Shown piece by piece: positions 1 to 64,000 of a stretch of DNA of 64,000 nt. The translations under genes and the position numbers were made by a program. Origin of the DNA: an alpha proteobacterium L41A (lineage in GTDB: Bacteria; Pseudomonadota; Alphaproteobacteria; Caulobacterales; Caulobacteraceae); the NCBI GenBank assembly GCA_000335735.1, contig AMYY01000018.1:1-64000 (forward strand), in the 5' to 3' direction. The notes under the pieces are model-generated. The model worked only from the letters and a program-made list of their open reading frames with translations. It ran no database searches and was not told the origin of the DNA. How positions within the stretch are numbered: position 1 is the stretch's first letter; each line of letters opens with the position of its first letter.

Positions 1-73
1 CATCTACGGTACTGTTGAAGAGGACGGCGCGGCCCTGCTCATGTTCTGGTCGACCGTAGAACTGATGGCGTAG
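1..73 (+). CDS. Possible 3' end of an unknown gene, cut by the window edge
   Basis: The frame beginning at base 2 is open for 23 codons from the left edge and ends in TAG at 71-73. The translated end (IYGTVEEDGAALLMFWSTVE, then LMA) reads like ordinary protein, but it is too short to assign to a family. If real, it is the C-terminus of a plus-strand gene converging on the glycosyltransferase that ends at 279. The roughly 205 bases between 74 and 278 show no convincing gene or terminator. Confidence 0.25.
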   Translation, partial: IYGTVEEDGAALLMFWSTVELMA

Positions 74-278
74 TGTTCCGCGGCGTACGCGATGACTAGC
101 GCCATGGCGCACGGCGCGCGGTGCAATGGGATATCTAGCAGGCAGAAGCGCTCGGTGTCTGGAGGGGTGCGCCCGCCATCTCACTGAGGTTGGTCGCCAA
201 GATGGTAGTAACGAGATTAGGATTGTCAGAATCATCTCGCTCGGTCCGACGGAGCCTAACCGGCCATCGGCCCGCCGT

Positions 279-2435
279 TCACACCGACCCCATCTCCGGT
301 TGACCTGAAGGGCGCATTCCGACCCTATCCAGCCAGTCTGTGGCCTGTTCAGCCGACACAGCCCGGATGCCGTCAAATGGACGGGCAGAACCCGTTATCC
401 AGTGACAATTCACTGCTGGATCCCGCATCATCTCGTCACCCCAAATCCGCTTCAGGGTCATCAGTTCCGCTAAATCCCAAGCCATTTTTCCGCGAGTGTC
501 GTTAAGGCCTCGCGTACGAGATTCGTGGTGGATAGCCTCGATATCGGCTGCGTAAATAACCTTCATGCCTTGGCTGCGCGCCCGAAGGCAATAATCGACA
601 TCGTTGTATGCGATGGCGAAGTTCAACTCGTCAAACCCACCTAGCATCTGATGGGTCTGGCGTCGAACCGCGATAAATGCGCCCGTGACAGCAGCCACAG
701 ATCGCGTCCTCAGCCATCGCGCGCTGGGGCCCCCGTCGCTCTCCGATACGCCAAGCCCTTCATGCCGGGGGGTGCCTCCACCCAGACCGAGAACCACGCC
801 GCCGTGCTGCAGGGTTCGGTCCGGATAGAGCAGACGGGCCCCTACTAAGCCGACGTCATCCTGAGCGAGGTATGTGGAAATCCGATCGTCCCACCCCTGG
901 GTCAGCATTTCCGTATCATTGTTCAGGAAGAGCAGGTTGGGCTCCGACGCCGCCTCGACCGCAAGATTGTTGATGCGCGCCCAGTTGAAAGGTTCATCGA
1001 CGGTCATGACAGAAAACCGTCCACTCATCTGGCCCTCTAGAAAGAACCCGCGCGTGTCAGCCTCTATGCTTCGATTGTCCACTATCATGATTCTGACCCG
1101 CTCCGGAAGGCGCGCCTTATCGAGCAGGCTGTCAATGCAGGCGGACAGCATTTCGCAGGCGTCACGCGTGGGAATGACAACCTTTATCGGGCTATCATCT
1201 ACAGTCGATGCGACGTGGACGGGCGAGGGCCGTCGCAAGACCTCCAGATAACCGTCGGCAGCTTCTTGCGGCGACGGAAGGCCCATCCTGGCTTGGGGCG
1301 ACAGCCGTTTCACACTCGCCAAGACCAGCGGAATATTGACGGCGTCGCCCTTCTGGGCCAACGCTGCAAGGGCGTCTCTCACGGAGGCATCGCCCGGAGA
1401 TGACGGCGCGTGCGCCTGCTTCCAAAGCACGGCGGCCGGTAGATCCGGAACTGTCCTTAGATCATATACATCTGGCGCGGCGAAGAAGACTGGATCGGCG
1501 CGGATTTCGCCTTGCGGCCAAGCCTCTGTGAGATGGTCGTGATCGGAATAGACCGCGCCGGCGCCTGTCCGGTCTGCGCCGAACACCAGCCAAGCCAAGG
1601 CGGTCGGCCGAAAGACGACGCCGGCGTCAGTCGTCACTACGAAAGCCGCGTCGCCGGTCGGTGAGAGGTCGTTGGACCATCGAATACGAGGTTCCATCAA
1701 GGCCAGCGAAGCGACCGGATGCGACTCCAGGAAACCATCAAGCGTGACTACGGCTGTCCAAGTGGTCAACGTCTGGTCGACCAAGGACAGCAGGCTGGCC
1801 CGCAGTCGGTCAGGCGACACGCCGCGGCCGTCGATCAGGACGAGGACCGAGGCTGACGGCCTGCCGGGCGGGTGGGTTACGGCCTGTGCGCGGCAGAACT
1901 GATCATAGAAGGCGAGAGGGGCGATCGATGCGTCGACGGCGGCCGCTATGGCGTCGTCGATGTCTCGCGAGACGACCAGCAGACGATTCAGGCCGCCCGG
2001 ATCGCCGCCGCCTAGCGGCAAGAGACCGCGCGCCCCGGCCGCGATCAGGCCTTCTCGCGCCACGCGATGTCCGGGACTAAGGTCGAGCGCCGCCTTCAGG
2101 GCGTCGACAGCTTCGCCATTCCGTCCTTGGGTGATCAGAAGATGGCCGAGCTGCGTCCAAGCCTCCGCATTGGGGCGCAACGCGATTGCGTGGCGGTAGG
2201 CGCTTTCGGCCGCCTCATGCTCGCCCGCCTGCTTGCGCATGTTGCCCAGTTGTATCCACGATCCAACCCGTTTGGGCCTCATGCCCGCATGGGTCTGGAA
2301 CAGCTCCGCCGCCTCGCGCCATCGTCCCTGGTCACGCGCCGTCTCGGCCTGTCCCCGTATGAGGTTCGCCCGCCGCCGGCCGCCGGCCTGTCCAACAGGC
2401 ATGGTGGTAAGTCGCGACCACAATCCTGACTTCAT
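279..2435 (-). CDS. TPR-containing family 2 glycosyltransferase (718 aa), first GT module degenerate
   Basis: Probably a cytoplasmic sugar transferase for the surface polysaccharide. An N-terminal TPR-like stretch (about residues 25-130, e.g. SWIQLGNMRKQAGEHEAAES) is followed by a GT2-like module at about 195-400 and a second, intact GT2 module at about 410-640. The second has VVIPTRD, FLNNDTEML as the metal/sugar-nucleotide motif, and NDVDYCLR. In the first module the expected VDDGS and DHDD motifs are replaced (VVTLDGF, VTTDAG), so it is probably inactive or structural. An upstream-extended frame exists, but the start at 2435 is preferred because its ATG overlaps the stop of the upstream paralogue as ATGA, which implies translational coupling. 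The sugar and acceptor cannot be told from sequence. Confidence 0.85.
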   Translation of the reverse strand: MKSGLWSRLTTMPVGQAGGRRRANLIRGQAETARDQGRWREAAELFQTHAGMRPKRVGSWIQLGNMRKQAGEHEAAESAYRHAIALRPNAEAWTQLGHLLITQGRNGEAVDALKAALDLSPGHRVAREGLIAAGARGLLPLGGGDPGGLNRLLVVSRDIDDAIAAAVDASIAPLAFYDQFCRAQAVTHPPGRPSASVLVLIDGRGVSPDRLRASLLSLVDQTLTTWTAVVTLDGFLESHPVASLALMEPRIRWSNDLSPTGDAAFVVTTDAGVVFRPTALAWLVFGADRTGAGAVYSDHDHLTEAWPQGEIRADPVFFAAPDVYDLRTVPDLPAAVLWKQAHAPSSPGDASVRDALAALAQKGDAVNIPLVLASVKRLSPQARMGLPSPQEAADGYLEVLRRPSPVHVASTVDDSPIKVVIPTRDACEMLSACIDSLLDKARLPERVRIMIVDNRSIEADTRGFFLEGQMSGRFSVMTVDEPFNWARINNLAVEAASEPNLLFLNNDTEMLTQGWDDRISTYLAQDDVGLVGARLLYPDRTLQHGGVVLGLGGGTPRHEGLGVSESDGGPSARWLRTRSVAAVTGAFIAVRRQTHQMLGGFDELNFAIAYNDVDYCLRARSQGMKVIYAADIEAIHHESRTRGLNDTRGKMAWDLAELMTLKRIWGDEMMRDPAVNCHWITGSARPFDGIRAVSAEQATDWLDRVGMRPSGQPEMGSV

Positions 2436-4867
2436 GGGACGGCCTTTCCCGGCGCTTTCGTCACGCGATAGCGCAGCGTTGCGACATCGGGATGCTCGAC
2501 CTGGTGATCGCGATCCAGCGACAGCATCGGATTGTACCAGGGGTCCCCCGCCGAGATCAAACCGGCCCACCGCTCTGCGAAATAGGCTGCGTCCTCCGGG
2601 TGAGCGAGTTGCCCGCTTGACGATCTGGTCGCCGACTCGTGGTGCATGAGCACTGACCAGCCGTCGACAATCACGCTGAAGCCCTGCGCACGCACGCGCA
2701 GACATAGGTCGGTGTCGTTGAAGCCGACTGCCAGACTTTCATCGAACCCGCCGACGCCCTGAAACACGTTCTTTCTCATCATCAGGCACGCCCCAGTCAC
2801 AGCCGACCAATCTCGAACCGCCGTCAGGCTGCAATTGTAGCCGGGATTGCGTCGGCCATTCACGACCAGGGGCTCGAACTTCATCGCATGTTCGGCATAA
2901 CCGCCTGGTCCAAGGAAGACGCCCGCATGCTGGATGCGGTTGTCAGGATAGATTAGAATTGGCCCCACAGCACCGACGTCTTCCTGAGAGGCCAACGCGC
3001 GAAGCCGCTCGAGCCAGCCGACGTCCAGCGCCTGGATGTCGTTGTTAAGGAACAGGACGAAACGGTGGTCCCCCGCGAAGGCGGAGACTGCCAGATTGTT
3101 CATCTTCGAATAGTTGAAAGGCCCGCTGAAACGCATCACCCGGACGCAATGGGTCATGCTGGATAAAAGCTCGGCCAACTCGAGCTCTCGCGAATCGTGG
3201 TCGATAACCACAATGTCCAAGTCTTCGGCCCTGCAGGTGCTGAAAAGGGACGACAAACACTGACGTAGCAGGTCGGCGCGATCCTTTGTCGGGATGATCA
3301 CAAGCACGCGCCCGCCGGGGTCATGGGTGTCGAGCCGATAGGTGTTGAACGTCTCACCGGCCGTGACGCGCGCAGCAGCGCCCCGTCTTTGCAAGTGGCG
3401 GCCCATGGCGGCCAGCGTCGCCCCCGTTACTTTGTCCTCCAGCCTGTGGCCGGAACTGTCCGCATGGGTGCGCCACCGGTAGAGAACGCCGGGCTGATGA
3501 GCGATGTTTTGCGCCGCGTCGATCATACGCAGAACAAAGTCAATGTCCGCGGACGCCGGCAAGGTGTCGTCCCAACCCGCCAAGGCCAGGGTGCGCCTAA
3601 CACAGACGGGATGAACGAAATAGGGATGGCTGAGATAATAGCGCCATGAAAAGGCGGGTCGCGCCATGATCGACCTTAGGTCGTCCAGATCGCGTCCCGT
3701 GACGGCTTCGTCGCCATAGAGGACGTCCGCGCCGGAAGACGCCGCAAACGACAGCAGACGGATCGCCTCGGGCTCCAGACGATCGTCGTGATCCAGGAAA
3801 AGAACATAGTCCCCTTCGGCCGCCCTCAATCCAATATTGATCGCGGCGGCGGTTCCCTGGGGCTCGCCGGTCGTGATCAGGGTGATGCGGTGATCTTGCG
3901 CAGCCGTTCGGCGCAGCAGGCTTTTGAGGTCGGCGTTTGATGAACCATCGTCAACGATGATCCATCGCCAAGACGCTTCGGTCTGGCGAAGAACGCCCTG
4001 CACACTTTCCGCGAACCAGGCAGGATCGACATCATGGACAGGCGTGATGATCGAGATCATCGGCCCGCCCGCTTCTGTCGGCGGCGGCACGGCGCGTTCC
4101 AACCACTGAGCGATCCCTCTCATGGAGCCGATGTCGAAAGGAGAGGCCGCCAGGGGCGCGTGAGAATCCACGCGCTCGACGACTACGCTCAAAGCATCGC
4201 CGGCTTTGATGAAGGGACCGAGTCCGAAGCTGAAGCCGCAGACGGGCACATCGGACAGCCCCAGTTCCACGATGTCCGGTCTGACGAGATCGGCCTGCAC
4301 GCGCCCGACGATCATTCCCGCTACGGATATGTTCAATGCCACCGGATCGGCGGGTCGATCCGGATTCCAGGCCCATCCTTCTATGGCTACTCCGCGCAGG
4401 CCTTCGACGGCGCCAATGATGCGCTCGTGGGCGGCGAGGCCTTTCGACTGCTCGGAGGCAAGAAACGCGATCAAATCATCGCGGGTGAGATGAAAGCCGG
4501 CGTCGGGGTCCCGATCTCGGCGCCACGCCTCGATATAGTAGCGGCAAGCCTGAAGGGGGTCCCCGCGCCTTCGACTGAGCTCGGCTCGCATTCGCGGCCC
4601 CACCCCTGCGTCAGGCATCAAACGGCTCACCTCCGAATAGGCACGATCGGCCTCTTCCAGTCGACCGCTTTCCTTGAGCATGTTGCCCAGCCGCAGCCAG
4701 ACCGCCGCATGTGCGGGCCGTTTCATCAGATGGCGCCGGTAAGCGTCGGCCGCCGCCGCCCAATCCTTTCGATCGCGCGCGGCGTCCCCGGCTAGGCGGT
4801 CGAGATCACGGCTGGAACGGCCGCCCCAAAGGGCCGTCAGCCAGGCGAGAGAAGAAACAGGTTTCAA
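2432..4867 (-). CDS. TPR-containing double GT2 glycosyltransferase (811 aa)
   Basis: A paralogue of the gene downstream, with both GT2 modules apparently intact. It has an N-terminal TPR-like segment (about 20-110), a beta-rich module near 145-215 (IEGWAWNPDRP ... CGFSFGLGP), a first GT-A domain from about 269 (SIITPVHD, VVDDGSS, LFLDHDDRLEP near 354) and a second from about 520 (VIIPTKDR, FLNNDIQAL near 605, NDTDLCLR near 713). The start codon is TTG at 4867, with a GGAG about 10 bases upstream. It lies divergent from rmlC and overlaps the next gene by ATGA. Two catalytic modules suggest addition of two different sugars or linkages in polymer or oligosaccharide assembly; which ones is unknown. 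Confidence 0.85.
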   Translation of the reverse strand: MKPVSSLAWLTALWGGRSSRDLDRLAGDAARDRKDWAAAADAYRRHLMKRPAHAAVWLRLGNMLKESGRLEEADRAYSEVSRLMPDAGVGPRMRAELSRRRGDPLQACRYYIEAWRRDRDPDAGFHLTRDDLIAFLASEQSKGLAAHERIIGAVEGLRGVAIEGWAWNPDRPADPVALNISVAGMIVGRVQADLVRPDIVELGLSDVPVCGFSFGLGPFIKAGDALSVVVERVDSHAPLAASPFDIGSMRGIAQWLERAVPPPTEAGGPMISIITPVHDVDPAWFAESVQGVLRQTEASWRWIIVDDGSSNADLKSLLRRTAAQDHRITLITTGEPQGTAAAINIGLRAAEGDYVLFLDHDDRLEPEAIRLLSFAASSGADVLYGDEAVTGRDLDDLRSIMARPAFSWRYYLSHPYFVHPVCVRRTLALAGWDDTLPASADIDFVLRMIDAAQNIAHQPGVLYRWRTHADSSGHRLEDKVTGATLAAMGRHLQRRGAAARVTAGETFNTYRLDTHDPGGRVLVIIPTKDRADLLRQCLSSLFSTCRAEDLDIVVIDHDSRELELAELLSSMTHCVRVMRFSGPFNYSKMNNLAVSAFAGDHRFVLFLNNDIQALDVGWLERLRALASQEDVGAVGPILIYPDNRIQHAGVFLGPGGYAEHAMKFEPLVVNGRRNPGYNCSLTAVRDWSAVTGACLMMRKNVFQGVGGFDESLAVGFNDTDLCLRVRAQGFSVIVDGWSVLMHHESATRSSSGQLAHPEDAAYFAERWAGLISAGDPWYNPMLSLDRDHQVEHPDVATLRYRVTKAPGKAVP

Positions 4868-4962
4868 ATCAGCCGCTCCGGCTCAGGCGGACATTCCCTC
4901 CGGTTTGACTTGACCGAGATCGCAGAGCGCGGCCTAGAGAGACATATTCTCACGGAGTTATC

Positions 4963-5526
4963 ATGGATTCGCCGGTCAAACTCATCAAAACCCGTCGTTT
5001 CAGAGACGACCGCGGCTGGTTTTCCGAAACCTGGTCGCAAACGCGTTACGAATCGCTTGGCGTAACCTGTGCCTTTGTCCAAGACAATCAATCGCGGTCC
5101 ACCTTTGTCGGCACGATCCGCGGAATTCATTTCCAGCGCCCTCCTCACGCTCAGGACAAGCTGGTCAGATGCCTGAAAGGTGCGGTCTTGGATTACGCCG
5201 TCGACCTCAGAAGGGGTTCGCCCACGTACGGTAAGCATGTCGCGGCGGAACTGACCGAGGACAACGGTGACCAGCTGTTCATTCCCGTCGGTTTCGGCCA
5301 CGCCTTCGTCACCCTGACTCCCAACGCCGAAATCGCCTATAAGTGCTCCGACGGTTACGCCCCGGACTGCGACGGCGGCGTCTTGTGGAGCGATCCGGCT
5401 CTGGGGATAGACTGGCCCTTGCCGACGACGGGTCCGGTTCTGTCGGACAAGGACAAGAGCTTGCCACTTCTGTCGCAATTCGAAAGCCCCTTCGCCTACG
5501 ACGGACGACCGCTCGTCGATCTCTGA
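4963..5526 (+). CDS. rfbC: dTDP-4-dehydrorhamnose 3,5-epimerase RmlC (187 aa)
   Basis: Converts dTDP-4-keto-6-deoxyglucose to dTDP-4-keto-L-rhamnose, the third step of dTDP-L-rhamnose synthesis. The family motifs are all present: FRDDRGWFSETW near the N-terminus, RGIHFQ with the catalytic histidine at about residue 56, DLRRGSPTYG, IPVGFGHAF, and YKCSDGYAP with the active-site tyrosine region. Length is normal for RmlC. The ATG start follows a short A/G-rich leader. The gene stands alone, facing away from the glycosyltransferases and about 12 kb from its pathway partners rfbB-rfbD-rfbA at 17272-20091. It probably serves the same pathway. Confidence 0.95.
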   Translation: MDSPVKLIKTRRFRDDRGWFSETWSQTRYESLGVTCAFVQDNQSRSTFVGTIRGIHFQRPPHAQDKLVRCLKGAVLDYAVDLRRGSPTYGKHVAAELTEDNGDQLFIPVGFGHAFVTLTPNAEIAYKCSDGYAPDCDGGVLWSDPALGIDWPLPTTGPVLSDKDKSLPLLSQFESPFAYDGRPLVDL

Positions 5527-5542
5527 TCGACAAATGCGGCGA

Positions 5543-5571
5543 CGCCCGGCGGACTGATGGCCGGCCGGGCG
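5543..5571. terminator. Inverted repeat between convergent rmlC and the 5578-6456 gene
   Basis: A perfect 8-base stem (CGCCCGGC at 5543-5550 and GCCGGGCG at 5564-5571) with a 13-base loop lies in the 51-base gap between two converging genes. There is no T-run on either side, so it may act as a bidirectional GC hairpin rather than a classic intrinsic terminator. Confidence 0.45.
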
Positions 5572-5577
5572 TATGGA

Positions 5578-6456
5578 TCAGTCGGGCTTGGGGTTGTCTG
5601 CAAGGCGCTCGACCCGACAGCCTTGAAACTCCATCCGCCCAACGAAATGCGCGTTGGAGGCCCAGATCCTGAGCTCCGCCGGGCCGGGGAAGGTCCAGGC
5701 ATGGTCAAGCACGACCTCATAGCCGCCCGACATCTGCAGCATGACCTCCAGCGTCTCAAGATCCTCGCCGACGCCCCACTCGAACTTGAGATAGAGATCG
5801 CTGCCTTCTGTCTCGACCGCGAAACGGGCCGCGATGCGCCATCGCCCCGCAGGAAGGTCGTAGCGGGGACCGTGAACCACCACGCGTCCGCGTCCCGTCA
5901 GATCGACATTTGGCGGCGCGAACCCCGCCTTGGCGGGATTCTTGAAGATGAAAGCGCCTGTGGGCCATTCGGCGGCCGCTCCTGGCGCGGGGATCGGCCG
6001 ATCATAGACCCTCAGGGGCCCAGCGTCGGCGCGCGGTGAAGGCTCGGAGATGTTCGCGGATCGGACAACCCCCCCCAAGCCGGGAAAATCCAGCGCCTCG
6101 GCGGACGAGTCGAGAGAGTGCGCGCCTTTCTCCAGGAGCCAAGCCTGGGCGGCGAGTTGCCCAGCCAGCAGCTTGTAGCCCTTTCTGACCGCATGCGACA
6201 TGCGCCCCAGCATCGTGTCCACCGTCGTCTGCAGGCCGGCGGTCAGGACCACCCACTCCGCATCGCCGAACGCGCGCGCTTCGGCCGCGTCGCTGACGAT
6301 CAGCACATGCCCGACCGCATTGGTGGAAGACAGGCGGTCCACCGATTTTGATACGGCGTATCCAGCCTTGGCAGACGCCTCGAGCACGGCATCCCGCCAC
6401 GCCGCCTCGGTCGGCGACGGCAGAAGCAGCACGCCCAGTTTGAAAATCTCGCTCAT
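5578..6456 (-). CDS. Unknown protein coupled to the capsule export ATPase (292 aa)
   Basis: Not recognised. Its start overlaps the stop of the KpsT-like ATPase as ATGA, so it is the last gene of the export operon and is probably made in step with it. No signal peptide or membrane span is obvious. The first 130 residues look alpha/beta (LGVLLLPSPTEA ... HVLIVSDAAEARAFGDAEWV), reminiscent of a nucleotide- or sugar-binding Rossmann-like fold. The C-terminal 130 residues (from about FIFKNPAKAGF) are beta-rich and end with RMEFQGCRVERL, resembling a carbohydrate-binding jelly-roll. That domain split is inference. A role in polymer recognition, chain-length control or modification before export would fit the context. 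Confidence 0.7.
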   Translation of the reverse strand: MSEIFKLGVLLLPSPTEAAWRDAVLEASAKAGYAVSKSVDRLSSTNAVGHVLIVSDAAEARAFGDAEWVVLTAGLQTTVDTMLGRMSHAVRKGYKLLAGQLAAQAWLLEKGAHSLDSSAEALDFPGLGGVVRSANISEPSPRADAGPLRVYDRPIPAPGAAAEWPTGAFIFKNPAKAGFAPPNVDLTGRGRVVVHGPRYDLPAGRWRIAARFAVETEGSDLYLKFEWGVGEDLETLEVMLQMSGGYEVVLDHAWTFPGPAELRIWASNAHFVGRMEFQGCRVERLADNPKPD

Positions 6457-7136
6457 GAGGCGCGGAGCCAGCTGTAGATGTCGATGGCCTCACGCACGTC
6501 GTCGAACATCTTCACACGCCCGCTTTCGATGATGAGGACGCGCTGACAATGTTTCTCGATCAACCGCATGTCATGCGACGCCATGATGAAGGCGCGATCC
6601 GCTCGATGTTCGAACAGTTCCTCGCGGCATTTGCGCTGGAAGCGCGCGTCACCTACAGCCACCAACTCATCGATGAGATAGCAGTCGAACTCGATCGTCA
6701 GCGACAGCCCGAAGGCGAGGCGGGCCCGCATCCCCGACGAGTAGTGCTTCACCGGCAGCGCCAGCTTCGACCCCAGCTCAGCAAAGCCGTCGACCCGGCG
6801 CAACATCTCGTCGAAATCGCGGTTGTAGAGCCGGGATAAAAACCTGATGTTGTCACGTCCGGACAGGCTGCCCTGAAATCCGCCTGAAAAGCCGATCGGC
6901 CAAGAATTGGTCATACGCCAATCGATCCTGCCTTCCGACGAACCCAGCGCCCCGCCCAGAATCTTGATCAACGTCGACTTGCCCTGACCATTACGGCCGA
7001 GAATCGCCAGCCGGTCTTGTCGTCCGACCGTGAAGGATAGATTGGAGAACAGCGGCTTCCCGCCAGGAGCGTGCTTATAGGTCTTTCCCAGACCTGACAC
7101 CTCTAGGCCGACACCGCCTGGTGCTTCGCGCGTCAA
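6453..7136 (-). CDS. kpsT: Capsular polysaccharide ABC transporter ATP-binding protein, KpsT-like (227 aa)
   Basis: The ATPase subunit of an ABC-2 polysaccharide exporter; it powers export of finished capsule-type polymer across the inner membrane. Walker A is GRNGQGKST at about 48-55, the signature is YSSGM at 132-136, Walker B is CYLIDE at 152-157 and the H-loop histidine is at about 188 (ASHD). Length and the short C-terminus match KpsT/CtrD-type ATPases, not the longer Wzt type with a carbohydrate-binding tail. It overlaps the KpsE-like gene upstream (ATGA at 7133-7136) and the unknown gene downstream (ATGA at 6453-6456). Confidence 0.93.
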   Translation of the reverse strand: MTREAPGGVGLEVSGLGKTYKHAPGGKPLFSNLSFTVGRQDRLAILGRNGQGKSTLIKILGGALGSSEGRIDWRMTNSWPIGFSGGFQGSLSGRDNIRFLSRLYNRDFDEMLRRVDGFAELGSKLALPVKHYSSGMRARLAFGLSLTIEFDCYLIDELVAVGDARFQRKCREELFEHRADRAFIMASHDMRLIEKHCQRVLIIESGRVKMFDDVREAIDIYSWLRAS

Positions 7137-8302
7137 ACTTGTCGGTGCTCTCTAAGTCCGGCCCAGACCAACCATCCAATTCCGTAAATCAACATCGTTG
7201 TGATGAAGACGACCAGGATGGCCATAAGACGGCGAGGTTCGCTTGGGGCGTCTGGGCGGCTGGGATTCACTACCCGCTCCAGATACAACTTCTGACGTCG
7301 CGCATCGATGCGCGCAGAGTCGAGACCGGCACTGGCGGCGGCAAGCGCACGGTCCGCCATGGTGCGCTCGGCCTCCAGGGCTTCATAGCCCCCGACCTTG
7401 GTGGCCAGCGACCCGGCGTTTCCTGCCACCTTTTGCCGCTCGATAGCCAATTGACTGCGGAACGCAGCAAGGCGTGCGTCGATCGACGACAATTGTGGGC
7501 TTTGCGGCGCCTGGCTGGAAATCTGAGCCCGCTCCGCTTGAAGCGTTGCAATGGTGGTGGACAGTTCGGCGATGATGCCGGTATTTTCCGCCGCCGCCGA
7601 CATCGGATCGACGATTCCTTCGCGATTTCTGAACATATTCAGCCGCGACTGCACATTGCGAAGACGTTGTTCAGCTTCGATCACCGCGCGTTCCGCGTCG
7701 TCAACGGCTCGGGCTGACGCGCGGTTGTTCAGCCGGTTGACCAAGCGCTCGCCACCGTCAAGCATGGCGGCGTTGATCGCCTGGGCGTCGGCAGGATCGA
7801 ACGCCTGAACACGCAGCGTGCTGATGCCGGTTGAAGATTCGTAGCCGACCGTGACGAACTTCTGCAGCGCTTTAAACAGGCCTTCACGAGAGGTGTCAGC
7901 GCCAAATTTTGGATAACGAGACAACGGATCCACACCCGGCCGAGCCAGAACCGCAGCAACGTCGAACGATTTTGACAGATCACTGAGGGAGTCGCGCGAC
8001 TGAATATATTCATGGACAGCGAAAGCATCGGTAGCATTCGACGACAGGCCGACGCCCTGCAAGGCGACGCCTAATGTGGAGGGCTGCTCCTGAGACGCAG
8101 CGCGGACGATGAAGCGGGCTTCTGAAACGTAGCGCGGCGAAACGATAAACAGAAAGTAGATGGCCGTCGCGAGCGTCGGCAAGGCCACCACGACCAAGAA
8201 CGCCAGCGGCACGCGCTTCCAAAACGTATGCCGTCGAGCAGCATTGGAGGGCGGACGATCGCCCTCGCTCGGGCCGAGATAAGTGATCCGTGATTCAGCC
8301 AT
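7133..8302 (-). CDS. kpsE: Capsule export inner-membrane protein, KpsE/Wzz type (389 aa)
   Basis: A polysaccharide co-polymerase-type protein that links the inner-membrane exporter to the periplasm. It has a transmembrane segment at about 31-53 (PLAFLVVVALPTLATAIYFL), a periplasmic Wzz-like region with SPRYVSEARFIVR just after it, a long helical coiled-coil region (about 200-340, rich in A, E, R, L and Q), a PSRPDAPSEPRR motif and a second transmembrane segment near the C-terminus (LMAILVVFITTMLIYGIGWL). This N-TM/coiled-coil/C-TM layout is typical of KpsE/CtrB/BexC. It lies 38 bases downstream of the KpsM-like permease and overlaps kpsT. Confidence 0.88.
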   Translation of the reverse strand: MAESRITYLGPSEGDRPPSNAARRHTFWKRVPLAFLVVVALPTLATAIYFLFIVSPRYVSEARFIVRAASQEQPSTLGVALQGVGLSSNATDAFAVHEYIQSRDSLSDLSKSFDVAAVLARPGVDPLSRYPKFGADTSREGLFKALQKFVTVGYESSTGISTLRVQAFDPADAQAINAAMLDGGERLVNRLNNRASARAVDDAERAVIEAEQRLRNVQSRLNMFRNREGIVDPMSAAAENTGIIAELSTTIATLQAERAQISSQAPQSPQLSSIDARLAAFRSQLAIERQKVAGNAGSLATKVGGYEALEAERTMADRALAAASAGLDSARIDARRQKLYLERVVNPSRPDAPSEPRRLMAILVVFITTMLIYGIGWLVWAGLREHRQV

Positions 8303-8340
8303 GCAATCTAGTCGCCGACGGCGCCTCTCTATCGATACGC

Positions 8341-9117
8341 CTAGTCGGCATCCAGATGCTCCTTCGCACGAGCAAGCAGCAACAATCCAAACAGAATGAG
8401 AATACCGCCGCAGAACGCGGGATAGAGAAGACTATAATGCGTCTCGACAAACTCGCCAAACACACCCGCGCGGATCATTTCGACGGGATGCGGCAAGGGC
8501 ATGGCCAGATAGACGGCCCGATAGCTAGCCGGAATCCAAGCAGCCATCGCAAAAACGCCCGAGAAGGGCAAAACCGCATACAGCATTATCGGTACGATAC
8601 GCTCCAGAATTTCGAACTCGGCCGCTAACGCACTCAGCACCATCGCGATGCCCATTGACAGAATGAACAGCGAGAACCATCCCCAGTAGACAAGCAGAAG
8701 GTTCTGCGGCGGACCAACTTGGCCCAGAAACACCAACGCGACATAGATTATGAAGAATGCTAGAGTTGAACCACAAAACTCTAGAGCGTACCGCGCCATG
8801 TAGACATGCAGGATACTAATGGTCTTGTGGTACAATAGACCCGTGTTTCCACTCACGGCGGCCATGCTGTATGACACCATGTGCCTGAACATAATCAGAC
8901 ACATGTATCCCGTCATCACAAACGGCGCAATCCGAATGCCGTGCTGGTAGGGCGCCTTGATGAACGACCACAGGATGATAATGGCAATCGTGAACATCAA
9001 TGGCTCGCCGACCAACCAGAAGAAGCCCAAACCGCGGCGGCCGTACCGCGTGATGATCTCGCGTAATATTAGCGAAACGACGATGTTGATGTGATGGGTG
9101 ACCGATTTGACGATCAT
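8341..9117 (-). CDS. kpsM: Capsular polysaccharide ABC-2 permease, KpsM-like (258 aa)
   Basis: The transmembrane subunit that forms the polymer channel with the KpsT-like ATPase. The N-terminus has the amphipathic REIITRYGRRGLGFFW motif typical of KpsM/CtrC permeases, followed by about six hydrophobic segments (e.g. LMFTIAIIILWSF, LAFFIIYVALVFLG, LFILSMGIAMVLSALA, IVPIMLYAVLPFSGVFAMA and GGILILFGLLLLA). PLPHPVEMIRAGVFGEF near the C-terminus is also a family feature. The ATG start is at 9117. The 138-base gap to the KpsS-like gene upstream could hold its own promoter or just be leader. Confidence 0.92.
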   Translation of the reverse strand: MIVKSVTHHINIVVSLILREIITRYGRRGLGFFWLVGEPLMFTIAIIILWSFIKAPYQHGIRIAPFVMTGYMCLIMFRHMVSYSMAAVSGNTGLLYHKTISILHVYMARYALEFCGSTLAFFIIYVALVFLGQVGPPQNLLLVYWGWFSLFILSMGIAMVLSALAAEFEILERIVPIMLYAVLPFSGVFAMAAWIPASYRAVYLAMPLPHPVEMIRAGVFGEFVETHYSLLYPAFCGGILILFGLLLLARAKEHLDAD

Positions 9118-9255
9118 TAGGCCGCGACCTTGTGTAGAACGCGTCCTGCGGAGAGTCTTTCAATCACTGTGAAACATCAATCGATCTGGGCTCCGCCCCG
9201 GAGAAGGTGGCCATACGCCTTCGCCGGTTTGTGGGCAAGCCGCGAGGTAGTCACA

Positions 9256-10221
9256 TCAGCCCAGAACGGTTTCGAAACTCTCTGGATCATCGATCGCCAG
9301 GCAGCGCGACAAATAGGCGTGAATTAAGGCGGCGCGTTCACGCGTGGTGCTGATCCTACCGCGGGCCGAAGCGACATCATCGATATCCGCCTTGTCCACG
9401 ACCGCGTCATACTCCGCACGCCCAAACCGGATCAGCGGACGATCATGCAGCAAAACTTCCATTCCCGAGCCAGAGTTGACAGTAAAGACGCAAGCCGCTC
9501 CCGCGATGCAGGCGTGGATCGACACGTCATCGACCCACGCCGCACCGGGGTAAGCCGCTGTCATCGCCCTCAGAGGCTCCATCGACTTGCGGTTGGCGGG
9601 ATGTCCCTTGACGACCAGCCGACGTCCCGCGACCCGGCAGTGGGCAAGCACCGCTGCAAGTGCCTCAGACACCCCGACATCCGAATGGAACCGGATGGTC
9701 TCATCGTGTGGCAGTTGGCAGAGAAACAGATCATATGCACCGGGGACAGGCGGCCCTTTCAAGGCCGGCTGCGCAAATAGCGATTCGTTGCGGGCAATGC
9801 GTTCCCGCAGGACAGCGTAGCCTTGATCCGCAACCTCGCTTGGCGACACCGGCGGCGGCAAGAATGACAGAGATGCGCCCCATCCCGAGGGATCAACCGT
9901 CATGAAGCCGGCCAAGGGCGCATTCTTGTAGAACCAGGCGTTCGTTCCGATAGGAAACTGCTGTCTCAGCTTATGCGGAAAGTAGACCCTGTCGAAAGCA
10001 GCGGCCCGAGCCTGAAGTTCTGACAGCTCGAAGCGCCATAGAGGCTGTTCATCAACGACGACAGTGTCGCCTCGGGCCTCATGAAAAGACTGGATCTGAT
10101 CCAAAAAACGCCCGAACTCGCGCAGGATCGGATTGAGCGGGGGCCCAATCACGTCGGGAACCGGGCCTTGCTTGAACGAACAGTCGAGTCTCGGCTTGGC
10201 CAGAAGAATTCTGCGCGTCAT
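9256..10221 (-). CDS. Capsule polysaccharide biosynthesis protein, KpsS/LipB-like (321 aa)
   Basis: Resembles the Capsule_synth family (KpsS/KpsC/LipA/LipB), which adds the Kdo linker to phosphatidylglycerol on which capsule is built. Visible features are LLAKPRLDCSFKQGPVPD at the N-terminus, FLCQLPHDETIRFHSD in the middle, VVKGHPANRK, and the C-terminal SIHACIAGAACVFTVNSGSGMEVLLHDRP that is characteristic of the GT-B-like C-terminal half. An earlier in-frame start exists, but ATG at 10221 is preferred because AGGAAA sits at good spacing before it. It is first in the minus-strand export cluster and divergent from the gene at 10289. It is shorter than typical KpsS, so the exact reaction is uncertain. 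Confidence 0.8.
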   Translation of the reverse strand: MTRRILLAKPRLDCSFKQGPVPDVIGPPLNPILREFGRFLDQIQSFHEARGDTVVVDEQPLWRFELSELQARAAAFDRVYFPHKLRQQFPIGTNAWFYKNAPLAGFMTVDPSGWGASLSFLPPPVSPSEVADQGYAVLRERIARNESLFAQPALKGPPVPGAYDLFLCQLPHDETIRFHSDVGVSEALAAVLAHCRVAGRRLVVKGHPANRKSMEPLRAMTAAYPGAAWVDDVSIHACIAGAACVFTVNSGSGMEVLLHDRPLIRFGRAEYDAVVDKADIDDVASARGRISTTRERAALIHAYLSRCLAIDDPESFETVLG

Positions 10222-10288
10222 GATGATTTCCTGGTAACGCCTCACCCCACGCCCTTGAAGCGCGAACGCGATCCGGCGACAAGCGCTC

Positions 10289-12244
10289 ATGGTCAATCCT
10301 GCGCCGTGTCGTCGTATCATTCTCTGCGGGCCAAGCGCCCAGACTCTTCCCCTTCTCGGCCGACTACTTCGAAGGAGCGCGAGTCAGGTGGTAGAGGTCG
10401 TATCCAGCTCGGCCTTCTCCACCGATTTCGCTGGCGACCGCACCTTGGTCACCACGGCCGCCAGCGATCTGCTGGGTCTGAAGAAGATTCGAAGCTGGTC
10501 GAATCAGGAACGCGCAGACACGCGGGTCGTCATCTGTGTCCGCGACCCTCGGGACATCCTAGTCGAACAGGTTGGAAACAGCGAAGCGCCCTACATCACG
10601 GGATATGATCACGCACTTCACGTGGCCCGCAAGATCGTCACCTTGACCGCACCGGGCCTTCTCTTTCAGCATGGTGTCGCCGACGCGACCATCCGAAATG
10701 CGGCTGGCGTCCTTCTGCTTCGTCACGAAGACATCCTCCGGAGGCCGCATGTCACGCAACTGGCCTTGGCCAGCTTTACCGGCCTCGACCTTCGCAAGGG
10801 GTTTGCGGGCTTGCTGACCCATGAACCGGATGCGGCGGCGGCCGGCTTTAGGGAGAAGCTATCGTCAGGGTCTCTCTCGCCACGCGCCGCGCGGCGCATC
10901 GCACGCCAGTTCCGACTGGCTCCCGCCCTGTTCGACACCCTGGAAGCCCACGACTACGAGGTGCCCGGCGATCGCCGCTGGTTTGCTCTCTTGCGGGAAC
11001 AAGCACCCGACGCCTTTGACGACACGCCCGGAACTATTGTCGGCTTCCATACGGCGGACGAGCTCTATGTCGAAGAAGCCAGACGTATGAAGGTCTCGAT
11101 CGAGACATTGGGGTTGCCAATAGACTTGACCGCGATCGAGCCTCGGGACTGGCTTGCCTCGGTGCAATGCAAACCCGCTTTTTTGCTGGAAAAGAGAAAG
11201 CGCCTGCGTGGACCGCTTCTCTACATCGACGTGGATGCGGTGGTTCACGCGGATCCTTGGCCATATCTGCGAGGCTACGAAAGCGATGTGGCTCTCGCCG
11301 GCCACCAAGGAGAGGCGATCATCAGCGGTACGGTCCTTATCAACGACACGCCCGGCGCCGTGCATTTCCTGGAGGAATGGGTGGCGGAACAGGCAAAGTC
11401 TCCGAAACTCTGGGATCAGCATTGTTTGGAGAAAGTCGCCAAACGACATCGTCACGGTGAAGACGGCGTAGTCATCGACTATCTGCCGCCTGAATTGTGC
11501 TGCGTCTTCAACCGGAAATTCAGCCCTCCGATCATCCCCCTTATCGAACATCTTCAGGCCAGCCGGGAGCGCTTCCACGATTCCGAAGACGATAAGAAAA
11601 AGGAAAACCTGTCCGCGAGGCGAAACCGCTTGGCCGAACTTGATCAGGCGGCGCCAGAACGAGGCATGCAAGCGGCTTACTCGGCAAAAACGGCTCAGGA
11701 GCGGGCCGCCGAAACCCGCAGTATGATGGATAGCGGCGCGTCCGACACACTGCGATGGGCCCAGACGTCCAATCTCAAGTCCGCATGGCGCTCGCGCGCA
11801 GCAGTCGTCGCGAGCCTGATCCCGGCAGGGACATCTGTGTTGGATCTCGGCTGCGGCGCAATGGATTTGGAGCACGAACTGGCGAATGGAACGACGTATC
11901 TACCCGCCGATCTTGTCGCCCGCGACTGCCGCACGATCATCGTGGATCTCAACGGCGACGGCATGCCTGGCGTCGAAGCAGATGTTGTGACGATGTTGGG
12001 GGTTCTGGAATACGTACATCAGCCTGAACGCCTGTTGACGGCCATGGCGAAACGCTGGCCCCGTGCGATCGTCACCTACAATCCGACAGACCTTGACCAC
12101 GGGCGCGACCGCAGAACACATGGGTGGTTCAACGACATGACGTCGGCTCAGCTGGTCTCAAAGGCGGATAGCGCAGGGTATCGCCTCCTCGGGATCGTGC
12201 CCCACGGACCTCGCGAACGCGTCTACGAGTTTTCTGCCCGATGA
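10289..12244 (+). CDS. Three-domain protein: sulfotransferase-like, glycosyltransferase-like, methyltransferase (651 aa)
   Basis: An apparent natural fusion. Residues about 9-225 resemble a sulfotransferase: CVRDPRDILVEQ at 83-94 matches the 3'-phosphate-binding region, and LLRHEDILRRP at 143-153 matches the usual YEDL segment, but the N-terminal P-loop-like motif is poor, so activity is doubtful. Residues about 250-430 resemble a nucleotide-diphospho-sugar transferase with LLYIDVDAVVHADPW, in which D314-V-D316 is a DxD motif. A charged linker (about 430-480) leads to a class I SAM methyltransferase with VLDLGCGAMD at 517-526 and a C-terminal beta strand. Its stop overlaps the start of the pyruvyltransferase (ATGA at 12241-12244), so both probably decorate the same polymer. 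Confidence 0.82.
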   Translation: MVNPAPCRRIILCGPSAQTLPLLGRLLRRSASQVVEVVSSSAFSTDFAGDRTLVTTAASDLLGLKKIRSWSNQERADTRVVICVRDPRDILVEQVGNSEAPYITGYDHALHVARKIVTLTAPGLLFQHGVADATIRNAAGVLLLRHEDILRRPHVTQLALASFTGLDLRKGFAGLLTHEPDAAAAGFREKLSSGSLSPRAARRIARQFRLAPALFDTLEAHDYEVPGDRRWFALLREQAPDAFDDTPGTIVGFHTADELYVEEARRMKVSIETLGLPIDLTAIEPRDWLASVQCKPAFLLEKRKRLRGPLLYIDVDAVVHADPWPYLRGYESDVALAGHQGEAIISGTVLINDTPGAVHFLEEWVAEQAKSPKLWDQHCLEKVAKRHRHGEDGVVIDYLPPELCCVFNRKFSPPIIPLIEHLQASRERFHDSEDDKKKENLSARRNRLAELDQAAPERGMQAAYSAKTAQERAAETRSMMDSGASDTLRWAQTSNLKSAWRSRAAVVASLIPAGTSVLDLGCGAMDLEHELANGTTYLPADLVARDCRTIIVDLNGDGMPGVEADVVTMLGVLEYVHQPERLLTAMAKRWPRAIVTYNPTDLDHGRDRRTHGWFNDMTSAQLVSKADSAGYRLLGIVPHGPRERVYEFSAR

Positions 12245-13020
12245 CGATCACTTCCGTCTTTCGCTCTGATCGGACCAACGTCGGCGACTGGTACTGTTCG
12301 CCGGATCGCTATTTCCCTGATTTGAAGGGAGTCTGTCAGGACATCCTTGAGATCGAATCCGACCCGCCACCGGGCGGCCATGTCATTCTAGGCGGGGGGG
12401 GATTGATTGCGGCGACGTTTACCGCAGCGATGACAGCTTTGGCGGCCCAGCGCCCTCGCCTTTCCAGTCTCGTCGCCTGGGGCATCGGGGAAAGTTTGAT
12501 CATCGACCGCAAGGGTGGGTTCGTTTCCCCCTACGACGGCTCGTTGCCGGCATATCTCGAAGCCTTCGATCTTGTCGGTCTCCGCGATTTCGGGACTGAA
12601 TTTCGCTGGACGCCCTGCGTGAGCTGCATGTTGCCCCAGTTCGACCAGCCTGCTGCACCGACGCAAGACATCGTGCTCTACGCGCACAAGCGGATTCCGC
12701 TTCCGATCGACGGCCACCCAATGATGACGAACGCCGAGGAAGATATCGATGCGGTTCTGCATTTTCTGGCATCGGCCGAAACCGTGATCACAAATTCGTA
12801 TCACGGCGCCTACTGGGCGACTCTCCTGGGTCGACGGGTGTTAGCCATCCCGAACATGTCGAAGATGTACCGGTTCAAACATACTCCCGTCCTTTGCGAA
12901 GCCTCCGAATGGCGGCGCTATCTCGGTCAGGCGGTCGCCTATCCGGACGCACTTGCCGAGTGTCGTAAGGCCACGGTCGATTTCAAAACGGATGTTGACG
13001 ATCGGATAAGGGGCAGTTGA
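12241..13020 (+). CDS. Polysaccharide pyruvyl transferase family protein (259 aa)
   Basis: Likely adds pyruvate ketals from phosphoenolpyruvate to sugars of the capsule. Family marks are DRTNVGDWYCSP near the N-terminus, ILGGGGLIAATF at about residues 49-60, SLVAWGIGES, LRDFGTEF, a conserved-looking CVSCMLP, and the C-terminal ITNSYHGAYWATLLGRRVLAIP. Length is on the short side for the family but both halves are present. It overlaps the preceding three-domain gene by four bases and is therefore translationally coupled to it. Confidence 0.88.
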   Translation: MTITSVFRSDRTNVGDWYCSPDRYFPDLKGVCQDILEIESDPPPGGHVILGGGGLIAATFTAAMTALAAQRPRLSSLVAWGIGESLIIDRKGGFVSPYDGSLPAYLEAFDLVGLRDFGTEFRWTPCVSCMLPQFDQPAAPTQDIVLYAHKRIPLPIDGHPMMTNAEEDIDAVLHFLASAETVITNSYHGAYWATLLGRRVLAIPNMSKMYRFKHTPVLCEASEWRRYLGQAVAYPDALAECRKATVDFKTDVDDRIRGS

Positions 13021-13080
13021 ACCCTCGCCTAAAAGGGCGTTTATCGCGCTCTCACCATTTATTCAGTCGGACAACTTCCT

Positions 13081-13215
13081 ATGGCTCCCCCCATAAAATC
13101 CTCCCCCGATTCCGCCGTGCTGGCTCAAATCGAGCGCCATCTGGCCGAATTGGTCGTGTTGCAGAAAAAGCAACTGCAAGCCATCCGGCAGTTGACCGGA
13201 GACAAGGCGCGCTGA
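13081..13215 (+). CDS. Possible small helical protein (44 aa)
   Basis: A short frame with an ATG at 13081 and TGA at 13213-13215. The product is charged and helix-prone (QIERHLAELVVLQKKQLQAI), with leucines and other hydrophobics spaced like a coiled coil. It fills the gap between the pyruvyltransferase and the convergent beta-helix gene, and its stop lies only two bases from that gene's stop, a tight fit typical of real genes. The ribosome site is weak (GGA nine bases upstream). Function unknown. Confidence 0.4.
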   Translation: MAPPIKSSPDSAVLAQIERHLAELVVLQKKQLQAIRQLTGDKAR

Positions 13216-13217
13216 CA

Positions 13218-14495
13218 TCAGCCCGATCGCCATCCGCGACTTCTTTCGACGGTGAAACCAGACGCGAGGTTGTCGAACTCGATGTTGGGGCGATCGGCGC
13301 GAGACGTCTGCCAAGCGCGTAGCGTCCCGGTGCCCGACGTTCCAATCATCACCGAGTCGAAGGCTCTCGTCATCGTTGGGGCGGATTGATCGTCGATGAT
13401 CCGATTTTGGCGGGCCACTACGCCATAAGGTGCCGTCGCGCCAGTTTCTTGCCGGGCGTAAAGAATAATCCCAGCCGGTTCCGACGCGCGCCAAAGACCG
13501 CTTGCGCCCGGATTGACGATCTCATTGCCGATGATCTGAACATCGCCCGGCAGGTCGCCATTTGCGTCTCCCGGGGCCGAGCAGGTGATGCCTGCGCACC
13601 CCGGCCGGATGATCTGGTTGTCGGCAACGATGATATCGTTGAACCAATTCGCGCATTTCACGCCCCAAGTGCCGGCGTCCAGAATTCGGTTGCCGACAAC
13701 CGATATCCGACGGTTTCCACGACCGCTGACGTCCACGCCCTGCTCGACACCTGGACCGATGCTCGATTTCGCGATCCGGCCGTCCGTGGAAGACCCACAG
13801 ACGACGCCTCTGGAATACTGCCGAGACAGCGCCGGTTGGCCGGGCCATTGGGCGACAAGCCCCGACACCCTGGCGTTTGAGATTGAGAAACCGCGGCACA
13901 GTTGAAACTCGACGCCCTGGCAAACGTCGTTTTCCGGCTCTCGCAGGAAACGCGGTTTGAAATCTTGAATGACGATGTCGCGAAGCACAGCGCCGGGCGT
14001 GGCGATGACCTTGATGCCGGTGATGGCGCCGGCGTTGCGGACGGTCACTCGGGTCAGGACCGCCGACGCGCAATTGCTGATCTGCAGGGCCGAGCACTGT
14101 CCCATCCCGGCGTCCTGCTGAAGATTCGCGAGATCTATGACGAGGTCTTCGATCTCTATCCGACCAGCGCTCAGCCCGTCTAGGACAACCGTTTTCTCCA
14201 GCTTGGGATCGACCGATGTCTGAAGCAAGGTCAAACGACGCAGGCAGGGCGGCGCGGTTATCCGCAGTTCGCCGTGAATTTCATAGGTTGCGCCGTTCCC
14301 GTCGATAACCCTGCCGCTCTCGAACGCTGTCTTGAGCGCGGCGACATTCCGGATGGCTTCCGCCCGCGACACGCGGCCCGCCTGCGCGCCGAAAACTTCA
14401 GGTGCAAGGGCCTCGCCGGAAGACCGGGCGCAAGCGGCGGTCGGAACCGCCGAAAGGAGACCCAACCCGCCCAGCACTGTACGCCTGTGAATCAT
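13218..14495 (-). CDS. Secreted right-handed beta-helix protein, pectate-lyase-like fold (425 aa)
   Basis: The N-terminus MIHRRTVLGGLGLLSAVPTA followed by AC looks like a Tat-type signal (RR plus a hydrophobic stretch), possibly ending in a weak lipobox. The body has the ladder of short repeats with N, G, V and I at regular spacing seen in parallel beta-helix proteins (IEIEDLVIDLAN, VVGNRILDAGTWGVKCANW, IIVADNQIIRPGCAGI, VQIIGNEIVNPGASGLW, VARQNRIIDDQS). Such folds are common in polysaccharide lyases, hydrolases and epimerases acting on uronic acid polymers. In this locus it may trim or turn over the exported polymer. Catalytic residues cannot be assigned. Confidence 0.8.
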   Translation of the reverse strand: MIHRRTVLGGLGLLSAVPTAACARSSGEALAPEVFGAQAGRVSRAEAIRNVAALKTAFESGRVIDGNGATYEIHGELRITAPPCLRRLTLLQTSVDPKLEKTVVLDGLSAGRIEIEDLVIDLANLQQDAGMGQCSALQISNCASAVLTRVTVRNAGAITGIKVIATPGAVLRDIVIQDFKPRFLREPENDVCQGVEFQLCRGFSISNARVSGLVAQWPGQPALSRQYSRGVVCGSSTDGRIAKSSIGPGVEQGVDVSGRGNRRISVVGNRILDAGTWGVKCANWFNDIIVADNQIIRPGCAGITCSAPGDANGDLPGDVQIIGNEIVNPGASGLWRASEPAGIILYARQETGATAPYGVVARQNRIIDDQSAPTMTRAFDSVMIGTSGTGTLRAWQTSRADRPNIEFDNLASGFTVERSRGWRSG

Positions 14496-14537
14496 GGCTC
14501 ACCCCGCATCCGCACCTTGGCGGGCCCATGACGATTT

Positions 14538-15239
14538 TTAGGCCGCCCGCCTCTGAAGATCGAATTTCCGGTCCAGATGGCGAAGCACGGCGTCAAGAAC
14601 TTCGCGCCCGCCTTTCTCGTTCATATGATGATAGTCGTGGCCGGCGTTCTCGACGGCCTTTTCGCCTGTTAACAGAACCGAGCCCCGATAAAATTCGCCC
14701 AAGGGGCGATGAAGATCGTCGAAAAGGACACGCGGGAAGGGCACGTAGTCATGATCGCCCAACGCCCGCTGAATGATGGCCTGAACGTATCTAAACCGCG
14801 CATCGTCCATCTTTATGGTAGTCGTTGATACGACGTTCGCCGACACCAACAATGCGGTTTTGCCCGTAAGAGATTTCAAGAGCTCTGCAAGGCGGTAAGC
14901 GTTCGATTCTCTCACCATGTCTGTTGCGACGCGCGTCACGACCTGAAGCGAGCATCCGGCGTTGACAGCCGTAGCCATCGCCTTGTGAATGTCCTGCGGC
15001 GATGGAAGATCCGCATAGACAATGAAGGCGTCGTATGAGCCGACATCGAGACTGGCGCCCGACTTGAATCGAACATTGCGGATATGGCCGCCGATGACGT
15101 CGACCTTAGGAAACCCACCATTGCTGTGGCCGTAAAAATCTATTTCATAACGATCGTCGCCAGGGGCGCCGATTTTGTAGGCGGAGAAGACGGCTCCGAT
15201 ATAACTTGTGCCCAGTACGCAAAGTTTGGGGATTGTCAT
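14538..15239 (-). CDS. Putative SGNH-hydrolase-like protein (233 aa)
   Basis: No firm family recognised, but the layout suggests a divergent SGNH/GDSL fold. The N-terminus reads MTIPKLCVLGTSYIGAVFSA, where GTS (Ser at about 12) would be block I, and the C-terminus has DYHHMNEKGGREVLDAVLRH, which matches the D-x-x-H-x-N-x-x-G block V arrangement. A longer frame exists, but ATG at 15239 overlaps the stop of the GSCFA gene as ATGA and is chosen for that reason. No signal peptide is seen. Coupling to a GSCFA protein inside a capsule cluster suggests the pair modifies or deacylates polymer; that is inference. Confidence 0.6.
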   Translation of the reverse strand: MTIPKLCVLGTSYIGAVFSAYKIGAPGDDRYEIDFYGHSNGGFPKVDVIGGHIRNVRFKSGASLDVGSYDAFIVYADLPSPQDIHKAMATAVNAGCSLQVVTRVATDMVRESNAYRLAELLKSLTGKTALLVSANVVSTTTIKMDDARFRYVQAIIQRALGDHDYVPFPRVLFDDLHRPLGEFYRGSVLLTGEKAVENAGHDYHHMNEKGGREVLDAVLRHLDRKFDLQRRAA

Positions 15240-16306
15240 GCGGCGCCTCCAAATGCCTGAAGCAACTCTTCCTCGCACACCACGTCATCCGCTACAGAAG
15301 CGACAGGCTCCGCGCCCAAGGTCGGCTTGGGCTTAACGGCTTTCGCAGACGTCGGTTGGGCCGATACGGCGCTGAAAAAGTTGTCCATAACGAAATCGAC
15401 ACCGCGCGGGTTCACGTCCCTCTGATTAGGTTCGAAGAAAACCGCCTTAGTGACCGGGCTATTTATGATTTCATAGGAAGGGAAATAATCGACGTCCGGC
15501 CGCTGTCGCGACAGTTGCCCAGCCACGGCGCGCAATATGGATTTAGACTCCATGGTGGCGACCATGACGTGGCCGCCGGACTTTGTGGCGGTCAGCGGCA
15601 CAGGGGACACGGTGAGGATAAACCGCAGGTTCGGATTGAGAACCTTCATCTGGTCCATGGCCGTCTCGAGATTGGTCAGGACATCCATCACGGTGTGGTT
15701 GTCGAAAGCATGCGTCCTGTCGTCGAAAATCCCCGCCACTGTTCCCGGGCACATGGGATATTCATAACCCGTCTCGATGTTCCGCCAGCGTTCTGTCAGC
15801 CCCAGCGTGAAGACGAAATAGTCGGCCTTCTCGATGCAGGTTTTGAAGGCCGCTACCGCAACCGCTCGGCTGGCCTGCATCTCGTCGACCGAATCGAAGC
15901 CGTCTGGTTCCACAGCGGGCCTGAACGGATCATAGAACCGGCCGTCGGTTTCCCAGCTTTCCTCCGGCAAAGAGAGGACGCCAGCGGCCCACCCTACCCA
16001 TTGGGCAAGAATCGACGTGGTGTAGATGTTGCCGGTGCGGGCAGAAAAAACATTGTAATTAAACGCCTTGGCGCTTGATATCGATAGCCCTCTAGGCGCG
16101 GGTTCGCCATTGAACCAGGCAAAGCCTCTGGCAGCCAAGGCCCTACCGATGTGTTGCGCGAAGCAGGATCCGAAGGTGACGAACTGATCCGACGTCTTTA
16201 GATCAAACTTGGGCTTCCAGAGATCGGTCAGATCGAAAAGGCTCCGCGAGGCGACGGCCAGCTTCCAGAAGGCGCGATCCTCGAGGCCGACATACGGGTT
16301 GTTCAT
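15236..16306 (-). CDS. GSCFA domain protein (356 aa)
   Basis: Contains the family-naming motif: QFVTFGSCFAQHIGRAL, with GSCFA at residues 46-50. The GSCFA family is related to SGNH esterases and is often found in polysaccharide clusters, where it was annotated early as pectin-esterase-like. Other family features are GNIYTTSILAQWV, VFTLGLTERW, and SPVPLTATKSGGHVMVAT, followed by YFPSYEIINSP. No signal peptide is visible, so it probably acts in the cytoplasm. A C-terminal tail rich in K, P, A and V (about 300-356) is likely disordered. It is translationally coupled to the SGNH-like gene downstream. Confidence 0.88.
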   Translation of the reverse strand: MNNPYVGLEDRAFWKLAVASRSLFDLTDLWKPKFDLKTSDQFVTFGSCFAQHIGRALAARGFAWFNGEPAPRGLSISSAKAFNYNVFSARTGNIYTTSILAQWVGWAAGVLSLPEESWETDGRFYDPFRPAVEPDGFDSVDEMQASRAVAVAAFKTCIEKADYFVFTLGLTERWRNIETGYEYPMCPGTVAGIFDDRTHAFDNHTVMDVLTNLETAMDQMKVLNPNLRFILTVSPVPLTATKSGGHVMVATMESKSILRAVAGQLSRQRPDVDYFPSYEIINSPVTKAVFFEPNQRDVNPRGVDFVMDNFFSAVSAQPTSAKAVKPKPTLGAEPVASVADDVVCEEELLQAFGGAA

Positions 16307-16471
16307 GCCGACGATGGCTCCACTGACATTCTATTTTCGCGCCGAATCTTAGTGCCCCCGAGGCCATCCGGCAACGCGCCCTTCGGGGAAGGCGGCCAAA
16401 GCTCCGCCTTGTTGCTTGATATTATTGCGTAAGCCGCCAATAGTTCCGGAAGCAAACCTAAGGGTATCCGC

Positions 16472-17116
16472 ATGTCCTTTCTTAATGAACTCGGCTTAAA
16501 ATACCGGACTGACAAGGCCGTCGACGGAAAACGAGGCGAGCCCGGCAAAGGACATGACTATCTTCGCATCTATGAACGATTCTCCGTGCTGGAGCGCACC
16601 GAGGTTCTCAAGGTGCTTGAGATCGGCGTCCAGAAGGGGGCGTCAATTCGCATGTGGGAAGAGTACTTCCCCAACGCGACGATCTATGGCTTAGACATCG
16701 CGGAAAGCGCTCTGAATGTCACCGGCGATCGGATTCGCATTCAGTTGGTCGATCAATCCAACGCTGCGGCCTTGCAGGCCTTTGCTGAGCAGAACGGTCC
16801 CTTCGACCTGATTGTCGAAGACGGGTCGCACATCTGGTCGCATCAAATTATCGGCCTCCAAACCCTGCTGCCTCACCTGAAGCCCGGGGGCCAGTACATC
16901 GTCGAAGATTTGCACACCAGCTACGCTTCGGAGTTTGGCGAACCAGGAGGCGTGACCGGCGTACAATACGTGCTGAAATGCTGTGAAAAGGTTCTGGGAG
17001 GCAACAGGGTACGAACATCTGACGAGGAAGACAGCCTGATCCATAGGCTTTCAGAAGTTATAGACAGCGTCATGGTCCTACGATATGCGGCGGTGTTTTT
17101 CGCGAAGCCTGCCTAG
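16472..17116 (+). CDS. Class I SAM-dependent methyltransferase, sugar/macrocin O-methyltransferase-like (214 aa)
   Basis: Probably methylates a sugar of the polymer or its precursor. The SAM-binding motif is VLEIGVQKG at about 48-56, with GLD at 73-75, FDLIVEDGSH at 111-120, and LLPHLKPGGQYIVEDLHTSY, which resembles the CmcI/TylE-like and other sugar O-methyltransferases. The N-terminal LGLKYRTDK ... GHDYLRIYERF is also typical of this group. ATG at 16472 follows AAGGG. It is divergent from the GSCFA operon across 165 bases that must hold both promoters. The target hydroxyl is unknown. Confidence 0.85.
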   Translation: MSFLNELGLKYRTDKAVDGKRGEPGKGHDYLRIYERFSVLERTEVLKVLEIGVQKGASIRMWEEYFPNATIYGLDIAESALNVTGDRIRIQLVDQSNAAALQAFAEQNGPFDLIVEDGSHIWSHQIIGLQTLLPHLKPGGQYIVEDLHTSYASEFGEPGGVTGVQYVLKCCEKVLGGNRVRTSDEEDSLIHRLSEVIDSVMVLRYAAVFFAKPA

Positions 17117-17183
17117 AGCAAAGGTGCTGTCCGCGGTTTTGAGGCCTATGGTTCGGCAACGGTTCTGATTGCCAAAACGTATT

Positions 17184-17200
17184 CTGACGGACGGCGTCAG
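17184..17200. promoter_or_regulatory. Short inverted repeat in the rfbB leader
   Basis: CTGACG (17184-17189) and CGTCAG (17195-17200) form a perfect 6-base stem around GACGG, about 70 bases before the rfbB start. It could be an operator or a leader hairpin; a small direct repeat (cggatacggatacgg) follows it. No regulator can be named. Confidence 0.3.
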
Positions 17201-17271
17201 CGTGTAGCGAAAACGGATACGGATACGGCCGCAGTCTCGGCGACTGTCACGCTTTCACGGAAAGGAGTTCG

Positions 17272-18327
17272 ATGCGTATTTTGGTGACCGGCGGCGCCGG
17301 GTTCATTGGTTCGGCTTTGGTGCGTCGTTTGATTGCGCACACTGACCATGAAGTTCTGGTTTTCGATAAGTTGACTTACGCTGGCGTGCTTAGCTCGCTG
17401 GCGCCGGCGGTTTCCAACAACCGTTACGCATTCGTCCAGGCCGACATCTGCGACCCCGACGCCGTGGCAAAGGCACTGCGCGACTTCAAGCCCGACGTTG
17501 TCGCCCACTTGGCCGCAGAGAGCCATGTGGATCGTTCGATCGACGGACCGGGCGAGTTCATTCAGACTAACATGGTCGGCACCTTCGTCATGCTGAATCA
17601 AACGCTGGGATATTGGCGTGGGTTAGATGACGCGGCCAAGTCGGCCTTCCGCTTCCACCACATTTCGACCGACGAAGTGTTCGGCTCACTGGGCGAGGAC
17701 GGCTTCTTCACTGAGACCACGCCATACGACCCGCGCTCGCCCTATTCGGCGTCCAAAGCCGGATCAGACCACTTGGTGCGCGCTTGGGGACACACCTACG
17801 GCCTGCCGGTGCTGGTGACCAACTGCTCAAACAACTATGGCCCCTACCACTTCCCCGAGAAACTGATTCCGTTGATCATTATCCGGGCACTCAATGGCGA
17901 GCCTCTGCCGGTCTATGGCGATGGGTCTAATGTGCGCGACTGGCTCTTCGTTGATGACCACGCCCGCGCGCTACAGGTCGTGTTCGAAACTGGCACACCG
18001 GGTGAAACCTACAACGTCGGCGGTAATGCTGAGCGGAAGAACATCGAGGTGGTCGCCGCAATCTGTTCGATCCTAGACCGGCTGCGGCCTAAGGCCGAAG
18101 GTAAATACGCCGATCAGATCACCTATGTGACCGATCGGCCGGGTCACGATCATCGCTACGCCATCGACGCCTCCAAGATTCGATCCGACCTGGACTGGAC
18201 GCCGGCTGTGACCTTCGAACAGGGCATCGAACAGACGGTGACTTGGTATCTGGAGAACCAGTCCTGGTGGCAGGACATTCTGGATGCCCGCTATTCGACC
18301 CAGCGTCTGGGCGTGGCCAATGCCTGA
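17272..18327 (+). CDS. rfbB: dTDP-glucose 4,6-dehydratase RfbB/RmlB (351 aa)
   Basis: Second enzyme of dTDP-L-rhamnose synthesis; it makes dTDP-4-keto-6-deoxyglucose with bound NAD. The Rossmann motif is [12 protein letters not shown] at 5-16, [15 protein letters not shown] is the family signature, the [10 protein letters not shown]-equivalent segment is [12 protein letters not shown], and the catalytic pair is Y158/K162 in [29 protein letters not shown] and [20 protein letters not shown] are also diagnostic. ATG at 17272 follows a strong AAAGGAG. Its end overlaps the rfbD start by eight bases; first gene of the rfbB-rfbD-rfbA operon. Confidence 0.97.
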
Positions 18328-19222
18328 TCCCGTCCACATCCTGATCACGGGCGGGGCCGGTCAGGTGGGACTGGAACTCCAGGCCGCCGCGTGGCCTGTA
18401 GGCGTCGTGTTGCACGCCCCGACGCGGGCCGAGTTGGACCTGGGCGACGCCGCTTCGGTGCGGGCCGCCTTCGCTGCCACGCCTTTCGCCGCCGTGATCA
18501 ACTCCGGCGCCCATACGGCGGTGGACAAGGCCGAAAGCGAAGTCGCCGCCGCCTTCGCCGCCAACACCATGGGGCCAGCAGTCCTGGCGGACGCCACGCG
18601 CGAGGCCGGGATCCCGTTGATCCAGGTTTCGACCGACTATGTGTTCGACGGGTCCAAGGACGGTCTCTATGTCGAGACCGATCCAGTAGGGCCGCTGGGC
18701 GTCTATGGCGCATCCAAGCTGGCTGGCGAAATGGCCGTGCGCGCCGGAAATCCGCGCTCGGTCGTGTTGAGGACGGCCTGGGTGCTGAGCGTGCACCGCG
18801 CAAACTTCCTCAAGACCATGCTGCGCCTTGCCGCTGACCGGCCAGCCCTGCGCGTCGTCGGCGACCAGCACGGCTGCCCGACTTCGGCTCGCGATATCGC
18901 ACAGACGCTGAAGACCCTCACCCTGAAGATGATCGCCGACGCGGACGCCCCCACCGGCGTCTATCAGTTCGTCAACGCCGGCGAGACCACCTGGGCCGGA
19001 CTGGCCAGCGAGATCTTCGCCCTCAGCGCCGCGTGCGGCGGCCCGGCGGCGACAGTCGAGGCTATTCCTTCGAGCGAATACTCGACCCCGGCAAAGCGCC
19101 CGACCAACTCGCGCCTGGCGACTGAGAAATTGACCCGCGACTATGGCATAGCGCCCCGCCCCTGGCAAGCCGCTGTCGCCGAGATTGTCCACGAACTCCA
19201 CGCCGAAAGGACCCTCCCATGA
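18320..19222 (+). CDS. rfbD: dTDP-4-dehydrorhamnose reductase RfbD/RmlD (300 aa)
   Basis: Last step of dTDP-L-rhamnose synthesis. After [17 protein letters not shown] comes the family pattern [32 protein letters not shown] and [13 protein letters not shown] with the catalytic Y-x-x-x-K, then [19 protein letters not shown] and [14 protein letters not shown]. The start at 18320 is chosen over an earlier in-frame one because it gives the Rossmann strand at the usual distance and an eight-base overlap with rfbB. Its stop overlaps rfbA (ATGA at 19219-19222). Confidence 0.95.
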
Positions 19223-20091
19223 AGGGCATCATCCTGGCCGGAGGGTCGGGCACGCGCCTGCATCCGATGACCCTGGTCACCTCCAAGCAGCTGATGCCGG
19301 TCTACGACAAGCCGATGATCTACTATCCGCTGTCGACCCTGATGCTGGCAGGCATCCGCGAAGTGCTGATCATCTCCACCCCGCGCGACGTCCCCAGCTT
19401 CCAGGCCTTGCTGGGCGACGGCTCGCAGTGGGGAATGGAGATCCAGTACGCGGTCCAGCCCAGTCCCGACGGTCTGGCCCAGGCCTATGTCATCGGGGCG
19501 GACTTCGTCGGCGACTCTCCCTCGGCCCTGATCCTAGGCGACAACATCTACTACGGCCACGGCATTACTGATCTGTTCACCTCGGCCATGAGCCGGCCCG
19601 GTGGGGCGACGGTCTTCGCTTATCACGTCAATGATCCTGAACGTTACGGCGTGGTCGCCTTCGACCAGGACATGCGCGCCCTGTCGATCGAGGAGAAGCC
19701 GGCGGCGCCCCAGTCCAACTGGGCCGTGACAGGCCTCTACTTCTACGACAAGGACGTGGTCGAGATCGCCCGCGACCTGAAGCCGTCACCGCGTGGCGAG
19801 CTCGAGATCACCGACGTCAACCGCATCTATCTGGAGCGCGGCAAGCTGTCGGTCGAGATCATGGGCCGGGGCTACGCCTGGCTCGACACCGGCACACCCG
19901 ATAGCCTGATCGAGGCGGCCGAGTTCGTGCGTGTCCTGGAAAAGCGTCAGGGCTTCAAGATCGCCTGCCCCGAAGAGGTCGCCTACCAGCAGGGCTTCAT
20001 CGACGCCGCCCAACTGGAACAACTGGCCGCAAAACTGGGCAAGAGCACCTATGGCCAGTATCTGCGGGACACGGTGCTAAACGCGCAGTGA
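19219..20091 (+). CDS. rfbA: Glucose-1-phosphate thymidylyltransferase RfbA/RmlA (290 aa)
   Basis: Makes dTDP-glucose from dTTP and glucose-1-phosphate and commits carbon to rhamnose. [18 protein letters not shown] carries the nucleotide-binding loop, followed by [34 protein letters not shown] with the metal-binding aspartate, [32 protein letters not shown], and [18 protein letters not shown]. Length matches RmlA. It is the last gene of the rhamnose operon and ends three bases from the convergent putA. Confidence 0.97.
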
Positions 20092-20094
20092 CCC

Positions 20095-23000
20095 TCATAA
20101 ACTCAGCAGCGCCGGATCCCCGCCCTGTGCCGCAATATTGACGCTGATCGCCTTCTCTGCTGCATAACGGATCAGACTGTTGGGTCCGCCGGCTTTGGGG
20201 CCGGTGCCCGACAGGCCCTCGCCGCCGAAGGGTTGGACTCCGACCACCGCGCCGGTGATCGAGCGGTTGACGTATACGTTGCCGGCGGGGACCAGGTCGA
20301 CGACTTCGGCGGCGAAGGTTTCGATGCGGCTGTGCACGCCCAGGGTCAGGCCGTAGCCGCGGGCGGCGAGTTTGCCGGCGACCGACTTCAGGTCGGACGG
20401 GGCGTAGCGGTAGATGTGCAGGATGGGGCCGAAGACCTCGCGTTCGAGGAAGTCGGGCGTCGGGATTTCAGCGATGGTGGGGGCGAACAGGTCGCCCTTT
20501 TCGGCGCCCATCGGCAGGGCGGCGCGGGCGATGATCTTCGCTTCCTTCGACAGGCGCTCGACGTGGGCTTCGAGGGCCCGACGGGATTCGGGATCGATAA
20601 CGGGGCCGATGTCGGTCTTGGGATCGGCGGGGTCGGCGACGGTCTGGATAGCCAGCGCGCCCTTCAGGCCCTCGATCAGGGCGTCGGCCGAATCCTTGGG
20701 CACATAGAGGACGCGAAGGGCCGAGCAGCGCTGGCCGGCCGAGCCGAAGGCCGACTGGATCACGTCGTCAATGACCTGTTCCTTGAGCGCTGTCGTATCG
20801 ATGAACATGCCGTTCAGGCCGCCAGTCTCAGCGATGAAGGGGATGATAGCGCCGGGCCGGGCGGCGATGGATCGGTTGATGGCGGCGGCCGTGTCGGTGC
20901 CGCCGGTGAAGGCGACGCCGTCGATCCCTTGGTGGGTGACCAGGGCCGCGCCGACCGTCTCGCCGCGACCGGGGACCAGGGCCAGCAGGTCAGGGTTCAG
21001 GCCGGCCTTGTGATACAGGCGCACGGCCTCGGCGGCGATCAGCGGCGTCTGTTCGGCAGGCTTGGCCAGAACAGCATTGCCGGCGGCCAGGGCCGCAGCG
21101 ACCTGGCCGGTGAAGATGGCCAGGGGGAAGTTCCACGGCGAGATGCAGGCGAAGACGCCGCGTCCGTGCAGGAACAGTTGGTTAGTCTCGCCGGTCGGCC
21201 CCTTCAGGGTCTCGGGGGCGGTGAAGTCGCGTTCGGCCAGCAGGGCGTAGTAGCGGCAGAAGTCGGCGGCCTCGCGCACCTCGGCGACGCCGTCGTTCAG
21301 GGTCTTGCCCGCCTCGCGGCTGAGCAGTGCGACCAGCCGATCCAGATCGGCCTCCAGCGCATCGGCCATGGCGCGCAGGACGATGGCGCGCTTGGCGCCG
21401 CCCTGGCGGTCCCATTTGACCTGAGCCTCGGCGGCAGCCTGGACGGCGGCGTCGATGTCACCCGCCTCAGCTTCCGAGACATGGCCCAGTATCTGTGATC
21501 GGTCGAAGGGATTGGTCACGTCCTGAGCGTTGATCCCGGCCCGCAGCTTGCCGCCGATGATCGGGCCGCTGGTCAATTTCTCGCGGTCGACCAGTTCCAG
21601 CGCCTTGGCGTGGGCTTCACGGTCGGCGGCCTGAGAATAATCGCGGCCGAGGGAGTTCTGACGATCGCCGTACATATCTTTCGGAACCGGAATCTTGGGG
21701 TGACGGTCGGGCGCCTGCTCGACCGGGGACATGGGATCGGCCGCAACGGCCGTGGCGGGCACGCGCTCGTCCAGCAGGGCGTGGACGAACGAGGAGTTGG
21801 CGCCGTTTTCAAGCAGGCGACGCACCAGATAGGGCAGCAGTTCCTCGTGCCCGCCAACGGGGGCGTAGGCGCGGACGATGACGGTTTCATCGGCCCAGGC
21901 CTCGTGCGCCGCGTCATAAAGCGCCTCGCCCATGCCGTGCAGCCGCTGGTGCTCGACCGCGACGCCGTGATCGCGGGCCATACGCCTCACGGCCGCCAGC
22001 GTATGGGCGTTGTGGCTGGCGAACTGGGAATAGATGGCCGGCGCGGCCTCGATCATGGCCTTGGCGCAGACCAGGTAGTTCAGATCGGTCGCCGCCTTTG
22101 TCGTATAGACGGGATAGTCGGTGCGGCCGAACACCTGGGCGCGCTTGATCTCGGTGTCCCAATAGGCGCCCTTGACCAGGCGCACCATCAGACGACGGCC
22201 GGAGCGGTGGGCTAGGTCGGCGACGCGTTCGATCGTCTCCAGACCGCGCTTCTGATAGGCTTGAACCGCCAGACCGAGGCCCGTCCAGCCGCCCAGCGAC
22301 GGCTCGTGCGCCAGCCGGTCCAGCAGCTTCAGCGAAAGGGCCAAACGGTCCGCCTCCTCGGCGTCCATCGTGTAGTTGATGTCGTATTTGGCCGCGATCT
22401 GGGCCAGGCGCAGGATGCGGGGATACAGGGTCGCCCAGACGTCATCCTCACGCGTCGCCTCATAGCGGGGCGACAGGGCCGACAGTTTCACCGACACGCC
22501 GTGGCCGTGCTCCGGCCCCTGGCCCTTCGACGTCTTGCCCACCGCCTCGATGGCGTCGGCGTAGATTTTCTCGTAGCGGTCGGCGTCGGCCATGGTCCGG
22601 GCGCCCTCGCCCAGCATGTCGAAGCTGCACAGCCAGCCTTCCTTGTTCGACCGTTTGAGCGCGCCCTGGATGGTGCGGCCGACGACGAACTGCTCGCCCA
22701 TGATCTTGACGGCGGTGGCCACGGCTTGGCGAATGACCGGCTCGCCTAGACGACCGGCGATCCGCTTCAGGAAGCCGGGCAGGTCGCTGCGGGCCTCGTC
22801 GTCCACATCGACCAGCTTGCCGGTCAGCATCAGACCCCAGGTCGACGCGTTGACGAACAGGCTGTCGGACTGACCCAGGTGGGCGGCCCAATCGGCCGAG
22901 CCGATCTTCTCGGCGATCAGGCGATCTCGGGTGTCCTCGTCCGGCACGCGCAGCAGGGCTTCGGCCAGACACATCAAGGCCAGACCCTCTCGGGTGCCCA

Positions 23001-23226
23001 ACGAGAATTGCTGCAGGAAGCTTTCGACGACCCCCTGCTTCTTCTGGCTGCGGCGGGCGTGTTCCACCAAAGCCGTCGCCTCGGCGACCACATCGGCCCG
23101 TTCGGTCGCATCCAGAGGCATGCGCGCCAGATTGGCGGCGACGGCCTCGCGCTCGTCGCGGAACTTGTGCGCGTCCAGACCGTCCCAGGCGGCCAGGCTC
23201 GAAGGCGTGAAGGCGGTCGAAGTCAT
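20095..23226 (-). CDS. putA: Bifunctional proline dehydrogenase / L-glutamate gamma-semialdehyde dehydrogenase PutA (1043 aa)
   Basis: Oxidises proline to glutamate in two channelled steps. The N-terminal half is the FAD proline dehydrogenase barrel ([61 protein letters not shown]). The C-terminal half is the NAD aldehyde dehydrogenase, with [35 protein letters not shown] carrying the general-base glutamate, and [15 protein letters not shown] carrying the catalytic cysteine. At about 1043 residues it is the short type without the N-terminal ribbon-helix-helix repressor, so control is probably left to the divergent Lrp regulator. ATG at 23226 is chosen because AGGA lies about ten bases before it; an upstream TTG would have none. 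Confidence 0.96.
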
Positions 23227-23301
23227 CGGTGGCAAATCCTGTGGATTTCAGCCGTATATGCCGGAGTTCATTGAAGGTGCTTCGTATGATATCAGACTAG
23301 G

Positions 23302-23316
23302 CCGAAGATCGTTCGG
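23302..23316. promoter_or_regulatory. Inverted repeat in the putA-putR divergent promoter
   Basis: CCGAA (23302-23306) and TTCGG (23312-23316) are mirrored around GATCG within the 109-base gap between putA and its likely regulator. A 15-base dyad of this size fits an Lrp/AsnC-type site, but this is a guess from position. Confidence 0.35.
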
Positions 23317-23335
23317 TACGCAGCCCAGATTTCCT

Positions 23336-23797
23336 ATGATCGATATCGACTCCGTTGATCGCCGCATTCTGCGGGTGCTTCAGACCGACGCCCGCATCTC
23401 CAACGCCGAATTGGCGCGACGCTGCAACCTGTCGCCCGCCGCCTGTTTCGAACGGGTCAAACGGCTGCGCGAAAAGAAGATCATCACCGGGTACGCCGCC
23501 ATGATCGACCCGGCCCAGGTCGGCCGGGACCTGCTGATCTTCGTCGAGGTCCTGCTGGACCGCACCACCGGCGACGTCTTCGAAGCCTTCGCCGCCGCCG
23601 TTCGCAGTCAGCCGGAGGTGCTGGAATGCCACATGGTCGCCGGCGGCTTCGACTATCTGATCAAGGCCCGCGTCGGCGACATGGACGCCTACCGCGCCTT
23701 TCTGGGCGACGTTCTGGTGCGGATGCCGGGCGTTCGGGAGACCCGCACCTATGCGGTGCTGGAAGAGGTCAAATCGACGACCGTGCTGCCTCTATAA
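23336..23797 (+). CDS. putR: Lrp/AsnC-family regulator, probable proline-utilisation activator PutR (153 aa)
   Basis: Probably senses proline and activates putA. It has an N-terminal winged helix-turn-helix (DSVDRRILRVLQTDARISNA, LARRCNLSPAACFERVKRLR) and a C-terminal RAM ligand-binding domain (VEVLLDRTTGDVFEAFAAAV, ECHMVAGGFDYLIKARVGDM, RTYAVLEEVKSTTVLPL), the normal Lrp size and layout. ATG at 23336 is the start that places the helix-turn-helix as usual; longer in-frame extensions look non-coding. Divergent placement next to putA is the classic alphaproteobacterial PutR arrangement. Confidence 0.9.
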   Translation: MIDIDSVDRRILRVLQTDARISNAELARRCNLSPAACFERVKRLREKKIITGYAAMIDPAQVGRDLLIFVEVLLDRTTGDVFEAFAAAVRSQPEVLECHMVAGGFDYLIKARVGDMDAYRAFLGDVLVRMPGVRETRTYAVLEEVKSTTVLPL

Positions 23798-23914
23798 CGA
23801 GGCGAGGGTTACTCTTGGTTGCATTTACACCACTTGGGACTGCGCGGCAGGTGACGGACGCTCTCAGTTCCCCTAAGCCTACACGCACAACAACGAGGTA
23901 CGACGCCGTCGCCA

Positions 23915-26128
23915 ATGCCGGTTATTTTCCCTGTCATCATGTGCGGCGGTTCCGGCACGCGTTTGTGGCCCGCGTCGCGACCGTCGCGCCCAAAGCAGTT
24001 CATTCCATTGTCAGGCAACCGGTCCCTGTTTCAGGAGACCGTCGAGCGCGTAATCGATTTGGCCGGCTCGGAGGGCAGGCTGATCGTTATTGGCGGCGCT
24101 GCGCATCGACAGGCGATTTGCGAACAGTTGAAAGAGCTGGGACGCGACGCAATCGTCCTTCTGGAACCTGAAGCACGCGAATCCGCCGCCGCCATGGCCG
24201 CCGCCGCCATCTGGACCAGGCGACAGCATCCTGATGCGGTGAATTTGTTCGTCGCGTCCGATCACCACATCCCAGACGGCGACGCTTTTCGCGCTGCAGT
24301 TCTCACGGCAAGCGAGGCCGCACATACCGGCCGCATCGTCACGTTTGGCGTCGTGCCTTCCGGCCCCTCGTCGGCCTATGGATACATTGCCCCCCGCAGC
24401 GAGGGGTTGGCGGAGGTCAAGGCCTTCGTCGAGAAGCCCGACCTCGTCACCGCGGAACGCTACATCGCCGAGGGGTATCTGTGGAACAGCGGCAACTTTG
24501 TCGTCCGCGCCGATGTCCTTCAAGACGAGCTACGCCAGGCCACCGCAGGCCTGATCGAGGCCGTTTCTGATGCGCTCGATTCTTCGCTCTCGGACGGCGG
24601 CGCGATCCTCTTGGGCCGCAGATTCGGCGATGCGCCGAAGATCTCCATCGATTACGCCGTCATGGAAAAGACTCGGCGCGCCGCAGTCCTTCCGGTGGCG
24701 TTCGATTGGTCGGACCTCGGCGCCTGGGACGCCGTTCACCGGTCGGGTGAGGGCGACGTCGGCCTGCATGTATTCGAGGACGCAGAGAACTGCCTGGTCC
24801 GGGCCTGCGACGGCGTTCTGGTCGCCGCCGTCGGCGTGTCCGATCTCGCCATCGTGGTCGAACAGGACGCGGTATTGGTCACCGATCTGGCGCGAAGCCA
24901 GGACGTGCGAAAGATCGTAAGTCGATTGGAAGGGCTGTCGCCGCGCCATCTCGACTTCCCCCAAACGCCTCAGGAAACGCTTGAGCAGGGTGCAGTCCGC
25001 TTCGCGGCGTGGATGCGGCAAACGGCGCTGCCGACCTGGTGCACCTTGGGTCAGAACGCCGAGGGCGGCTTCGAGGAGTTGCTGGCCCAGGACGGGCGGC
25101 GACTTCCGGCCTCACGACGCGCCGTCGTGCAGGCGCGCCAGCTGCAGGTCTATTGTGCAGCAGGTCGTCTAGGCTGGTCAGGACCTTGGAGTGCTGTGGT
25201 CGCATCAGGCTTGGCTTGGACACGCCAGCGCCTCGTGAAGACTGATGGGCGGATGCGGACTCGGTTGTCCTTCTCCGGCGCGCCGGAAGACGACACGACG
25301 ACCATCTACGATCAGGCCTTCCTTCTCTTCGCCCTGGCCGACATTTCGATCGCCATGCCCGCCGCAGCCGTCGAGGATAAGGCGACCCAAATCCGCGATC
25401 AGTTGGTGGCTTCCATGGACGCTGACGGCGGTGTCGTGGAAGCTGGCGACCATCCCTATCAAGCGAACGCGCATATGCATCTGCTGGAAGCGGCGCTGGC
25501 GTGGGAGGACGCAGGAGGCGACTCGTCCTGGGCCGGGCTTTCCGATCGGATCGTCGCCTTGGCGCAGAGACGATTCATCGATGCCGACACCGGCATGATC
25601 CGAGAATTCTTCTCTTCGGACTGGTCCCCGGCAGCCGGCGGCGACGGTTCGCTGATAGAGCCAGGTCATCAGTTTGAATGGGCCTGGCTTCTGGCTCGTT
25701 ACGCCAGAGCCCGCGCCGACGCTGAGACGCTCGGGGTGGCCTGGCGACTGTTCGAAGCCGGCCTGAAGGGTGTCGATCGCTCGCGGGGCGTAGCGATCGA
25801 TGCGATGGATATCGACGGCTCGATCCGGAGCGGGCGGGCGCGCCTGTGGCCGCAGACGGAGTGGCTGAAGGCCGCCTTGGTCCTGGCCTCGTCTTCAGAC
25901 GACGGTCGACGCGATCTGTGCCTGATGCAAGCCGCCCGAGCGCAGCGCGCCGTGTGGCGTTATCTGACGCCCGTCGGTCTGTGGCGCGACAAAATGCTGG
26001 AGAGCGGCGATTTCATCGACGAGCCAGCGCCCGCCAGTTCCCTCTACCACATCATGGCCGCCTATAGTCAGATCAGGACCACGCTCGGCGCCCTGCGCCC
26101 CGATCTCGCCTCTTCGCTGGATCTGTAA
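23915..26128 (+). CDS. manC: Fusion of mannose-1-phosphate guanylyltransferase and AGE-family sugar isomerase (737 aa)
   Basis: The N-terminal 345 residues are a GDP-mannose pyrophosphorylase: PVIMCGGSGTRLWPASRPSR then PKQF, LFVASDHHIPD, AYGYI, FVEKPDL, LWNSGNFVV, SIDYAVMEKT and FDWSDLGAWDA. The usual C-terminal cupin isomerase is absent. Instead, residues about 365-737 match the N-acylglucosamine 2-epimerase (AGE) alpha/alpha barrel: TTTIYDQAFLLFALADI, ANAHMHLLEAALAW, LIEPGHQFEWAWLLARYA and ARLWPQTEWLKA. AGE-fold enzymes include aldose-ketose isomerases, so the second half may supply mannose-6-phosphate. With the phosphomannomutase at 27314 this would complete fructose-6-phosphate to GDP-mannose. 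Confidence 0.9.
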   Translation: MPVIFPVIMCGGSGTRLWPASRPSRPKQFIPLSGNRSLFQETVERVIDLAGSEGRLIVIGGAAHRQAICEQLKELGRDAIVLLEPEARESAAAMAAAAIWTRRQHPDAVNLFVASDHHIPDGDAFRAAVLTASEAAHTGRIVTFGVVPSGPSSAYGYIAPRSEGLAEVKAFVEKPDLVTAERYIAEGYLWNSGNFVVRADVLQDELRQATAGLIEAVSDALDSSLSDGGAILLGRRFGDAPKISIDYAVMEKTRRAAVLPVAFDWSDLGAWDAVHRSGEGDVGLHVFEDAENCLVRACDGVLVAAVGVSDLAIVVEQDAVLVTDLARSQDVRKIVSRLEGLSPRHLDFPQTPQETLEQGAVRFAAWMRQTALPTWCTLGQNAEGGFEELLAQDGRRLPASRRAVVQARQLQVYCAAGRLGWSGPWSAVVASGLAWTRQRLVKTDGRMRTRLSFSGAPEDDTTTIYDQAFLLFALADISIAMPAAAVEDKATQIRDQLVASMDADGGVVEAGDHPYQANAHMHLLEAALAWEDAGGDSSWAGLSDRIVALAQRRFIDADTGMIREFFSSDWSPAAGGDGSLIEPGHQFEWAWLLARYARARADAETLGVAWRLFEAGLKGVDRSRGVAIDAMDIDGSIRSGRARLWPQTEWLKAALVLASSSDDGRRDLCLMQAARAQRAVWRYLTPVGLWRDKMLESGDFIDEPAPASSLYHIMAAYSQIRTTLGALRPDLASSLDL

Positions 26129-26217
26129 TCAGGACTGCCGACATCCGTCTCGCCTTCGTCATGCGAACCGTCTAGAAGTTCCGCCCTTACTCAACGGCTC
26201 AGGGTCCGCCCGCCTCA

Positions 26218-27303
26218 ATGCGCATCGTTCTGGCCACCGACGCCTGGGAACCTCAGGTCAATGGCGTCGTCCGCACCCTGACGCGCACCGTCGCGGAATG
26301 CCGCGGCATGGGCCATGAGGTCGAGGTCATCGAACCCAGTCTGTTCAAGACCATCCCCTGCCCGACTTATCCGGAGATCCGGCTGGCGCTTGGGGCGGAA
26401 GAAGAAATCCGCGAGATGCTGCGCGCCTTCGAACCCGAGGCTGTCCATATCGCCACCGAAGGTCCCATCGGCATCGCCACGCGACGCATCTGCGTGGAGT
26501 GGAAGCTGCCGTTCACGACCAGCTATCACACCAAATTCCCCGAATATGTCTCGGCGCGTTTCCCGATCCCGGTTCAGGTCGGCTACGCCTATATGAAATG
26601 GTTCCACAAGCCGTCGGGCCGATTGATGGTGGCGACGCCGACCCTGCGCGACGAACTGGTCGAGCATGGATTCAAGAACGTCTCGCCCTGGTCGCGGGGC
26701 GTAGACACGGAGGTGTTCAATCCCGACCTGGACCGCATCTACGACGAGCTTGGTGGTAAGGACTGGCCGCGGCCGTTCTTTTTGAACGTCGGTCGTGTGG
26801 CGGTTGAGAAGAACATCGAGGCCTTCCTGCAACTGGACCTACCCGGCACAAAGATTGTCGTCGGCGATGGCCCGGCCCGCGCCGAGCTCGAAGAGAAATA
26901 TCCGGATGCCAAGTTCCTCGGCGCCAAGTTCGGCGACGACCTGGCCCGCTGTTTTCGCGACGCCGACGTCTTCGTCTTCCCCAGTTGGACCGATACCTTC
27001 GGCCTAGTGATTCTGGAAGCCATGGCCGCAGGTACGCCGGTCGCGGCCTATCCGGCTCACGGCCCGATCGACATCATTCCCGGATCGAACGCAGGCGCAA
27101 TCGACAAGGACCTCAAGACCGCCTGCCTGCAGTGCCTTGATCTCGATCGCAAGGCTGTGCGCGCCTATGCGGAAAAGTTCAGCTGGCGCGCCTCGGCCGA
27201 GCAGTTCGTGGAGAACCTTCAGCCTTATCCCGAACCTGAGCGCGGCCGCTTCTGGCGTCGCCTGCGGCGCATCGCTCGGATTCGCAAACGCGCCGCCGCC
27301 TGA
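26218..27303 (+). CDS. Family 4 glycosyltransferase, mannosyltransferase-like (361 aa)
   Basis: A GT-B fold retaining transferase. The N-terminal half has RIVLATDAWEPQVNGVVRTL, VHIATEGPIGIATRR and FTTSYHTKFPEY, a pattern shared with GDP-mannose-dependent alpha-mannosyltransferases and sulfoquinovosyltransferases. The C-terminal half has NVGRVAVEKNIEAFL, VVGDGPARAELEE, and VFPSWTDTFGLVILEAMAAG, which includes the E-x7-E motif. It sits between the ManC fusion and phosphomannomutase, 10 bases before the latter, so GDP-mannose is the most likely donor. The C-terminal basic tail suggests membrane contact. Acceptor unknown. Confidence 0.88.
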   Translation: MRIVLATDAWEPQVNGVVRTLTRTVAECRGMGHEVEVIEPSLFKTIPCPTYPEIRLALGAEEEIREMLRAFEPEAVHIATEGPIGIATRRICVEWKLPFTTSYHTKFPEYVSARFPIPVQVGYAYMKWFHKPSGRLMVATPTLRDELVEHGFKNVSPWSRGVDTEVFNPDLDRIYDELGGKDWPRPFFLNVGRVAVEKNIEAFLQLDLPGTKIVVGDGPARAELEEKYPDAKFLGAKFGDDLARCFRDADVFVFPSWTDTFGLVILEAMAAGTPVAAYPAHGPIDIIPGSNAGAIDKDLKTACLQCLDLDRKAVRAYAEKFSWRASAEQFVENLQPYPEPERGRFWRRLRRIARIRKRAAA

Positions 27304-27313
27304 GCCAATCAGA

Positions 27314-28813
27314 ATGCTCAAGCCCAGGCAGGACCTGAAGCCAAACACCGCCGATTACGAAAATCTCGCCTTCGTGAAACCGGTAGGCTTCCGCGAATAC
27401 GACGCGCGCTGGATCGTAGAAAAAGAAATCAACCTTCTCGGCATTCAGGCGCTGGGACTGGGCCTAGCCACATATGTCCACGAAATCGGCGTCGTGCCGA
27501 AAATCGTCACCGGCCATGACTTCCGCGGCTACAGCCTCAGCGTCAAGCAGGCCCTGATCCTCGGGCTGCTGGAGGGCGGGATGGAGGTTCTGGACGTGGG
27601 CCTTGCCCTGTCGCCCATGGCCTATTTCGGCCAGTTCGAACTGGACGCACCGTGCGTGGCCATGGTCACGGCGAGCCACAATGAGAACGGCTGGACCGGG
27701 GTGAAGATGGGGGCCAACAAGCCCCTGACCTTCGGCCCTGACGAGATGGGCCGACTGAAAGAAATCGTTCTCAACGGAGAGGGCGTGGCCCGGCCGGGCG
27801 GCAATCTGGTGCGGGTCGATGAGTTCCGAGAAACCTATATCGCCGACGTGGCCTCCAAGGTGCAGATAAAGCGACCCCTGAAGGTCGTCTGCGCCTGCGG
27901 CAACGGCACGGCCGGCGCATTCGCCCCCGACGCCCTGCGTCGCATGGGCGTCGAGGTGATCGAGATGGACACCGACCTCGACTACACCTTCCCCAAATAC
28001 AACCCGAACCCCGAAGATCATGCCATGCTGGTCCAGATGGCGGAGCGCGTGCGCGAGACGGGCGCCGATCTGGCCTTGGGCTTCGACGGCGACGGCGACC
28101 GCTGCGGCGTGGTCGACGACACCGGCGAGGAAATTTTCGCGGACAAGATCGGCCTGATGTTGGCGCGCGACCTGTCCAAGGTCTATCCGGACAGCACCTT
28201 CGTGGTCGATGTGAAGTCGACGGGCCTCTACAAGACCGATGATGTGCTGAAGGCAAACGGCGCCGAGGTAATCTATTGGAAGACGGGCCACTCCTACATC
28301 AAGCGCAAGACCGCCGAACTGGGCGCCCTGGCCGGATTCGAGAAGTCGGGCCACTTCTTCATGGCCGGCGATCTGGGCCACGGCTACGACGACGGTCTCG
28401 TCGCGGCCGGCGCGGTGCTGGCCATGCTGGACCGCAATCCGGACAAGAAACTCAGTGAACTGAAGACCGCCCTGCCGGACGCCTGGACCAGCCTGACCAT
28501 GTCGCCCCATTGCGACGACGAGCTGAAGTACGGCGTGCTGGAGCGGATCGTGAAGGAATATTCCGATCTGGCCGATGCCGGCGGCGAAATCCTGGGCCGC
28601 AAGATTGTCGAGGCCATCACCGTCAACGGCGTGCGCGTGCACTTGGAGGACGGCTCATGGGTTCTGGTCCGCGCCTCGTCCAACAAGCCGGAACTGGTCG
28701 TGGTGGTCGAGAGCATGCGCTCCGAAGACGACATGCGCGACCTGTTCCGTAGGGAGATCAAGCCACGCTTGGCCGCCTATCCGGAAATCGGCGCTTTCAA
28801 TCAAGAAATCTGA
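27314..28813 (+). CDS. Phosphomannomutase/phosphoglucomutase (499 aa)
   Basis: Interconverts hexose-6-phosphate and hexose-1-phosphate for GDP-mannose and perhaps dTDP-glucose synthesis. The catalytic phosphoserine loop is TASHNENGWTGVKMG with Ser at 121, the metal site is GFDGDGDRCG with Asp at 258, 260 and 262, the sugar-binding loop is EKSGHFFM, and RASSNKPELVVVVES is the C-terminal phosphate-binding loop. ATG at 27314 lies just after the stop of the GT4 gene; an earlier in-frame start would overlap it heavily and adds unrelated sequence. AlgC/ManB-type by layout. Confidence 0.94.
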   Translation: MLKPRQDLKPNTADYENLAFVKPVGFREYDARWIVEKEINLLGIQALGLGLATYVHEIGVVPKIVTGHDFRGYSLSVKQALILGLLEGGMEVLDVGLALSPMAYFGQFELDAPCVAMVTASHNENGWTGVKMGANKPLTFGPDEMGRLKEIVLNGEGVARPGGNLVRVDEFRETYIADVASKVQIKRPLKVVCACGNGTAGAFAPDALRRMGVEVIEMDTDLDYTFPKYNPNPEDHAMLVQMAERVRETGADLALGFDGDGDRCGVVDDTGEEIFADKIGLMLARDLSKVYPDSTFVVDVKSTGLYKTDDVLKANGAEVIYWKTGHSYIKRKTAELGALAGFEKSGHFFMAGDLGHGYDDGLVAAGAVLAMLDRNPDKKLSELKTALPDAWTSLTMSPHCDDELKYGVLERIVKEYSDLADAGGEILGRKIVEAITVNGVRVHLEDGSWVLVRASSNKPELVVVVESMRSEDDMRDLFRREIKPRLAAYPEIGAFNQEI

Positions 28814-28854
28814 GCGTCAGCTTGCCGCGAGCATGTTTTTGGGACGGAATCCAG

Positions 28855-29541
28855 ATGATCGCTTTCTTGAAGACATCATATCGTCGAGCCAGGAAACTTT
28901 TGAGACAAGCCAAGCCAGCTGATGCCGCCGAGAGTCTCAGGGCTCGCTTCACAGGCGTTTACAGATCCGCTGCTTGGGGATCATCAGAATCTCTTTCGGG
29001 GCCCGGTTCTGAGCGGAATTCGGGCTCGGTTCGCCAAGCCTTGATTGCGCTTTCCCAAATTGTCGAAAAATATGAAGTTCGTTCGGTGGCCGACATTCCG
29101 TGCGGAGATTTTAACTGGATGCCCGAGTTTTTGGAAAAGCATCCTTCAGTAGCCTACGCGGGGTATGACATCGTTGGCGGCCTGGTCTCTCAAAACCGCA
29201 AGTCACATCCGTCCGTTAAATTTTATGTCCTCGATATTACAGAACAGGTTCCACCCCGCGCCGACTTGATCTTCTCAAAGGATTTGGTGAATCACCTTCT
29301 AGACAGGGATGTTTGGAAAGCTCTAGCCAACATGATCCGTTCTGGCGCGACCTATTTGATGATCACGTCTAACAGCGTGTCCACTCCGAACGAAGATTTG
29401 CCCCGAAATGTTGGCGGCATGTCTCGGCTTCTAAATCTCAGAACTGAACCTTTCAGCTTCCCGACACCTATTTACGAAGATGGCTATCTGGCAGTGTGGC
29501 GCACCGAAGATTTGGTCTTTGTCCTAGATCACAAACTCTGA
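28855..29541 (+). CDS. Class I SAM-dependent methyltransferase of unknown target (228 aa)
   Basis: The SAM-binding strand and loop are VADIPCGDFNWMP, followed by YAGYDIVGGLV, KFYVLDITEQ, ADLIFSKDLVNHLL and YLMITSNS, the order expected of a class I methyltransferase. ATG at 28855 is chosen over an upstream TTG because a GGACGGA lies before it. Codon use differs from its neighbours, with many A/T-ending codons (AAA, TCT, TTT, ATT), which suggests acquisition from another source. It follows the phosphomannomutase after 41 bases, so a role in polysaccharide methylation is likely but not shown. Confidence 0.75.
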   Translation: MIAFLKTSYRRARKLLRQAKPADAAESLRARFTGVYRSAAWGSSESLSGPGSERNSGSVRQALIALSQIVEKYEVRSVADIPCGDFNWMPEFLEKHPSVAYAGYDIVGGLVSQNRKSHPSVKFYVLDITEQVPPRADLIFSKDLVNHLLDRDVWKALANMIRSGATYLMITSNSVSTPNEDLPRNVGGMSRLLNLRTEPFSFPTPIYEDGYLAVWRTEDLVFVLDHKL

Positions 29542-29597
29542 TCTGAACCAATCGCGTCCGTGACCGCTTCCCTCTCGTCTGAGGCCAGGAGGGAAGA

Positions 29598-29858
29598 TTG
29601 CCGCGCTATTTTTTCCACACCCAGAATGGCGATTGCGTCCGCGACGAGCAGGGCGAGGAACTGAAGAACATCGACGCGGCGCGCGAAGAGGCCGTCGCCG
29701 TCCTTGGTGAGATCCTGCGGTACAGGGGCGCGTCCTTCTGGACGACCGGCGCCTTCAGCGTCATCGTCACGGATGCGGAGGGTCAGACCGTAGTCAGCGT
29801 GACGGCGGCCGCGTCTGACCAGGCGCCTGAAGGTTGGACGCTGGCGGGAGAGGTTTGA
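29598..29858 (+). CDS. DUF6894-type small protein (86 aa)
   Basis: MPRYFFHTQNGDCVRDEQGE followed by ELKNIDAAREEAV is the standard opening of the DUF6894 family, small alphaproteobacterial proteins of unknown function. The start is TTG at 29598 with a strong AGGAGG five bases upstream. Its stop overlaps the start of the Crp/Fnr regulator (TGATG at 29856-29860), so the two are co-expressed. Confidence 0.85.
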   Translation: MPRYFFHTQNGDCVRDEQGEELKNIDAAREEAVAVLGEILRYRGASFWTTGAFSVIVTDAEGQTVVSVTAAASDQAPEGWTLAGEV

Positions 29859-30601
29859 TGCAGAAGGCCGGCAGCCCCGCCAAGATCACCACATTGGTCG
29901 ACAAGCTGTCGCTGAGAGACCGTCTCGACGAAAAGGAAATCGCCGCCTTACGAGATGTGCTCGATGCCCCAAAGACAGCGCCCGCCGGGTCCGACATCGT
30001 TCGCGAGCACACCCGGCCAATGCATAGCACGCTTCTGATCTCGGGCTTTTCCGCGCGATATTCGACGTTGGAAGACGGGTCTCGGCAGATCACCGAGATC
30101 AATGTGTCGGGCGACTTCATCGACCTGCACAGCCTGTTGATGAAACAGATGGATCATGGCGTCGTCGCGCTGACCGACTGCGTGATCGCAGAGGCGCCGC
30201 ACAGCGGGCTGATCGACATCACCGAGCGCCACCCGCATCTGGGCCGACTTCTCTGGCTGGACACCATCATCGACGCTGCCATTCATCGGCAGTGGCTGGT
30301 CGCCATGGGCCGACGGAGCGGGCTTGGCCATCTGGCGCATCTGGTGTGCGAGCTTTATCTGCGTCTCCAGGCGGTTGGCCAGACGGGCGACCTGACCTTT
30401 GATCTGCCGTTGACGCAGACGACGCTGGGTGACGCGCTCGGCCTTTCGACTGTCCATGTCAGCCGTCTGATTTCCGAGCTCCGCAGCGAGGGCGTCGTCG
30501 CCTGGGCGGGCGGGCGGATCGATATTCTGGACTGGCGTCGCCTGGCTGAAATCGCCGAGTTCGATCCGACCTATCTTCGTCTGCAATCAGAGCCCGTCTG
30601 A
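29858..30601 (+). CDS. Crp/Fnr-family transcriptional regulator (247 aa)
   Basis: An N-terminal cyclic-nucleotide-binding-like beta barrel (HSTLLISGFSARYSTLEDGS then RQITEINVSGDFIDLHSLL) is joined by a long helix to a C-terminal winged helix with LTQTTLGDALGLSTVHVSRL and ISELRSEGVV. No cysteine cluster for an iron-sulfur site is seen near the N-terminus, so it is not an FNR oxygen sensor. ATG at 29858 overlaps the DUF6894 stop and follows GGGAGAGG. Related alphaproteobacterial proteins are stress regulators; the signal here is unknown. Confidence 0.88.
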   Translation: MQKAGSPAKITTLVDKLSLRDRLDEKEIAALRDVLDAPKTAPAGSDIVREHTRPMHSTLLISGFSARYSTLEDGSRQITEINVSGDFIDLHSLLMKQMDHGVVALTDCVIAEAPHSGLIDITERHPHLGRLLWLDTIIDAAIHRQWLVAMGRRSGLGHLAHLVCELYLRLQAVGQTGDLTFDLPLTQTTLGDALGLSTVHVSRLISELRSEGVVAWAGGRIDILDWRRLAEIAEFDPTYLRLQSEPV

Positions 30602-30653
30602 TGGCTTAACGCATGTTATCGCGAAAAACGGCGATCGGCCCTCTAGACGAGGC

Positions 30654-31322
30654 ATGTCAACGTCGAACCTCGCACAAACATTGTTGTCCGGCCTTGCACT
30701 CCAAGGCCTGGACACAGGCGACGCGTTCTTCGCCGAGGCCGGCGTACGGACCGCACCTAACGACAATGGCGACCCCATCGTCACCTTTGTGCTTTCCGGC
30801 GTCGTGGCTCGGATCGGGTTCGACGGCTTCCTTTCGAGAGGGCTCGCCTCCAGCGACGACGTGATCAACTTCGATGCCGTGGTGGGCGGCGGCGAGACCG
30901 AATCCGCGCTTTGGTTGACCCCGGGACGGTTCCTGACCGTTTCGGCGACAAAACTCGCGCAAACACTCCCTCACGACAGCTTGGTCGAGGCGTCGTTGAC
31001 AGACCTTAGGCGTCGCAACCGCGCGCTTCAAACCGAACTTTCTCGCCAAGCGGCCCTGAAGGTCAGTCAACGGCTCGCGGCCCTTCTGCTCGATGTCCAT
31101 GACCGAGAAGGGGGCGACGTCCTCGCCCTGCGTCAAACCGAGCTTTCGAAGCTGATGGCCGTAAGGCGCGCCAGCATATCGACCGCCTGCACGGAGCTGT
31201 GCGCAGCCGGGGCGGTACGGCTCCGGCGCGGCGCGATCCAAATCATCGCCCCGGACACGCTACGCCGGCTGGCAGGCGAGCCTCACTCGACCGTGACGGA
31301 CTTGGCCAGGTTGCGGGGCTGA
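30654..31322 (+). CDS. Divergent Crp/Fnr-like regulator (222 aa)
   Basis: The C-terminal part looks like a winged helix (VSQRLAALLLDVHDREG, LRQTELSKLMAVRRASISTA, LCAAGAVRLRRGAIQII), matching the Crp-type DNA-binding domain. The N-terminal 110 residues have the length of a cNMP barrel (PIVTFVLSGVVARIGFDG, WLTPGRFLTVSATKLAQTL) but few recognisable ligand contacts. It starts 52 bases after the first Crp/Fnr gene in the same direction. Its last 40 bases overlap the 3' end of glmS on the other strand. Confidence 0.72.
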   Translation: MSTSNLAQTLLSGLALQGLDTGDAFFAEAGVRTAPNDNGDPIVTFVLSGVVARIGFDGFLSRGLASSDDVINFDAVVGGGETESALWLTPGRFLTVSATKLAQTLPHDSLVEASLTDLRRRNRALQTELSRQAALKVSQRLAALLLDVHDREGGDVLALRQTELSKLMAVRRASISTACTELCAAGAVRLRRGAIQIIAPDTLRRLAGEPHSTVTDLARLRG

Positions 31323-33097
31323 TCGACGTCGGTGCCCTTCTGGACGGCGGTGTAATAGGCCAGCAGTTGCACCGGCACGGCATAAACCAGAGGCGCGATC
31401 AGCGGGTGGCAGTCGGGGGCGTGGATGCGGCGAATGCCGGCGCCGTGCGGATCGGGGGCCTTTTCCGGCGCGATCATGATGACCGGGCCGCCACGCGCCG
31501 CAACCTCCTGCAGGTTGGACGCGGTCTTTTCGAACACATCGTCGAGGGGAGCTAGGGCGATGGTCGGGGTCTCCTCGTCGATCAGGGCGATGGGGCCGTG
31601 TTTCAACTCTCCGGCGGCATAGCCCTCGGCGTGGATATAGCTGATCTCCTTGAGTTTCAGCGCGCCTTCCATGGCCAGCGGGAACATGGCGCCCCGGCCC
31701 AGGAAAAGGACATCGTCGGCCTTTGACAGATCGTGGGTCACGGCGCGGATGCTGTCGCCCATCGTCAGGGCCTCGGCGATCAGGCGCGGGCTTTCGAACA
31801 GAGCTTTGACCAGTTCGGCCTCGGTCGCAGCATCGATCCGGCCGCGCGCCACGCCAGCCGCCACGGCCAGGGCCAGCAGGGCCGCGACCTGGGCGGTGAA
31901 GGCCTTGGTAGAGGCGACGCCGATCTCGGGCCCGGCATGGGTGGGCCACAGGACGGCGGCTTCGCGCGCCATCGAGGAAGAGTGAACATTGACGACGGCG
32001 GCGGTCTGCAACCCTTGCGCCTTGCACCAGGTCAGGCTGGCCAGGGTGTCGGCCGTCTCGCCCGACTGGCTGACGGCGACCGCCAGCGTCTTGGGCGACA
32101 CGGCAGGCGAGCGATAGCGGAACTCGGACGCGATCTCGACATCGCAGGGCAGGCCGGCCAGTTTCTCGAACGCATAACGGCCGATCTGGCCGGCGTAGAA
32201 GGCGGTGCCGCAGGCGACGATCTGGATGCGGTCGATGGCGGCGAAATCGACAGGATTGGTCTTGGCCTTGCCCGTCACCAGGTCGAGATATTCCGACAGG
32301 GTGTGCTGGACGCTGTCGGGCTGTTCATGGATTTCCTTCTCCATGAAGTGGCGATATTCGCCCTTCTCGACCATGGCCGATGAGGCCGAGACCTGGACGA
32401 TGGCGCGTTCGACCGGCTTGCCCGCGACGTCGAACATCTGGGCGCAGGCCTTGGTCACGGCGACGTAATCGCCCTCTTCCAGATAGGAAATCTTCTGCGT
32501 GAACGGACCGACCGCGAGCGCATCCGAGCCCAGATACATCTCGTCCTCGCCCCAGCCGACCACCAGGGGGCTGCCACGCCGGGCGCCCAGGATCAGGTCG
32601 CCCGTCCCGTCGATTAGCACCGCAAGCGCATAGGCGCCGGTCAGGCGGTCGAGAGTGGTCTTGAACGCCTCCAGCGGCGCCCGGCCCGTGTTCAGTTCGG
32701 CATCCAGCAGGTGGGCGATGACCTCGGTATCGGTCTGGCTTTCGAAAACATGGCCCTCGGCGGCGAGTTCGGCCTTCAGCTCGGCGAAGTTCTCGATGAT
32801 GCCGTTGTGGACCAGGGTGACGCGCCCAGCCTTGTGCGGGTGGGCGTTGGCTGTCGTCGGCGCGCCGTGGGTGGCCCAGCGCGTATGGCCGATGCCGACC
32901 ATCGCCGTCATCGGATCCTCGGCCAAGACGGCTTCCAGATTGCGTATCTTGCCCTTGGCGCGGCGGCGCTCGACCGAGCCGTCCACGACTGCGGCGACGC
33001 CGGCGGAATCATAGCCGCGGTACTCCAGTCGTTTCAGGCTGTCGATCAGCCGGGGAACGACAGGACCATTGCCGGTGACGCCGATGATGCCGCACAT
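31283..33097 (-). CDS. glmS: Glutamine-fructose-6-phosphate aminotransferase GlmS (604 aa)
   Basis: Makes glucosamine-6-phosphate, the entry to UDP-GlcNAc, peptidoglycan and LPS. MCGIIGVTGNGPVVPRLIDS begins with the catalytic N-terminal cysteine of the glutaminase domain (about 1-220; GHTRWATHGAPTTANAHPH). Two SIS sugar-isomerase domains follow (CGTAFYAGQIGRYAFEKLAG, SQSGETADTLASL; FLGRGAMFPLAMEGALKLKE, EGYAAGELKHGPIALID). It ends in the conserved DQPRNLAKSVTVE. It is divergent from glmM across 161 bases. Confidence 0.97.
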   Translation of the reverse strand: MCGIIGVTGNGPVVPRLIDSLKRLEYRGYDSAGVAAVVDGSVERRRAKGKIRNLEAVLAEDPMTAMVGIGHTRWATHGAPTTANAHPHKAGRVTLVHNGIIENFAELKAELAAEGHVFESQTDTEVIAHLLDAELNTGRAPLEAFKTTLDRLTGAYALAVLIDGTGDLILGARRGSPLVVGWGEDEMYLGSDALAVGPFTQKISYLEEGDYVAVTKACAQMFDVAGKPVERAIVQVSASSAMVEKGEYRHFMEKEIHEQPDSVQHTLSEYLDLVTGKAKTNPVDFAAIDRIQIVACGTAFYAGQIGRYAFEKLAGLPCDVEIASEFRYRSPAVSPKTLAVAVSQSGETADTLASLTWCKAQGLQTAAVVNVHSSSMAREAAVLWPTHAGPEIGVASTKAFTAQVAALLALAVAAGVARGRIDAATEAELVKALFESPRLIAEALTMGDSIRAVTHDLSKADDVLFLGRGAMFPLAMEGALKLKEISYIHAEGYAAGELKHGPIALIDEETPTIALAPLDDVFEKTASNLQEVAARGGPVIMIAPEKAPDPHGAGIRRIHAPDCHPLIAPLVYAVPVQLLAYYTAVQKGTDVDQPRNLAKSVTVE

Positions 33098-33258
33098 GAG
33101 CGAAGGCTCCGAGAAGTCAGTAAAAGGGCGCCGCTTTGCACTGGCGGCGATCCGGGGCTAAGCCACACATCAAGCCCCACCGGCCGTCTATGCAATCTTA
33201 AGACAGGCCGCATCAAAAAAGGGGTTTCGGATCGTTACCCGAAACAAAGGACCGCACC

Positions 33259-34605
33259 TTGGGCGACAGAAAATACTTCGGCACCGACGGCATTCGCGGG
33301 CGCGCCAATACCTATCCGATGACGGCCGAGGTCGCGTTGCGCGTCGGTCTGGCCGCCGGGAAACTGTTCCGCACCGACGACGATCGCCGCCATCTGGTGG
33401 TGATCGGCAAGGACACCCGCCTGTCCGGCTATACGATCGAGCCCGCCCTGGTCGCCGGGTTTGCTTCGGTGGGCATGGACGTTCGCACCTTCGGGCCCGT
33501 GCCGACGCCCGGAGTGGCCATGCTGACCCGCTCGATGCGCGCCGATCTGGGCGTCATGATCTCGGCCTCGCACAACGACTATGCCGATAACGGAATCAAG
33601 CTGTTCGGGCCGGACGGCTACAAGCTGTCGGACGAGATCGAACTGAAAATCGAGGCCATGATGGACGAAGGCCTGGATAAGGACTTGGCGCCGTCGAATA
33701 AGCTGGGCCGGGTCAAACGCATCGACGACGCCCAGGCCCGCTATATCGAGATCGCCAAACAGGCCTTCCCCAAACGGTTGACGCTGCAAGGGCTGCGCAT
33801 CGCCGTCGATTGCGCCAACGGCGCCGGCTACAAGGTCGCGCCGACCACTCTTTTCGAACTGGGCGCCGAGGTCTTCCCCGTGGGCGTGACCCCGAACGGA
33901 ACCAACATCAACGCCGAGTGCGGCTCGACCTATCCGGCGACCCTGGCCGATGCGGTCAAACGCTATCGCGCCGATATTGGCATCGCCCTGGACGGCGACG
34001 CCGACCGGCTGATCATCTGCGACGAGATGGGTCGGGTCGTGGACGGCGATCAGATCATGGCCCTGGTCGGGCTGGACTGGGCCAGGCGCGGCCTCCTGAC
34101 CGGCGGCGGCGTGGTGGCCACCGTCATGTCCAACCTGGGGCTGGAGCGCAAACTGAAGTCCGAAGGCCTGACGCTGGAGCGGACCAAGGTCGGCGACCGC
34201 TATGTCATGGAACGGATGCGCGAAGGCGGCTTCAACATCGGCGGCGAGCAGTCGGGCCACATCATCCTGCACGACCACGCCACCACCGGCGACGGCCTGA
34301 TGGCGGCGCTGCAGGTGCTGGCCGTCCTGGTCGAATCCGGCAAGCCGATGAGCGAACTGGCGCGCCAGTTCGATCCCGTTCCGCAAAAGCTGGAAAACGT
34401 CCGTTTCACCGCCGATAAGCCGCTGGAGACCGACACGGTCAAGGCCGCCATCGCCGAGGCCGAATCGGCCCTGATCGGTCAGGGACGGCTGCTGGTGCGA
34501 CCGTCGGGCACGGAAAAACTGATCCGCGTCATGGCCGAGGGCGACGACGAGGCGCTGGTCAAGCGGGTGGTGGCCGATGTGGCGGGCGCGGTGCGCTCAG
34601 CCTGA
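33259..34605 (+). CDS. glmM: Phosphoglucosamine mutase GlmM (448 aa)
   Basis: Converts glucosamine-6-phosphate from GlmS into glucosamine-1-phosphate. [19 protein letters not shown] is the GlmM N-terminus, [18 protein letters not shown] carries the phosphoserine at 104, LDGDADRLI (Asp 245, 247, 249) binds metal, [19 protein letters not shown] binds sugar and [15 protein letters not shown] binds phosphate. The start codon is TTG at 33259 preceded by AAAGGA. In many alphaproteobacteria glmM follows ftsH and folP; here it is paired head-to-head with glmS. Confidence 0.97.
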
Positions 34606-34611
34606 CCGTCG

Positions 34612-35097
34612 CTAGTTCCGGCACTCCGCCGGCGGATCACCGTCACCCTGCCATAGCTTACAAGACCGCTCGATCTCACCCTGGATGAGGGCGCAGGGGT
34701 TTGAGGCATTGCAGGGAGGGCGGGTCGCGGGGCTGACACGGATGCAGCGTTCAACCAGTCGCGCGGCGGCTGCGGAACCGATGGCGTCGCGACAGTTTTG
34801 CACCTCGCCGGCCTTCATGTCCCAAGCTTCCGGTATTGTGGTCCGCGATTGCTCTGCATCAGGCGCTGACGCAGCCTCAGCTGGCGGCTGTGCAGGCGCT
34901 GGCTGTGGCTCAGTCTTTTCTGAAACAGGTTCTTGAGCTTGCGTCGGTGGCTCAGCGTCCGCCTGCAGCGGCACCGCGTCGATCACATCAGCGTTCGCCA
35001 TTGGATCGTCGGACGCCGACTTCTGGTTCGGGCCGGCCGGCTGGCAGGCCGCCAGAAAGGCGCAGGCGGCGAGCGAAAGCCATTTAGGTCGACGCAT
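34612..35097 (-). CDS. Small lipoprotein with proline-rich linker and cysteine-rich C-terminus (161 aa)
   Basis: MRRPKWLSLAACAFLAACQP is a lipoprotein signal with lipobox LAAC. A low-complexity P/A/E/Q linker (about 25-85) leads to a compact C-terminal region with six cysteines (e.g. VQNCRDAIG, RCIRVSP, PCNASNPCALIQGEIERSC, PAECRN) that may form disulfides in the periplasm. Two ATGs are possible; the second at 35097 is preferred because GGAG lies eight bases before it. It converges on glmM with six bases between stops and is followed upstream by a hairpin after rph. Function unknown. Confidence 0.72.
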   Translation of the reverse strand: MRRPKWLSLAACAFLAACQPAGPNQKSASDDPMANADVIDAVPLQADAEPPTQAQEPVSEKTEPQPAPAQPPAEAASAPDAEQSRTTIPEAWDMKAGEVQNCRDAIGSAAAARLVERCIRVSPATRPPCNASNPCALIQGEIERSCKLWQGDGDPPAECRN

Positions 35098-35121
35098 GGG
35101 CATATCTCCGGTCAGTATCGA

Positions 35122-35139
35122 CCGGGCGACGATGCCCGG
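35122..35139 (-). terminator. GC hairpin after rph
   Basis: CCGGGC (35122-35127) and GCCCGG (35134-35139) form a perfect 6-base stem with a 6-base loop, 24 bases beyond the rph stop on the minus strand and just before the lipoprotein gene. There is no U-run, so termination would be partial or Rho-assisted. Confidence 0.35.
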
Positions 35140-35162
35140 CCGCGCCCCGTGGTGAAACCCCC

Positions 35163-35888
35163 TTATCGCTTCATCGCCGCCAGGGCCGCCTTCTGCAGGG
35201 CGAACAGTTCGGTGCAGCCGATCTCGGCCAGTGAGAAGAGCCGGTCGAACTCGGCACGTGAGAAGCCGCGCTTCTCACCGGTGGCCTGGACCTCGACGAT
35301 CTGGCCCGAGCCGGTCAGGACGAAGTTCGAATCCGCCTCGGCCTCGGAGTCCTCTTCGTAATCGAGGTCCAGCACTGGCACGCCGTCGCAGACGCCGCAC
35401 GACACCGCCGCCACCTGGTCCGTGATCGGATCGGCCTTCAGCACGCCCTCGTCGCGCAGATAGTTCAGGGCCAGACTCATGGCGACCCAGGCGCCGGTGA
35501 TCGACGCCGTGCGGGTGCCGCCGTCGGCCTGGATGACGTCGCAGTCGATCAGCACCTGACGTTCGCCGAGCGCCTTCAGGTCCACCACGGCGCGCAGGGA
35601 GCGGCCGATCAACCGCTGGATTTCCTGGGTGCGGCCCGACTGTTTGCCGGCGGCGGCTTCACGACGGCCGCGCGTGTGGGTGGCGCGCGGCAGCATGCCG
35701 TATTCGGCCGTCACCCAACCCTGACCCGAGTTGCGCATCCAGCCCGGCACCTTGTCCTCGATCGAGGCGGTCACCAACACCTTGGTGTTGCCGAAGCTGA
35801 TCAGGCACGAGCCCTCTGCATAGCGGTTGACGCCGGTCTCGATGGTGACGGGACGCAGTTGATCGTCGGTGCGTTGCGAATGGCGCAT
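35163..35888 (-). CDS. rph: Ribonuclease PH (241 aa)
   Basis: A phosphorolytic 3'-5' exoribonuclease that trims tRNA 3' ends. [20 protein letters not shown] opens the protein, followed by [76 protein letters not shown] and [20 protein letters not shown], all hallmark segments. Length is typical. It is divergent from hrcA with a 60-base gap, the usual alphaproteobacterial arrangement. Confidence 0.97.
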
Positions 35889-35948
35889 GGGAGGGATCCT
35901 TGGAAGTCTGACCTTGGAAGCTGTGGCGGCGGTGCTTATCCTGAAACC

Positions 35949-37061
35949 GTGAGCCTGTATGCCCCGAAAAACCCGCCGTTCGACGCCGGCCCATCCCCGA
36001 ATCTGGCCCTCGCGGGTCTGGCGGGGCTGGATGCTCGGGCGCGCGACATCTTCCGTCGCATCGTGGAAAGCTATCTGGAGACGGGCGAGCCGGTCGGGTC
36101 GCGGACCCTGTCGCTGGGCGGCATCGCCCTATCGCCTGCCTCGATCCGCAACACCATGCAGGATCTGACCCTCGCGGGCCTGCTGGCGGCGCCCCACACC
36201 TCGGCCGGGCGCATCCCGACCCATGCGGGCCTGCGCCTGTTCGTCGACGGCCTGCTGGAGGTCGGCGACCTGACCAAGGAAGAGCGTCGCGAGATCGACG
36301 GGCGGCTCGCCGGGCGCGGCCGGAACTTTGAGTCCGCCTTGGACGAGGCCTCGAACCTGCTGTCCGGCCTGGCCGGCGGCGCGGGCGTCGTATCGAGCCC
36401 GGTCCGTGATTCCGGCGTCAAACATGTCGAGTTCGTCGCCTTGGGCGGAGATCAGGCGCTGGCCGTCATCGTCGCTGACGACGCCACGGTCGAGAACCGC
36501 ATCATGACCCTGTCGGCCGGCGTCACGCCCTCGACCCTGGTCGAGGCCTCCAACTTCCTGAACGCCCGCCTGCGCGGCCGCCCCTTCGCCGACGCCCGGC
36601 GCGAGATGACGCAAGAGCTGGAAATCGCACGGCGTGAACTGGACCAGACCGCCGCTCGCCTGGTCGAGGACGGATTCGCCGCCTGGTCCGGGGGCGCCGA
36701 CCGGGAGCGCGCCCTGATCGTCCGCGGCCGCGCCAACCTGCTTCAGGACCGGGAAGGCCTGGCCGATCTGGAGCGGGTCCGCGTCCTTTTCGATGATCTG
36801 GAGCAGAAGGAACAGTTGATCAGCCTGCTGGACGGCGTCGATGCGGCCCAAGGCGTGCGTATTTTCATCGGCGCCGAGACACGGTTGTTTTCACTTTCGG
36901 GTTCCGCCGTGATCGCGGCGCCCTATATGAGCGGCCGACAGCGGGTTCTGGGCGCCATCGGTGTTATAGGCCCCGCAAGACTGAACTACGCCCGTGTCAT
37001 TCCGTTGGTGGACTATACCGCCCGGGTGCTGGGCCGGATGCTGGACGGGAACGACAAGTGA
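35949..37061 (+). CDS. hrcA: Heat-inducible transcription repressor HrcA (370 aa)
   Basis: Represses groESL/dnaK-type heat-shock genes by binding CIRCE operators. The N-terminal winged helix is [20 protein letters not shown] then [20 protein letters not shown] and [20 protein letters not shown], all family signatures. The C-terminal GAF-like region includes [20 protein letters not shown] and [20 protein letters not shown]. No ATG lies near the conserved start, so GTG at 35949 is taken. It overlaps grpE (GTGA at 37058-37061). No CIRCE sequence is seen in the 60-base upstream gap. Confidence 0.95.
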
Positions 37062-37693
37062 GCGACAAGCCCCTTAACGACGAAGTAAACGCCGTGGACG
37101 CCGACATGGCCGAAACCAACGCCGAACACGGCCTGGACGCCCATCCGTCAGACGATCTGGCGCCGCTGGACGCCGTGATCGCCGAGCGTGACGAATGGAA
37201 GGACCGCGCCCTGCGCGTCGCCGCCGAGATGGAGAATCTGAAGCGCCGTTCGGAGACGCAGCAGAACGACGCCCGCGCCTTCGCCATTCAGCGCTTCGCC
37301 AAGGACCTGCTGGGCGTCGCCGACAATCTGGAACGCGCCCTGATGGCTGCGCCCAAGGAAGCCGAGGGCGCGACCGCCGGTCTGGTGACCGGGCTGGAGC
37401 TGACGCAGAAGGCTTTGCTGCAGGCCTTCGATGCCAACGGCCTGAAGCGCGTCGCGCCGGAGGCGGGCGAGGCCTTCAACCCGCATCTGCACCAGGCGAT
37501 GATGGAACAGCCGTCCGAGACCGTGCCCGGCGGATCGGTGATCCAGACTATGCAGTCCGGTTTTGAACTGTTCGGCCGCACCGTCCGCCCCGCCATGGTG
37601 GTCGTCGCCGCCAAGGGATCCGGGGCGCAAGCGCCGAACCCCTATAGCGCCGCCCCCGCCGCCGAAAATCATACTTTCGACGGCAAGGCTTGA
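37058..37693 (+). CDS. grpE: Nucleotide exchange factor GrpE (211 aa)
   Basis: Exchanges ADP for ATP on DnaK. A long acidic N-terminal helix ([53 protein letters not shown]) is followed by the beta domain ([47 protein letters not shown]), the complete GrpE signature. The start is GTG, overlapping the hrcA stop, and the pair is certainly co-transcribed. A strong hairpin lies 12 bases past its stop. Confidence 0.96.
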
Positions 37694-37704
37694 TCCGCAG
37701 TCGT

Positions 37705-37736
37705 CTGGCGGCGTCGGTCAGAACCGACGCCGCCAG
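37705..37736. terminator. Perfect 14-base hairpin at the grpE / protease convergence
   Basis: CTGGCGGCGTCGGT (37705-37718) and ACCGACGCCGCCAG (37723-37736) are exact inverted complements around CAGA. It lies just after grpE and overlaps the last codons and stop of the convergent serine-protease gene, so it could end transcription from both sides. No T-run follows. Confidence 0.65.
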
Positions 37737-39997
37737 GCTCCGATCAAGGCGAACTCCGGCGGCGCGTCTGCGACATGGCGCGGCTCGCGGCTGGCGACCG
37801 CTTGCAGTGTCATGCTGGACCCATCCCACAGCCGACGTTCGCCGCCGAGGATGAAGTCGATCTGGCGGCCGCTGGGCGTCGCCGAGAAGCTGCGGCGCGA
37901 ATAGGTCAGCGGATCGAAATATTCGACGGGCACATCGGCCAGCATGGCGGAAAAGGTTCCGCGCTCGATCCTGAGCGGCTGAGCCAGGGTGAAGCTGACC
38001 CGGTCGCAGATCATCGAACAGCCCGTCAGCAGGCCCAGCCGCCAGTTCGAACTGATCGCCGCCTGATCCATCGACAGGAACCGGCCCTCGATCCGGGTCG
38101 ACCCCATCCCCGCCTCGCCAACCAGGCGCAGGCCCGGCCGCAGGGTCCAGTCGCCACCCAAGGCATAGAAGCTGGTCCGTGACGGCAGGGCGAAGTCGGA
38201 TCCGCCCGGCAAGAAGGCGCCCAAAGGCCCGAGCCGTTCATCCAAGGCGCCGACACTGAACGAAAGACCGCCCTCCGCTCCGCGCCATCCGATCGCCGCG
38301 CGACTGTAGGTCGAGACGTCCTGCTCGACACGACGCAGCGGCATCCGGCGATCGCCGCCGCCGCTTTCGCCCGAGACCGTCACCGCACCGAACCGCATGG
38401 CGCCGCGCATGGCATGGTCGGCCTGGGCCAGGGCGGTGAAACCATCGCCCGCCGCGCCGTTGAATGGCGATGTCGCCCCGCCCTTTCCTTGCCAGACCGA
38501 GAAGTTCATCCGGCCCGTGGCGATGTCCAGCATCGCCTCCTGACGCGGTTCGTCCCCCATCCAGGGCGCGTCATAGAGATCGTGACGAGGCGCGATCGGC
38601 TCGGGTCGGGCGCTGGGTTGGGCCGCGATCAGGTTCAATCGACCGCCGCCCGGCAGGGCCAGGGTGGTGGTCGCCGTGGTGTTCTGCTCAAACGGCGCCG
38701 CCTGATAGGATCGGCTCGGCGCAGTCGGATAGGCGCCGCCCAGCTGGACGGCGAACATCCGATCATAGGCGTCGTACAGCACCGTGTTCAGCGCCGTCTG
38801 CCGACCGAAAGCGTCCCCGAACGCCGCGCCGACGAAGCTGCCCGGTTCGCTCATGCTGACGATGGAGCTTCCGTCCGCCATCGGCGTCGAGGTCGTTCCG
38901 ACCGGTCTGAACGCGCCGGCCATGTCCAGCAGGCCGCGCCCATAGACGATGTCCGTGCCGGGATCACCGGCGTCGCGTGCGGTCGTCAGCAAGATATCCA
39001 GAGCCGCGCGTGCCGTCAGATTGGGGAAGGCCTGCATCAGCAAGGCGAGCGCGCCGGACACATGCGGGGCCGAGAAGGATGTGCCGTTGACACGCCAGCA
39101 CGACGTGCCCTCACACCCTGTGATCACATCTTCGCCCGGGGCTGAAATATACCCGGCCGCCGTATCCCCTGCCCGGTTCGAGAAGCTGGACATGACATCG
39201 GTCGCGCCGTGCGATCCGACCGCGATGACGCTGCCGGCGAAACGTGGGTCAATGGCGTAACGCGCGGGCCAGCCCGGATTGGCGTTTCCGTCATTGCCCG
39301 ACGAAGCAACGATCACGGCGCCCGAGTTGACCGCGCGCAGCAGCGCCGCCTCGAATGCCGAGCCCAGCCGCCCATCGCCGCCCAGCGACATGTTGATGAT
39401 CTTGACGCCATTGGCGACGGCGTAGTCCAGCGCGCGTACCAGATCCGAACTGCTGAAACAGACGTCCGTGTTCTTGTCCGTGCAGTCGGAGATGTCGGTG
39501 CGGATCGACAGGATGGTCGAGTTGTACGCCACCCCGATCGTACCAAACCCGTTGAAGTTCGAGGCGATCACGCCTGACACCCGCGTGCCGTGACTGCTTG
39601 AGGCCACATAGGGCGTGTTGCGTCCCACAACCACGTCGGTCGAGGCGCTGGAAATGCGTCCCTCCAGCTCAGGCAGGGTGTTGGCGATGCCGGAATCGAC
39701 GACGGCGACGGTGACGCCAGCTCCGGTCGCCCCGGCCTGCCAGGCGGATTGGACCTTCATATTGGCCAGGCCGTAGCTGCGCAGATACTCGCTCGACGTG
39801 ACCGAAGGAGGCGGAGGCGGTGGTGATGGTGGGGGAGGAGGCGGCGGGGGAGGAGGCGGGGGCGGTGGGGGCGGAGGAACAGGGGGCGTGATCGCGCCGC
39901 CGCCGCCTCCACCACCACCGCCGCCGCAACCGGCCAGCGGTAAAAACAGCAGACCCAGACCCAGGACCACCGCTCCGCGAAGCTTCAATCCGTTCAC
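37718..39997 (-). CDS. Subtilisin-like (S8) serine protease lipoprotein with autotransporter-like C-terminal domain (759 aa)
   Basis: A GTG start at 39997 with a GGGAGGG ribosome site begins a lipoprotein signal (lipobox LAGC, Cys 24). A run of about ten glycines and two long proline runs (to about residue 64) form a stiff linker. The S8 domain has the full triad: D101 in VAVVDSGIA, H136 in SSHGTRVSGVIASN and S307 in NGTSFSAPHVSGALALL. From about 400 to the end the sequence alternates aromatic and polar residues, contains GWRGAEGGLSFSVGALDERL and YALGGDWTLRPGLRLVGEAG, and ends in Phe (AWRRRF), like an outer-membrane beta-barrel. Substrate unknown; cell-surface or periplasmic action is likely. 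Confidence 0.88.
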   Translation of the reverse strand: MNGLKLRGAVVLGLGLLFLPLAGCGGGGGGGGGGAITPPVPPPPPPPPPPPPPPPPPSPPPPPPSVTSSEYLRSYGLANMKVQSAWQAGATGAGVTVAVVDSGIANTLPELEGRISSASTDVVVGRNTPYVASSSHGTRVSGVIASNFNGFGTIGVAYNSTILSIRTDISDCTDKNTDVCFSSSDLVRALDYAVANGVKIINMSLGGDGRLGSAFEAALLRAVNSGAVIVASSGNDGNANPGWPARYAIDPRFAGSVIAVGSHGATDVMSSFSNRAGDTAAGYISAPGEDVITGCEGTSCWRVNGTSFSAPHVSGALALLMQAFPNLTARAALDILLTTARDAGDPGTDIVYGRGLLDMAGAFRPVGTTSTPMADGSSIVSMSEPGSFVGAAFGDAFGRQTALNTVLYDAYDRMFAVQLGGAYPTAPSRSYQAAPFEQNTTATTTLALPGGGRLNLIAAQPSARPEPIAPRHDLYDAPWMGDEPRQEAMLDIATGRMNFSVWQGKGGATSPFNGAAGDGFTALAQADHAMRGAMRFGAVTVSGESGGGDRRMPLRRVEQDVSTYSRAAIGWRGAEGGLSFSVGALDERLGPLGAFLPGGSDFALPSRTSFYALGGDWTLRPGLRLVGEAGMGSTRIEGRFLSMDQAAISSNWRLGLLTGCSMICDRVSFTLAQPLRIERGTFSAMLADVPVEYFDPLTYSRRSFSATPSGRQIDFILGGERRLWDGSSMTLQAVASREPRHVADAPPEFALIGAWRRRF
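39804..39925 (-). repeat. GC-rich low-complexity tract coding for Gly and Pro runs
   Basis: Tandem GGN and CCN codons on the minus strand encode about ten glycines, then about 17 and 6 prolines separated by one serine, near the N-terminus of the S8 protease. The repeated triplets could slip during replication, changing linker length in units of one residue without breaking frame. Confidence 0.8.
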
Positions 39998-40051
39998 GCC
40001 TACCCTCCCATACTCGAGGCTGCTTCCCGCAGCCTTCGCACCAGTAACGCC

Positions 40052-40951
40052 CTAATTCTTTAACGCTTTATCGAATGTCGCCAGCAGCTTGGACCAGCCG
40101 TCCTTGGCGTCCGCTTCCGAGTAGCTGGCGCGGTAGTCGGCGTGGAAGCCGTGCTGGGCGTCGGGATAGACGACGATCTGGCTGCCGGTCTGGCCGGCGC
40201 GGGCCAGGGCTTCGCGCATCCGTTCGACGCTGGCCAGCGGGATGCCCTGGTCCTTGCCGCCGTACAGGCCGAGCACCGGCGCCTTCAGATCGTCGGCGAT
40301 GTCGACCGGCCAGGGTTGGCCCGATGAGATCTGAACAGGCGTTGCTTCTGCCGCGGGCGCCAAACGGCCGTACCAAGCCACGCCCGCGCCGATGGCGGCG
40401 AAGCGCGCCGCCGCCTGCCACACCACCTTGCCGCCCCAGCAGTAGCCAGTGATGCCGACCTTGCCGTCCTTGGACCACGACTGCTGGCTGGCCCATTCCA
40501 GGGTCGCCGATAGGTCGCCCATCACCTGCTCATAGTTGGCCGCCCCGACGATCTGCATGATCCGCTCCATGTCGGACAGCGGCGCGGGATCCTCGACCCG
40601 GACGAAGAAGGCCGGCGCAATGGCGGCGTATCCCTGCTTGGCCAAACGGCGGCAAATGTCGCGGATATATTCGTGGACGCCGAAGATCTCGGACACCACC
40701 ACGACCACCGGGAAAGGCCCGTCGCCCGCCGGCCGGGCGACATAGGCCGGAAGCTGGAACCCGTCCGGCGCGGCATAGGTCACCGTCTCGGTGGACAGGC
40801 CCTCGGCGTCGGTCGTGATGGGCTTGGCTTCCTGGGCCAGGGCCGCGACCGCATAGCCAGAAAACAGCAAGCCCCCCAAGGCGCCCAGAGTTCGACGGCT
40901 CAGCTTGAGGTCATCGGCGGTCTGGCCTTCGGGGCGGATCAGCACGGTCAT
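40052..40951 (-). CDS. Dienelactone hydrolase family protein, probably exported (299 aa)
   Basis: An alpha/beta hydrolase of the DLH family, whose members open lactones or other esters using a Cys-Asp-His triad. VVVVVSEIFGVHEYIRDICR, GYAAIAPAFFVR, GKVGITGYCWGGKVVWQAAA with Cys at about 171, VLGLYGGKDQGIP with the aspartate and YPDAQHGFHADYR with the histidine are all visible. A twin-arginine-like segment (LSRRTLGALGGLLFSGYAVA) near residue 20 suggests export as a folded protein. ATG at 40951 is preferred because GGAG lies six bases before it. It stands alone in its orientation group; substrate unknown. Confidence 0.9.
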   Translation of the reverse strand: MTVLIRPEGQTADDLKLSRRTLGALGGLLFSGYAVAALAQEAKPITTDAEGLSTETVTYAAPDGFQLPAYVARPAGDGPFPVVVVVSEIFGVHEYIRDICRRLAKQGYAAIAPAFFVRVEDPAPLSDMERIMQIVGAANYEQVMGDLSATLEWASQQSWSKDGKVGITGYCWGGKVVWQAAARFAAIGAGVAWYGRLAPAAEATPVQISSGQPWPVDIADDLKAPVLGLYGGKDQGIPLASVERMREALARAGQTGSQIVVYPDAQHGFHADYRASYSEADAKDGWSKLLATFDKALKN

Positions 40952-41096
40952 GGGACGCTCCAACGCAGTAAAGGCGTCAGAGCATCACGGCCGAAGACAG
41001 CCGTCCAGTCACGTTAAGGCGCGATTTAAAACGGGAAGAAGGGCGCTCAAGCAGCGAGACGCCGCGCGTCGAGCGTTAGCGCCTTTCTTTCCAGCA

Positions 41097-42701
41097 TCAG
41101 TGCCGGAAGACGCGAACGCCGGTCAAGGCCATGGCGATCCCCTTTTCGTCGGCGGCGGCGATGACCTCGGCGTCGCGCATGGAGCCGCCCGGCTGGATCA
41201 CCGCCGTGGCCCCGGCCGCGACCGCTTCCAGCAGGCCGTCGGCGAAGGGGAAGAAGGCTTCGGACGCACAGGCCGAACCCTCGGCCAGGGACTGGGTCAG
41301 ACCCTTGGCTTCACCCGCCTCCTTGGCGCGGATGGCGGCGATGCGGGCGCTGTCGCGGCGGTTCATCTGGCCGGCGCCAATGCCGGCGGTCTGGCCGTCC
41401 TTGGCGTAGACGATGGCGTTGGACTTGACGTGCTTGGCCACGGTGAAGGCGAACAGCATGTCCTGGATCTCGGTCGGCGTCGGCTGGCGCTTCGTCACGA
41501 TCTTCAGGTCCGATGGCTTGATCAGCGACCGGTCGCGGCTCTGGACCAGGAAGCCGCCGGCGACCGAGCGGAATACCTCGCCCGCGCCGTGGGGGTCAGG
41601 CAGGCCGTCCGTGATCAGCAGGCGCAGGTTCTTCTTGGCCGCGAAGACGGCCTTGGCCTCGTCGTCGGCGCCGGGGGCGATGACGACCTCGGTGAAGATG
41701 CCGGTGATGGCGCGGGCGTCATCGCCGTTCAGCGGGCGGTTGACCGCGATGACGCCGCCGAAAGCCGAGACGGCGTCGCACTCCAGGGCGCGGGCGTAGG
41801 CTTCGGACAGATCACCTCCCACGGCCACGCCGCACGGGTTGGCGTGTTTGACGATAACCACGGCCGGCTGTTCGAACTCGGCCACCAGTTCATAGGCGGC
41901 GTCGGCGTCGGCGATGTTGTTGTAACCCAGCTCCTTGCCCTGGACCTGTTCGGCATAGGCCACGCCCGGACGGCGCTCGCCGGTACGGTAAAAGGCGCCC
42001 GTCTGATGCGGGTTCTCGCCGTAGCGCAGGGTCTGGGCCAGGGCGCCCGCGATCGACTTGCGGGCCGGCGCGGCATCCTCGATTTGGCCAGCGAACCAGC
42101 CGGAGACAGCGGCGTCATAGGCGGCGGTGCGCGCGAAGGCGCGGGCGGCAAGGCGCTTGCGCAGGGCCAGATCGGTCGAGCCGTCGGCCTTCAGCGCCTC
42201 TAGGATCAGACCGATGCTCTCGCCGTCGATGGCGACGGCGACATAGCCGTGGTTCTTGGAGCCCGAGCGAATCATGGCCGGGCCGCCGATGTCGATGTTC
42301 TCGACCGCCGCCTCGAAGGCGCCCCCGGCCGCGACGGTGCTTTCGAACGGATAGAGGTCGATCCAGACGATATCGATGGCGCCGATGGCGTGATCGGTCA
42401 TGGCCTGGGCATGGTCGGCGGCGTCACGCACGCCCAAGAGGCCGCCGTGAACGATGGGGTGCAGGGTCTTGACCCGGCCGTCCATCATCTCGGGGAAGCC
42501 CGTCAGATCGGCTACGTCCTTGACCGGAAGACCCAGCTTCTCGATCGCCGCGCGCGTACCGCCAGTCGAGACCAGTTCGACGCCCAGATCGTGCAGGGTG
42601 CGGGCCGCGTCCTCCAGCCCGGTCTTGTCGGACAGAGAGATCAGGGCGCGTTGCGGCTTGACCCGATCAGGGGCGGGCGGAAAGTCGGGAGCGGCGGGCA
42701 T
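41097..42701 (-). CDS. purH: Bifunctional AICAR transformylase / IMP cyclohydrolase PurH (534 aa)
   Basis: Catalyses the last two steps of de novo IMP synthesis. The N-terminal IMP cyclohydrolase domain has [40 protein letters not shown] and [19 protein letters not shown]. The C-terminal transformylase has [58 protein letters not shown] and a conserved [11 protein letters not shown]-like segment ([20 protein letters not shown]). ATG at 42701 gives the family length; an earlier TTG adds only low-complexity sequence. It follows the heparinase-like gene on the same strand after 145 bases. Confidence 0.97.
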
Positions 42702-42846
42702 GGGCGGCGTCCGTGAAGGCTGGGAGGATGGCGCGCCGTCTAGACCCAAACCGCTTCGCCGTCACCCCATGGGCGGTTTCAGAGCCTGATCGGCAGAGAT
42801 CAAATCGCTGCGCGATTTTATCGACGCCGTGAATCAGGCTCTTGCA

Positions 42847-44694
42847 TCAAGTCGGTTCGCCGCTTGCGCCGGCCGGGCTCAGCTTCCAACGGATCTTGGT
42901 CTCGCTGTCGGTGCGGGCCGAGCCGCGCACCACGATCTGAAGGGAGCGGCGGGTCAGGCCGGCGTCGATATGGACGCTGGGCTCGATGGCCACGTCCGGT
43001 CCGTCGGTCCTGAACCACCAGCCCCGGCCCGAGGCGCCGCGCAGCAGGATCGACCGCCGGTCGCGCGCCAGAGAGGCCTGCACTCCCGGCTCCAGATGGA
43101 AGCGGATGGCGTAGGGGGCCGCAATCTGGCGCACCATCTCCTTGCGGCCTGGCGTGGGGAAAAGCTTCTCTTCGGCCCGCAGTTCGTCCAGGCGCTGGTC
43201 CAGATAAAGCCGGCGCTGATGGTTCAGGCCGAACAACGCATTCCAGCCGTCGTGTTCCATCTCCAGCCAGACGGCGCCGTCGCCGTCGCGCAGGTCGGTG
43301 GTCACATGGATCGGCGGTCCGACCAGGCGCGGGCCCAAGAGCTCACCCTTCCAGCCGCCCAGCGGTTCGTTCAGCGATCGCTCGCCCAAGGTCAGGGTCG
43401 AATGGGCCGGCGTCAGCCGCAGGGCGTGGCGGTCGGTCGAGGCCGGCGTCCACCCCGAGCCGGTCACCAGACGATCCTTGCCGCAAGCGATCTCCAGCGC
43501 CAGCGGCTGGGCGCAGGCGGCCGCCCCCCAGGCGTCGCGCGCCGGCGGGGCGGTGTCGGCGATGATGGTCAGCAGGGGGCTGGCGATGCGCGTCAGGCCG
43601 GCGACCGCACCGGTCGCTGCAGGCGCGTCGTCGCTACTGGCCATCGCTTCGTCGTCGTGGGCGCGGGCGGCCGCGACGCGTTCAATGGTGGACGGGCCGC
43701 CGCCCTGGAAGCTGGCCAGACGACCATCGGGCAAGGTCAGCAGGCGCAGGCCCCGCGTCAGCCGGGCGATGGCGGCAGATACGCTTTCAGGCGTCGGTTC
43801 GGACAGTTGCGACAGGGCGTCGTCCAGCGTCAGCAGGTCGAGCAGCAGCTCAAGCCCCGCCTCGGGACTGCGCGACGCGTGGCCGCCGTCGGCCTGCACC
43901 GTGGTCTTCAAAGCGGCGTCCAGCCGCAACAACGCGCGGCGACGCAAGGCCTGCCCTGGCGCCCCCGCCAACACGCAGCCGCCGATGGCCGCCGCCGTCA
44001 ACCGCTCGGCCCGGCTGGCAAGACCGCCGGGCGGGCGCAGCAGCTGTCGGGTCTGGCGCGCCAGACTGTCGGCCAGTTTCAGTCGCTCGGCCTCGGTCGC
44101 AACGGCGCCCATCCGCCGTGCGCCGCACGCCAGATTGACGACCCGCCGCGCCAGAATTTCCGGTCCCCAGGCGAAGGGCGACCACCGTGCAAAGGCGTCG
44201 GCCCAGGCCAGGGTCAGACGCAGCGCCTCGCGCGCCCCACGGTCGCCTTGAGCCATCAAGGCCGGCAACCAGGCGAAGGCGTGAAGCTCGACCGCGAATG
44301 GCCGCGAGGGACTGGGCCGGTTCCACGGATCGGTCGGCGGCTCGACCTCCATCGAGGCGCCGGCCAGCATGAAACGCCCGGCTAGGACATTGCGCCCCGG
44401 CGCCGGATCATGAGGGCGGAAATCGCGCGGCGTGGCGGCGAACGCCGTCACCTTGCCCCCGCCCAGCGGCGTCCCCAGCGTCAGGCCGTAGCCGGGCAGG
44501 CCGTAAAGCTCGATCCACAGCTGCCGCGTCGCCAGTCGGCCGGCGATGGCAGGCCACAGGCCGGGTCCTGCGATCGTGTCGCCCGACCGCACCGGCGTGC
44601 GCACCGGGGCGCCAGGCAGGCCGGGGATCTGACCCGAGGCGACGTCCAGCGTCGTTTCCTGGCCCCGCGGGGCGAAGGGACCGAGCGGGCTCAC
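42847..44694 (-). CDS. Heparinase II/III family protein (615 aa)
   Basis: A predicted polysaccharide lyase-type protein. The N-terminal half is a helical toroid-like region (NRPSPSRPFAVELHAFAWLP, WSPFAWGPEILARRVVNLAC, VQADGGHASRSPEAGLELLL, LPDGRLASFQGGGPSTIER); the C-terminal half is beta-rich (HDGWNALFGLNHQRRLYLDQ, YAIRFHLEPGVQASLARDRR). In alphaproteobacteria a gene of this family is commonly found between rsmB and purH, as here, and its role in the cell is still poorly defined. No export signal is visible. The start is GTG at 44694, overlapping the rpe stop (GTGA). Confidence 0.88.
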   Translation of the reverse strand: MSPLGPFAPRGQETTLDVASGQIPGLPGAPVRTPVRSGDTIAGPGLWPAIAGRLATRQLWIELYGLPGYGLTLGTPLGGGKVTAFAATPRDFRPHDPAPGRNVLAGRFMLAGASMEVEPPTDPWNRPSPSRPFAVELHAFAWLPALMAQGDRGAREALRLTLAWADAFARWSPFAWGPEILARRVVNLACGARRMGAVATEAERLKLADSLARQTRQLLRPPGGLASRAERLTAAAIGGCVLAGAPGQALRRRALLRLDAALKTTVQADGGHASRSPEAGLELLLDLLTLDDALSQLSEPTPESVSAAIARLTRGLRLLTLPDGRLASFQGGGPSTIERVAAARAHDDEAMASSDDAPAATGAVAGLTRIASPLLTIIADTAPPARDAWGAAACAQPLALEIACGKDRLVTGSGWTPASTDRHALRLTPAHSTLTLGERSLNEPLGGWKGELLGPRLVGPPIHVTTDLRDGDGAVWLEMEHDGWNALFGLNHQRRLYLDQRLDELRAEEKLFPTPGRKEMVRQIAAPYAIRFHLEPGVQASLARDRRSILLRGASGRGWWFRTDGPDVAIEPSVHIDAGLTRRSLQIVVRGSARTDSETKIRWKLSPAGASGEPT

Positions 44695-45365
44695 GAGAGG
44701 CTCGGAGCAGCCGGCGCGGCTTTCAGGGCGGCGATGTTGGTCGCGTAATCGCCCTTGAACACGAACGACCCAGCGACCAGCGCGTCGGCCCCAGCGGCGA
44801 CACAGGCTGCGGCGTTGGCGGAGGTCACGCCGCCGTCCACCTGAAGGTGAGCCGACGAACCGGCGCGGTCGAGAATGGCCCGCGCGCCCGCAATCTTCTT
44901 CAGCGAACTGTCGATGAACTTCTGACCGCCAAAGCCCGGATTGACCGACATGATCAGCACCAGATCGACCAGATCGACCACCTCTTCCAGGATCGACAGC
45001 GGCGTCGCCGGATTGAAAACGACGCCCGCCTTGGCGCCCAGCTGGCGAATGCGACCCAGGGTGCGATGCAGGTGCGGACCGCTTTCAGGATGGACGGTCA
45101 GAACGTCGGCGCCCGCCTCGCGGAACGCCTCCAGCCAAGGATCCACCGGCGCGACCATCAGATGCACGTCGAACGGCAGCGTCGTGTGCGGCCTGATCGC
45201 CTTCACGATGTCGGGGCCAAGCGTGATGTTCGGCACGAAATGCCCGTCCATCACATCGACGTGGATCCAGTCGGCGCCCGCCGCCTCCAGCGCACGGACT
45301 TCTTTACCCAGCCGCGCGAAATCGCTGGCGAGGATCGACGGGCAGATCAGAGGGGTAACGGCCAT
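44691..45365 (-). CDS. rpe: Ribulose-phosphate 3-epimerase (224 aa)
   Basis: Interconverts ribulose-5-phosphate and xylulose-5-phosphate. MAVTPLICPSILASDFARLG, WIHVDVMDGHFVPNITLGPD, FDVHLMVAPVDPWLEAF, LVLIMSVNPGFGGQKFIDSS, LQVDGGVTSANAAACVAAGA and DALVAGSFVFK are standard Rpe segments, with the metal-binding His and Asp of the barrel present. ATG at 45365 is chosen because it matches the family N-terminus; the upstream extension is basic and unlike Rpe. It is coupled to the heparinase-like gene. Confidence 0.96.
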   Translation of the reverse strand: MAVTPLICPSILASDFARLGKEVRALEAAGADWIHVDVMDGHFVPNITLGPDIVKAIRPHTTLPFDVHLMVAPVDPWLEAFREAGADVLTVHPESGPHLHRTLGRIRQLGAKAGVVFNPATPLSILEEVVDLVDLVLIMSVNPGFGGQKFIDSSLKKIAGARAILDRAGSSAHLQVDGGVTSANAAACVAAGADALVAGSFVFKGDYATNIAALKAAPAAPSLS

Positions 45366-45470
45366 GGCCTTCCGGATAAGGCGCAGCGTCCGCCGGAGCA
45401 ACCGACTTGGCGAGAACGCCTCGACATGTTCTACTCTTGTTCACGCCAAATCTGCGCAGGAAGTCCTGTT

Positions 45471-46526
45471 ATGTCGATGCAAGACCCGTCCGCCGCCGAG
45501 CCCGTTCGGGTGTTCGAGGACGGCTCAGGCGACCGCTTTCTGATCTATGGCGCGCATGACGGCGCACGGGTCGAAATCCGCTTCGACGGTGATGCGCTGT
45601 GGATGAGCCAAGCGCAGATAGCGAGCCTGTTTGGCCGGGATGTCTCAGTCATATCAAGGCATATCGCGGCAATTCTGGAAGAGGGCGAGTTGGGCGAGGC
45701 CGCCGATTTGCATTTTATGCAAATTAAGGGTCCCGCTGATCGGACCGTCAGAGCATACAGCCTCGATATGGTGATCTCGGTCGGCTACCGGGTCAGTTCT
45801 TCTCAGGCGACACTGTTCCGTCGGTGGGCCACCGCCGTGCTGATCCGGTTCGCCACGCGCGGGTTCGTGGTCGATGTGGAGCGAATGAAGGCGGGCGGCG
45901 AGCAAAATCGCATCCGCGAACTGCGCGACATCATTCGCGACATCCGAAATGAGGAAGCCAATCTCTATGCGGAAGTCCGTCAGATCTGCAGTCTTTGCCA
46001 AGATTATGATCCCAAGTCGGACGCTTGGCGCACCTTTTACCGCAACACACAGGCCAAGCTCTGCTATGCGGTGACTAGCCACACGCCTGCGGAAGTACTG
46101 ATGCCGCGCGCCGATGCGGCGGAGCCCGACATGGGTCTTCAGACCTGGAAGGGCGAGCGAATCGCTTCGGCCGACGTGACCGTGGCTAAGAACTTCCTCG
46201 CGCCTGCGGAAGTCCGCGAGTTGAACCGCCTAACCGACGTGCTGCTGACCATATTCGAAGACCAGTTGGAGACGGGCCGTCTGACTACAATGGCCCAGGC
46301 TTCCGAGCTTCTGGACGCCCAGTTGAAAGGGTTGGGCCGCGTGGTTCTGTCCAACGGCGGACGTGTGTCCAAGGACGAAGCCGACCGCCACGCCAAGGCG
46401 GCCTACAAGGCCTTCGACATGCAGCGACGGGCGCTGGAAAAATCACGGGTGCAGCAGGAATACGCAGACCTGAGAAAAGCCGCCGACGCTCTGCCCGCTT
46501 CGAAGCGGGCGCCTAAAAAAACCTAG
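45471..46526 (+). CDS. RhuM-family protein (351 aa)
   Basis: Belongs to the virulence RhuM family, named from a Salmonella pathogenicity-island gene of unknown function. Family features are WMSQAQIASLFGRDVSVISR then HIAAILEEGEL (a helix-turn-helix-like N-terminus), the middle SVGYRVSSSQATLFRRWATA, and the C-terminal FYRNTQAKLCYAVTSHTPAE and SKDEADRHAKAAYKAF. It reads against the flanking rpe and rsmB genes, and its TAG stop overlaps the rsmB TAG stop in a shared CTAG. ATG at 45471 follows AGGA. RhuM proteins are patchily distributed and often near mobile or defence genes, suggesting insertion here. Confidence 0.88.
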   Translation: MSMQDPSAAEPVRVFEDGSGDRFLIYGAHDGARVEIRFDGDALWMSQAQIASLFGRDVSVISRHIAAILEEGELGEAADLHFMQIKGPADRTVRAYSLDMVISVGYRVSSSQATLFRRWATAVLIRFATRGFVVDVERMKAGGEQNRIRELRDIIRDIRNEEANLYAEVRQICSLCQDYDPKSDAWRTFYRNTQAKLCYAVTSHTPAEVLMPRADAAEPDMGLQTWKGERIASADVTVAKNFLAPAEVRELNRLTDVLLTIFEDQLETGRLTTMAQASELLDAQLKGLGRVVLSNGGRVSKDEADRHAKAAYKAFDMQRRALEKSRVQQEYADLRKAADALPASKRAPKKT

Positions 46527-47908
46527 GCGATCCGCTCCAGCTTTGCCGCGAAGAAGCCGTCCAGTCCGCCGTGTTCGGCCCACATGGAGGGCAGGATGCG
46601 CAGCCAGCCTTCAGGCGTCAGCGCCTCGGGCGGGGCGCCGACGGCCGGATCGGCGGCGACGGTGCGGAAGGCAGGGTTGCGACGCAGGAAGGCGATGATC
46701 TGGGTCTCGCCCTCCTCGCGCTCCAGCGAGCAGGTGCAATAGACCAGACGGCCGCCCGGCTTCACGCGTTCGGCGGCGGCGTCGAGCAGGCGGTGCTGGA
46801 CGTCGGCCAGTTTGGCGACCTCTGCCGGTTTGGTGGCGCGCAGGACCTCCGGATTGCGGCGGAAGGTGCCCGTCGCGGTGCAGGGCGCATCCAGCAGGAC
46901 GGCGTCGAAGGTGCGTGCGTCCTCCCAGTCCTCGGCCGGAACGGCGACCACCTCGGCGGTCAGGCCGGTCCGCTCGAGGTTCTGCGTCAGGCGTTTCAGG
47001 CGCGTGGCCGAACGGTCGAGCGCGACGACCGTGGCGCCGTCCGCCGCCAGTTGCAGCGTCTTGCCTCCAGGCGCGGCGCACATATCGAGCGCCGTCTCGC
47101 CGGGCTTCACATCCAGCAGCCGGCCGGGCACGGCGGCGGCCGCGTCCTGAACCCACCAGTCGCCGTCCTCGAAACCCGGCCAGCCGGCCACATCGCCGCG
47201 ACGGCCGGTGCGGACCGTACCGCCGGTCAGCACCTCGCCATCGACAGCGGCAGCCACGGCGGCGGTATCCACGCCCGGCTTCAGGCTGAGATCGGTCGCG
47301 GGTTCTTCGCGCGCGGCCAAGGCCAGACCCGCTAGGGCGGCCTCGCCATAGGTCGCCTTCCAGCGTGCCGCGATCCAGTCCGGCAGATTGCTCTCGGCCG
47401 TCGTCAGGCCGGGGCCTTCACGCCCAACCCCGCGCAGCACCGCATTGACCAGATTCTTGTAGGGCCGGGTCTTGGGATCGCGCTCGGCCAGTTTCACCGC
47501 CGTCGAGACGGCGGCGAAGGCGGGCGTTTCCAGCACCAGGGTCTGGGCCAGGGCGATGCGCATCAGGGTGCGCACAGCCTCCGGCGGCGACTTCTTCAGG
47601 CGGCGATCCAGGATCTGGTCGATCTCGCCCAAACGACGCAGCGCCGCCATGGCGACGGCGCGGGCGAAGGCGCGATCCACAGGCTCCAGCGCGCGGGCGG
47701 CGGGCTGCGACAGGGCCTCGTCCAATCCGTTGCGCTTCTCCAGCGCGGCGTTCAGCAGGATGCCGGCGACGACGCGGGCCTCGACGCCGATGTCGTCCTG
47801 CGACGGACCTTGAGCAGCCTCGGCCGGGGCCGGGCGCGGGCGGCCCTTGGTGGCCATACGACGGCCGCGCGCCTGCGAGCTCTGTCCGCCCCGTCCCTCG
47901 GTGCTCAT
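46523..47908 (-). CDS. rsmB: 16S rRNA m5C967 methyltransferase RsmB-like (461 aa)
   Basis: Methylates a cytosine of 16S rRNA. The N-terminal NusB-like helical domain (about 40-170) is followed by the SAM methyltransferase with ALDMCAAPGGKTLQLAADGA, VVALDRSATRLKRLTQNLER, AVLLDAPCTATGTFRRNPEV and VYCTCSLEREEGETQI, the last two carrying the two catalytic cysteines of m5C enzymes. ATG at 47908 overlaps the kup stop (ATGA) and gives the normal length; a longer frame runs into kup. The low-complexity N-terminus is probably disordered. Confidence 0.93.
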   Translation of the reverse strand: MSTEGRGGQSSQARGRRMATKGRPRPAPAEAAQGPSQDDIGVEARVVAGILLNAALEKRNGLDEALSQPAARALEPVDRAFARAVAMAALRRLGEIDQILDRRLKKSPPEAVRTLMRIALAQTLVLETPAFAAVSTAVKLAERDPKTRPYKNLVNAVLRGVGREGPGLTTAESNLPDWIAARWKATYGEAALAGLALAAREEPATDLSLKPGVDTAAVAAAVDGEVLTGGTVRTGRRGDVAGWPGFEDGDWWVQDAAAAVPGRLLDVKPGETALDMCAAPGGKTLQLAADGATVVALDRSATRLKRLTQNLERTGLTAEVVAVPAEDWEDARTFDAVLLDAPCTATGTFRRNPEVLRATKPAEVAKLADVQHRLLDAAAERVKPGGRLVYCTCSLEREEGETQIIAFLRRNPAFRTVAADPAVGAPPEALTPEGWLRILPSMWAEHGGLDGFFAAKLERIA

Positions 47909-49881
47909 ACCGCCACCTGGGCGCCCAATTCGACCACGCGGCCGGGCGGGATGTGGAAGAAGTCGGTCGGATTGGCGGCGTTGCGCATCAGGAAGATGAA
48001 CAGCTTGTCCTGCCACAGCGGCATGCCCTGACGCGCCGACGGGATCAGCGAGCGACGACCCAGGAAGAAGCTGGTCGACATGATGTCGAACTTCAGCCCC
48101 TGTTTACGGCACAGGCCCAAGGCGCGCGGCACGTTCGGCGTCTCCATGAAGCCATAGGTGACCGTGACCTTCTTGAAGTCGTCGTTGATCGGCTCCATCC
48201 GGACCCGGTCGGTCTCCTTGACGCGCGGGCGTTCGGAGGTGCGGACGGTCAGGATGACGTTCTTCTCGTGCAGCACCTTGTTGTGCTTGAGATTGTGCAT
48301 CAGGGCGACCGGGGCGACGTCGGGATCCGAGGTCAGGAAGATGGCCATGCCCGGCGCACGGTGCGGCGGCCTGGCCTGAAGCATCTCGATCAGATCGTTC
48401 AGCGGCAGGCTGTCCTTGCGCGTCTTGGCCGTCAGGATCTGCGTCCCGCGAACCCACGTCCACATCACCACGACCAGCAGGGCGCCCAGCACCAGCGGCA
48501 TCCACGCGCCGTCCGGAATCTTCAGCAGGTTGGACGTCAAGAAGACGCTGTCGATGAAGGCGAACGGAATGAGAGTCCCGGCCACGGCCCACATCGGCCA
48601 TTTCCAGCCCTTGCGAATGACCGAATAGGCCATCAGCGTATTGACCAGCATCGTGCCCGTCACCGCCACGCCATAGGCGGCCGTCAGGTTATGCGAGCTC
48701 TGGAACACGACCAGCAGCACCAGCACCCCGACCATCAGGAAGGTGTTGACCGCCGGCACGAAGATCTGGCCGGCCTGGGTCTCGGACGTGTTCTTAATGT
48801 CGATGCGCGGCAGAAGTCCCAGTTGGACCGCCTGCTGCGTCACCGAGAAGGCGCCAGTGATCACCGCCTGGGAGGCGATGACGGTGGCGGCGGTCGCCAG
48901 GATCAGCATCGGCCAATAGGCGAACTGCGGCACCATGTTCCAGAACGGGTTCTCGGACGCGGCCGGATTGTCGAGGATCAGGGCACCCTGGCCCAGATAG
49001 TTCAGCGTCAGGCACGGCAGGACGAAGGCCAGCCAGCCCATGCGGATCGGCGCCTTTCCGAAATGGCCCATGTCGGCATAGAGGGCCTCGGCCCCCGTAA
49101 CGGCCAGAAAGACGCTGCCCAGGATCACGAAGCCCAGGAAGCCGTCGTTGAACAGCAGCTGGATTCCGTAGTGGGGCGACAGGGCGCGCAGCACGCTGAC
49201 GTCGTCGAAGATATGATACAGGCCCAGCGCCCCCAGGCTCAGGAACCAGATGGCGGTGATCGGGCCGAAATACTTGGCCAGGCTGGCCGTGCCGCGCGAC
49301 TGGACCAGGAAAAGGGCGATCAGGATGCCGGCCGAGATCGGCACGATGAAGGAATCCAGCCGCCCGGCCAGACCCGGCGCGTCCTGCAGCCCTTCGACGG
49401 CCGATAGGACTGAGATGGCGGGCGTGATGATGCCGTCGCCATAGAACAGGGCCGCGCCGCAGACGCCGAGGATGAAGATCCAGGCGCTGCGCCGACCGAC
49501 CGCGAACTGCGCCAGCGCCATCAGGGACAGGGTGCCGCCCTCGCCCTTGTTGTCGGCGCGCATCAGGAAGAAGACGTATTTGAACGTCACCACCACCATC
49601 AGCGCCCAGAAGGCCAGCGACACGACGCCGATCACAGCCAGATCGCCGCCGACGCCGGTGCGTGCATGGTCGATCGCCTCGCGCAGCGCGTAGAGCGGGC
49701 TGGTGCCGATGTCGCCGAACACCACGCCGATCGCGCCGATGGTCAGGGCCCAGAAGCCGCCGTGCTTGGCGGCCTGGCCGCCCGGGATGTGGGAGTCCGG
49801 ACCCGTGGCGTGCGTGGGCTTGTCCGGCGTGTTCGACGCGGGCGAGGGAGCGCTCGCGTCGTGGGGAGTGTCCCCGGCCAT
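47905..49881 (-). CDS. kup: Low-affinity potassium uptake protein Kup (658 aa)
   Basis: A K+/H+ symporter of the inner membrane. After a hydrophilic N-terminal tail, GGFWALTIGAIGVVFGDIGT and SPLYALREA form the Kup signature, and about twelve hydrophobic segments follow (e.g. WALMVVVTFKYVFFLMRADN, GAALFYGDGIITPAISVLSA, GFLGFVILGSVFLAVTGAEA, LAFVLPCLTLNYLGQGALIL). The C-terminal cytoplasmic domain ends with VTVTYGFMETPNVPRALGLC and SFFLGRRSLIPSA. ATG at 49881 is chosen because a strong GGAGGA lies seven bases upstream. It is coupled to rsmB. Confidence 0.96.
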   Translation of the reverse strand: MAGDTPHDASAPSPASNTPDKPTHATGPDSHIPGGQAAKHGGFWALTIGAIGVVFGDIGTSPLYALREAIDHARTGVGGDLAVIGVVSLAFWALMVVVTFKYVFFLMRADNKGEGGTLSLMALAQFAVGRRSAWIFILGVCGAALFYGDGIITPAISVLSAVEGLQDAPGLAGRLDSFIVPISAGILIALFLVQSRGTASLAKYFGPITAIWFLSLGALGLYHIFDDVSVLRALSPHYGIQLLFNDGFLGFVILGSVFLAVTGAEALYADMGHFGKAPIRMGWLAFVLPCLTLNYLGQGALILDNPAASENPFWNMVPQFAYWPMLILATAATVIASQAVITGAFSVTQQAVQLGLLPRIDIKNTSETQAGQIFVPAVNTFLMVGVLVLLVVFQSSHNLTAAYGVAVTGTMLVNTLMAYSVIRKGWKWPMWAVAGTLIPFAFIDSVFLTSNLLKIPDGAWMPLVLGALLVVVMWTWVRGTQILTAKTRKDSLPLNDLIEMLQARPPHRAPGMAIFLTSDPDVAPVALMHNLKHNKVLHEKNVILTVRTSERPRVKETDRVRMEPINDDFKKVTVTYGFMETPNVPRALGLCRKQGLKFDIMSTSFFLGRRSLIPSARQGMPLWQDKLFIFLMRNAANPTDFFHIPPGRVVELGAQVAV

Positions 49882-50049
49882 GCGTATCCTCCGGGTCTCC
49901 GACGCGGCGTCGGTCCCTTCAAAGCGGCGAGCCTTTAGGCCCATTCCACGCCGTCTTCAATCGCGCGGCAGCGGATTCGGTTTCGGCGTTTTGCGGCGCG
50001 ATTTGTGATTCGGCCCCTGACCGCCTATTTTTGCATCAGGAACAGAACC

Positions 50050-50520
50050 ATGTCAGACAGCCAACGCTTCCCCGTCGCCGCCCACGCCCTGGCCTATATG
50101 GCCCACAAGGGCGCGTTCCGGCCTGCGCAGGCGATGCCCAGCGGCGTGCTGGCGTCCTCGATCCCGACCAATCCCGTCGTGGTGCGCCGCGTGACCGCCC
50201 TTCTGGCCAAGGCTGGTCTGATCGCCACCCGTCCGGGCGCCACGGGCGGCTCCTGGCTGTTGCGGCAGCCCGAGGACATCCGGCTGGATCAGGTGCTGAA
50301 GGCGGTGAACGGCTGCGCCCACATCGGCTCGCCCCCCGCCGGCGCCAAGGGTTGCCCGATCAGCGAACATATACCGCGCCAAGTCGCCAAGGCCCTGACC
50401 GCCGCCGACGAGGCCGCGACCGAGGCTTTGTCCAAGATCACCATCGCCGATCTTCTCGCCGAAAACCCGATCGCGCTGGCGGCCTTTGCGCCGCACAAGT
50501 CCTGCCCCGTCGCGGCCTGA
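50050..50520 (+). CDS. Rrf2-family transcriptional regulator (156 aa)
   Basis: The N-terminal winged helix matches Rrf2 (FPVAAHALAYMAHKG, SSIPTNPVVVRRVTALLAKA, GLIATRPGATGGSWLLRQPE DIRLDQVLKAV in succession). A cysteine motif in the effector region (NGCAHIGSPP ... AKGCPISEH) plus a late KSCPVAA could hold an iron-sulfur cluster or act as a thiol sensor, as in IscR/NsrR relatives, though the spacing is not that of IscR. It is divergent from kup and is followed seven bases later by an SDR gene it may control. Confidence 0.87.
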   Translation: MSDSQRFPVAAHALAYMAHKGAFRPAQAMPSGVLASSIPTNPVVVRRVTALLAKAGLIATRPGATGGSWLLRQPEDIRLDQVLKAVNGCAHIGSPPAGAKGCPISEHIPRQVAKALTAADEAATEALSKITIADLLAENPIALAAFAPHKSCPVAA

Positions 50521-50527
50521 CCGCGCC

Positions 50528-51325
50528 GTGGATCGAACCGCCCTGATCACCGGCGCCTCGGCCGGCATCGGCGCGGCCCTGGCCCGGACCTATGCGGCCG
50601 AGGGCTGGAATGTGATCCTGACGGCGCGTCGACAAGCCCCGCTGCAGGCCTTGGCCGACGAACTGACCTCCGCCCACGGCGTGACCGCGACCGTGATCCC
50701 CGAAGACCTGTCCAACCCCGCGGCGCCCGAGCAGCTGGTCGCGACCATCGCGGCCCGCGGCCTGACCGTCGACGGCTTGGTCAACAATGCGGGATTCAGC
50801 CGGGTCACCGGCTTTCTGGATACCGACCTGGGCGCCCACCGCGCCATGATCCAGGTCATGCTGACCGCGCCGGTCGAGCTGTCGCGCCTGTTGCTGCCCG
50901 GCATGATCCAGCGCGGCTTCGGCCGAGTGTTGAACGTCGCCTCGCTGGCTGGCCAGATGCCCGCGACGGGCGGCGACACCCTGTATGGGCCGATCAAGAG
51001 CTTCCTGATCAAGGCGTCGCAGGGCTTGTATCTGGAGACGCAGGGGACCGGCGTTCACGTGACGGTGCTGAACCCCGGCTACACCCTGACCGAGTTCCAC
51101 GACGTCAACGGCTCGCGCGAGCAGGTCTCCAGCGCCTATCCGGCCTGGATGTGGATGGACGCCGCGCGCGTGGCGCGCATCGGCTATGACGCCTGCGAGG
51201 CCAACCGTCCCAGCGTCACCCCCGGCGTTATGAACAACGTCATGGCCGGACTGGCGCGCTTCCTGCCCGACGGCCTGGCGCTTCGCATGGTGGCGAACCA
51301 CGCGAAACGGCTGGACCGGATCTGA
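50528..51325 (+). CDS. Short-chain dehydrogenase/reductase (265 aa)
   Basis: A classical SDR. TALITGASAGIGAALARTYA is the cofactor motif, LVNNAGFS the NNAG motif, VLNVASLAGQMPATGG carries the catalytic serine, and LYGPIKSFL has Y-x-x-x-K. LNPGYTLTEFHD is also typical. The start is GTG at 50528, directly after the Rrf2 gene; an earlier TTG would overlap that gene. Its TGA stop abuts the lpdA stop in a shared TGATCA palindrome. Substrate unknown. Confidence 0.9.
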   Translation: MDRTALITGASAGIGAALARTYAAEGWNVILTARRQAPLQALADELTSAHGVTATVIPEDLSNPAAPEQLVATIAARGLTVDGLVNNAGFSRVTGFLDTDLGAHRAMIQVMLTAPVELSRLLLPGMIQRGFGRVLNVASLAGQMPATGGDTLYGPIKSFLIKASQGLYLETQGTGVHVTVLNPGYTLTEFHDVNGSREQVSSAYPAWMWMDAARVARIGYDACEANRPSVTPGVMNNVMAGLARFLPDGLALRMVANHAKRLDRI

Positions 51326-52723
51326 TCAGATGTGGATGGCGTGCCCGAGGGCGCGCAGGCTGGCCTCGTGGAAGGCCTCGCCCAGGGTCGGGTGGACATG
51401 GATGGTTCCGGCCACGTCTTCCAGCACCGCCCCCATCTCCATCATCTGGGCGAAGCTGTTGGACAGTTCCGACACATGCTGGCCCACCGCTTGGATGCCC
51501 AGGATGCGGTGGTCGGTCTTGGACGCGATCACCCGCACGAAGCCGCCGTCCTCGCCCGCCTCGATGGCCAGGGCGCGACCGATAGCGGCGAAGGGGAAGA
51601 CCGACTGGATCACATCGTCGCGGCCCGCGACCTCGTTCGGGCCCAAACCGGCCGAGACGATCTCCGGCTCGGTGAAGCAGACGGCGGCGATGGTGACGGG
51701 ATCGAACACCCGGTCGTGACCGGCGATGATCTCGGCGACCACTTCCCCTTGCGCCGAGCCCTTGTGCGCCAGCATGGGTTCGCCGGTCAGGTCGCCGACC
51801 GCCCAGACGTTCTTCATGCTGGTGGCGCAGCGCTGGTCGATCTTCACGAACGGGCCGGCCATGGCCACGCCCATGTTCTCCAGACCCCAGCCTTGCGTGC
51901 GCGGACGCCGGCCGACCGTGACCAGCACCTTGTCGGCGTCCAGTTGCAGCGGCTCGCCGTCCTTCGTCGTGATCGACAGCTTCCCGTCGCCGAAGCCCCC
52001 GGCGCGTGCGCCCAGGTGCAGCTCGACACCATGCTTCTCCAGCCACTTGGCGACCGGATCGGTCAGGGCCTTGTCGTAGAGCGGCAGGATGCGGTCGGCC
52101 ATTTCGACGATGGCCACCTCGGCGCCCAGCTTGCGATAGGCGATTCCCAGTTCCAGGCCGATATAGCCGCCGCCCACGACGACCAGCTTCTTGGGGACCT
52201 CCGACAGGCTCAGCGCCTCGGTCGAAGAAATGACGTCGCCGCCGAACGGGAGGAAGGGCAGTTCGACCGGCTCGGACCCCGTCGCCAGGATGACGTGTTC
52301 GGCGGTGATGCGGATGTCGCCTTCGTCGGTCTTCACCACGCAGGTCTTGGCGTCGGCGAACTCGGCCCATCCCTTGACGACCTTGACCTTGGCCTTCTTC
52401 AGCAGGGCCGCGACCCCGGCGTTCAGCTTACGGACGATGCCGTCCTTCCATTCGACCGTCTGCGACAGGTCGATGGCCGGCGCCGCCGCCGTGATGCCCA
52501 GCGTTCCGCCGCCGGCCGCCTTGGCCACGGTCTCGAACTTGCCCGCCGCATGGATGATGGCCTTGGACGGAATACAGCCGACGTTCAGGCAGGTGCCGCC
52601 CAGCCCATCGCCGCCGTCCACCAGCACGGTGTCGAGGCCCAGCTGGCCGCAACGGATGCCGGCGACATAGCCGCCGGTGCCTGCCCCGATGATCAGGACT
52701 TTGGTGTTCAGGGTCTGGGTCAT
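51326..52723 (-). CDS. lpdA: Dihydrolipoyl dehydrogenase, E3 (465 aa)
   Basis: Reoxidises the lipoyl groups of the E2 encoded just upstream, using FAD and [21 protein letters not shown] binds [17 protein letters not shown] carries the redox disulfide (C45/C50), [20 protein letters not shown] binds NAD, and [15 protein letters not shown] is the dimer-interface active-site His-Glu region. ATG at 52723 overlaps the stop of the small secreted protein gene (ATGA). Last gene of the bkd operon, so it is probably the complex's dedicated E3. Confidence 0.96.
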
Positions 52724-53205
52724 CGCCGATAACGCTCTAAGATTTCACGTATTTTGGACAGGTCATTCGTGTAGGGAAGCACTTGAAGATCTTCCTGATA
52801 ACCCGGATCGCCCTCGGCACGAGAAGGCATTTCGAGGCGGGCAGATTCCATGATCTCGGCATATTGGCGACGCGCTTCGGCAATATCCGACTCTAGTAGA
52901 AGCAAGACGCGCTGGCCTCTTTTCACTTCGTAACTCGGGCCGCAATCATCGTTTTCCGCCCACCTGTACCTCGGCACATTTCTCGGTGGGACAGGCCCTA
53001 TGAGCTTGAACTCGGCTTCGTGAATCGGTCCCAAGCTGCGCTCCCAGTCCATGGGGTAAACCCGACGAACTCGAACTACCTCAGCTTCGAACACTGCCGG
53101 CTCAGTCAGAAAGATCATATTGAGAGGGCTGAGCGTGCAGGCGTCAGCCCTGCTTGACGCAAGCAAAGCAAGCAATGTTGCAGCAAACGCTGAGGCGAAC
53201 CTCAT
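52720..53205 (-). CDS. Small secreted protein of unknown function within the bkd operon (161 aa)
   Basis: [20 protein letters not shown] followed by DAC is a signal peptide ending near an Ala-rich cleavage site. The mature part is not recognised: [40 protein letters not shown] then [11 protein letters not shown] suggest a small beta barrel (OB-like or similar to secreted TIMP/netrin-like folds), with only two or three cysteines. It starts four bases after the E2 stop and overlaps lpdA by ATGA, so it is fully embedded in an operon of cytoplasmic enzymes. ATG at 53205 is chosen to start the signal peptide. Confidence 0.7.
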
Positions 53206-53209
53206 CGCC

Positions 53210-54901
53210 TCACCGCATCCACAGCGTCGCCGGGTTTTCCAGGAGCCCCTTAATCCGCTGCACGAACACCGCCGCATCATGCCCATCGACAATGCGGTGA
53301 TCGAAACTGGACGACAGGTTCATCATCTTGCGCACGACCATCTGGCCGTCCTTGACCATGACCCGTTCGGCGATCTTGTTCGGACCGACGATGGCGACCT
53401 CGGGGTGGTTGATGATCGGGGTGTGAACCACCCCGCCCAGCGTGCCCAGCGAGGTGATGGTGATGGTGGAGCCGGACAGCTCCTCGCGCTTGGCCGAACC
53501 GTCCTTGGCGGCGCCCGAGACGCGGGCGATCTCCAGCGCCGTATCGTAGGGGTCGCGCGCCTCGGCGTGTCGCACCACCGGCACCATCAAACCGTTCGGG
53601 GTCTGGGCGGCGATGCCCAGATGGACCGGGGCGTGCTGGGTCAGAACGCCGGCATCGTCGTCATAGGTGGCGTTGATCTGGGGCTGGTCGCGCAGGGCGA
53701 CCACGATGGCGCGGGCGATGAAGGGCAGGACGTTCAGCTTGGGCTGATCCTTGGACTTCGTCGCGTTCAGGTGGGCGCGCAGCTCCTCCACGGCCGTCAT
53801 GTCGATTTCCTCGACATAGGTGATGTGGGGAATGCGGCGCACGCTCTCGGCCATCTTCTCCGCAATCTTGCGGCGCAGGCCGATGATCTTGACCTCGGTC
53901 GTCCCTTGCGCCTTCGCATAGGTCGAGCCGCCGCCGGACGGCGCCGACGCGGGTTGCGAACCGCCGCGCGCGATGAAGCCGTCCAGATCCTCGTGCGTGA
54001 TCCGACCCGCCGGGCCGGAACCGGGCACGAAAGTCAGATCGACGCCCAGATCCCGCGCGCGATTGCGCACGGCCGGCGAGGCCGACGGGCGTTCGCCGGG
54101 CGCACGTCCCGTCAGGGCGGGAACGGGCTTGGAGGGCGCAGTCGCTGAAGTCGCCCTCTGAGCTGTCGAAATCGCGGCGGGAGCCGTCGTCGCATTCCCG
54201 GCCGGCTTCGGGGCCGGTTTCGGCGCCGCGACGGGCGTCGAGACATTGCCCCGACCCTCGACATCGAACGCGACCAGCGGCCCGCCGACCGGCGCCGACT
54301 TGCCCGCCTCGCCGTACAGGGCGACGACGGTTCCGGCGACCGGCGAGGTGATCTCGACCGTGGCCTTGTCGGTCATGACATCGGCCAGGATCTGGTCTTC
54401 CTCGACCGCGTCCCCGACCTTGACGTGCCAGCCGACCAGTTCGGCCTCGGCCGTGCCTTCGCCGACGTCAGGCAGTTTGAAGACGTAATTGCCCGATGTC
54501 GGTGCGGCGTTAGAGAGCCCCTCCACCGCTACGCGGTCCCCCTCCCCACCGTCGTGGGGAGGAGACGATGCAGCGACAGTCTCCTCCCCGCGCGAAGCGG
54601 GGGGAGGTGGCTCGGAGCGAAGCGGAGAGACGGAGGGGTTCTCTTCGGCATTGCCCGCGCCCTCGACCTCGAACTCCACCAGAGGGCCGCGAACCGGCAC
54701 CATGGCGCCGGGTTCGCCATGCAGGGCGACGACCTTGCCGCTGACCGGAGCGGTGATCTCGACCGTGGCCTTGTCGGTCATGACGTCGGCGACGATCTGG
54801 TCCTCGGCGACCGTGTCGCCGACCTTGACGTGCCATCCGACCAGTTCGGCCTCGGCGGTGCCTTCGCCCACGTCGGGCAGTTTGAAGACGAAACGACCCA
54901 T
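53210..54901 (-). CDS. bkdB: Branched-chain 2-oxoacid dehydrogenase E2, dihydrolipoyl acyltransferase with two lipoyl domains (563 aa)
   Basis: The core of the branched-chain 2-oxoacid dehydrogenase complex. Two lipoyl domains (about 1-80 and 138-215) have lipoyl lysines at 44 and 179 in DVMTDKATVEIT. A subunit-binding domain (about 275-312; PAVRNRARDLGVDLTFVPGS) and the acyltransferase domain (about 335-563; HITYVEEIDMTAVEELRAHL, SLGTLGGVVHTPIINHPEVA and SFDHRIVDGHDAAVF with the catalytic histidine) follow. The linker between the lipoyl domains (about 86-130) is coded by palindromic repeat DNA. It lies one base after E1 beta and four before the small secreted protein gene. Confidence 0.95.
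   Translation of the reverse strand: MGRFVFKLPDVGEGTAEAELVGWHVKVGDTVAEDQIVADVMTDKATVEITAPVSGKVVALHGEPGAMVPVRGPLVEFEVEGAGNAEENPSVSPLRSEPPPPASRGEETVAASSPPHDGGEGDRVAVEGLSNAAPTSGNYVFKLPDVGEGTAEAELVGWHVKVGDAVEEDQILADVMTDKATVEITSPVAGTVVALYGEAGKSAPVGGPLVAFDVEGRGNVSTPVAAPKPAPKPAGNATTAPAAISTAQRATSATAPSKPVPALTGRAPGERPSASPAVRNRARDLGVDLTFVPGSGPAGRITHEDLDGFIARGGSQPASAPSGGGSTYAKAQGTTEVKIIGLRRKIAEKMAESVRRIPHITYVEEIDMTAVEELRAHLNATKSKDQPKLNVLPFIARAIVVALRDQPQINATYDDDAGVLTQHAPVHLGIAAQTPNGLMVPVVRHAEARDPYDTALEIARVSGAAKDGSAKREELSGSTITITSLGTLGGVVHTPIINHPEVAIVGPNKIAERVMVKDGQMVVRKMMNLSSSFDHRIVDGHDAAVFVQRIKGLLENPATLWMR
54514..54644. repeat. Palindromic GC-rich repeat element inside the E2 gene
   Basis: CCCCTCC at 54518-54524 and GGAGGGG at 54632-54638 bracket two hairpins. 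One is perfect (CCTCCCCAC at 54541-54549 with GTGGGGAGG at 54554-54562); the other is near-perfect, with arms around 54583-54591 and 54597-54607. From memory, elements built this way are abundant between genes in Caulobacter and Brevundimonas genomes. Here it lies in coding DNA and is read in frame. Confidence 0.7.
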
Positions 54902-54902
54902 A

Positions 54903-56027
54903 TCAGCGACCTCCCGTCATGACGCTCTTCAAGGCGTCTGCGACCCTTTGCGGTCCGGGGAAATATTCCCATTCGAAAGCGTGCGGATAGGGCGTGTCCC
55001 AACCGGTGACGCGCGCGATCGGCGCCTCCAACGAATAGAAGCAGCGCTCCTGCACCAGGGCCGACAGCTCGCCGCCGAAGCCCGAGGTCTTGGGCGCTTC
55101 ATGCACGATGACGCAGCGCCCGGTCTTCTTCACCGAGGCCTCAATGGCTTCGATGTCAAGCGGCACGAGCGAGCGCAGGTCGATGACCTCGGCGTCCACG
55201 CCCGCGTGCTCGGCACCCGCCAAGGCGACCCAGACCATGGTGCCATAGGCCAGAATCGTGACGTCGTTTCCTTCGCGCATCACGCGCGCCTTGCCGATCG
55301 GCTCGACATATTTGCCGGTCGGGACCTGAGCCAGATCCTGGGCCTTCCACGGCGAGACCGGCTTCTCGTGCCAGCCGTCGAACGGGCCGTTGTAGAGGCG
55401 TTTCGGCTCAAAGAAGACGACCGGATCGTCATCCTCGATTGCGGCGGTCAACAGGCCCTTGGCATCATAGGGGTTGGACGGAATGACGACCTTCAGGCCC
55501 GCGATATGGGTGAACAGGCTTTCGGGCGACTGGCTGTGGGTCTGGCCGCCGAAGATGCCGCCGCCATAGGGGCTGCGCACCGTGATCGGCGAAGTGAACT
55601 GACCGCCCGAGCGGTAGCGCATCTTGGCCGCTTCCGAGACAATCTGATCGTAGGCCGGATAGATGTAGTCGGCGAACTGGATCTCCACGACGGGACGCAG
55701 GCCATAGGCGCCCATGCCGATCGCGGCGGCGACGATGCCGCATTCCGAGATCGGGGCGTCGAAGCTGCGGGTCAGGCCGTGCTTTTGCTGCAGCTTGTCG
55801 GTGACGCGGAAGACGCCGCCGAAATAGCCGGCGTCCTCGCCGAACGACAGGACGTTGGCGTCTTCCGCCATCTTGACGTCGATGGCCGAGTTCAGCGCCT
55901 GGATCATGTTCATGGGGACCACGCCCGCGCCCGTCGCTTCCGAGGCGGGGGCGGCGTTCTGGTCGACCATGTCGGGCTCGACGCCGTCGTTGCGATCGGC
56001 GTCGGTGAAGGTGGTTTGCTCGCTCAT
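54903..56027 (-). CDS. bkdA2: Branched-chain 2-oxoacid dehydrogenase E1 beta subunit (374 aa)
   Basis: The transketolase-like beta subunit that, with E1 alpha, decarboxylates branched 2-oxo acids using thiamine diphosphate. After an acidic N-terminal extension of about 38 residues come MNMIQALNSAIDVKMAEDAN, VLSFGEDAGYFGGVFRVTDK, FDAPISECGIVAAAIGMGAY, GLRPVVEIQFADYIYPAYDQ, RSPYGGGIFGGQTHSQSPES and a C-terminal IDLRSLVPLDIEAIEASVKK, then RCVIVHEAPKTSGFGGEL, all standard. It begins two bases after the E1 alpha stop. Confidence 0.95.
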   Translation of the reverse strand: MSEQTTFTDADRNDGVEPDMVDQNAAPASEATGAGVVPMNMIQALNSAIDVKMAEDANVLSFGEDAGYFGGVFRVTDKLQQKHGLTRSFDAPISECGIVAAAIGMGAYGLRPVVEIQFADYIYPAYDQIVSEAAKMRYRSGGQFTSPITVRSPYGGGIFGGQTHSQSPESLFTHIAGLKVVIPSNPYDAKGLLTAAIEDDDPVVFFEPKRLYNGPFDGWHEKPVSPWKAQDLAQVPTGKYVEPIGKARVMREGNDVTILAYGTMVWVALAGAEHAGVDAEVIDLRSLVPLDIEAIEASVKKTGRCVIVHEAPKTSGFGGELSALVQERCFYSLEAPIARVTGWDTPYPHAFEWEYFPGPQRVADALKSVMTGGR

Positions 56028-56029
56028 GG

Positions 56030-57289
56030 TCAGACCCCCACCTCGCGGCGCTGTTCGATCAGCCGCCAGTCTTCGGTCGCATAGACCTCTTCAAACATCG
56101 TCTTCACGCTGGGGCGCGACTGGCCCAGGGTGCCGATGGCTTCGGATTCCTTGCCGGCGGCGCGGACCTGCTCGACGGCGTCCTTCAGCGCGGCGGCGTG
56201 ACGCTCGTCGTCCCATTCGCCGATGACGGTCAGATGCTGGCGCAGACGTTCGATCGGATCGCCCAGCGGCCATTTCTCATGCTCGTCGCCGGGGCGATAG
56301 CGGCTGGGGTCGTCGGAGGTCGAGTGCGGGGCGCCGCGATAGGTGAAGAGCTCGATCACCGTCGCCCCCTGGTTCGACCGCGCCCGTTCCTCGGCCCATT
56401 GGGTCGCCGCCCAGACCGCCAGGAAGTCGTTGCCGTCCACCCGCAGGGCCGGAAGGCCATAGCCGATGGCCTTGGAGGCGAAGGTCGTCTCAAGACCGCC
56501 GGCGATGCCCTGGAAGGAGCTGATGGCCCACTGGTTGTTGACGACGTTCAGGATGACCGGGGCGCGATAGACGGAGGCGAAGGTCAGGGCGTTGTGGAAA
56601 TCGCCTTCGGCCGTGGCGCCGTCGCCGATCCAGCTGATGGCGATCTTGTCGTCGCCCTTGTAGGCGCTGGCCATGGCCCAACCGACGGCCTGCGGAACCT
56701 GGGTGCCCAGATTGCCGCTGATGGTGAAGAAGCCATAGTCCTTGGCCGAATACATGATCGGCAGCTGGCGACCTTTGATCGGATCTTCGGCGTTCGAATA
56801 GATCTGGTTCATCATCGCGACCAGCGGATAGCCGCGCGCGATCAGAAGCCCCTGCTGGCGATAGGTGGGGAAGCCCATGTCCTCGCGGCTCAGGATCATG
56901 CCCTGCGCGACCGCGATGGCCTCTTCGCCGGTGCACTTCATATAGAAGCTTGTCTTGCCCTGGCGGTGGGCGCGGTGCATCCGGTCGTCGAAGGCGCGCG
57001 TCAGGATCATGGCCTTCAGGCCCCGGCGCATCGTCTCGGGATCCAGGCGCGGGTTCCACGGACCGACCGCGACGCCCTCATCGTCCATCACCCGAATCAG
57101 TCTGAAGGCGAGATCGCGCATCTGATAGGGCGTCGATCCGACCTCGGGCCGTTCGACCACGCCGGCTGGGTCCATCTGCAGATGGCTGAAGTCCGGCGTA
57201 TCGCCGGGACGGCCGGACGGCTCCGGCACGCGCAAGGACAGGGGCTGGCTGTTCTTTTTGTTCATTTTGTCGTTCATGCGGGCGTCCAT
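56030..57289 (-). CDS. bkdA1: Branched-chain 2-oxoacid dehydrogenase E1 alpha subunit (419 aa)
   Basis: Binds thiamine diphosphate: IGDGATAEGDFHNALTFASV ends with NVVNNQWAISS, the GDG-x-NN motif. RAFDDRMHRAHRQGKTSFYM, CTGEEAIAVAQGMIL, DMGFPTYRQQGLLIARGYPL and THRIRAPHSTSDD-like RGAPHSTSDDPSRYR, which holds the phosphorylation-loop region, mark the BCKDH type. First gene of the bkd operon. The start is uncertain: ATG at 57289 is used, but ATG at 57277 has a slightly better ribosome site and would remove four residues. A longer frame runs across the divergent promoter and is rejected. Confidence 0.94.
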   Translation of the reverse strand: MDARMNDKMNKKNSQPLSLRVPEPSGRPGDTPDFSHLQMDPAGVVERPEVGSTPYQMRDLAFRLIRVMDDEGVAVGPWNPRLDPETMRRGLKAMILTRAFDDRMHRAHRQGKTSFYMKCTGEEAIAVAQGMILSREDMGFPTYRQQGLLIARGYPLVAMMNQIYSNAEDPIKGRQLPIMYSAKDYGFFTISGNLGTQVPQAVGWAMASAYKGDDKIAISWIGDGATAEGDFHNALTFASVYRAPVILNVVNNQWAISSFQGIAGGLETTFASKAIGYGLPALRVDGNDFLAVWAATQWAEERARSNQGATVIELFTYRGAPHSTSDDPSRYRPGDEHEKWPLGDPIERLRQHLTVIGEWDDERHAAALKDAVEQVRAAGKESEAIGTLGQSRPSVKTMFEEVYATEDWRLIEQRREVGV

Positions 57290-57377
57290 ATCCGTTCTGG
57301 GGTCCGTCCGTGTTTCCTCTGGACGTGTGATAACACGACCCCTAAGCAGGTGCTCGCTCAATTTGACCTTGCGCAAT

Positions 57378-57389
57378 CCCGATATCGGG
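57378..57389. promoter_or_regulatory. Perfect palindrome in the bkd / Lrp divergent promoter
   Basis: CCCGATATCGGG is exactly self-complementary and lies in the A/T-rich part of the 137-base gap between the bkd operon and the Lrp gene. A second weaker dyad (CGAT ... ATCG ends, about 57402-57416) follows it. Both are good candidates for binding by the Lrp-type regulator. Confidence 0.5.
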
Positions 57390-57426
57390 TATTTTATTTC
57401 GCGATAATCATAATCGGAGAAACGCA

Positions 57427-57915
57427 TTGGCCGACGAACTCGACCCCATCGACGCCCGCATCCTGGATATCCTGCAACAAGACGCCGGGCTGTCGGTCGC
57501 AGAGGTCGCCGATCGCGTCGGACTGTCGGCCTCGCCCTGCTGGCGGCGGATCAAGCGGCTGGAAGATTCTGGCCTGATCACCAAGCGCGTCACCCTGCTG
57601 AACGCTCAGCTGCTGGGTCTGGACTTCGAGGTCTACGCCATCGTCAAACTGATGCTGCCCTCGGCGGAAAACCTCAATGTCTTCGAGGCCGCCGTGGCCA
57701 AATGGCCGGAAGTGGTCCAGTGCGCCACAATCACGGGGCGCGAGGACTATGTGCTGCGCATCATCACCTCGGACATGCATGCGTTCGACCTGTTCCTGCG
57801 CGAAAAGCTGTTGGCCCTGGGCATCGTCTCGGACTGCGAAAGCCACATCGTCACGCGCGGCGTGAAGAATGTGACCGCCCTGCCTCTTGGCATCGTCACG
57901 CCTCACGTCGGATAA
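57427..57915 (+). CDS. bkdR: Lrp/AsnC-family regulator, probable bkd activator (162 aa)
   Basis: A standard Lrp-type protein: helix-turn-helix with DPIDARILDILQQDAGLSVA then EVADRVGLSASPCWRRIKRL, and a C-terminal RAM domain with EVYAIVKLMLPSAENLNVFE and CATITGREDYVLRIITSDMH. In Pseudomonas, BkdR of this family activates the bkd operon in response to branched-chain amino acids, and the divergent layout here matches that. The start is TTG at 57427 after GGAGAAAC. bkdR is assigned by position and family. Confidence 0.88.
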   Translation: MADELDPIDARILDILQQDAGLSVAEVADRVGLSASPCWRRIKRLEDSGLITKRVTLLNAQLLGLDFEVYAIVKLMLPSAENLNVFEAAVAKWPEVVQCATITGREDYVLRIITSDMHAFDLFLREKLLALGIVSDCESHIVTRGVKNVTALPLGIVTPHVG

Positions 57916-57954
57916 CGTCGCTCAGGCGGCGCGGGCCGCACTGGGAGCCGACAC

Positions 57955-58893
57955 ATGATCGAACTGGTGATCGACGCGCGCCGCAAGGACCTGGGCGGGT
58001 TCGAGGTCGGGCGCGTCCTGCCCTTCCATTCGCGCCGGATGGTCGGGCCCTTCATCTTCCTGGACCAGATGGGACCGGCCGAGTTCGCGCCGGGCGCCAC
58101 GGCCATCGACGTGCGGCCTCACCCGCATATCGGCCTGTCGACCCTGACCTATCTGTTCGAGGGCGAGATCATGCACCACGACAATCTCGGCTACGATCAG
58201 GCGATCCGGCCGGGCGAGGTCAACTGGATGACCGCCGGCAAGGGCATCGTCCATTCCGAGCGCACCGATCCGCTGAAGAAGAGCAAAGGCGGGCCGATGC
58301 ACGGCATGCAGGCCTGGGTCGCCCTGCCCGACGAGGCCGAGGAGATGGACCCGGCCTTCCATCACCTGGGCGAGGACGCCCAGCCCGCCTACGAGAACGG
58401 GGGTCTGTTCGCGCGGCTGGTCGCAGGCGAGGCTTACGGCGCCAAGGCGGCCGTGCCGGTGTCGTCGCCGCTGTTCTATATCCATTGGGAGCTTCAGCCC
58501 GGCGTGCGCACCGCCCCGCCGTCCGGCAAGGGGGCCGGAGGCATGAGCGAGCGCGCCCTCTATGTGGCGAAGGGCTCCATCGAGGTCGGAGATCGAACCT
58601 TCTATGAAGGCCAAATGGTCGTGCTGGAGCCGACGGCCGAGCCGACGGTCAAGGCCCTGACCCAATCGACCGTCATGGTCCTGGGCGGCGAGCCGGTGGG
58701 GGAACGGCTGATCTGGTGGAACTTCGTCGCCTCCAGCCAAGCCCGCATCGATCAGGCGAAGGCCGATTGGAAGGCAGGCCGGATGACGCTGCCGGACGCC
58801 GACGATCTGGAGTTCATCCCCCTGCCCGACGAACCCGCAAAGGCGCAGGCGGAGCCGGCACCAGTGACGCCCAAGCCGACCGATCCGGTCTAG
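57955..58893 (+). CDS. Pirin family protein (312 aa)
   Basis: A two-barrel cupin protein. MIELVIDARRKDLGGFEVGR followed by LPFHSRRMVGPFIFLDQMGP is the pirin opening; VRPHPHIGLSTLTYLFEGEI, MHHDNLGYDQAIRPGEVNWM and TAGKGIVHSERT hold the conserved metal-binding His and Glu residues. MHGMQAWVALPDEAEEMDPA is also typical. Bacterial pirins include quercetin dioxygenases and redox-linked regulators of metabolic enzymes; the role here is unknown. It follows the Lrp gene after 39 bases. Confidence 0.92.
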   Translation: MIELVIDARRKDLGGFEVGRVLPFHSRRMVGPFIFLDQMGPAEFAPGATAIDVRPHPHIGLSTLTYLFEGEIMHHDNLGYDQAIRPGEVNWMTAGKGIVHSERTDPLKKSKGGPMHGMQAWVALPDEAEEMDPAFHHLGEDAQPAYENGGLFARLVAGEAYGAKAAVPVSSPLFYIHWELQPGVRTAPPSGKGAGGMSERALYVAKGSIEVGDRTFYEGQMVVLEPTAEPTVKALTQSTVMVLGGEPVGERLIWWNFVASSQARIDQAKADWKAGRMTLPDADDLEFIPLPDEPAKAQAEPAPVTPKPTDPV

Positions 58894-58933
58894 AAGGCAG
58901 GCAGAAGGTGACGCGGCGAGGTCGGATCGCTAC

Positions 58934-59908
58934 ATGCGGCCTATGAACTTCGATTTCGACGCCCAGGTCACCGCCGCCCTGTTCGACAACACCGGCGCCG
59001 TCTTCGCCCTTGGCGACGGCTCGGTCCGGTTCGAGGACCGGACGCGGGTGGAGGCGCACGATGGCGCCGTGCTGTGCGCCTGCGTTCACCCGTCCGGCGA
59101 CGGGATCGTCACGGGCGGCGACAACGGCAAGGTCGTCTGGAGCCGTCGCGACGACGACCCGGTCGTTCTGGCCACGGCCAAGAACCAATGGATCGACGCC
59201 ATCGACGCCTCGCCGGCCTCGGGCCTGATCGCCTTTTCCTTCGGCCGCACCCTGTCGGTGATCGACCCCAAGGAGGTGGGCTTCCGGCGCGACTTCCAGC
59301 ATGAGCGCACCGTCTCCGGCGTCGCCTTCGAGCCCAAGGGCCGGCGCATCGCCGCCTCGACCTATGGCGGGGCGGCGCTGTGGTATGCGCGAATTGAAAA
59401 GCAGCAGCCTGTGAAACTGGCCTGGGCCGGATCGCACACCGGCGTCGCCTTCTCGCCCGACGGCGCCTTCGTCGTCACGACCATGCAGGACAATCAGATG
59501 CACGGCTGGCGCATCAAGGACGCCAAGAACCTGCGTATGGGCGGCTATCCGGGCAAGGTGCGGTCGATGGCCTTCCTGGCCAATGGTCAGCTGATGGCGA
59601 CCTCAGGCGCGCAGGGCGCGGTCCTGTGGCCCTTCATCGGATCGAATGGACCGATGGGCCGCGAGGCGACCGAGATCGGCTATGACGACACGACCCTGGT
59701 CAATCTGGTCTCGGCCCGCGCCGATCAGGGCCTGCTGGCCGCCGGCCTGACCGACGGTCGGGTCTGGCTCGCGCATCCGGCGGCCCAGGGTCTGAACTTC
59801 GTCAAGGCCGAGAAGGGGCCGGCCATCGTCGCCCTGTCGCTCAGCCCCGCCGTCGACAAGGTGGCCTGGGCCGACGAGGACGGCGCCGCCGGGGTGTTGA
59901 TCCTCTGA
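58934..59908 (+). CDS. WD40-like beta-propeller protein (324 aa)
   Basis: Repeated blades of the form H-x-G-x-V ... D-G-x-x-V-x-S/W are visible ([20 protein letters not shown] then [53 protein letters not shown] then [28 protein letters not shown]). No signal peptide is seen, so it is probably cytoplasmic, serving as a protein-binding scaffold. A second possible ATG is at 58943. Its TGA overlaps the mtgA ATG (TGATG), so the two are coupled. Confidence 0.82.
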
Positions 59909-60600
59909 TGGCGACGGGCCGCAAGAGCTGGCGTCGCGTGGTGCTGACCGCGCTTCTGATCCTGGCCCTGATCCCGGTCGCGGGCGTGCTGATCGTCGCC
60001 ATTGTCCCGCCCCCGCCCACCATACTGATGCTGCGCCAACTCGCGAGGGGCGACGGCATGGACTATCAGTGGCGCGGTCTGAACCAGATTTCGCCCAACC
60101 TGGTGAACGCGGCCATCGCCGCCGAGGACGCCCGGTTCTGCAGCCACCACGGCTTCGACATGGAGGCGATCCAGAAGGCCCTGGACCACAACGCAGACGG
60201 CGGGCGTCTGCGTGGCGGGTCGACCATCAGCCAACAGACGGCCAAGAACGTCTTCCTGTGGCCCGGCCGCGACTGGATCCGAAAAGGTCTGGAGGCGGGC
60301 TACACCGTCCTGATCGAGGCCGTGTGGTCCAAGCGCCGGATCATGGAGGTCTATCTGAATGTGGTGGAATGGGCGCCCGGCGTCTATGGCGCCCAGGCCG
60401 CTTCGCGCCACTGGTTCGGCAAGGACGCCCGCGACCTGAGCCCGCGTGAGGCGGCGCGTCTGGCCGCCATCCTGCCGGCCCCGCGTCGTTACGAAGCCGC
60501 CGCGCCCGGCCCCTATGTGCGTCGGCGCGCCGCGCGTATTCAGGCGGCTATGGGCACGGTGCGCAACGAGGGTCTGAACACCTGCGTCGTCGGTCGCTGA
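59908..60600 (+). CDS. mtgA: Monofunctional peptidoglycan glycosyltransferase MtgA (230 aa)
   Basis: Polymerises lipid II into glycan strands in the periplasm. One N-terminal membrane anchor ([20 protein letters not shown]) precedes the GT51 domain: [20 protein letters not shown] with the catalytic glutamate, [60 protein letters not shown] and [19 protein letters not shown]. No transpeptidase domain follows, hence monofunctional. The start overlaps the WD40 gene by TGATG. Confidence 0.96.
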
Positions 60601-60664
60601 ACCGTCACGCTTGACGGGCGACCGGGCCTGACCTCTCCTGCCCGCGCTGTTCAGGAGAACCATC

Positions 60665-62560
60665 ATGAAGCGTCAGATGATGACTGCCGTCGCGGTCTGC
60701 GCCCTCGCCTTCGCCGCCGGCTGCGCCAGCACCAGCGAACCCGCCGCCGCAGCCCCGGGCGTCGAACAGACGGCCTCGACGACGCCTGCGCCGGCCGTCA
60801 GCGGCATGCGCGCCGACTATCCGATCACCGCCGAGGGCGCGACGGCCTTCATCGCCGACGCCGAAACCAAATGGGCCGAGGTCAGCGAATATGTCGCCCG
60901 AATCCAATGGGCGCGCGCCACCAACATCACCTTCGACACGATGTGGCTGGAGTCCAAGGCCAACGCCGAGGCGACCGAGCTTCAGGTCCAGCTGGCCAAT
61001 CAGGCGGCCAAGTTCAACGACGTCCAGGTCGATCCGGTCGTGCGCCGCAAGCTGAACCTGCTGCGGCTCAGCCTGGTCCTGCCCGCCCCCAACCGACCTG
61101 GCGCGGCCGAGGAGTTGGCGCAGATCACCACGCGACTAGACTCGACCTATTCGACCGGCAAGTTCGACTTCAAGGGCAAGCCGATTACGCTGGACGAGGC
61201 CTCGCTGATCCTGGCCGACAGCCGCGACCCCACCGAGACCAAGGCGCTATATGAAGGCTGGCGGACCATCTCCCCGGTCATGCGCGACGACTACGCCCGC
61301 ATGGTCGAGATCGCCAACGAAGGCGCGCGCGAACTGGGATTCGCCGACACCGGCGCCCTGTGGCGGTCAGGCTACGACATGCCCGCCGACGACTTCGCCG
61401 CCGAGACCGACCGGCTGTGGGCCCAGGTGAAGCCTTTCTACGAGAACCTGCACTGCTATGTGCGCGCCCGGCTGAACGCCAAATACGGCGACGCGGTGCA
61501 ACCCGATCACGGTCCGATCCGGGCCGATCTGCTGGGCAATATGTGGTCCCAACAGTGGGGCAATATCTATGATGTGGTCGCCCCGCCCAGCGGCGGCGCG
61601 TCCAGCTATGACCTCACCGAACTGCTCAAGGCCGCCGACTACGACGCGACGAAGATGGTCAAGACGGGCGAGGGCTTCTACGTCTCGCTGGGTCTTGATC
61701 CGCTGCCACAGACCTTCTGGGAACGCAGCCAAATCACCCGCCCGCGCGACCGCGAAGTCGTCTGCCACGCCTCGGCCTGGGACCTGGACAACGCCGACGA
61801 CATCCGCATCAAGATGTGCACCAACGTCAACGGCGACGACTTCTACACCGTCCACCACGAGCTAGGTCACAACTACTATCAGCGGGCCTACAAGAACCAG
61901 CCGATGCTGTTCCGGAACGGCGCGAACGATGGCTTCCATGAGGCCATCGGCGACTTCGTCGGCCTGTCGGCCCTGACCCCCACCTATCTGAACCAGATCG
62001 GCCTGCTCAAAACCACGCCGGGCGCCGAGGAGGACATTCCCTTCCTGCTCAAGATGGCCTTGGACAAGATCGCGTTCCTGCCGTTCGGCCTGATGGTCGA
62101 CCGCTGGCGCTGGGACGTCTTCTCGGGCGAGACGGCGCCGGCCGCCTACAACACCGCCTGGACCGCCGACATGCTGCAGTACCAAGGCCTGGTTCCGCCC
62201 GGTCCGCGTCCGGCCAACGCCTTCGATCCGGGCGCCAAATACCATGTGCCCGGCAACACGCCCTATACCCGCTACTTCCTGGCGGCCATCTATCAGTTCC
62301 AGTTCCAGCGCGCGGCCTGCAAACAGGCGGGTTGGACCGGGCCGCTGCATCGCTGCTCCGTCTACGGCAATAAGGAGGTCGGCGCCCGCTTCAACGCCAT
62401 GCTGCAAATGGGCCAGTCGCGGCCTTGGCAGGAGGCGATGAAGGCCTTCACCGGTGACGACGGCAACGACGCCTCGGCCATCGCCGACTATTTCGCACCG
62501 CTCGATGTCTGGCTTCAGGAACAGAACCGAGGCCATCAATGCGGCTGGAGCGCCACTTGA
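60665..62560 (+). CDS. M2 family metallopeptidase lipoprotein, ACE-like (631 aa)
   Basis: A zinc peptidase related to angiotensin-converting enzyme. MKRQMMTAVAVCALAFAAGC is a lipoprotein signal (Cys 20). The zinc site is HELGH at 398-402 within YTVHHELGHNYYQRAYKNQP, with the third ligand Glu 426 in NDGFHEAIGDFVGLS. DYARMVEIANEGARELGF, ETDRLWAQVKPFYENLHCYV, PIRADLLGNMWSQQWGNIYD and YQFQFQRAACK are M2 features. Length fits the bacterial single-domain type. It acts in the periplasm or on the outer membrane; a dipeptidase role is likely from the family. Confidence 0.94.
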   Translation: MKRQMMTAVAVCALAFAAGCASTSEPAAAAPGVEQTASTTPAPAVSGMRADYPITAEGATAFIADAETKWAEVSEYVARIQWARATNITFDTMWLESKANAEATELQVQLANQAAKFNDVQVDPVVRRKLNLLRLSLVLPAPNRPGAAEELAQITTRLDSTYSTGKFDFKGKPITLDEASLILADSRDPTETKALYEGWRTISPVMRDDYARMVEIANEGARELGFADTGALWRSGYDMPADDFAAETDRLWAQVKPFYENLHCYVRARLNAKYGDAVQPDHGPIRADLLGNMWSQQWGNIYDVVAPPSGGASSYDLTELLKAADYDATKMVKTGEGFYVSLGLDPLPQTFWERSQITRPRDREVVCHASAWDLDNADDIRIKMCTNVNGDDFYTVHHELGHNYYQRAYKNQPMLFRNGANDGFHEAIGDFVGLSALTPTYLNQIGLLKTTPGAEEDIPFLLKMALDKIAFLPFGLMVDRWRWDVFSGETAPAAYNTAWTADMLQYQGLVPPGPRPANAFDPGAKYHVPGNTPYTRYFLAAIYQFQFQRAACKQAGWTGPLHRCSVYGNKEVGARFNAMLQMGQSRPWQEAMKAFTGDDGNDASAIADYFAPLDVWLQEQNRGHQCGWSAT

Positions 62561-62602
62561 TCATGAGGCGCGGTTAACTCTTCCGCTTGAGGCTTCCCTT
62601 AA

Positions 62603-62636
62603 CCGCCTGATGGCAGACTGAGCGCTATTCAGGCGG
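62603..62636. promoter_or_regulatory. Inverted repeat upstream of the TadG-like gene
   Basis: CCGCCTGA (62603-62610) and TCAGGCGG (62629-62636) are exact inverted complements separated by 18 bases. It lies between the M2 peptidase and the pilus gene; it may be an operator or a weak terminator for the peptidase. Confidence 0.35.
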
Positions 62637-62662
62637 TATCCGGGCGATCTGCGCCCTTGGGG

Positions 62663-64000
62663 ATGATCATTGTGAACGCGTCCACACGGATCGAAAAAGC
62701 GGTTCGGGCCCTGCGCAGGCTGGCGATCCAACTGGCTTCGGACCGGCGCGGGAACGTCGTGATGATCTTCGCCCTGGTGATGCCGGCCCTGATCATGCTG
62801 ACCTTGGGCGGCATCGACATCAATCGGGTGACGACGGCCAAGGCGCGGGTGCAGGACGCGCTGGACGCCGCCACGCTCGCTGCCGCGCGGTCCTCCTACA
62901 CCGACCCCAAGGACCTGAAGACCGTCGCCCTGGTGGCCCTGAAAGCCAATCTGCGCGACGCCTCGGTCGAGCCGTTTTCCGATGATGCCGTAAAGATCGA
63001 GCTGACGAAGGAGCAGGTCGTCATCGCCGACATTCAGGTGCAGGTGAAGACCCTGATCGCCAACGTCGTCCTGCCGCCCTATGGCAAGATTCTGGACGAC
63101 ACCCTGCCCGTGAGCGTCCACTCCGAGGTGAACCGATCGTCCAAGGACATCGAGGTCTCGCTGGTGCTCGACATCACCGGCTCCATGGGCAGCAACAACC
63201 GGATCGGCGATCTGAAGAACGCGGCGAACCAGCTGATCAAGCTGGTCGTTCAACCGGCGGCGAAACAGACGCCCTACTATTCGCGCATGGCCATCGTACC
63301 CTATTCGATCGGCGTGAACCTGGGGGCGCGCGCCGACGCCGCGCGCGGCGCCTCCATCGGATCGACCAGCATCACCGGCGCCTCGTGGGCGGCGGCCTCC
63401 GCCAAGTCGATTTCCGGCATCACCCGCGCCTCACCCGGCGTCGTGACCGCCAACAGCCACGGACTGGCGACCAACGACTACGTCTGGATCAGCGGCGTCA
63501 GCGGCATGACCCAGATCAACAACCGTGCCTACAAGGTCGTTCGCATCGACTCCAACAAGGTCTCCCTGCAGTATCAGTCCGGCGGCAACTGGTATGCGCT
63601 GAACACGAGCAGCGGTTACAGCAGCTACAGCTCCGGCGGCCAGATCCGCAAATGCACGCGCTCGGACTGCTTCATCACCATCACCTCCAATAACCATGGC
63701 CTGTCCGAGGACGAAGGCGTCCAGATCACCGGCGTGAACGGCATGAGCGCGCTGAACAACAACGGCGGCCTTTTCGAAGTCTATGAGCGCACATCCAACG
63801 ATGCCTTCGTCCTGCCCGTCGGAGGTGCCGCCTACGCTGACTACTCCAATGGCGGGTCTGTTCAATGCGGCCGTGACGGATGCGCCAAACGCGTCTTCCG
63901 CGATCCGCAGTACAATCGCCTCAATGTGTTCGACAACACCACCTGCGTCAGCGAGCGTGCGGGATCGTCGGCCTATACGGACACGGCCCCCGGTTCCGCC
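62663..64000 (+). CDS. TadG-like pilus assembly protein with VWA domain, 3' end outside the window (446+ aa)
   Basis: An open frame with no stop before the right edge. The N-terminus has the TadE/TadG pattern: DRRGNVVMIFALVMPALIML followed by TLGGIDINRVTTAKARVQDA, a membrane anchor and the small helix packed against it. A von Willebrand A domain begins near 162 with VSLVLDITGSMGSNN, the MIDAS variant usual in TadG. Between about 258 and 407 two copies of a module of 70-80 residues interrupt the VWA region; TTCVSERAGSSAYTDTAPGS then resumes typical TadG sequence. GTG at 62672 has better ribosome-site spacing than ATG at 62663 and may be the true start. Confidence 0.88.
   Translation, partial: MIIVNASTRIEKAVRALRRLAIQLASDRRGNVVMIFALVMPALIMLTLGGIDINRVTTAKARVQDALDAATLAAARSSYTDPKDLKTVALVALKANLRDASVEPFSDDAVKIELTKEQVVIADIQVQVKTLIANVVLPPYGKILDDTLPVSVHSEVNRSSKDIEVSLVLDITGSMGSNNRIGDLKNAANQLIKLVVQPAAKQTPYYSRMAIVPYSIGVNLGARADAARGASIGSTSITGASWAAASAKSISGITRASPGVVTANSHGLATNDYVWISGVSGMTQINNRAYKVVRIDSNKVSLQYQSGGNWYALNTSSGYSSYSSGGQIRKCTRSDCFITITSNNHGLSEDEGVQITGVNGMSALNNNGGLFEVYERTSNDAFVLPVGGAAYADYSNGGSVQCGRDGCAKRVFRDPQYNRLNVFDNTTCVSERAGSSAYTDTAPGSA
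63434..63670 (+). repeat. FCCH-like repeat 1 in the TadG-like protein
   Basis: Codes residues about 258-336. It has NSHGLATNDYVWISGVSGMT then QINNRAYKVVRI and ends with YSSGGQIRKCTRSDC. The H-G-L ... G-V-x-G-M-x-x-x-N pattern is that of the E1 FCCH-like repeats seen in phage tail and other surface proteins. Confidence 0.7.
63671..63883 (+). repeat. FCCH-like repeat 2 in the TadG-like protein
   Basis: Codes residues about 337-407. It has NNHGLSEDEGVQITGVNGMS then ALNNNGGLFEVYER and ends with YSNGGSVQCGRDGC, aligning over its whole length with repeat 1, including the terminal Y-S-x-G-G and cysteine pair. The DNA differs at many positions, so the duplication is old or each copy was acquired separately. 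Confidence 0.7.

Follow-up and report, generated by a model that had tools for sequence, protein, structure and literature searches.

Results

A repeat element lies in frame in the first linker of BkdB

The window analyzed here is a 64,000-nt stretch of the genome of the alpha proteobacterium L41A, a Brevundimonas going by its named relatives, and it harbors a bkdB-type gene for the E2 component of a 2-oxoacid dehydrogenase (Table 1). Pfam matches in the product were two Biotin_lipoyl domains, E3_binding, and 2-oxoacid_dh, and the domain order is lipoyl 1, linker 1, lipoyl 2, linker 2, E3-binding, and catalytic. Judging from its sequence, the product is the E2 of a branched-chain 2-oxoacid dehydrogenase; it carries a pair of lipoyl domains and is otherwise a normal BkdB. 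Linker 1 contains a translated repeat element, which lies in frame between both lipoyl domains and contributes residues ~86–129 of BkdB (about 44 residues; peptide 'ENPSVSPLRSEPPPPASRGEETVAASSPPHDGGEGDRVAVEGLS'). In a relative that is 94% identical (G079), linker 2 holds a different REP element. In the AlphaFold model, residues 82–137 and 217–270 have no secondary structure and a pLDDT of mostly 26–39, whereas both lipoyl domains have a pLDDT of about 70–89; the catalytic domain was modeled poorly because of a shallow alignment, and the model serves only for this contrast between lipoyl domains and linkers.

Table 1. Features of bkdB and its linker-1 element in the window, and repeat types of BkdB linkers.
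Feature	Position	Strand	Basis or description
bkdB-type 2-oxoacid dehydrogenase E2 gene	53210..54901	-	Open frame, 563 aa, Pfam domains
Lipoyl domain 1	54674..54886	-	PF00364 match
Lipoyl domain 2	54269..54481	-	PF00364 match
Linker 2 (approximate bounds)	54095..54250	-	Ser/Thr-rich, non-repeat in host genome
Translated REP-pair element, family A, linker 1	54514..54642	-	blastn copies (query 10–138) elsewhere in genome; fold z -5.2
Left outer inverted arm, pairs with 54622–54644	54512..54534	.	Repeat finding; CCCCTCC at 54518–54524
Right outer inverted arm	54622..54644	.	Repeat finding; GGAGGGG at 54632–54638
Inner hairpin, left unit	54541..54562	.	CCTCCCC-n8-GGGGAGG, then AGAC(G) tag towards centre
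Inner hairpin, right unit	54583..54607	.	GTCT tag before hairpin, towards centre
Repeat type A			PSVSPLRSEP..GEGDREAVEG
Repeat type B			SPFPLEGGRAGDGGG..TPTQPSPLEGEG
Repeat type C			PSTASRSPSPDGGG..SPPAGGSTRAAGEGG
Repeat type D			PPSNPAPQASVP..GGQ
Repeat type E			SPASPVLPPRGGD..

In the bkdB copy, two REP-like units meet head-on, with the tags facing inward and 20 nt separating the hairpins, enclosed by outer arms that are 78% complementary. The coding-strand RNA of the element was predicted to fold with -84 kcal/mol (z = -5.2), and none of 200 shuffled sequences was equally stable. A first-pass annotation of this DNA had described a two-hairpin palindromic element with CCCCTCC/GGAGGGG ends, placed in frame between the two lipoyl domains and supplying about 45 residues of linker. 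Its architecture was confirmed by the arms, the inner hairpins, and the fold, its position by the open frame and the Pfam matches, and its length agrees with the residues counted above.

Pairs of the inner stem vary among copies (AC..GT, AT..AT, GC..GC) beside the fixed CCTCCCC/GGGGAGG with pairing preserved, as judged by eye from the hairpin listing and not by a covariation statistic. Read with the tag first, units start with CGTCT (20) or TGTCT (6) among 88 strand-wise hairpin matches, a total that counts both strands and partial duplicates. The stem starts with CCTCCCC and is bordered by T.T or C.A mismatches; AT pairs at the first and second stem positions and a CCA tail are absent from the units. 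GANTC does not occur in 54514–54644, and Rfam gave no match at E ≤ 1 across 54000–55200.

Copies of the element elsewhere in the genome

Using a blastn-type search, we compared the element with the whole host assembly (3.11 Mb, 67 contigs). It matched 81 pieces, which we merged into about 40 distinct places, and the best other full-length copy is 81% identical. Many copies lie at contig ends, because repeats break assemblies. Most are bordered by coding frames rather than located within them, and the 64-kb window contains no further copy. In the usual intergenic arrangement of the host, the units are reversed, so that the GTCTCC/GGAGAC tags point outward with about 91–100 nt between the hairpins (spacer such as CGCATCACAGGCGCCTGTGGGACTTCAAGA). 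The tags-inward arrangement of the bkdB copy is rare; among the other resolved copies, C6:103575 and C31:15277 are alone in sharing it. We rejected the possibility that freedom from stops is confined to this arrangement, because copies with outward tags have some open frames too. The many copies speak for the intergenic-repeat family proposed in the first-pass annotation, but the arrangement in bkdB is atypical of the intergenic copies in this genome and the element is not the CIR of Caulobacter (see below).

Several copies are located in or near other genes. The copy at C31:15277–15394 lies in frame within a second host gene ('...AETKNPSPASRSPSPQSGEEAPADLSPPHAMGRGTAQGDGGALDAVTLV...'), which we take to be a ligase-associated DEXH helicase, as recognized from its sequence rather than by a family search. 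The copy at C6:103575–103702 (L002) lies between glyQ and glyS. A different repeat is found in frame within glyS of a relative (G091 C1:1255285; L286). In relatives, close copies are in frame in three genes (at L275, L281, and L286), presumably carB, queA, and glyS, respectively, these also being recognized from sequence and not by a family search.

In the host, a sucB-like gene (C36:28471–28905; L156) is cut off by a contig end in its second lipoyl domain. Tandem lipoyl domains probably confused the assembly there, and the same cause may underlie single-lipoyl bkdB calls in draft genomes.

Linker types across Brevundimonas

A bkdB match was obtained in 114 of the 121 Brevundimonas genomes, and about 100 Brevundimonas bkdB genes were read for linker types. 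Each of the two linkers consists of plain Ala/Pro sequence in some genes and of a repeat element in others, with at least four different elements involved (Table 1), type E being type C in reverse orientation. At least nine element-by-linker combinations occur, in both orientations; for example, L049 and L045 carry the same element in opposite orientations in linkers 1 and 2, and both are open. Among orthologues the linker is not conserved at the protein level, and close relatives have Ala/Pro sequence or other repeats there, which is in line with the insertion seen by the first-pass annotation. In other Caulobacteraceae genera (L246, L248, L249), the linkers are repeat-like by sequence and of other types.

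We searched the genomes of eight relatives with their own linker DNA. Repeat-type linkers recurred with 15–66 pieces each, Ala/Pro and Ser/Thr linkers gave only self-matches among the matches listed, and only 3 pieces matched in a control genome whose linkers are plain.

Linker 2 also has a Ser/Thr type, which is distinct from both the Ala/Pro linkers and the genomic repeats and shows TTCGACGAC-like codon runs ('ENSTTNSAVTSTT', 'KTSTT'). It is present in the window and in L033–L039, L043, and L066. This class ('NATTAPAAIST...', 'KTSTT') was considered as a further repeat and rejected, because no genomic copies were among the matches listed. Shorter in-frame palindromes nested in a larger repeat element were seen in linker 1 of L059 and L121 and in linker 2 of L127 (CGTATACG core; GAGGATCGTATACGATCCTC; GAGGACGGCTCGTATACGAGCCGTCCTC, translated EDGSYTSRPQ).

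BkdB linkers, but not PDH-E2 linkers, match genomic repeats

Linkers were compared, at a cut-off of E ≤ 1e-5, with a library built from repeats outside bkdB. Matches were found for 43 of the 101 sequences of linker 1 and for 40 of the 98 of linker 2, versus none of 199 codon-shuffled bkdB linkers and none of 30 Ala/Pro linkers of PDH-E2 from the same genomes. The cut-off was adopted after a looser one (E ≤ 1e-3) had passed 3/30 PDH and 10/199 shuffled linkers. Where a genome had both genes (29 genomes), a repeat was present in 14 bkdB genes versus 0 PDH-E2 genes (Fisher p = 1.5e-5). The remark of the first-pass annotation that a flexible linker is the one place where such an insertion would be tolerated was too simple: the closely similar PDH-E2 linkers are free of repeats, and the presumed carB, queA, and glyS genes have in-frame copies.

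When the linkers were grouped at E ≤ 1e-3, mean lengths were 53 and 50 aa for REP linkers versus 38 and 41 aa for plain linkers (linkers 1 and 2), so that REP linkers exceed plain ones by only about 14 and 9 residues, respectively. This excess is less than one full element, which indicates that part of the old linker was lost. We conclude that clean insertion alone does not account for the REP linkers.

When linker states were placed on a tree of the catalytic domains of 104 genes, REP versus non-REP changed 31 times in linker 1 and 29 times in linker 2, and the full linker class 40 and 48 times, respectively; these counts are unrooted and do not separate gains from losses, and interspecies recombination could inflate them. 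Sister species with similar flanks differ in one linker only, namely, L031/L034 in linker 1 and L031/L032 in linker 2.

Constraint on the translated repeat

In six family-A carriers, substitutions in linker 1 by codon position were 0.111/0.130/0.225, compared with 0.050/0.024/0.214 in the catalytic domain. Indels preserve the frame, and in L041 and L042 changes of +4 and -1 offset each other and restore it. In families A and C, a single codon phase accounts for 58 of 62 CCCCTCC ends, a count that is weakened by shared ancestry and does not represent independent choices; the favored phase reads PSTASRSPS, not PLHRFAVPLP or APPPLRGPPP. As far as substitutions and frames tell, constraint on the family-A linker 1 is relaxed, yet not frame-free.

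Discussion

Origin of the repeat linkers

The sequence comparisons point to insertion of a REP-type, non-autonomous repeat pair into the disordered lipoyl linker of BkdB, where it was translated and retained as a flexible tether; we assign this reading a probability of about 0.88. The palindrome is GC-rich, has no stops, and lies in a phase giving a peptide rich in Ser, Pro, Gly, Glu, and Asp, which would behave as any flexible tether and could be kept for that reason. The insert would arrive by a process of REP dispersal that does without a RAYT in the host. As a point against this reading, neither a mobilizing enzyme nor a target-site duplication was found. The former Ala/Pro linker would for the most part be lost at or after insertion, and linker alleles may then be reshuffled between species by recombination. 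Selection would target the frame, the length, and the hydrophilicity of the linker instead of its particular residues.

Linker alleles might be swapped between species via homologous recombination in the conserved lipoyl domains, with few true insertions, so that the patchiness is mostly allele traffic. We consider this a serious contender, at a little less than even odds. The family-A linkers of L031, L032, L037, L040, L041, and L042 align over their full length with the same flanks, their sister species being plain, and linker 2 of L259 (G217) looks chimeric, its 5' half being of family A and its 3' half of family C, both as expected from exchange. However, the element-by-linker combinations in both orientations match the host's own genomic repeats, and trees of the immediate flanks lower the change count only slightly (32–40 vs 37–40 changes; 32 and 38 vs 37 and 40), a drop too small to be decisive.

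The hairpin itself could instead be functional in bkdB mRNA or DNA, for stability or for translational pausing between domains, with the protein insert as a by-product. The very stable fold of the element and the strong hairpins given by all the different repeats at the bkdB linker site would fit this idea, but neither the sequence nor even the presence of a hairpin is conserved, and the plain linkers, which make up roughly half, show no excess folding, so we regard it as improbable. Convergent, low-complexity GC-rich coding sequence that resembles a REP, to which the high-GC genome and the Pro/Ser/Gly-rich peptide might lend themselves, has practically no chance of being correct, because it is refuted by full-length genomic copies at 81% identity outside genes and by the absence of matches in the codon-shuffled linkers.

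A bolder proposal is that the two BkdB linkers of Brevundimonas are an active, preferred site of REP landing and exchange under RAYT-free dispersal, where REPs supply ready-made disordered linkers that turn over faster than speciation. We put it forward tentatively, as rather unlikely.

REPs are termed extragenic, and bkdB shows a route of such DNA into working proteins. A single, easily aligned gene together with the negative control of PDH-E2 can be read as a natural archive of how repeats insert, how they are oriented, which codon phase they take, and how they are lost, and it opens to testing whether such repeats, once translated, are used as linkers or simply tolerated.

Comparison with known repeat systems

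The CcrM-associated intergenic repeat (CIR) of Caulobacter is about 110 bp long and forms a hairpin with two arms (Chen and Shapiro, 2003; outlined in PMC2229807), a design that the bkdB element shares within Caulobacterales. According to PMC2229807 and PMC10969869, CIRs are reported to lie exclusively between genes and to have stops in every frame. The CIR has GANTC, whereas the bkdB element has none, is intragenic, and is open. An identity with the CIR was rejected on these grounds, that is, the lack of GANTC, the location in genes, and the open frames.

REPIN/BIME elements are inverted pairs of short palindromic units, as is the bkdB element, but they go together with a RAYT. No RAYT (Y1_Tnp) transposase was found in the host genome at E ≤ 1, and across the genus it was found in just 1 of 61 genomes. 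RAYT was rejected as the mover of the element, because it is absent from the host and from 60 of the 61 genomes. MITEs are recognized by a target-site duplication and by terminal inverted repeats that match an autonomous element; in the bkdB element, inverted ends were observed.

Di Nocera et al. (2013; PMC3733652) described high-copy palindromic units that are mostly intergenic and often dimeric, some of them being translated in frame as 20–82 aa within conserved genes. Their CGTC class, with C. crescentus among its species, has no link to any transposase. The Brevundimonas units share the unpaired CGTC/TGTC/CCTC-type tag with this superfamily but lack the AT pairs and the CCA tail of its families, which have an 8–9 bp stem. 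With the intragenic REPs they have in common copy number, dimers, and in-frame copies in conserved genes. The text of that study does not mention Brevundimonas, lipoyl proteins, or dehydrogenases, and recB of two Xanthomonas species is the sole example that it gives of insertions at the same site, versus the genus-wide hotspot in bkdB. In the open-access papers searched, we found no report of two linkers of one gene being a hotspot for several unrelated REPs while the PDH-E2 linkers remain clean. We conclude that translated REPs are already known, and that a genus-wide hotspot with fast turnover is new.

The Rickettsia palindromic elements (RPEs) are palindromes of about 105–150 bp inserted in frame in unrelated conserved genes, and their effect on host proteins is neutral or mildly harmful (Ogata et al., 2000, 2002, according to PMC2229807 and PMC10969869). 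The comparison with RPEs made in the first-pass annotation is valid as an analogy, because the Brevundimonas repeats, too, are found in frame in unrelated genes; the likeness drawn here is one of insertion mode. RPEs belong to another lineage with another base composition, whereas in Brevundimonas the linkers of one gene have been hit repeatedly by different repeat families.
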